A stretch of DNA of 22,136 nucleotides, from IMG/VR virus record IMGVR_UViG_3300030099_001892, positions 1 through 22,136 of that record, one strand, 5' to 3'. The translations under genes were made by a program, and so were the position numbers. Shown in pieces: positions 1 through 22,136 of this stretch; the first letter of the stretch is position 1; each line of letters starts with the position of its first letter. The notes beneath the pieces are model-generated. The model was not told the DNA's origin. It saw only the letters and a program-made list of their open reading frames with translations, and searched no databases. The DNA comes from a virus.

Positions 1-49
1 GTCACCTGTAGTTGGCTAAAAAAAAAAATGACCCCCCTTACCACCCTCA

Positions 50-101
50 TTTTTAGCCCAAAAACGCGGTTGACCGCCGTTTTTAGCCCAGAAACGCGGT
101 T
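50..101. repeat. Two 22-bp direct repeats upstream of endolysin gene
   Basis: Positions 50-71 and 80-101 are 22-base copies that start TTTTTAGCCCA and end AACGCGGTT, with one mismatch and a 30-base period. An inverted copy of the core (GGCTAAAAA) lies at 15-23. They sit upstream of the endolysin gene. They may be protein-binding sites or simply the arms of the hairpins described for 60-105. Function is not known. Confidence 0.7.
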
Positions 102-105
102 TTTT
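60..105 (+). terminator. Overlapping terminator-like hairpins ahead of the endolysin gene
   Basis: One hairpin pairs AAAAACGCGG (60-69) with CCGC-C-GTTTTT (74-84) around a TTGA loop, with one bulged base. A second, mutually exclusive pairing joins ACCGCCGTTT (73-82) with AAACGCGGT (92-100), followed by a T run (100-105). Both could end plus-strand transcripts entering from the left. Because they share the same central segment they could also act as an attenuator, which is inference. No clear sigma-70 promoter was found between here and the gene start at 185. Confidence 0.5.
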
Positions 106-184
106 GCAACTTCCCAGTTTCATCAAGCCACCAGCACAATCAACCGATACACCAGTGGGCAACTGCCCGAATGGAGGAACAATC

Positions 185-619
185 ATGTTCAATCTGCTTT
201 CAATCATTGTGGGGCTGTGTGGCCCCGTCACCCCGCCGTTTGAAATGTCCAAGCTGGAACGCGCCATCTGGGCTGTGGAATCATCCTGCCACCCTGGTGG
301 GATTCCAATGTTCTCAGACAAAGGTTTTACCGCTGGTCCGTATTGCATCAGCAAAGCTGCAATGGTGGATTCAGGGGTGCCAGGCAAATGGCCTGATGCT
401 GTGTTTGATCTCCAAACCTCAGTGGATGTGTTCAGGGGATTTCAGGCCAGGTACAACAAACCCCACAGGTTGCCCGCTGGCACCTCCTATGACTACGCCG
501 CTGCCCTGATGTGGAATGGTGGCCCAAACGCCCTGAATGCCCTTCCAGGTTCCCGCAAATGGAAACGGCTGCAAACGTATTGGGGCAAGGTGCAAAAAGA
601 GCTTGCCAGATTGCCCTGA
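185..619 (+). CDS. Lysozyme-like endolysin (muramidase/transglycosylase fold)
   Basis: A 144-residue protein likely to cut peptidoglycan at lysis. After a short hydrophobic N terminus (residues 3-12) that may act as a signal or anchor, it has the lysozyme-superfamily pattern: Glu32 in AIWAVESSC as candidate catalytic acid, the AGPYCISKAA segment at 50-59, the WNGGPNA segment at 110-116, and TYWGKV at 131-136. Similar small lysozymes occur in Planctomycetes and marine phages. The ATG at 185 is chosen because GGAGG lies seven bases upstream; an upstream in-frame start would read through poor-quality sequence. It is followed by its own intrinsic terminator and is on the strand opposite to the membrane-protein block that probably holds the holin. 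It could also be a virion-associated enzyme. Confidence 0.8.
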   Translation: MFNLLSIIVGLCGPVTPPFEMSKLERAIWAVESSCHPGGIPMFSDKGFTAGPYCISKAAMVDSGVPGKWPDAVFDLQTSVDVFRGFQARYNKPHRLPAGTSYDYAAALMWNGGPNALNALPGSRKWKRLQTYWGKVQKELARLP

Positions 620-649
620 CAGCTGACTAGGCACCCAAACTCCACCAAT

Positions 650-680
650 ACCCCTGCTGATGCTTCAGTGGGGGTTTTTT
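650..680 (+). terminator. Intrinsic terminator after the endolysin gene
   Basis: ACCCCTGCTGA (650-660) pairs with TCAGTGGGGGT (665-675) around a TGCT loop, with two G-T wobbles, and six T residues follow (675-680). This is a clear plus-strand rho-independent terminator, 31 bases after the endolysin stop codon. It implies that the following plus-strand genes have their own promoter, probably within 681-787. I see an AT-rich stretch there but no convincing -35/-10 pair. Confidence 0.85.
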
Positions 681-787
681 GATGCCCTAAAAAAAAATGT
701 GCAATTTTATTGATTAGGCTCAACATTTCTGGCCAGATAGCGGATAAAGTCTGTGCAAGGCAATGAAGCCTGATGAGGAAATCAACA

Positions 788-967
788 ATGAACAACGCAG
801 CACAAACTTCAACCGCCGATCAAGCAAAAGTATTCCGTGAACTTACAGAACTCTGGAATCAACAACTGGCCAAATGGGTTGCCCACAATGGAACAGATGA
901 TGGGTTTGAAGAGTGGTTTACCAAAATTGCCTTGCCTCAATTGTGGAACAAAGGAAATCAAAATTGA
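788..967 (+). CDS. Small protein of unknown function (59 aa)
   Basis: First gene of a four-gene plus-strand cassette. The ATG at 788 has GAGGA upstream (775-779). The product is probably alpha-helical and acidic, rich in Gln, Trp and Asn: three Trp lie in the segment ELWNQQLAKWV and nearby. I see no signal peptide, membrane segment or metal motif and recognise no family. Its stop overlaps the TTG start of the next gene, which suggests coupled translation and supports it as a real gene. Confidence 0.6.
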   Translation: MNNAAQTSTADQAKVFRELTELWNQQLAKWVAHNGTDDGFEEWFTKIALPQLWNKGNQN

Positions 968-1221
968 ATCTCAAACCAATCAACAAAAACAAAATCAGCC
1001 GCCTGTTGCGGGAAAAAAACATTGTGATGCGTGATGCCAATCGTGCTTTGAATCAAGCCAAAATCTGGCGTGGCCATGAGCGTATTGCCAGCACACAAAT
1101 CTTTGTGGAAATGTATGCCGCCAAGGCTGTGAAGTGTGAAAACAAAGCCAACCGTTTGTTTGGCAAGGTTGACAAAATCATGGGCAAGGTGCATGAACTT
1201 GTGTTGGAGGAAACCAAATGA
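964..1221 (+). CDS. Small basic helical protein of unknown function (85 aa)
   Basis: The start is taken as TTG at 964, which overlaps the upstream TGA (TTGA) and has AAGGA about eight bases upstream. A GTG at 913 in the same frame would lie deep inside the previous gene and has no good ribosome site. The product is very basic (many Lys and Arg), predicted helical throughout, with one Cys and no membrane segment. A nucleic-acid-binding role is possible but not shown. It ends in ATGA overlap with the next gene. Confidence 0.6.
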   Translation: MNLKPINKNKISRLLREKNIVMRDANRALNQAKIWRGHERIASTQIFVEMYAAKAVKCENKANRLFGKVDKIMGKVHELVLEETK

Positions 1222-1541
1222 ACCTCAGACAAATCAAAGCCATCCGCAAATTGTTTTTGGCCTACGGTCAACCTGGAACCGTGGGGATATCACCGCTGAT
1301 TCTCAGGCATCCAAAACACCATGAACCTTTGCAACCTCAGCCGTTTTTTATTGAATTGAAACAGGTTTCAGATGTGAAACACATCCCAGTTTCCACAGGC
1401 TATTTCTATCGGGTCAAAGTCCGCACTCCTGACACATCAGGCTGGCACGGAATCCATTGGGTCAAATGTGTTGACCTGACCGACCTGAAAAACCCCAAGT
1501 TTGCAATCCATACGGAGGAATCATCAAATGCATCCGCTTGA
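1218..1541 (+). CDS. Protein of unknown function (107 aa)
   Basis: The ATG at 1218 overlaps the preceding stop (ATGA) and has GGAGG seven bases upstream (1206-1210). The N-terminal 20 residues are basic and helical (LRQIKAIRKLF), and the remainder looks like an antiparallel beta domain with alternating hydrophobic residues (YFYRVKVRTP, IHWVKCVDL). No family is recognised. It overlaps the next gene by 14 bases. Membership of a tightly packed cassette is the main support. Confidence 0.6.
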   Translation: MNLRQIKAIRKLFLAYGQPGTVGISPLILRHPKHHEPLQPQPFFIELKQVSDVKHIPVSTGYFYRVKVRTPDTSGWHGIHWVKCVDLTDLKNPKFAIHTEESSNASA

Positions 1542-1878
1542 AGAAACACACACATACCGCTGGGTTGGTGAAACCCTTGAATCAATCTTTGATGGTGGTA
1601 CCCGCATCACCGGATTTGCACCCATCAGAGACTCTGGCAACATCCACCGCACCTGGCAGGGATATGTAGTGGAGCTTGAGCAAGCTGGGGTGATGAACGG
1701 CCCAGCCCTGTTCAAAATCAACACTCGGCATGACAACGGCACAACCACATTGGAATTCATGGGGAATGATGTGAACATCTACACATCAGACCACCTGCCT
1801 GAACGTGAAGCGCTGGCAGAACTGAAACACCAAACAGCCCGTGGTGTTCTAGAACTTCTGGAACCATGGGTGGCCTAG
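1528..1878 (+). CDS. Protein of unknown function (116 aa)
   Basis: Last gene of the plus-strand cassette. The ATG at 1528 has GGAGG nine bases upstream (1514-1518). The sequence looks like a soluble alpha/beta protein: a beta-rich first part with Trp and Gly (HRTWQGYVVELEQ, LFKINTRHDNG) and a helical C terminus (EALAELKHQTARGVLELL). No signal peptide, membrane segment or recognised motif is present. The final codons lie in a palindrome (GTTCTAGAAC, 1846-1855) whose core is repeated after the stop codon. Confidence 0.6.
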   Translation: MHPLEETHTYRWVGETLESIFDGGTRITGFAPIRDSGNIHRTWQGYVVELEQAGVMNGPALFKINTRHDNGTTTLEFMGNDVNIYTSDHLPEREALAELKHQTARGVLELLEPWVA

Positions 1879-1933
1879 TACCCTTCTAGAACTGAAACCG
1901 TGATGGCAGACTGTTCACCTGCCACAGCCACAG

Positions 1934-1957
1934 CCCCAGCCAACGCTGGGGTTTTTT
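1934..1957 (+). terminator. Intrinsic terminator at the convergent junction
   Basis: CCCCAGC (1934-1940) pairs with GCTGGGG (1945-1951) around a CAAC loop and is followed by six T residues (1952-1957). It ends the plus-strand cassette. The last bases overlap the stop codon of the convergent minus-strand gene at 1956. Read on the minus strand the same stem is not followed by a T run, so leftward transcription is not clearly stopped here. Confidence 0.88.
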
Positions 1958-2420
1958 ATTTGCGTTTGCGGTTTGGTATCAACAACAGGCCAGCTGCCAG
2001 GGCAGTGCCTGAACCCATGCTGGGCAACATCAAGCTTTCAGAGTAGTCCCACTGGTCAATGCCGAAATCATACATGGGTGATTCTTGACCCAACGTGGGC
2101 AACAGCGGCGGAACGTATGCCAGGAGTAATTTAGAATGTCTGATGTCTTTGTTTTGGGTGTCATGCTCTTCATCACCAGCCTGTGTTGCTTGGGTTGTGG
2201 CATATTGTTCTGGCTCCTCTTCAACCGCTGCAAATGTGTCAACTGCACCCATGATTGCAACTGCCCGTTCAAACGCTTCCTGTCCAATCAGGGTTGCCAG
2301 GATTGCCACAAGAATTGACAAACGCTGTGTGTGGCTTTGCAGCCGCTTCACCTCTTGTTTGCATTCAGCCCCGGCTTTTTGTTCCTGAGCTGCCCGCCGT
2401 TCACAGGCTGGGCAATTCAC
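1956..2420 (-). CDS. Two-TM protein with CPxC motif and basic C-terminal tail
   Basis: No family is recognised. The start is taken as GTG at 2420, overlapping the upstream stop by four bases (GTGA); an in-frame GTG at 2435 would add five residues. The 154-residue product begins with a CPAC motif (residues 3-6), then a charged Glu/Gln/Lys-rich helix, a hydrophobic segment near residues 36-48 (ILVAILATLIG), an acidic middle, and a C terminus with a Ser/Gly hinge, hydrophobic stretch (GTALAAGLLLIP) and NRKRK end. That ending resembles bacterial C-terminal sorting tails such as PEP-CTERM variants, though the usual PEP triplet is not present. Alternatively it is an ordinary second membrane helix with positive-inside topology. 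It is the last gene of the minus-strand block. Confidence 0.68.
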   Translation of the reverse strand: MNCPACERRAAQEQKAGAECKQEVKRLQSHTQRLSILVAILATLIGQEAFERAVAIMGAVDTFAAVEEEPEQYATTQATQAGDEEHDTQNKDIRHSKLLLAYVPPLLPTLGQESPMYDFGIDQWDYSESLMLPSMGSGTALAAGLLLIPNRKRK

Positions 2421-3448
2421 TGGCAAGCGCCCCACTCTGACAATACTTTGATGATTGCATTGAACCCATTGTTGGTTTGGGGGTGGTATTTGAACGCAGC
2501 AACATCACCCAGCACCTGCAACAAATCCTGAAACCCTACCATGCCATCTTCATTCAGGTCTGATGGGCAGCTGTTGTCTGGGTAGTAATTCACAGAATAA
2601 ATTGATGGTTCACATGGGTGGCCGTTGCCACATGCCCAACGCACAACACCACCCGATGAAAAGTAGTTTGGGCCTGTAAACCTGGCAATATGGAATGATC
2701 CCGGGTGCAACTCACTCTCCCAGTCAACATCTGCATTCCATCTAATTAGGTCACCGTAGTCATTCTGTGATGGGGCGCTGCAACACCGTTCACCAACAAT
2801 GTCATCACGGTGTGGCCAAAACTTCAATACGGGGGTATCCATCAAATCTTTGTGCTGCTGCTGAACTAACGGGTACTTATATTGCTGGTTGTTACCGTAC
2901 TTCTTACCCAACGGTCCATGCAAGATCCATGAATCACACCAGGCGTACTCAAGGTCAACCATGTCAGCCGTCCGTGGGCAGCATCCTTGTGGGCCTTCAA
3001 ACACCCAGTTGATTGGGGTGAAATTCATTCCCAGATACATCCAACGCTGGTATGGGTTGGCTTGGATACATTCCCAGTAGGCACCAGGAGCTGGACACTC
3101 AATGCCGGTGTCTGTTGTCCAGTAGTCAATGCACTCTTGGCAGTTTTCCAACCACGGGTATAGGTGGTTTGGTCTGTGGTTTTTAAGGATTGGCCCTTCA
3201 ATGGCCCACCCAAATGAACGGGTTGGGGATTCATTTCCCCTGGTGGAACCAATCATATATGGCCGTCTTGGCTCCCCGTTTGGATAGCTGAAATCAGGAT
3301 CAAACCCAGACTGGATGTAAACATCAAACGTCCTGCCAAACGGTGTCAGTCTGCCCAAGTCATCAATCCACATGGCCACCGCATTGGGGTCAGTGGGTTT
3401 TCCGACGTCAGTGTTCAGGGCCAGGGCCAGTAGTGTTTCTAGGATCAT
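2417..3448 (-). CDS. Exported Cys-rich protein with dockerin-like C terminus
   Basis: The first 260 residues are not recognised: rich in Trp, Tyr and Cys (at least ten Cys), as in a disulphide-bonded extracellular protein. The start is set at the ATG at 3448, which has GAGGTG seven bases upstream; it gives a short hydrophobic N terminus (LETLLALALN) that may be a signal sequence. Residues 294-343 match a dockerin type I-like or EF-hand repeat: Asp297, Asn299, Asp301, Gly302 and Asp308 form a DxNxDGxxxxxD calcium loop followed by LLQVL. A degenerate second half (residues 332-342) ends in VLSEWGAC. Such tails are frequent in exported Planctomycetes proteins. It overlaps the HNH gene by 41 bases. 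A role at the host envelope or in the virion is inference. Confidence 0.75.
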   Translation of the reverse strand: MILETLLALALNTDVGKPTDPNAVAMWIDDLGRLTPFGRTFDVYIQSGFDPDFSYPNGEPRRPYMIGSTRGNESPTRSFGWAIEGPILKNHRPNHLYPWLENCQECIDYWTTDTGIECPAPGAYWECIQANPYQRWMYLGMNFTPINWVFEGPQGCCPRTADMVDLEYAWCDSWILHGPLGKKYGNNQQYKYPLVQQQHKDLMDTPVLKFWPHRDDIVGERCCSAPSQNDYGDLIRWNADVDWESELHPGSFHIARFTGPNYFSSGGVVRWACGNGHPCEPSIYSVNYYPDNSCPSDLNEDGMVGFQDLLQVLGDVAAFKYHPQTNNGFNAIIKVLSEWGACQ

Positions 3449-3803
3449 TGTGCCGCACCTCATATGTGTTCCGTCTAATCAATTCGGAACCCATGCTGGC
3501 ACGCTCAATCGGCTGGCGCTCACTGGCTGTTTTGGTGGCATGGCATGGAATACAGATGCCTTGCAGGTTGTCATAGGAATCATCCCCGCCCTGGGCCAGA
3601 GGTTTTATGTGGTCCACCTGGGCTGATGCTGCCCGCCCACAAACCTTGCAGACAGGATCCCTGGCCAGAATCTGGGCACGTTGCTTCATCCAGCGCCGCC
3701 CCCTGTTTGCCCTGTTGGAACGGTCCTGCCTGGGGTCCGGCCCACGGTCACGCCTGCCCAGCGGAACCAGCCTGCCATCTCCTGTCACCTTGCGGATTGT
3801 CAT
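3408..3803 (-). CDS. HNH endonuclease
   Basis: A 131-residue HNH nuclease. Two zinc-binding Cys pairs (C52/C55 and C84/C87) frame the active site: Asp64-His65 in VDHIKPL, Asn79 in DNLQG, and His88 in CHATK. The N-terminal 40 residues are very basic and probably bind DNA. The start is the ATG at 3803, which overlaps the preceding stop (ATGA). Phage HNH proteins of this size often sit beside the terminase and help packaging; here it lies among membrane-protein genes, far from the head genes, so it may be a packaging accessory, a genome-degrading enzyme or a free-standing homing nuclease. The family call is secure; the role is not. Confidence 0.9.
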   Translation of the reverse strand: MTIRKVTGDGRLVPLGRRDRGPDPRQDRSNRANRGRRWMKQRAQILARDPVCKVCGRAASAQVDHIKPLAQGGDDSYDNLQGICIPCHATKTASERQPIERASMGSELIRRNTYEVRHNDPRNTTGPGPEH

Positions 3804-3895
3804 TTGGTTAAACGCCGAATCACCCGCTGTTTGTGAACCATGCCCAGAATGAATCCAACCACCAAACAACCAACGCACATTCCAACTTCAAACAT
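3800..3895 (-). CDS. 31-residue single-TM protein
   Basis: A very small gene supported by context: AAGGA six bases upstream of the ATG at 3895, a two-base gap from the previous stop and an ATGA overlap with the HNH gene. The product has one hydrophobic segment (residues 4-20, containing two Cys) and a strongly basic tail (HKQRVIRRLTK), which predicts an inner-membrane helix with its C terminus in the cytoplasm. It could be a small holin-associated protein or leader peptide. No family is recognised. Confidence 0.65.
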   Translation of the reverse strand: MFEVGMCVGCLVVGFILGMVHKQRVIRRLTK

Positions 3896-3897
3896 GT

Positions 3898-4272
3898 TCA
3901 ATCCTTTTTGCAACCCCGTTGCCGTTCCCAGCTTCGGGCCAGATAAAAAACCAACATTCCGCCACCAACAACCACTGTGGCTATTGATACCGGAATCAAC
4001 AAACTGTGTTCTAGGGCCAGAAATATTGGTGGCACCAGGCTGATGATGATGCCCACCACCAGCGCCCGCCGCCCTGATGGGCCTGGAAACCAAATCATGG
4101 CCACAATCCCTGCCAGGATTGCCAGCCCCCCTGACAGGCTCAACGGGTACAGACTCCACGCCACATGGTTTTGTGGATTGGGTGCCTCCGGTATTGCCTT
4201 TGACACCCCTGACACAAAAGGGTTTTGAGATGCCTGGCAACCCAACATGAACAGCAAAGACAGCCAACGCAT
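3898..4272 (-). CDS. Multi-TM membrane protein, possible holin
   Basis: A 124-residue membrane protein. The N terminus (MRWLSLLFMLGC) resembles a very short lipoprotein signal with Cys12, though MLGC is not a canonical lipobox. Three hydrophobic segments follow at about residues 44-62, 69-87 and 91-110, and the C terminus is basic (ARSWERQRGCKKD). The ATG at 4272 overlaps the preceding stop by one base (TGATG). Size, three membrane passes and position beside another small TM/coiled-coil gene fit a phage holin or lysis accessory protein, but no specific family is recognised. Confidence 0.65.
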   Translation of the reverse strand: MRWLSLLFMLGCQASQNPFVSGVSKAIPEAPNPQNHVAWSLYPLSLSGGLAILAGIVAMIWFPGPSGRRALVVGIIISLVPPIFLALEHSLLIPVSIATVVVGGGMLVFYLARSWERQRGCKKD

Positions 4273-4499
4273 CAGCGTCCCCGCAGGTCACGTTCCAGCT
4301 GGTCTAGCTTGCCCTCCAACCGATTGATCCGTTCACCTTGCAGCTGCTGTGAAACGCTGATTTCAGACAGCATCCTGTCATGCCGTGAATACGCTGCAAA
4401 GAACGCACCAATGATGGTCACCGCCACGGCTAGCAATCCAACCCAATCACGGCTGGCCAGTTGTACGGTTTCAGGCTGTGGGGTTTGGTCTTTGTTCAT
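4272..4499 (-). CDS. Small TM plus coiled-coil protein, holin- or spanin-like
   Basis: A 75-residue protein with a hydrophilic N terminus (1-18), one membrane segment (about 20-37, GLLAVAVTIIGAFFAAY) and a charged coiled coil from about 40 to the end (heptad-like ISVSQQLQGERINRLEGKL). One N-terminal TM helix with a coiled coil is typical of i-spanins and of some small holins. The ATG at 4499 overlaps the previous stop (ATGA). A role in the lysis cassette is inferred from topology and from the adjacent membrane-protein gene. Confidence 0.68.
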   Translation of the reverse strand: MNKDQTPQPETVQLASRDWVGLLAVAVTIIGAFFAAYSRHDRMLSEISVSQQLQGERINRLEGKLDQLERDLRGR

Positions 4500-4897
4500 T
4501 TGACTGCATCAACATAGGTTTGCAATGATTTCATGGCCCGCAGGATTGTTGGAATCACAACGTCCTGCACCTTTGGTTGTTCGGTCCTGTTTGGGCTGAT
4601 GTATCCCAGGTCAGCATCTGTGTGGTACGTCCGTCCGTGGTCTTTGGTACGTCTTATCTTTTTGCCCAGGCTCCGCTGGTATATGTCTGGCAAACGCCGG
4701 TTGAATACCAGTTTGGCCAGCCCCCGCCACCGTTCATGCAAATTGTTTTTGTGCTTCATCAGAATTTCATCATGCCACAACAGCCAACATTCAGATTCAA
4801 CTTCATCCCTAGTCCACAGCGGAAACTTTTTTTCCCTGCTCACCTTGGTGGCATAGGCCCGCAAATAGGCCAGAACTTCGTCCAGCTCAGGGTCCAT
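4496..4897 (-). CDS. Unknown basic protein, possible regulator
   Basis: A 133-residue soluble protein. The ATG at 4897 has AGGTGA eight bases upstream, so I prefer it to a GTG at 4906. It overlaps the previous gene by 11 bases. The protein is helical with a Trp-rich segment (RDEVESECWLLWHDE, about residues 30-44) and a basic centre (GKKIRRTKDHGR). The region looks faintly like sigma-factor-type helices, and the position between the nuclease-like genes and the membrane block is where some phages carry a late-gene regulator, but I cannot support a family. Confidence 0.55.
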   Translation of the reverse strand: MDPELDEVLAYLRAYATKVSREKKFPLWTRDEVESECWLLWHDEILMKHKNNLHERWRGLAKLVFNRRLPDIYQRSLGKKIRRTKDHGRTYHTDADLGYISPNRTEQPKVQDVVIPTILRAMKSLQTYVDAVK

Positions 4898-5258
4898 CAA
4901 AATCACCTAGTGTGATTTCTGTGGTGTCAAGTGTCCATGATTTGTCCTTTTCACTCCATCCCCATCCCCAGATTTCCAGCCGCCTCCCTGGAAAACTCAG
5001 CCACTGTTTGGCTTCCTCTGCCCGCTCTGTCAGAATCTTCTTTTTGCGGTTGGATTTGTTGGCCAATGATGTTGCCTGAACACCCAGTGTTTCATATTGA
5101 TTGACCGCTAGGAAATCAAGAAACCCATACAGGTCACGCTTGATGCCCCTGGTGCCTGGTATGGTTTGTTCAACCAGGGCCACCATATACCCTTGCTTTT
5201 CCAATGTGGTCCGGGTCAGCGGATTCACTCGGTTGCAGTTTCTCCGCTTCTTGGCCAT
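4887..5258 (-). CDS. Putative PD-(D/E)XK-like nuclease
   Basis: A 123-residue basic protein. It follows a pattern I associate with small PD-(D/E)XK-like proteins of phages and Planctomycetes: a helix with TLEKQGY, then KRDLYGFLDFLA (Asp42, Asp48), then a strand LGVQATS with Gln61 in place of the usual Glu, and RRLEIWGWG near residues 92-100. The expected Lys of the active-site strand is absent at VQATS; Lys68 or Lys72-74 may substitute. The ATG at 5258 overlaps the upstream stop (TGATG). A Holliday-junction or branch-cutting role would fit a replication block but is inference. Confidence 0.55.
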   Translation of the reverse strand: MAKKRRNCNRVNPLTRTTLEKQGYMVALVEQTIPGTRGIKRDLYGFLDFLAVNQYETLGVQATSLANKSNRKKKILTERAEEAKQWLSFPGRRLEIWGWGWSEKDKSWTLDTTEITLGDFDGP

Positions 5259-5476
5259 CAATCATCCCCTTCTAACTCATCATCCTCATCCTCATCCTCA
5301 TCATCCACATCCTCAACCAGTGGTTCTTCTGTGATGGTCCACCTGGACATCAACAAATCAAACAGGGCCATGGCCAATGCCCCAACCAATTCTGCATGGC
5401 TGATGTTCCATTCCTGATCCCACCGCCGAATCAGGCTGTGAATCTCTTTTTGCAGCTTGGTTGGCGGGTTGGTCAC
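5258..5476 (-). CDS. Small protein with polyacidic C terminus
   Basis: A 72-residue protein; the GTG at 5476 overlaps the previous stop (GTGA). The first 50 residues look like two amphipathic helices (KEIHSLIRRWDQEW, AELVGALAMALFDLLM). The last 20 residues are almost entirely Asp and Glu, encoded by a CATCCT-type tandem repeat at 5278-5306 on the plus strand. Polyacidic tails occur in DNA-mimic and protein-binding phage proteins, and in SSB-interacting proteins. No family is recognised and no activity is claimed. Confidence 0.6.
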   Translation of the reverse strand: MTNPPTKLQKEIHSLIRRWDQEWNISHAELVGALAMALFDLLMSRWTITEEPLVEDVDDEDEDEDDELEGDD

Positions 5477-5826
5477 AAATCACCTGTTCGGAACCTTGCC
5501 TGTTTTCCCAGCCTGTCAGCCCACCGGAATGTCTCAACCTGTTCAGATTCTGGGAGGGTCAAAAACTCCAACCAGAACTGGCGGCTGTGTTCAGGGTCAA
5601 TGTTGAACCTGTGTTGGATTTCTGATTTGGTCATCCCTATGGCCACCATCCCGCCAATCAGTTTGGGCAGGTTGTTTGATTTCAAACCACCGCCCTTCAC
5701 AAATGCTGTTGGTGAAACCTGATTGCCCCGCCATCTGGAAATGCTCATGGACATCCCACCTGACTTGGCGCCGTCCGCCACATACATGGTCCAACGGTTT
5801 CTGTTCACATCACCCACTCCGGGCAT
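5473..5826 (-). CDS. Unknown protein, possible DNA-binding
   Basis: A 117-residue protein directly after the replication initiator, overlapping it by 17 bases. The ATG at 5826 has AAGGA about nine bases upstream. The centre has a helix-turn-helix-like pattern (IGMTKSEIQHRFNIDPEHS, about residues 63-81), and the N-terminal part is Gly- and Arg-rich. The C terminus is basic. In lambda this position holds the helicase loader P, but the protein is too short and has no visible P-like or DnaC-like motif. No family is recognised. Confidence 0.58.
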   Translation of the reverse strand: MPGVGDVNRNRWTMYVADGAKSGGMSMSISRWRGNQVSPTAFVKGGGLKSNNLPKLIGGMVAIGMTKSEIQHRFNIDPEHSRQFWLEFLTLPESEQVETFRWADRLGKQARFRTGDL

Positions 5827-6550
5827 GGCGGGATTCCTTCACTAGATTCAGGGCATACGCCGTTGGGTTTTTCAGCTTTTGGTTGGGGTCATTCACGCCG
5901 GATTTGTACGCATCTTCAAACGCCGCCTGAATGCCGTTCCAAGCCTCCGCAGACATTGAACCGACCGCTAGGGCTATTCGGCTGCCGGAAAGCCTCACGG
6001 AGGATCCTGCTGCCTCCCAGCGGGTGTTGTAGTGTTCAGCCCAGGTCAGGATGTGCTGTTTCAATTCTTGGGAGTAATCATCCCCACCAGCCTGCCCCCC
6101 TGGGGGGGTTTGGGGGGGAGGGATCTGTTTCTGTTTCTTATTCTCCCCGGAGAAACATTCCCGCACCGTGCGCGCACCGTTCGCGCACTGTCTGGATTTA
6201 CGGGCACGGTCCCTGGCAGCTTGTGAATCCTTGGTTGCTTTTTCCACCTTGGCCCTGGCCTGTTCTACTTCCTTCCGCATCTTGGGGTTTTCCAGATGCT
6301 CTTCCCCTGTCTCTGGATCGGCCACCACTTCAAACCGGCTGGCCAGCTCCCGCCACATTGAAACCGTGAACCCAGGAATCACACCCTGCAACCGTTCCAA
6401 ATCATTTGGGATTCTGCCCCCGTTGGCCTGAACGCACAACAGCATGATGTACGCCCCTTTGACCTCCAGGCTCATGCTCCAGGTGTCTGCCAGAAATGCT
6501 TGGGGATACCAGGCAACCCATGGCGTGTTGTCATTTCCTCCCCCAGCCAT
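5810..6550 (-). CDS. Replication initiator, DUF1376 / lambda O-like
   Basis: A 246-residue protein. The N terminus matches the DUF1376 winged-helix pattern found in phage replication initiators: WYPQAFLADTWSMSLEVKGAY with a following ML.CVQANGGRIPND (about residues 15-50). A charged helical linker (residues 90-125) leads to a Pro/Gly/Gln-rich flexible part and a C-terminal helical domain (KQHILTWAEHYNTRWEAAG, ...NPTAYALNLVKE) like that of DnaT/O-type proteins. The ATG at 6550 overlaps the SSB-like gene by one base (TGATG). Iteron-like repeats lie inside the gene, as in lambdoid O genes, supporting an origin-binding role with host helicase recruitment. Confidence 0.8.
   Translation of the reverse strand: MAGGGNDNTPWVAWYPQAFLADTWSMSLEVKGAYIMLLCVQANGGRIPNDLERLQGVIPGFTVSMWRELASRFEVVADPETGEEHLENPKMRKEVEQARAKVEKATKDSQAARDRARKSRQCANGARTVRECFSGENKKQKQIPPPQTPPGGQAGGDDYSQELKQHILTWAEHYNTRWEAAGSSVRLSGSRIALAVGSMSAEAWNGIQAAFEDAYKSGVNDPNQKLKNPTAYALNLVKESRHARSG
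6095..6122 (+). other. G-run block with quadruplex potential inside the initiator gene
   Basis: The plus strand has CCCCCC (6095-6100), then G7 (6102-6108), TTT, G7 (6112-6118), A, GGG (6120-6122). It encodes the Pro/Gly linker of the initiator on the minus strand. The first C run can pair with the first G run; alternatively four G tracts could form a quadruplex on the plus strand. It lies about 40 bases from the iteron-like repeats. Confidence 0.6.
6162..6194. other. Candidate replication origin iterons
   Basis: Three contiguous 11-base repeats: CGCACCGTGCG (6162-6172), CGCACCGTTCG (6173-6183) and CGCACTGTCTG (6184-6194), the last diverged. They lie in the middle of the DUF1376 initiator gene. 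The adjoining stretch at 6123-6160 is relatively A/T-rich, with purines on the minus strand, as expected for an unwinding region. In lambda and relatives the O-binding iterons are also inside the O gene. The repeats are seen; their function is inferred. Confidence 0.55.
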
Positions 6551-6948
6551 CAGAATGGCACCCCATCATTTGGTTGCACTGGTGGCTGTTGCTGCTGCCC
6601 AAACGCCGCCTGAACGCCTGCACCCTGTTGGGGCTGCTGGGGTTGGCTTGGGGCACGCAGCCGCACACAGGGCACTGTACGCCCCCCCATTTCAACCGTG
6701 GTGGCAAACACTTCAATCTGCTTGCCTGCCCACTGTTCACTGAACTGCCCAAACAATTCAATCAGGGTTTGGGTGTTGGTCTTGTTCAGGCCCAGACGCT
6801 GTTGGGTTTCTCTGAACCCCATGCCCCAGCTTTTCTGCCCGTCTGAATAGGTGCCCTCCTCAATATCTGTGATGGTCAGAACAACTGGCTGTTGAACATC
6901 ATGTGCCTTCATCCATTTGCCTGGAAACGCTTGTGACATATCTGGCAT
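6550..6948 (-). CDS. SSB-like phage protein
   Basis: A 132-residue protein. The body follows a pattern of a common phage protein beside recombination genes: a strand-rich first part, LGLNKTNTQTLIELFG (about residues 52-67), W-x-GKQIEVFAT, then GGRTVPCVRLRAP. A Gln/Pro-rich flexible tail ends in NDGVPF, resembling the acidic C-terminal tip of single-strand-binding proteins (DDDIPF in E. coli SSB), which recruits partner proteins. The ATG at 6948 has AAGGA seven bases upstream; longer upstream starts lack one. Likely role: coats single-stranded DNA for replication and recombination with the neighbouring exonuclease. The exact fold is inferred. Confidence 0.7.
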   Translation of the reverse strand: MPDMSQAFPGKWMKAHDVQQPVVLTITDIEEGTYSDGQKSWGMGFRETQQRLGLNKTNTQTLIELFGQFSEQWAGKQIEVFATTVEMGGRTVPCVRLRAPSQPQQPQQGAGVQAAFGQQQQPPVQPNDGVPF

Positions 6949-6961
6949 TTCAGATTCCTTT

Positions 6962-7522
6962 CTAAATGTTGAACAATGGCCCCGTTCCATGGGGCACCAA
7001 ATCAATCAGTGGCACGCGCCACCCTGTGGTTGTACCTCTTGTTCCTCCAACCACCAGTGGTAATTGATCGGACCAATTTTTTTTGTCCATTAGTTTTTCT
7101 CGGCCAATGTACCCGCAACAAACAACCGTCCGCACATCAGGGTCATACATGAAGACATAAAGCCAATCAAAAAACTTTCCCTGGTCCCGCTGGTAAAAAT
7201 TGCACCAGCTGTTCCGCCTGCCAAATGTTTTCACCTCAATCAGCTGGCGCTTCCAAACCAAATCATGCCGGTCCAATTCATTGGCATGGGCCTCAGCATC
7301 TGGCAACAGGTCACGCAAATACCATTCACCAGCAATGCCAGGGATGTGCCGCTGTTCCAAGTAATAATCTTCATCACCATCCCAGCGTCCTTTGAACCCC
7401 CAATCTGGGGTCACGCTGGCACGGCTCTTGGCTGTGGCCACCAGCCCATCATATTCCTCTTTGATGATGCGCCGATATGGCCCATGCAATGGAACGCCCT
7501 GAATGCAAACGTATTTGTTCAT
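6962..7522 (-). CDS. PD-(D/E)XK-like nuclease
   Basis: A 186-residue protein. The active-site signature is visible: Glu66 in AGEWYLRDLL, Asp84/Asp87 in LDRHDLVW, and Glu96-Val-Lys98 in LIEVKTFG, the (D/E)xK strand. The remainder is an alpha/beta domain rich in aromatic residues. The ATG at 7522 overlaps the exonuclease stop (ATGA). Located between a RecE-like exonuclease and an SSB-like protein, it probably processes replication or recombination intermediates. It might instead protect the phage or degrade host DNA. The exact subfamily is not recognised. Confidence 0.65.
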   Translation of the reverse strand: MNKYVCIQGVPLHGPYRRIIKEEYDGLVATAKSRASVTPDWGFKGRWDGDEDYYLEQRHIPGIAGEWYLRDLLPDAEAHANELDRHDLVWKRQLIEVKTFGRRNSWCNFYQRDQGKFFDWLYVFMYDPDVRTVVCCGYIGREKLMDKKNWSDQLPLVVGGTRGTTTGWRVPLIDLVPHGTGPLFNI

Positions 7523-8427
7523 AGCTGTGGTTGCGGTACAAACCAACTTTGCACGCCCTCATATCCGGTTGGCCAATGGATATCTGGGTGATCCCACAGC
7601 TTGGCCAGCCTGCTGATGTTGTGTTCATTCTCCTGTTGCTTCAGCTTCAACACAGAATGTGGGATGTTGGCAACCGCCACTTTGTATGGTGGGTTTTTCT
7701 CAACCGCCACAATCACCACATCAATGTTGGATGTGCACCCACATCCATTGTCAAGTGTTCTCACAAACAGATCCTTGTAAAACGCCAACTGTTCTGGATA
7801 CCCAAACCTGTGGGCATTCCTAGGGAACGTTTCCAAATCTTCTGTGGTTTTCAGGTCAACCAATGTGGTGTAGCCGCTGCCTGTGTCAGCCACAAAATCA
7901 ATCTTGCATTGCCTGGCAAATGGTTCATCACCCACATATTTCCTGAATGCCCGTTCAGCATCACCATCAGCAAACAGGCTTTTGGCAATCGGATGTTGCC
8001 GCACTGCTTCAGCCATGCCCTGGCACTGGTCCCATTGTTCATTGCTCAGGATGTTCACCCCAGGCTTTGCATCCTCCAACGCTGCTTTGGCCTCACGGAA
8101 TGCTTTGGTGGTTTCACCGTACATTGAACCCGTCTTGGGGTTGATGAATCCAAAACTGGGGCACAGCTCATGAATCCGCACAAACCCATCCATGAACGCT
8201 TGGGTGCCTTCCAAGATCAGGGCATGCGCCGCGCGGCCCAAGACCAACGCAGGTGAATCCTTGTGCTTGATTTCTTTGGTGATGTACCTGGCCTGGTAGT
8301 CCCGTGGGGATTTTCTAAAGAGCTTCATGCTACTGGCGGAAATGGCACGCCCATCTTTGGCGTACTGGTGGTACACGTTGTCATTTTCCTCGAGAAAACT
8401 ACCCGTTGGGATTTTGTCCGTTGTCAT
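7519..8427 (-). CDS. RecE/lambda exonuclease-like nuclease (DUF3799, PD-(D/E)XK)
   Basis: A 302-residue protein with the pattern of DUF3799 exonucleases: SASSMKLFRKSPRDY near residues 30-44, LGRAAHALILE at 63-73, the strand CKIDFVA (Asp177), the catalytic VDLKTTED (Asp191, Lys193), and YPEQLAFYKDL about 25 residues later. These enzymes resect duplex DNA to give single-strand tails for annealing or recombination. The ATG at 8427 has AGGAGG about ten bases upstream, so the open frame before it is not counted. It overlaps the preceding gene by 29 bases. No annealing protein of the RecT/Beta type is visible nearby; the SSB-like gene may assist. Confidence 0.85.
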   Translation of the reverse strand: MTTDKIPTGSFLEENDNVYHQYAKDGRAISASSMKLFRKSPRDYQARYITKEIKHKDSPALVLGRAAHALILEGTQAFMDGFVRIHELCPSFGFINPKTGSMYGETTKAFREAKAALEDAKPGVNILSNEQWDQCQGMAEAVRQHPIAKSLFADGDAERAFRKYVGDEPFARQCKIDFVADTGSGYTTLVDLKTTEDLETFPRNAHRFGYPEQLAFYKDLFVRTLDNGCGCTSNIDVVIVAVEKNPPYKVAVANIPHSVLKLKQQENEHNISRLAKLWDHPDIHWPTGYEGVQSWFVPQPQL

Positions 8428-8722
8428 GCCGATCAACCCTCCTGGCGTTCTGTGCCGCCAAATCCAGGGCAACAATGAACACTTCCAAATCTGGCAGCCG
8501 CTTTTCCAGCTGCCAAATCCGTGCCAGGTCATCATCACCCCTGTTTTCAATCAACGCTTGTGTTCCCAGCAAACCCCGCAAAACCCAGGGTGCCAGGCAC
8601 AACCACGCTGTTGCCAATTTTGCAATGTCATCACACCTTTGGGTTGCAGCGGAATCTGAACAGCTTTGCAGCTGCTGATACAGGGCAATAGCCCGTTCCA
8701 TCTTGGCGCTGAATCCGTCCAA
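8399..8722 (-). CDS. Unknown helical protein (107 aa)
   Basis: First gene of the replication and recombination block. The start is taken as TTG at 8722, with AGGAG eight bases upstream; an in-frame ATG lies at 8701. The product is predicted all-helical and mildly acidic (MERAIALYQQLQ, IAKLATAWLCLAPWVLRGLL, ARIWQLEKRLPDLEVF). No signal, membrane segment or known motif is evident. It overlaps the exonuclease gene by 29 bases. Two other frames are open in part of this region but have less protein-like composition. Confidence 0.55.
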   Translation of the reverse strand: MDGFSAKMERAIALYQQLQSCSDSAATQRCDDIAKLATAWLCLAPWVLRGLLGTQALIENRGDDDLARIWQLEKRLPDLEVFIVALDLAAQNARRVDRHDNGQNPNG

Positions 8723-8744
8723 CGCTGAAACTCCTGTGATGTCT

Positions 8745-8794
8745 CAGCCCCTCCTGGGCTGGAAACCTGCCCACGCTGAATGAACAACGTGGGC
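8745..8794. other. Tandem hairpins between tail and replication genes
   Basis: CAGCCC/GGGCTG (8745-8750 with 8756-8761) and GCCCACG/CGTGGGC (8769-8775 with 8788-8794) form two stems in the 168-base gap between the fibre gene and the next minus-strand gene. Neither is followed by a T run on the minus strand, so a plain intrinsic terminator is not shown. They may mark a transcript processing site or a boundary with a new promoter, which I could not identify. Confidence 0.4.
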
Positions 8795-8890
8795 AAGGGT
8801 GGAGGAAATCGGTACCCATCACGCCATCAACCCGCCGCAGAAATCAAACAGCAAATTGGATGGGCACCAGGCAAGGAGCATACCAGAAAA

Positions 8891-10468
8891 TTATGACATT
8901 GCAGCGCTTCTGCCTGAACCCAGTTTCAACCTGGAACCGCCAACAGACCGCAATACTTTAGACACACCAAAATCAACCTGGCCGCTGGCTGGTCCTGTCA
9001 GGTCCATCAGCCCGCCTGGGTAAACGTCAATGGTGGACATTTCCACAACAGCTTGGGTGGTTCGGTTGATGTTGAACACGCCACCAATCAGGTCACATAC
9101 GCCACCATCAATGCTGGTGCCATTGAACACAATGTTGCCACCACGCTGGGTGAACTCTGGCATGGCCCCAGTTGTGTGTTTGAATGAACCGTTGCCCGTC
9201 ACTTCCAGAGTGTCACCGGATGCTGCAACCGAACGCTTCACAGCGCCACCAAATCCAACCGTGGTTTTGAATGGCACCCCGCTTGTGTGGCTGCACAAAC
9301 CACCGTTGCCAGACGGGTGCCGCACATCAATGTTCATGGTGCCGCTGGTGGTCAGGCCCAGGGTTGTCGGATCTTTGGAACGCACAAACAGGTTGGTTGA
9401 TGAACCAGACAGATTCACACCATTGGCCGATTCAGTCACAAACGTTTTGGTGTTGCTGGCCATTTGAATGTTGATGTTGGAACGGCTTGAACCAATCACA
9501 ACTTCATCTGCTGTGAATGTTCTGGGGCTGCTGCTGGTGCCAATGTTGCCCGTATATCCGTCTGTGATGAACACACTTCCAGCTGTCAATGAACCAGTTG
9601 TGGCATCAACGTTGCCAGTATTAAACAACACCTTATCAGTGGCTGACGGAACTACGCCACCACTCCAATTCAACGCAACATCAAGACTGGTACCCCTGTC
9701 ACCTGTCCAAACAATTGGGTCAATCTTTGGCTTGTGAAACCTGTATGTGTGGTCATCTGGCAGGTTGGTTTGCAGCCCATACTTCCAAGCTAAATAGCCC
9801 TCAACTTTTTCACGGTTTGCTGTGGTCAGTGTTGCACCGCCAACCAGAACTTCCGCTATGTCACCAACCATCGGGCCTGCACCTATAGCCCTGGATCCAA
9901 TATCAAACACGTTTGAGTTTGAAATGCTGCCATTGTCTGTGGTGTTGGTCACGTTCATAGGTGAACCGTCCACAAACCCATTGTTATTGTTTGAAACCCT
10001 TGAACCCGTCACTAAAACAAAATTTGTTCTACTCCAATTTCCAGATGTTTGAACTGGCCCGTTTGTGGTTGAACCCATGCAAATCCTAAGGTCCCCATTT
10101 GCTAGGCATGACAAACCAAACTGTTGGTGCCCTTTTTCAAAATAGTCCTGCACCCCAGAATCATCAGTTGATTTCAACAGGCATGCCATCCATACATCAC
10201 CTGTTCCAACGTCCAATGCCGCAATGTCACTATCCGACAAAATATCATTGGTCCCATCAAACCTGACAGTTGGCTGCCCGTTCAATTCATTTGTTTGCAA
10301 TGTTGGCTGCCTCACCGCAACTGATTGGCTTGTGTCATTGCCGTTGCCGGATGAATCTGACCAGGCTGCAACAGCATCCCCATCTGATCCGCTGATGCTG
10401 TCTGCCTTATACCAGGCTGTCAGAATAGATGTGCCTAGCTCTGATGGTGTCCAATCTCCACCAGCCAT
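8891..10468 (-). CDS. Tail fibre-like protein: LamG domain plus beta-helix module
   Basis: A 525-residue protein. Residues 13-235 are a LamG/concanavalin-type domain: LTAWYKADSI, WSDSSGNGND, PTVRFDGTND, the strand GDIAEVLV and ANREKVEGYLAWKYG are the usual landmarks. Residues 252 onward (WTG, ALNWSGGVVP, DKVLFN, ITDGYTG) start a beta-helix-like region rich in Gly, Ser, Thr and Asn. LamG domains bind glycans, so this is a strong candidate for receptor binding. The ATG at 10468 overlaps the previous stop by one base (TGATG); a GTG at 10471 is possible. It is last in the tail block and therefore likely distal in the virion. Confidence 0.8.
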   Translation of the reverse strand: MAGGDWTPSELGTSILTAWYKADSISGSDGDAVAAWSDSSGNGNDTSQSVAVRQPTLQTNELNGQPTVRFDGTNDILSDSDIAALDVGTGDVWMACLLKSTDDSGVQDYFEKGHQQFGLSCLANGDLRICMGSTTNGPVQTSGNWSRTNFVLVTGSRVSNNNNGFVDGSPMNVTNTTDNGSISNSNVFDIGSRAIGAGPMVGDIAEVLVGGATLTTANREKVEGYLAWKYGLQTNLPDDHTYRFHKPKIDPIVWTGDRGTSLDVALNWSGGVVPSATDKVLFNTGNVDATTGSLTAGSVFITDGYTGNIGTSSSPRTFTADEVVIGSSRSNINIQMASNTKTFVTESANGVNLSGSSTNLFVRSKDPTTLGLTTSGTMNIDVRHPSGNGGLCSHTSGVPFKTTVGFGGAVKRSVAASGDTLEVTGNGSFKHTTGAMPEFTQRGGNIVFNGTSIDGGVCDLIGGVFNINRTTQAVVEMSTIDVYPGGLMDLTGPASGQVDFGVSKVLRSVGGSRLKLGSGRSAAMS

Positions 10469-11319
10469 CACGTCACCGTCAATGTTCGGGATACATCTGG
10501 CCGAATGGTGCCAGTCCCATTCACAACAATGCCGTTGCTGAATGTGGTTGTGGCTGCTCCGTTCCGCTCATCAATCACACCATCAAACAAAATTGTGTTT
10601 GTGAACACAGCCCCTGTGCTGGTGGAGTTGTCTGTAGTGGTTGCCAGGCAGGCTGAATCAAACACGTTTAGGTTGGTCACGGTGCCTGTTGAATTGTGTT
10701 CCAGCGCGCCTGTGCTTGTAAGGTTGATAGTGGTGCCCCCAGCTGTCCCGGTCAGCTCTAATGTTCCACCAGACACATCAGCCGTAGTGAATGACTCAGC
10801 CGTGGTTAATGTCCCAGAATCCATCAGGATGTTGGTGAAACTGGATGATGTTGATAGAACAGACAACACTGCTTGGTCGGCCCCCAGCATTTGAACCGTG
10901 GTTAATCCAGCTGATGCCACCTCCACCGCACCTTTGCCACCTGTGATTCTCAGGGTGGTGAATTGGCTGCTGCTGCCAAACGTCACATTGGGGCTGGCTG
11001 CTGTCCCTGGGAACATGTCTGTGATGATTGCCGTTGTGTAGTGCCCATCCAAATGGATTTTGGCCTGGTCTGTGGCAACCAGCAAACTTGTGGCCATCAC
11101 CTCCAGCTTGGTGCCAGTCACCCCCAGGCTCCCCGTGAACCCGTCTAGGATCTTCAAACTGCCGTATGTGGTCCCCGCCACGCTGCTGGAAATGGTCACA
11201 TCACGGCTAGTGGAATTGAAAATGACATCATCCCCAGCCCCTGGCAATGCGCCTGTTGACCAATTGCTGGTGGTGTTCCAATCACCATCTGTTGCCCCTG
11301 TCCATGTAACTGTTGCCAT
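10468..11319 (-). CDS. Beta-helix-like tail protein
   Basis: A 283-residue protein of low complexity, rich in Thr, Ser, Gly, Val and Asn, with almost no Lys. It begins with WTGATDGDWN..NWSTGALPGAGDDVIFN (residues 6-35), a pattern familiar from autotransporter-like repeats, and includes SLKILDGFTG (about 54-63). The rest alternates strand-length segments as in a parallel beta-helix. There is no signal peptide. The ATG at 11319 has AAGGAA upstream. It shares its opening module with the next gene, so the two probably form related parts of a fibre or tail-surface structure. Confidence 0.65.
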   Translation of the reverse strand: MATVTWTGATDGDWNTTSNWSTGALPGAGDDVIFNSTSRDVTISSSVAGTTYGSLKILDGFTGSLGVTGTKLEVMATSLLVATDQAKIHLDGHYTTAIITDMFPGTAASPNVTFGSSSQFTTLRITGGKGAVEVASAGLTTVQMLGADQAVLSVLSTSSSFTNILMDSGTLTTAESFTTADVSGGTLELTGTAGGTTINLTSTGALEHNSTGTVTNLNVFDSACLATTTDNSTSTGAVFTNTILFDGVIDERNGAATTTFSNGIVVNGTGTIRPDVSRTLTVT

Positions 11320-11334
11320 GCTTATTCCTTCGGC

Positions 11335-12906
11335 TCAGTCTGTTTGGGTGAACCTCACCACGCCATTTTGTCCCGTATCAATGTCCTGATCAAAGCTGCC
11401 CAAACCATAAACAGGGGTGACAAAAGTGTTCATAAAATATCCAACCAGCGGGCCAGAATCCCACTGGTTTGGATTGATACAGCGGCCCACTGGTGGGGAA
11501 AGTAAATAACTGGTCAACCCTATCCCGTTTGGCGCTTTCACTTCAATGTTCACCGTGCTGCCGGTGGCCGCACCCCAGGCCAACAATGGCCCGTTGGCCA
11601 ACCCTTTCAGCATCCTCAGGCTATCGGATGTGCCGCCAAACAGGGCTTCTTCAGTTGGATAATTTTCTTCCAAAGATAAGTCCGCCCCCAATGTGTTGTT
11701 GTCGGGTAGCGCACTCAATCTGGATCCAGGAAAATACACATAATTTTTATCTTTTAAAAAATTGCCATCAAAATTTGCTGGTGAACATGAACTAAACGTA
11801 CTCATGTCAAAGCTGTTTGGGTCACAATCATCACATAAAAGTCTGTTGTCATCTGGGAAATAGCCAAATTGTGTTGTACAATTAGAACTTGTACCCAAAA
11901 GGGTCATGCTGTTGCTGTCACCAGAGCTAACACCGAATCCAAAATCACCAATAACTGGCTGTTCTAGTTTGCAGTTTGCTGTGAATGTGCCTCCTAATAA
12001 ATCATCACCTGTGACCTCAACCTGTCCTAAGTATGAATCATCAGACGGGTCTGGGCTGGTCTGTTCATATTTGATAGTGATTGATCCCGTGCCAGTCCCC
12101 GCTGTTACTTTGCTGAATGTGTAGTTTCCACTGCCATTGACATTGAAAATGCTGAACCCCTCAGCAATTCTGAATATCCCAATGGGCATTGTTCCAGAAA
12201 CACTGAATGAAATGGTTGCTGGGAACAGGGCTGTAAAATCATGCACGTTTCCGCCAACCGGATAATTGCAATTTGTTTTGGGGTAAACCTCCCAGGTAAA
12301 ATCCCCTTTGGTAATTGGTCCAATGGCTGGGGTGGCATTGTATTGGTCATCCCCAAACATCCAGCCCCTGGTGCTATAGATTTCAATAGCATTGTTCCCG
12401 CTTGATCCCGTACTGACTGCAATCGGTAACGGCATCAGAACTTTGCATTCATCAAGGGCATCAAACTGTGCTTCTGTCAAAACTCTTGTTGTTGATGTCA
12501 GATACCAACCGCGCCGTGTTAGCGCTCTTTCTAACGCCTCACCGTTCAGCCCAAACCCGCTGCCAGCTTCAACAAACGTGTTGCTGCTGCCGTTGAATGC
12601 ACTCCCACCACTGGGGCCAACATACGCAGTTTCACTACCTGCTGATTTCCAGGCTCCATAAGTCAAATCAGCTGTCAACTCTGAATTGATATTTGTGCTT
12701 GACCCACGTTCCCACAACACTGTTGAATCGGGCACCACACCATCCACAAATGTTGTATCCGGTCTTTCAAACCAATATGAATAGGTTTTGTCAATCACCT
12801 GTTCAGCCGCCGCAATGGGCACAACAGATTTAACTTCAAAAAAAGCTTTGTCTAAAACCGGCGTTGGTGAATCACAACAACATCTTCTCTTCCCGTTGAA
12901 TGCCAT
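11335..12906 (-). CDS. Cys-rich tail-tip protein of unknown family (523 aa)
   Basis: Unrecognised. The N terminus carries three consecutive Cys (KRRCCCDSP, residues 9-11 in the sequence), and a later region has CDDCDPN and SSCSP, so metal binding or covalent cross-linking is possible. The remainder is beta-rich with many Gly, Ser, Asn and Asp, and contains short Asp-rich turns. Start ATG at 12906 overlaps the previous stop (TAATG). Its place between the tape measure end and the fibre genes suggests a baseplate, tail-tip or receptor-binding protein. No J-like or Tal-like signature is visible. Confidence 0.65.
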   Translation of the reverse strand: MAFNGKRRCCCDSPTPVLDKAFFEVKSVVPIAAAEQVIDKTYSYWFERPDTTFVDGVVPDSTVLWERGSSTNINSELTADLTYGAWKSAGSETAYVGPSGGSAFNGSSNTFVEAGSGFGLNGEALERALTRRGWYLTSTTRVLTEAQFDALDECKVLMPLPIAVSTGSSGNNAIEIYSTRGWMFGDDQYNATPAIGPITKGDFTWEVYPKTNCNYPVGGNVHDFTALFPATISFSVSGTMPIGIFRIAEGFSIFNVNGSGNYTFSKVTAGTGTGSITIKYEQTSPDPSDDSYLGQVEVTGDDLLGGTFTANCKLEQPVIGDFGFGVSSGDSNSMTLLGTSSNCTTQFGYFPDDNRLLCDDCDPNSFDMSTFSSCSPANFDGNFLKDKNYVYFPGSRLSALPDNNTLGADLSLEENYPTEEALFGGTSDSLRMLKGLANGPLLAWGAATGSTVNIEVKAPNGIGLTSYLLSPPVGRCINPNQWDSGPLVGYFMNTFVTPVYGLGSFDQDIDTGQNGVVRFTQTD

Positions 12907-13403
12907 TATTCACAACTGCCGTCAACTGCATTGGCCACTGTAAAACATGCGGTTTGCACGCCACGTTCATCATACAAAACATGACAAATGGCCAGCGTGC
13001 CATCTTTTATTGGTTGTAAAGACATCCCTGGTGGGAAGTCTGCTGCCGATAAATCAATCCCAGGTCCAACTGAACTTGCAGTATTTGGCACCTCTACAGT
13101 GTTGATTGCAAACAGCGCCGAATAACCGCCCGGTTTTTGCTCAAAATCAAATGGACCACCCGTCACAAAATCTTTTGGCACCTGTTCATCAACTGTGTAT
13201 TTGAATCTGTTTGTGCTGATTGTCCCCGTATGTGTGATCTTGCCAATAAACGTTTTTCTAAACTCACCCCCTTTTTGTTTTTGGTCAAGTGTTTTGAATC
13301 TTGACGGGTCAGACTCATAAGCTTGCAGCATCACCATCAGCCTGGCAAACAGGTCTGGGGTAAACTTGCCTAATCCGGTTGAAATGTTTGGGTAGTTTGA
13401 CAT
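12906..13403 (-). CDS. Tail-tip protein of unknown family (165 aa)
   Basis: An unrecognised 165-residue protein linked to both neighbours by one-base TAATG overlaps. It begins with a short helical part (KFTPDLFARLMVMLQAYE) followed by a beta-rich domain (YSALFAINTVEVPN, TLAICHVLYDERGVQTACFTVAN). There is no membrane segment. Synteny points to a tail-tip role, perhaps connecting the tail tube to the 523-residue protein. Confidence 0.6.
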   Translation of the reverse strand: MSNYPNISTGLGKFTPDLFARLMVMLQAYESDPSRFKTLDQKQKGGEFRKTFIGKITHTGTISTNRFKYTVDEQVPKDFVTGGPFDFEQKPGGYSALFAINTVEVPNTASSVGPGIDLSAADFPPGMSLQPIKDGTLAICHVLYDERGVQTACFTVANAVDGSCE

Positions 13404-14230
13404 TAGATTGGGCTTGGGATCCCCAGGTCAGCAAAGTTTGTGACTCTAGGAAATGGCTGTTCCAAATGAACATGTTTTGCACGGTTCATTGGGTTTGATG
13501 ATGTGCCCGTACTTTTTGGAATGATGGTGCCGTTCAGGTCACGCTGGGGAACCTGCCGCCTGTGGGCTTCTTCATCAAACACAAAATTCAATGTTGTGTT
13601 GTAGCTGTTCACCCCGTCACGCTGAACAGACAACCCGGTGTATACCAGAAATCCAGCCGCCGCCCCTAAATAACCGAGTGAGTTTCTGGTGCCCAGCATG
13701 TTGAATGATGTTGCAATCGGTATGTTCAAAAATGATTCTGAACGCACTGTAATTGATAACTCCTGCTGGTTTACAAACTTTGTAATTGGGTCACCGTTTG
13801 AGTCTACAGATTCACCACCAATATCTGTGCGCACACTGTCTGTGCCTGGTGCATTGATGGGCGTGTTTGTTGTGTTCACTCTGAAAATGTCAATTGCAAC
13901 AGGTCTTTGGGTGATGCTGAAATCAATAAAGTCTGGGTCACCCGGGGAAGTATCAAACCCGCCATCCTCCAACCCATACTTCCAATTTACTTTAAATTTT
14001 CCAAACGCTTCCAAATCTGTGGATACGTTGACTTCTATGGGAATCAACCTGCCCAACACTGGCGTTTGGTCTCGAGTGAATAACCGAACCCCTGTGCTAC
14101 TGACAGCCTGTTGCAGTGTTGGCTGTGGTTGGGATTCATCATCCTCAAAAACCAAAAACTCTCTGGTACCGCTTTGGTTGTCTCTGTTGTTTGTTTGTTG
14201 CCTGCTTGTTTCAACCGCTTGGAGTGTCAT
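13403..14230 (-). CDS. Putative tail-tip protein after tape measure (275 aa)
   Basis: The first gene downstream of the tape measure, overlapping it by four bases (ATGA). Phages of this type usually place the distal tail protein or lambda M/L equivalents here, but no such signature is visible. The protein has a Gln/Asn-rich disordered N terminus (about residues 1-45) and a beta-rich body (IPIEVNVSTDLEAFGKFKVNWKY is the clearest part; I quote only its theme of alternating hydrophobics), with a Gly/Ala-rich segment LGYLGAAAGFLVYTGLS near residues 187-203. Distal-tail function is inferred from position only. Confidence 0.6.
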   Translation of the reverse strand: MTLQAVETSRQQTNNRDNQSGTREFLVFEDDESQPQPTLQQAVSSTGVRLFTRDQTPVLGRLIPIEVNVSTDLEAFGKFKVNWKYGLEDGGFDTSPGDPDFIDFSITQRPVAIDIFRVNTTNTPINAPGTDSVRTDIGGESVDSNGDPITKFVNQQELSITVRSESFLNIPIATSFNMLGTRNSLGYLGAAAGFLVYTGLSVQRDGVNSYNTTLNFVFDEEAHRRQVPQRDLNGTIIPKSTGTSSNPMNRAKHVHLEQPFPRVTNFADLGIPSPI

Positions 14231-16218
14231 ACAAATGCCCCTTCATCACTCTTTGCTGCAATGTCACCAGTGTTTCTGGCAATCTTTTCTAGGTTATCTG
14301 AATCCTTCTTGGCTCCGCCTGCATCAACTTTGATTGTACCCAAAACCGATTGCAGGTTGCCTAGCGTACTTGCCGCCTGGGCCTTGTCTTCCTCAGCCAC
14401 GTCTGGCAGCGCAGACAATATGCTGGCCCGCAGTCTGTCAGCATCAATGGCACCTTCCAATTGGCCTGTTCCCAACAACGCTTCAGCCAACTTCAATTCA
14501 GATAGCCTGTTTTCAATCTCTTGCAGGTCAGTCAGTTTGAACCCATCCTCAATGGTCTGGGCAATGACATCTGCACCAACCCCAGCGGCACCCAACACGT
14601 TCTTGATTTCATCGGATGTGGCCATGATGTTCTTTTGGAACCCTGCCAGGTCTGGGAACATTTCAGCCAACGTTGGTTTGATCTTGGTTTCAACCTCAGT
14701 AGAAACTGTGTCCAACTCTTGATTGATGGTTTCTGCCATCTCTGCTGCTGCACCCTTGGTTTCATCAAACACACCACGGATTTCATCAAACGTGGACCGA
14801 ACGCCCGATGCGTCAAACAATCCACCAATGGCATCAGCATCTGAAACAACCTGATCCGCAAATGAATCACGCATGTCTGCCAGGAATGATGCTGCCCCCC
14901 GCATGTCAGCCGCAGTTTCATCAAACCCCAGAACCTCAGACGCTGCCGCTGCCAGCTCAATTAGCTCCACCAGCCCAGCTGAAATGGCTGTCAGAACTGA
15001 ACCCAGCACAATGCGGATGCCCAGGAATCCAGCCCTGAATCCATCAATCACATGTGAACCAGCAACCGCCACAGCCTCCAGGACATCAATCAGCCCCATG
15101 AACGCTTCCCGTCCATCCTCTTTGGTCAGGCCAAATTCATCCCCCACATTTTGAACCAGCCCTGCCAGCGCCCGCAGCCCTTCAGAGAATGCCCCCAAGA
15201 ATCCAATGGATGCTTCCCCGAACGCCTCACCCACGTTGTTCCTGACAGCCTCAAACGCTGAAACAACTTCCAGCCCTGCCCCAGTCACACCTGACATCAG
15301 AGTGTCAGCCATTTCCTGTGCCGCACCCCCACTGTTCTTGTACGTCTGTTCCAACTCTTCAGCCCTGGCTGTGTTATTTGCCAGAGCAATGGCCGCTGTA
15401 CCTGCCCGCGCCCCCAGTGAATCCATGGCCGCAGTCACCGCCCGCACACCTTCTGAATCCAACTTTTTCAATGCCGGCAACAGGCCACCTGATCGGATGA
15501 TGTCTGGCCCCATCTTCACCAGGGCCTGCCTCAAACCTGTACCGGCCAATGAACCCTTCAGGCCAGCATCAGACAACACAGACAACGCTGCCGCTGTTTC
15601 CTCAATGCTCAGCCCCATGGCGCTGGCAACTGGGCCAACAAACTTGAACCCCTCACCCATTTCCTGAACGCTGGTGTTTGAACTGGCAGCTGCCTTGGCC
15701 AGCACATCGGTCACTTTGGTGGCCTCTGTTGCATTCATCCCAAACCCACGCAACACCGATGCCGTGATGTCAGCCGCGTCAGCCAATTCCAGGGCACCCG
15801 CCGCTGCCAGGTTCAGCACGGAACCCATGGCCGCTTGAATCTCAGTGGCATTGAAACCGGCCTGCCCCAGGAACCCCATCCCCTCAGCCGCTTGTTTGGC
15901 TGAAAACGCTGTGGTGGCACCCAATTGTTTGGCCTGTTCAGTCAATGCCAGGAATTCACTGCCCGTGGCACCAGTCACAGCCTGAACCCGCAACATGCCT
16001 GATTCAAACTCTGCAAATGATTTCACAGACAAACCAATGGCTGTGCCAACCGCAGCAACACCAGCCGCACCAACCGCCAAACCTTTGGCCACACCAGCCC
16101 CAACGCTGCTGGCTGTACGCCGGAACTTTGACAACGCACCTTCAGATTGTTTCAGACCACGCCGGAACCCCTGAGTGTTGGCTCCAATTGCAATGTTCAG
16201 CGCTTTGACGGTTGCCAT
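14227..16218 (-). CDS. Tape measure protein, TP901 family
   Basis: A 663-residue protein that sets tail length and is ejected during DNA entry. The TP901/PhageMin_Tail core is clear at about residues 65-270: FAEFESGMLRVQAVTGATG, LGATTAFSAKQAAEGMGFL, AADITASVLRGFGM, VGPVASAMGLSIEETAAAL and SGGLLPALKKL. Hydrophobic Ala/Gly/Val-rich segments near residues 40-65 and 345-385 are typical. The C-terminal third is helical and charged. The length suggests a tail near 100 nm using the usual rule of about 0.15 nm per residue, which is an estimate. The ATG follows the chaperone stop directly. Confidence 0.92.
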   Translation of the reverse strand: MATVKALNIAIGANTQGFRRGLKQSEGALSKFRRTASSVGAGVAKGLAVGAAGVAAVGTAIGLSVKSFAEFESGMLRVQAVTGATGSEFLALTEQAKQLGATTAFSAKQAAEGMGFLGQAGFNATEIQAAMGSVLNLAAAGALELADAADITASVLRGFGMNATEATKVTDVLAKAAASSNTSVQEMGEGFKFVGPVASAMGLSIEETAAALSVLSDAGLKGSLAGTGLRQALVKMGPDIIRSGGLLPALKKLDSEGVRAVTAAMDSLGARAGTAAIALANNTARAEELEQTYKNSGGAAQEMADTLMSGVTGAGLEVVSAFEAVRNNVGEAFGEASIGFLGAFSEGLRALAGLVQNVGDEFGLTKEDGREAFMGLIDVLEAVAVAGSHVIDGFRAGFLGIRIVLGSVLTAISAGLVELIELAAAASEVLGFDETAADMRGAASFLADMRDSFADQVVSDADAIGGLFDASGVRSTFDEIRGVFDETKGAAAEMAETINQELDTVSTEVETKIKPTLAEMFPDLAGFQKNIMATSDEIKNVLGAAGVGADVIAQTIEDGFKLTDLQEIENRLSELKLAEALLGTGQLEGAIDADRLRASILSALPDVAEEDKAQAASTLGNLQSVLGTIKVDAGGAKKDSDNLEKIARNTGDIAAKSDEGAFV

Positions 16219-16539
16219 TTAGCTTTCCTTGGGTTTGGACATTCGGGCCAGGAAACCTAGCTTTGCCTTCATCTGTTCGGCTGTTCTGGCTTTGCCGTCC
16301 GCACCTGGATGGAATGGCATGAAATCCCCAGGCTTGAATGACCGTGCCCCCTTCTTTTTGTGGGCATTGGCAAACAACGCAGACTGGATGGCCTGGTTGA
16401 TGTCATCACGCTCTGGCCCAATGGGGCTGATTCTGTCATAGGCCAACCAGGCTGACAGCTCCCGGCTGGTCATCTCACGCTTTAGCTGCCCGACTGTCAG
16501 GCCCAATGCTAGCGCCAACCGGAATAGAAACCGGCTCAT
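16219..16539 (-). CDS. Tail assembly chaperone, T-like (DUF4035)
   Basis: A 106-residue protein matching the minor tail protein T/DUF4035 pattern: LALALGLTVGQLKREMTS, ELSAWLAYDRISPIGPERDD (about residues 27-46), then a basic stretch with FKPGDFMPFHPG. T-like proteins work with the G-like protein to guide tail tube assembly around the tape measure and are usually made as a frameshift fusion to G. Here the ATG overlaps the G-like stop (ATGA), so it could be made separately; a possible slip site is noted at 16554-16560. Confidence 0.85.
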   Translation of the reverse strand: MSRFLFRLALALGLTVGQLKREMTSRELSAWLAYDRISPIGPERDDINQAIQSALFANAHKKKGARSFKPGDFMPFHPGADGKARTAEQMKAKLGFLARMSKPKES

Positions 16540-16910
16540 TGGGCGGGCTCTGATTCCCCCTCCAGCTCATCAATGTCCTGGCTGGTAAACCCGTTCAGTC
16601 TGGCTGCTACCGTGAACACCCGATCAACCGCCGCAGCGGATTTGGCACCCAATGCGGCAGCGTCACCCTTTTCAAACAACGCTTTGCCATTCTCATCACA
16701 CCCAACCAGGCAAACCAATCTGGCCCGCAGGTTGGACATGTTTTTGGAACGCTTGCCAACGCCCGCCACCTCAGCTTCAAACTGGTCACGTTCACCGGCT
16801 GTCATCACCCGAACGTACAAAACCCCATTCCATTCTGGGACATCAACCCGTTCCAAACGCAGGTCATCTGATCCCAGGATGTCATCCCTTGACAACAAAA
16901 CATCTGCCAT
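16536..16910 (-). CDS. Tail assembly chaperone, G-like
   Basis: A 124-residue protein of the phage tail assembly chaperone group: LERVDVPEWNGVLYVRVMT near residues 19-37, ARLVCLVGCDENGKALFEKGD near 62-83, and a helical acidic C terminus (DIDELEGESEPAQ). These proteins bind the tape measure and tube protein and are absent from the finished virion. The ATG at 16910 has GGAGG upstream, lying in a hairpin loop. It sits between tube and T-like chaperone genes as in lambda. Confidence 0.82.
   Translation of the reverse strand: MADVLLSRDDILGSDDLRLERVDVPEWNGVLYVRVMTAGERDQFEAEVAGVGKRSKNMSNLRARLVCLVGCDENGKALFEKGDAAALGAKSAAAVDRVFTVAARLNGFTSQDIDELEGESEPAQ
16554..16560 (-). other. Possible -1 frameshift site between G-like and T-like genes
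   Basis: On the minus strand the G-like frame reads GAG GGG GAA TCA, giving GGGGGAA. A -1 slip would continue as GGA ATC AGA GCC CGC CCA ATG, with no stop before the T-like ATG, so a G-T fusion is possible. The site is not a perfect X-XXY-YYZ heptamer. Lambda uses GGGAAAG at the same place. Confidence 0.4.
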
Positions 16911-16914
16911 GTGT

Positions 16915-16932
16915 CAGCCCTCCTTTTGGCTG
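16915..16932 (-). promoter_or_regulatory. Hairpin holding the G-like gene ribosome site in its loop
   Basis: On the minus strand CAGCC (16932-16928) pairs with GGCTG (16919-16915), leaving AAAAGGAG plus one G between them, which is the ribosome binding site for the ATG at 16910. The five-base stem may modulate translation of the chaperone relative to the abundant tube protein just upstream. Read on the plus strand it is followed by TTTTTA, but no plus-strand gene is present here. Confidence 0.4.
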
Positions 16933-16938
16933 TTTTTA

Positions 16939-17358
16939 TCAGGCTGCCGTGTGTGAAACGCCGCCGGTAATCTTGAACGCAATGGTTGCGCGGTTGACTT
17001 CATCAATGGCCTGGCTGTGGCTAATTGAACGTACAAACGCAGTCATTTCATAGTAATCAGCATCAGAGAATGTGACTTTCAGGGTTCGGCTGGTGCCGGT
17101 CATGAAATCATCCCACAACGCACCTTGCTGACCATCAGCATGGTCAAACTGGATTTCCATGGATACTTCACCGGAATCACCAAACCCAGCCGCAAATGTT
17201 CTGAACTTGACATCCTGGCTGTCCACGGTCTGGCCCGTTCCCAAATGTGTGGTGTCAATCATGGCACGTTCCAGGTTTGGTCCGTCAATAGACAGAACCT
17301 GGCCCAGCTCTAAACTGTTCCAATCAACCCGCGCGCCTTGCCCTAAAAATGCTGCCAT
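16939..17358 (-). CDS. Major tail tube protein
   Basis: A 139-residue protein with the phage tail tube pattern: LGQVLSIDGPNLERAMIDTTHLGT (about residues 18-40, given as a theme), KFRTFAAGFGDSGEVSMEIQFD (residues about 51-72), RTLKVTFSDADYYEMTAFV, then AIDEVNRATIAFKITGG near the C terminus. These proteins stack as hexamers around the tape measure. It precedes two chaperones and the tape measure as in lambda-type siphoviruses. The four-base gap from the preceding stop supports one transcription unit. Confidence 0.88.
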   Translation of the reverse strand: MAAFLGQGARVDWNSLELGQVLSIDGPNLERAMIDTTHLGTGQTVDSQDVKFRTFAAGFGDSGEVSMEIQFDHADGQQGALWDDFMTGTSRTLKVTFSDADYYEMTAFVRSISHSQAIDEVNRATIAFKITGGVSHTAA

Positions 17359-17362
17359 GAAT

Positions 17363-17818
17363 TTATCCCGTTGAGTTTGCTCTATAAGAAATCAGGAATG
17401 ACAACATCCTGATGTAGGAACCTTGCCTGCCCCCATCAACTGGGGCTGCATAATCTGTTCGGTCATTGGTATGGGTACAGCCCAGGATTTGTACGGTACC
17501 CGATAAACCCCCAGCCAATGGAATCACCACTGAACCCCGGAAACCTGATAGGGCTTTTCTGACATCTTCACCCAGGTCTGACGCTGCCAGGAATGTGTCT
17601 GCCATGCACAGAAAATCCATGTCTAGGCTGATAAGCCTGGTGGCACCAGACAAATCACTGTGTGGCCTGCTGGTTGAAATGTCATATGTAATGGCTGGCA
17701 GTGTCAATTCCTGATCCAAAACCAATGGGCTGATCCTGGTAGAAACCGCAGCACCCACGTTCAAATCATCCGTTAGCTTTTTATATATGGCACGTTCCAA
17801 TGGGCTTTTGGTACTCAT
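17363..17818 (-). CDS. Tail completion protein, DUF3168-like
   Basis: A 151-residue protein. The N-terminal helix (SPLERAIYKKLTDD), followed by LPAITYDIST, the strand RLISLDMDFLC, and a helix LAASDLGEDVRKALSG, resemble DUF3168 tail terminator proteins (gpU or SPP1 gp17 type), which cap the tail tube and link it to the head. It overlaps the gp10-like gene by four bases (ATGA). Position immediately before the tube gene agrees. Confidence 0.78.
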   Translation of the reverse strand: MSTKSPLERAIYKKLTDDLNVGAAVSTRISPLVLDQELTLPAITYDISTSRPHSDLSGATRLISLDMDFLCMADTFLAASDLGEDVRKALSGFRGSVVIPLAGGLSGTVQILGCTHTNDRTDYAAPVDGGRQGSYIRMLSFLISYRANSTG

Positions 17819-18342
17819 TTCACACCTGCCTGTTTTGCCAGCCGCTTGATCCGGTTTTTGATTCTACGGTTGAACTCTTTTTTGATGTCTTTGAACAAAC
17901 TTGGCAAGTGTCTGTCAGCCGCCCTGGTCAGATAAAACTGCCCTGGCACTGCTGGGATTTTCACCCGATATGTGGTGCCATTCCTGCCAACAATACTGGC
18001 TGTAAATGCCCGCCGCCCAAACTCAATGATTGCTGCTAATTTTCTTCTGCTGCCGCCCTTCAAACCAACACCAACACGCCCTGTGATTTCATTGCCACCA
18101 CGTTTGCGCTTCAGGCTGATTTGGATCTGTTCTTTGGTGTCACCATCATCAACCGCAACCGCTTGTTTGGCTGTTGACTGCATATCCTTCAATGATTGAC
18201 GCACAGCCAATCTGGCAATCCGCTGGGCATCTTTTTCACCCAACAGTTTGATTGCCCTACGTAATTCACGGTCACCAATCAGTTTGACATCTACCCCGAA
18301 TTTGCTGGAGAATTTGGCCTTATTGTTTCCAAACAGGGCCAT
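17815..18342 (-). CDS. HK97 gp10-like neck/tail protein
   Basis: A 175-residue very basic protein of the HK97 gp10 family: helical N terminus (DRELRRAIKLLGEKDAQ at about 24-40), conserved IEFGRRAF near residues 106-113, and PAVPGQFYLTRAAD near 130-143, ending in a Lys/Arg-rich helix. Family members help complete the neck or tail terminator. It lies between the head-closure and tail completion genes. The ATG follows the upstream stop by two bases. Confidence 0.82.
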   Translation of the reverse strand: MALFGNNKAKFSSKFGVDVKLIGDRELRRAIKLLGEKDAQRIARLAVRQSLKDMQSTAKQAVAVDDGDTKEQIQISLKRKRGGNEITGRVGVGLKGGSRRKLAAIIEFGRRAFTASIVGRNGTTYRVKIPAVPGQFYLTRAADRHLPSLFKDIKKEFNRRIKNRIKRLAKQAGVK

Positions 18343-18344
18343 GG

Positions 18345-18662
18345 CTACACCATCTCCCTGGCCAGGATTTCCAACTGTTCATCTTTTTCCAGCCTGTTCA
18401 GCACCTGCACAACTTCAAAATTCCTGCTGCTGTAAACCAGCCTAGATGTGGTGGTGATTTCACTGGCATACCTGGTGGTGATTTTGTGGGTGATCCTGCC
18501 TTTGGTCTGGTTGGCGTTTTGTAGCTCCTCACCACGGCTGGGTTCAATTCTGGCCCACAGGGTCACCGCCGTTGAATAACTGGCTGTACGCCCGCCAACG
18601 CCGTCTGTGGTCATGGTTGGATTCTGCACCTGAACCCTGTGCCGCATGGGTCCGATCCGCAT
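18345..18662 (-). CDS. Head closure protein (SPP1 gp16 / head-tail joining family)
   Basis: A 105-residue beta-barrel protein: begins MRIGPMRHRVQVQNPT, with a central ALWARIEPSRGEEL-type segment (here LWARIEPSRGEE), and ITHKITTRYASEIT, VYSSRNFEVVQVLN. These are landmarks of the phage head-tail joining family (PF05521). It plugs or closes the portal channel after packaging. ATG at 18662 overlaps the connector stop by one base (TGATG). Confidence 0.87.
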   Translation of the reverse strand: MRIGPMRHRVQVQNPTMTTDGVGGRTASYSTAVTLWARIEPSRGEELQNANQTKGRITHKITTRYASEITTTSRLVYSSRNFEVVQVLNRLEKDEQLEILAREMV

Positions 18663-19261
18663 CAGTACGCCTTCCCAACCTCAAACTGGTGGCACAGGTT
18701 TTTCACGCCCAATGGCACTTCTGCAAATGTGTTGCCCCTGGGGTCAACTGCTTCACGGTGTTCATAGTAGTGGGCCACCAGCATCAGCACAGCCTGTTTC
18801 AAACCCTCTGGCACATCAGACGCACTGGTGCCGTAGCCTGCAACAGCCACAACCGTCACCACGTTTGCTTGGTCCAATGTGCTTGGCCACTCTTGGCCTG
18901 ACTTCAGGAAAATCCTGCCAGGGTCACGGATGGTGCCGACGCCATACACACTGGTGCCCAACGTCTGGCTGGCCCCGTCCCCATCGGTGTAGCTAATGGA
19001 TGTCACAGACACCAGTGGGGCAATCGGGAAGAAAATAGCATCCTGGTGGGGGAACTGATCCACCTGGTACGTCCAGCTGGCGTTTATCAGCTGCCGGTTG
19101 GTCAAATGTTCAACCACGTTGGTGGCCCTGGTCACCAGGCTGGCAATCAGGGTGTCTTCATCGGAATGGTCAATCCTCAGCCATGCTTTGGCATCGGACG
19201 TTGCAACCACCGCTGCCGCTGGTCCCGTGGTTTGTTTCAGGCCAAAATAATGTGGATCCAT
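18662..19261 (-). CDS. gp6-like head-tail connector
   Basis: A 199-residue helical adaptor that binds under the portal. Landmarks are DAKAWLRIDHSDEDTLIASL (near residues 23-42), ATNVVEHLTNRQLI, the strand PLVSVTSISY, and the C-terminal VPEGLKQAVLMLVAHYYEHR. I chose the ATG at 19261, with AGGGG upstream, because the 21 residues before it run through the terminator hairpin of the capsid gene. The first gene after that terminator, it probably has some independent expression. Confidence 0.87.
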   Translation of the reverse strand: MDPHYFGLKQTTGPAAAVVATSDAKAWLRIDHSDEDTLIASLVTRATNVVEHLTNRQLINASWTYQVDQFPHQDAIFFPIAPLVSVTSISYTDGDGASQTLGTSVYGVGTIRDPGRIFLKSGQEWPSTLDQANVVTVVAVAGYGTSASDVPEGLKQAVLMLVAHYYEHREAVDPRGNTFAEVPLGVKNLCHQFEVGKAY

Positions 19262-19293
19262 GCTGCCCCTTTTAGGAATCATTCGGAATAGAA

Positions 19294-19321
19294 CAAAAAT
19301 AGGGCACCCCGGAGGGTGCCC
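19294..19321 (-). terminator. Intrinsic terminator after the capsid gene
   Basis: A perfect 8-bp stem (19302-19309 with 19314-19321, GGGCACCC/GGGTGCCC) encloses a four-base loop that reads UCCG on the minus-strand RNA, a stable UNCG-type tetraloop closed by C-G. On the minus strand it is followed by TATTTTTG. It lies 33 bases beyond the capsid stop and just before the connector start at 19261. Confidence 0.85.
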
Positions 19322-19354
19322 CATCTGTTCAAAATGTCAATCCTGGAATCAGAA

Positions 19355-20548
19355 TCAGGCCAGGGTGATGACCTTACACGCAGCGGTGTTCAACAACTCA
19401 CCGTCATTGAACGCAATGCCCCGCACACCAACTTGGCCATTGGCCGCAAACAGCTCATCCAATCGGGTGAATTCAAACCCGCCGAAATCCACAATTTGAT
19501 AGTAGCTGGTGTCACCAAACAGGATTGGCTTCTTACCAGTGGTCATAGCGTCCACGTTGTCAGACTCATAGACCGGCTTGCCCAACAGGGTGTCAGGTGC
19601 TGCACCCAAACCTGGGGTCCACAGGTAATTCAATGAACCGCTGGTGGTCACTGGGTTTTTCAGCTGGCGGATTGCCTTGGCTGCTTCTGGGGAAATGATC
19701 CAGTTGGCGGTTGGGGCCATACGGTAATCAACTGCCACGCTGTAGAACAGGTCAATGATTTCATCACCAGTCACAGCAGTCTGGCTGGCAGCAGTCACAC
19801 CAGATGCAGCATTGTCAAAAATACCCCTCGGCGCGTTGCTATCATCACCAGTCAAGAACGCTGCCAATTCAGCGGTTGCAAATGAACGTGCAAAGCTGGA
19901 TGCAATGTAGGCTTCCAACTGGGCAGCGCTGAACGTGCCGGTGTAATTCAACAGCTCTTCAGAAACCTTCATGATCCGGCCCAGACGCACTGGGTTCATG
20001 GTCACTTGGCCAAACTGATGGTCAGACTCCGAGATGGAACCACCTTCAGCCCCGTATGCCGCTGAACCAATGCTGGATTCAGTTGCAAATGCGGTTTTTT
20101 GGCTGACTTGGGTGACCGTGCCGATTTGCCGCATAAAGTTTGCTTCCTCACGCAACTGGCTGATTTGTTGGCTGACAGCGGTGGTGGCCAGGTTGCCACC
20201 AGCACCAGCTGAACCAATGGACAATGCACGCTGTTCAGCGCCATTCATTGGCTCACCACACAAACGCTTCATGAATGCTGTGCGGTATTCTTCTGACTCA
20301 GTGGTAATTTCACCACGGTGTTCAGCTTCTTCAGTTTTCAGAACAACATCAGCCATTTCAGCTTCACGCTGGGCGGTTTGCTCTTCCAGCTTGATGCGGC
20401 TTTCAATGGAACGCACTTCAGATTCCATGCCTTCAAACTGTTCCATTTGATCTGCTGGCAATGAGGATGCGTCTTTGTTGGCATCCAAAATTTCACGCTG
20501 CTTTGCAATCAGGGCAGCGCGCTTTTCCTTTAGGTAATTGATGTTCAC
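19355..20548 (-). CDS. Major capsid protein, HK97 fold
   Basis: A 397-residue capsid subunit. The start is GTG at 20548 with AAAGGA upstream. Residues 1 to about 100 form a charged coiled-coil delta/scaffold domain (LKEKRAALIAKQREIL, SIESRIKLEEQ), expected to be removed by the adjacent protease. The HK97 core follows: Gly-rich GSAGAGGNLATT near 112-123, the E-loop region with AFATESSIGSAAYGAEGG, RLGRIMKVSEELL, a helix with FARSFATAELAAFLTGD, and the P-domain strand WIISPEAAKAIRQL, then KPVYESDNV and KPILFGDTSYYQIVD. It is bracketed by two minus-strand terminators. Confidence 0.93.
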   Translation of the reverse strand: MNINYLKEKRAALIAKQREILDANKDASSLPADQMEQFEGMESEVRSIESRIKLEEQTAQREAEMADVVLKTEEAEHRGEITTESEEYRTAFMKRLCGEPMNGAEQRALSIGSAGAGGNLATTAVSQQISQLREEANFMRQIGTVTQVSQKTAFATESSIGSAAYGAEGGSISESDHQFGQVTMNPVRLGRIMKVSEELLNYTGTFSAAQLEAYIASSFARSFATAELAAFLTGDDSNAPRGIFDNAASGVTAASQTAVTGDEIIDLFYSVAVDYRMAPTANWIISPEAAKAIRQLKNPVTTSGSLNYLWTPGLGAAPDTLLGKPVYESDNVDAMTTGKKPILFGDTSYYQIVDFGGFEFTRLDELFAANGQVGVRGIAFNDGELLNTAACKVITLA

Positions 20549-20640
20549 GGTATTTTTCCTTTTGAAACGTGAAACAAAAAAACAGGTTTCAGCGCACCAC
20601 AATCAACAGACAATGGCACCTGTAGCGTTGGAAATTGGAT

Positions 20641-20652
20641 GGCCAGCTGGCC
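20641..20652. repeat. 12-bp perfect palindrome in the capsid leader
   Basis: GGCCAGCTGGCC is a perfect palindrome between the protease terminator and the capsid start. It may be a binding site or RNA hairpin in the capsid gene leader. A second small dyad (CTGCC/GGCAG) lies next to it at about 20656-20669. No -35/-10 pair was found in 20549-20675. Confidence 0.5.
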
Positions 20653-20675
20653 CCACTGCCCGTTGGCAGATTCCC

Positions 20676-20713
20676 AAAACAAAAAGGCTGAATCAGGTTG
20701 CCCCAACCCAGCC
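20676..20713 (-). terminator. Intrinsic terminator after the prohead protease gene
   Basis: On the minus strand GGCTG-GGTTG (20713-20704) pairs with CAACC (20700-20696) and CAGCC (20690-20686), with a GGG loop and a five-base bulge, followed by TTTTTGTTTT (20685-20676). It starts 17 bases after the protease stop codon and would reduce read-through into the capsid gene. Confidence 0.72.
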
Positions 20714-20729
20714 CAGGAGGGTTGTTCTT

Positions 20730-22136
20730 TTATTCGGCAACCCCATCGGAAATCCGCAGATACAGCCGCAACATTTCAGGTTTGGGTGTGTCCCGCCGCA
20801 GGGCTTGACGCTTCAAACCACGCACAGCCACGGTTGTGTCCTCATAGGCTGGGAAGCTGACCACGGAAACATCAAACAAATCCAGGTCACGGATTTCCCG
20901 CACCGTCTTTCCGTCACGCTCTTCCCAGGAATCATCCCGCACCACAAACCCAAATGACATGGCATCTAGGTCACCACGCCGGATTGATTCCAATGTGTCC
21001 TGGCCAACGGTTGTGTGGGGTATGTCAATCTCAGTCCGCAGCCCGTGTTCATCTTGGGTCAAACGCAGGGTGCCGGATTTGGTCCGGCCCAGAATCATCT
21101 TGGGGTCATGGTCCACCAGCGCCCGCACATCATGATGTTCATTGATTGCCCTGGTGAATGCACCTGGCTTGATGTATTCCACAAAATCACCTAGGTCACG
21201 GCTCTCTGAATCAAACACGCTGGCGTAGCCCACAATGGTGTCAGCTGTATCACCGGATTCCAGTTTGACTTCTTGGTGGGCACGCCGTTCCAACTTTTCT
21301 GCTGGGGCAGCTCTGTAGCCGCCTGTGCCACCGGAACCACCACCGCTAGCGCCACCTTCCACAATTCTGTCATATGCCGCATGGGTACTGCATGGCATGT
21401 AGATTGTTTGGCCATCCAAATCCATTGTGTGTGTACCTTCACACCCCAGAATTTCAGCCCTTGCTTTGGCTTCATCTTCAGTTGTGAACTGGTCAACATT
21501 TACACGTTCCCGTTTTTCATCACTCATCCGTTCATCCTTACTTGATTCTGGGTGCCCGCTGGGCAACAAATCTTGGTCATGCTTGCCCCGTCTGAACTTC
21601 AGATTGGCCAGGGCATACAGAAATGAATTCACCCGTGCATAGGCCCACGCTTCCGCATTGGGGATGCTTGGGCGCACTGAACTGGGCTGGGTTTTGTATG
21701 CCCCAACACCACGTTCAAACACCTTTTCCAACATGGACATGGTGGCCCGCTTCCTAGCATCATCCCCATGTTCATCATTGTGTTCCTCTAGCTTCCGTTG
21801 CAATGCAACCTTCACATTGCCGGTCACCTGCCGCTGTTCTTCTGATCCGTCACCCAGGTCAGCCACCAGGTCCAAATCCACCACTGGCACACCCACCTGC
21901 CTGTCTGTTTCAATCAGGTCATCATTCATTTCCACAAACACTGTGATGATTGCTACTGGCCCAACATCATCAGTGTCCATGGATTCTGCACCAAACTCAG
22001 CCATGCCGGATGTCACAACCTCATCCACCACGCCGGTGTAGATACCTTTTTCAGCCCGCCACCTAACAAACAAACCTGGTTCAACATCTGCCAGGTCAGC
22101 CCGTGTTTCACGCCGTTTCTTCAGCTGATCCAATAC
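20730..22136 (-). CDS. HK97-family prohead protease with N-terminal extension (5' end outside window)
   Basis: The frame is open to the window edge, so the true start is probably outside; the visible part is about 468 residues. Counting from the TTG codon at 22133, residues 278-440 are the S78 protease domain: VGYASVFDSES, IKPGAFTRAI, LVDHDPKMILGRT with His342, and LDAMSFGFVV with Ser393, plus DLFDVSVVSFPAY. Before it lie a small beta segment (PGLFVRWRAEKGIYTGVV, 19-36, like TUDOR-type domains), a helical module (105-195) with ERGVGAYKT, YARVNSFLYAL and DLLPSGHP, and a segment with EAKARAEILGC and YMPCSTHAAYD, joined by a Gly/Ser linker (260-272). The protease matures the capsid; the extensions may be scaffold or portal-contact parts. 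Confidence 0.85.
   Translation of the reverse strand, partial: VLDQLKKRRETRADLADVEPGLFVRWRAEKGIYTGVVDEVVTSGMAEFGAESMDTDDVGPVAIITVFVEMNDDLIETDRQVGVPVVDLDLVADLGDGSEEQRQVTGNVKVALQRKLEEHNDEHGDDARKRATMSMLEKVFERGVGAYKTQPSSVRPSIPNAEAWAYARVNSFLYALANLKFRRGKHDQDLLPSGHPESSKDERMSDEKRERVNVDQFTTEDEAKARAEILGCEGTHTMDLDGQTIYMPCSTHAAYDRIVEGGASGGGSGGTGGYRAAPAEKLERRAHQEVKLESGDTADTIVGYASVFDSESRDLGDFVEYIKPGAFTRAINEHHDVRALVDHDPKMILGRTKSGTLRLTQDEHGLRTEIDIPHTTVGQDTLESIRRGDLDAMSFGFVVRDDSWEERDGKTVREIRDLDLFDVSVVSFPAYEDTTVAVRGLKRQALRRDTPKPEMLRLYLRISDGVAE

Follow-up and report, generated by a model that had tools for sequence, protein, structure and literature searches.

Most of what is known about phage proteins that are exported and act on the host envelope comes from a small number of model bacteria. 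The closest described examples are the exclusion lipoproteins T5 Llp, which is exported and carries a disulfide (PMC9586334), T1 Cor, and the Ltp of a Streptococcus phage, which is exposed at the cell surface (PMC3952083). At the level of gene organization, the nearest comparison is with phage morons, extra genes that lie between genes adjacent in relatives and are horizontally exchanged. At the level of protein architecture, two kinds of dockerin are relevant: GC-type dockerins (NF041540), which form the C-terminal ends of proteins secreted by Phycisphaerae/Planctomycetota and Flavobacteriales, and type I cellulosome dockerins (PF00404; PDB 2y3n and 6kg9), built from calcium-loop and helix repeats. 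For one family of freshwater planctomycetes, a complex of cohesin and dockerin has been proposed (PMC6461901). The gene analyzed here (the main gene) resembles each of these systems in part. Like the exclusion lipoproteins, its product is phage-coded and predicted to be exported, but it is much larger, is not a lipoprotein, carries a dockerin-like module rather than a lipid for attachment, and showed no sequence relation to them. The family appears to be undescribed, and a mobile exported accessory gene is, as a kind, known; our literature search, which covered few subscription journals, returned nothing on dockerins in phages or on genes of this sort in phages of planctomycetes.

The main gene lies in the window, that is, the entire 22,136-nucleotide stretch of an IMG/VR virus record, which derives from an HK97-type tailed phage: a PHROG search picked out protease, capsid, connectors, tail, and tape measure. 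Coordinates are collected in Table 1. An earlier note, made from the DNA letters, had described a phage gene for a Cys-rich, probably exported protein with a body of no recognized family and a C terminus of the type seen on exported planctomycete proteins, and the analysis supports this description. The main protein has 13 Cys, of which 10 are invariant and the other three are present in 58–60 of 70 near-complete homologs, and its most hydrophobic 9-mer falls within the first 30 residues in all 59 copies tested. Among the copies the N-terminal sequence varies freely, in signal-peptide fashion, and several T4-like copies begin with textbook signal peptides (MRHFLTLVVCTLSSFSFA-SES); in the window copy the hydrophobic stretch is short and without positive charge. 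The main protein is thus predicted to be exported. It ends in VLSEWGACQ, and the loop and the VLSEWGAC ending match the ends of Phycisphaerae secreted proteins. Since both are also conserved in the homologs, the resemblance is, as judged from these alignments, not due to chance.

Table 1. Positions of the features in the window and, where a locus is named, in related phage loci.
Feature	Position	Strand	Basis or remark
Main gene: 343-aa Cys-rich protein, predicted to be exported, with GC-type-dockerin-like C terminus	2417..3448	-	
Shine-Dalgarno-like GAGGTG, 7 nt before the main-gene ATG (3448)	3456..3461	-	Sequence reading; within the end of the HNH gene
Hydrophobic N terminus MILETLLALALNTDVG, probable short signal peptide	3401..3448	-	Hydrophobic 9-mer test
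Body, residues 17-292, apparently phage-specific, 11 Cys	2573..3400	-	No Pfam/PHROG match
GC-type-dockerin-like C-terminal module, C294 to C342	2423..2569	-	
Predicted calcium-loop motif DLNEDGMVGFQD, DxNxDGxxxxxD, residues 297-308	2525..2560	-	
HNH endonuclease gene upstream, left border of insertion	3408..3878	-	PF01844 E 2.1e-11; PHROG 589; overlaps main-gene start
Membrane-protein gene downstream, right border of insertion	1956..2420	-	GTG start overlaps main-gene stop as GTGA
Predicted lipoprotein (MLGC lipobox), about three TM segments	3898..4272	-	Family at 43/95 carrier loci
Lysozyme-like product	104-619	+	
Repetitive tail-fibre-like proteins	10468-11319, 8891-10471	-	
Tandem divergent paralogs	L348 4018-6957; L349 3959-6976; L350 1763-4756		
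Exported protein of about 210 aa	L020 11079-11711		

The C-terminal tail was compared with cellular sequences at several levels of sensitivity. A scan of the genome collection steered to CPxDLN[GE]DG returned the C termini of secreted proteins of Phycisphaerales, other Planctomycetota, and Flavobacteriales; marine Phycisphaera proteins end CPSDLNEDGFVGFSDVLEVVASWGPC.... Comparison of the profile of the last 50 residues of the phage proteins with that of the host tails gave a 54-column alignment (hhalign probability 99, E 4.8e-18, an optimistic value because the host set was selected by similarity), and this alignment is not confined to the search patterns but runs on along the second helix as far as the closing WGxC. 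In the joint alignment of 43 phage and host sequences, the residues C, D, D, G, and C are invariant, and C294 and C342, present in 70 of 70 homologs, place a Cys at both ends of the module (C...WGxC) at the extreme C terminus. The features in common with GC-type dockerins are this terminal position, the first repeat CPxDLNxDGxVxxxDLLxVL, the WGxC ending, and the Cys clasp, as exemplified by the marine Phycisphaera sequence CPSDLNEDGFVGFSDVLEVVASWG (L162). Unlike in these dockerins, the second repeat of the phage tail is about 5 residues shorter and without Asp ligands, leaving only one of two calcium loops intact, and the body is phage-only. Type I dockerins have the calcium-loop and helix repeat in common with the phage tail and are related to it via the host sequences, whereas the phage tail has one loop only and no cohesin partner in most likely hosts.

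The host tails are themselves recognized by NF041540 and PF00404, and they also match dockerins of known structure, for example 2y3n (E 1.5e-7). For NF041540 there was no match at E<=10 with the main protein, its tail, or two divergent homologs; PF00404 matched neither main protein nor tail; and the phage-only tail profile reached E 0.13-0.18 against PDB dockerins, which is not significant. The earlier proposal of a dockerin-like calcium module is therefore without a dockerin or EF-hand match by direct HMM search. Profile-profile comparison does match the tail to GC-type dockerins, which in turn match NF041540/PF00404 and solved dockerins, and for this reason we consider the direct search too insensitive to speak against the module. 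Of that proposal, the dockerin likeness stands, and the second calcium loop is missing. By these comparisons, the tail is a diverged GC-type-dockerin-like module that falls outside the curated family by its cut-off. Without the second loop, the tail may depart from dockerins in its native fold and in any calcium binding. AlphaFold2 returned a confident two-helix module for the tail (pLDDT 89.8); a Foldseek search with this model, a domain very small for Foldseek, gave no dockerin and nothing at E<=0.001.

The relevant host systems are present in 12 Phycisphaerae genomes, with 13-87 NF041540 matches in each, PEP-CTERM in all 12, and exosortase in 11. From the presence of dockerin and PEP-CTERM systems, we infer that Planctomycetota fits the host better than Flavobacteriales, and the carriers of the gene probably infect planctomycetes. 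Capsid similarity gave no pointer to the host.

The body, in which we recognize the motifs GRLTPFGRTFDVYI, W.C.Q.NP.Q, W.DSW, and W.S..PGSFHIARFTGP, has no relative in the genome collection, in the 12 Phycisphaerae genomes, or in 397 genomes of that class, while its profile, as a positive control, found the main gene in 4 of 4 phage records. A wider family profile produced four weak hits in the 397 genomes (three of about 20 residues and one of 45), about the level expected by chance. Because no cellular relative appears in the searched genomes while the same profile finds phage copies, the body is phage-specific at this sensitivity, and only the tail looks host-derived. Direct HMM scans with the main protein, the tail, and family members gave no Pfam, PHROG, or NCBIfam match. 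Matches of protein and profile to PDB sequences of S100, aldose reductase, and carbonic anhydrase (E 0.07 or worse) were discarded as chance or an EF-like loop. AlphaFold2 modeled the full-length protein poorly (pLDDT 46.8), and nothing can be read from the Foldseek matches of that model (best E 1.6).

Homologs at 61-91% identity occur at more than 80 IMG/VR loci (69 in the first scan), whereas a search of 50,697 phage records gave no match up to E 10, and no relative was found in a cultured phage. Gene clusters and PHROG typing identify the carriers as T4-like phages (sheath, tube, gp23-type capsid, UvsW-type helicase), T7-like phages (portal, DNA polymerase, primase-helicase), and phages of the window's HK97 type and other terminase types, most of which have little or nothing else in common with the window. 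In T4-like carriers the main gene adjoins the capsid gene, and in T7-like carriers it is found close to the portal gene or immediately ahead of it. On the gene tree, phage types change 21 times against a minimum of 5, several of the changes being forced by well-supported branches alone, and the types are still partly clustered; thus, both inheritance and transfer occur. Synonymous sites are saturated in most pairs, and the pairs with measurable dS have a median dN/dS of 0.09. The carrier G+C of 37-57% inflates the synonymous differences, but protein conservation is still clear, and selection on the main gene is strongly purifying. Because synonymous sites are mostly saturated, we reject the idea that the gene is conserved merely through recent transfer.

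Two close relatives of the window phage (L252 and L253; exonuclease 93-95% identical) have the same neighbors and no copy of the main gene. In them the HNH gene is directly followed by the downstream gene, and the window and L254 differ from this arrangement by an insertion. In the T4-like loci L020, L021, and L023, the main gene and a gene for an exported PEP-CTERM-like protein lie between the gp23 capsid gene and the gp19-type tube genes; among the matches listed, 72 T4-like relatives with both flanking genes carry neither inserted gene, and the distance from flank to flank in such relatives has a median of 129 nt and stays under 250 nt for 67 of the 71 values tallied. Insertion between genes that adjoin in close relatives, as in morons, is thus found both around the window and in the T4-like relatives listed. 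That the main gene is a mobile accessory (moron-type) phage gene is well supported. It differs from known morons in that it sits in both T4-like and T7-like phages, and in that its own promoter and terminator are only partly shown: TATAAATA occurs a short distance ahead of the inserted operon in L357, L359, and L029 and also before sheath and tube in L020, and a hairpin with a T run follows the capsid gene in other T4-like carriers, in each case outside the window.

The inserted operon varies in composition. In L050, L084, and L089-L091, a gene for a 278-aa predicted exported protein stands between the main gene and the PEP-CTERM-like gene; this protein has a dockerin-like end, and the only part of its body shared with the main protein is the N-terminal motif, which is similar in the two. 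In L348, L349, L350, L356, L357, and L359, the main gene is absent and two or three further paralogs (280-380 aa) are present, with the PEP-CTERM-like gene following where visible. One paralog is homologous over the entire body (hhalign probability 99.8, E 1e-29, 32% identity), and the invariant positions of the longer forms include GR.TP.GRT.D.Y, C...NP, W...W, and R.TG. The tandem paralogs are each predicted to be exported and dockerin-tailed, and they apparently take the place of the main gene, either at its T4-like site or close to baseplate genes. The accompanying signal-peptide protein of about 210 aa, with the tail IPAPxxLxLLGxxxxxRRR, is encoded in L020 and 13 other T4-like loci, where its gene is inserted together with the main gene or with paralogs of it. 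One member matches PF07589 (E 0.0019; 18.7 bits against a cut-off of 20.7), the PF07589/TIGR02595 match being weaker or absent in the others, and the tail aligns to Phycisphaerae PEP-CTERM ends. This partner is likely a phage-encoded PEP-CTERM substrate.

We are confident that the main protein is an accessory protein that is exported and ends in a dockerin tail like those of the host, and we consider it probable that it acts at the host envelope. That unrelated phages share an exported protein whose tail imitates a host surface-attachment module suggests that it serves them to change the surface of cells they infect. As a plausible sequence of events, the main protein would be made alongside virion proteins, as its position by the capsid or portal gene and the upstream TATAAATA suggest. 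It would then be exported by the host and form several disulfides on folding, and its tail, resembling host GC-type dockerin ends, would hold it at the host surface, thereby altering it. Calcium binding, surface attachment, and late expression are inferred here. Our first choice among surface roles would be superinfection exclusion or receptor masking. Four points lead us to it: the gene can be dispensed with, it passes between phages that compete, it is specific to phages, and other exported phage proteins are known to act in this way. Such a role would also keep progeny from sticking to debris. Exclusion, proposed by analogy, is the least certain element, and we favor it only tentatively; a receptor blocker common to three morphotypes would need a shared target. 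On whether a phage-specific exported module of one to three Cys-rich dockerin-tailed paralogs and the PEP-CTERM-like protein, shared by several unrelated types of lytic phage, re-coats the planctomycete cell via two host attachment routes, we are almost evenly divided, leaning slightly to the negative. In favor of the overall explanation we count the N-terminal signal, the invariant Cys, the tail-host alignment, the PEP-CTERM-like partners together with host exosortase, the empty sites, the three carrier types, the mixing on the tree, the low dN/dS, the adjacency to head genes, and TATAAATA; against it we count the short N-terminal stretch of the window copy with no positive charge, the lost second loop, the Foldseek result without a dockerin, and the poor body model. 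Exclusion, lysis, and other surface roles are not told apart by these observations; the earlier note had listed superinfection exclusion and envelope weakening at lysis among its options.

A contribution to lysis, in which a late exported protein disrupts or detaches the outer layers together with neighboring membrane proteins, is unlikely. It would agree with the placement among head and late genes in T4-like and T7-like carriers, with the three-TM lipoprotein family at many of the loci, and with a lysozyme-like gene that, in the window and in relatives, lies at a distance of about 2 kb. However, L252 and L253 keep the membrane-protein genes without the main gene, and L253 also keeps the lysozyme-like gene, which makes it unlikely that the main gene is needed for lysis; moreover, no enzyme family was found. 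We also regard as improbable a nutrient or host-benefit auxiliary gene whose displayed product keeps the infected cell particle-attached or feeding until lysis. The host-style surface modules speak for it, as does the exchange of the main gene among unrelated lytic phages, which resembles that of photosystem genes in cyanophages; yet auxiliary metabolic genes normally have host copies, whereas the body has no cellular homolog. A virion component, for instance a decoration or an adhesin gripping sites on new hosts, would account for the proximity to capsid and portal genes, but is quite unlikely given an N-terminal export signal and conserved paired Cys in a protein that would have to join virions assembled in the cytoplasm, and given the same sequence in three different virion architectures. 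Least likely, and rejected as the main model, is true cellulosome-style docking to a host cohesin scaffold, as the earlier note had suggested: the loop, the clasp, and the cohesin/dockerin pairs described in one freshwater planctomycete family (PMC6461901) would suit it, but the tail has a single loop and no PF00404 match, and although each of the 12 Phycisphaerae genomes has its many GC-type dockerin matches, cohesin (PF00963) occurs in 1 and is absent from 11.

The preferred reading, an exported protein that alters the infected-cell surface, makes a testable prediction, namely superinfection exclusion across phage types. The main gene can also serve to mark phages that infect uncultured bacteria of the Phycisphaerae type, a group of phages about which very little is known. 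Because the phage kept the module while losing half of its calcium sites, the gene offers, in addition, a handle on the function of GC-type dockerins.

Several neighboring genes recur among the carriers. The product of the gene downstream of the main gene has an N-terminal CPxC coiled coil, one TM segment, a VPPLL motif, and a PEP-CTERM-like tail ending RKRK, and gave no HMM match; its family, found at 36 of 95 carrier loci and also in L252 and L253, has a VPPLLxxL motif and a VPEVG...RRRK tail that resembles PEP-CTERM/LPXTG-type sorting signals. The predicted lipoprotein upstream is a possible lysis or envelope protein. The lysozyme-like product (ESSCHP...GPYCISK...), which we take to resemble invertebrate-type lysozyme, has no Pfam or PHROG match and is shared with 13 carrier loci. 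A calcineurin-like phosphoesterase gene often lies within 1 kb of the main gene (L008, L011-L014, L028, L062, and others in a 19-locus cluster; PF00149 E 1e-8 in L062). The repetitive tail-fibre-like proteins of the window (TWTGATDGDWNTTSNWSTGALPG), with a LamG-like region, have a probable role in host recognition, and pieces of them are common to 26 carrier loci across phage types.
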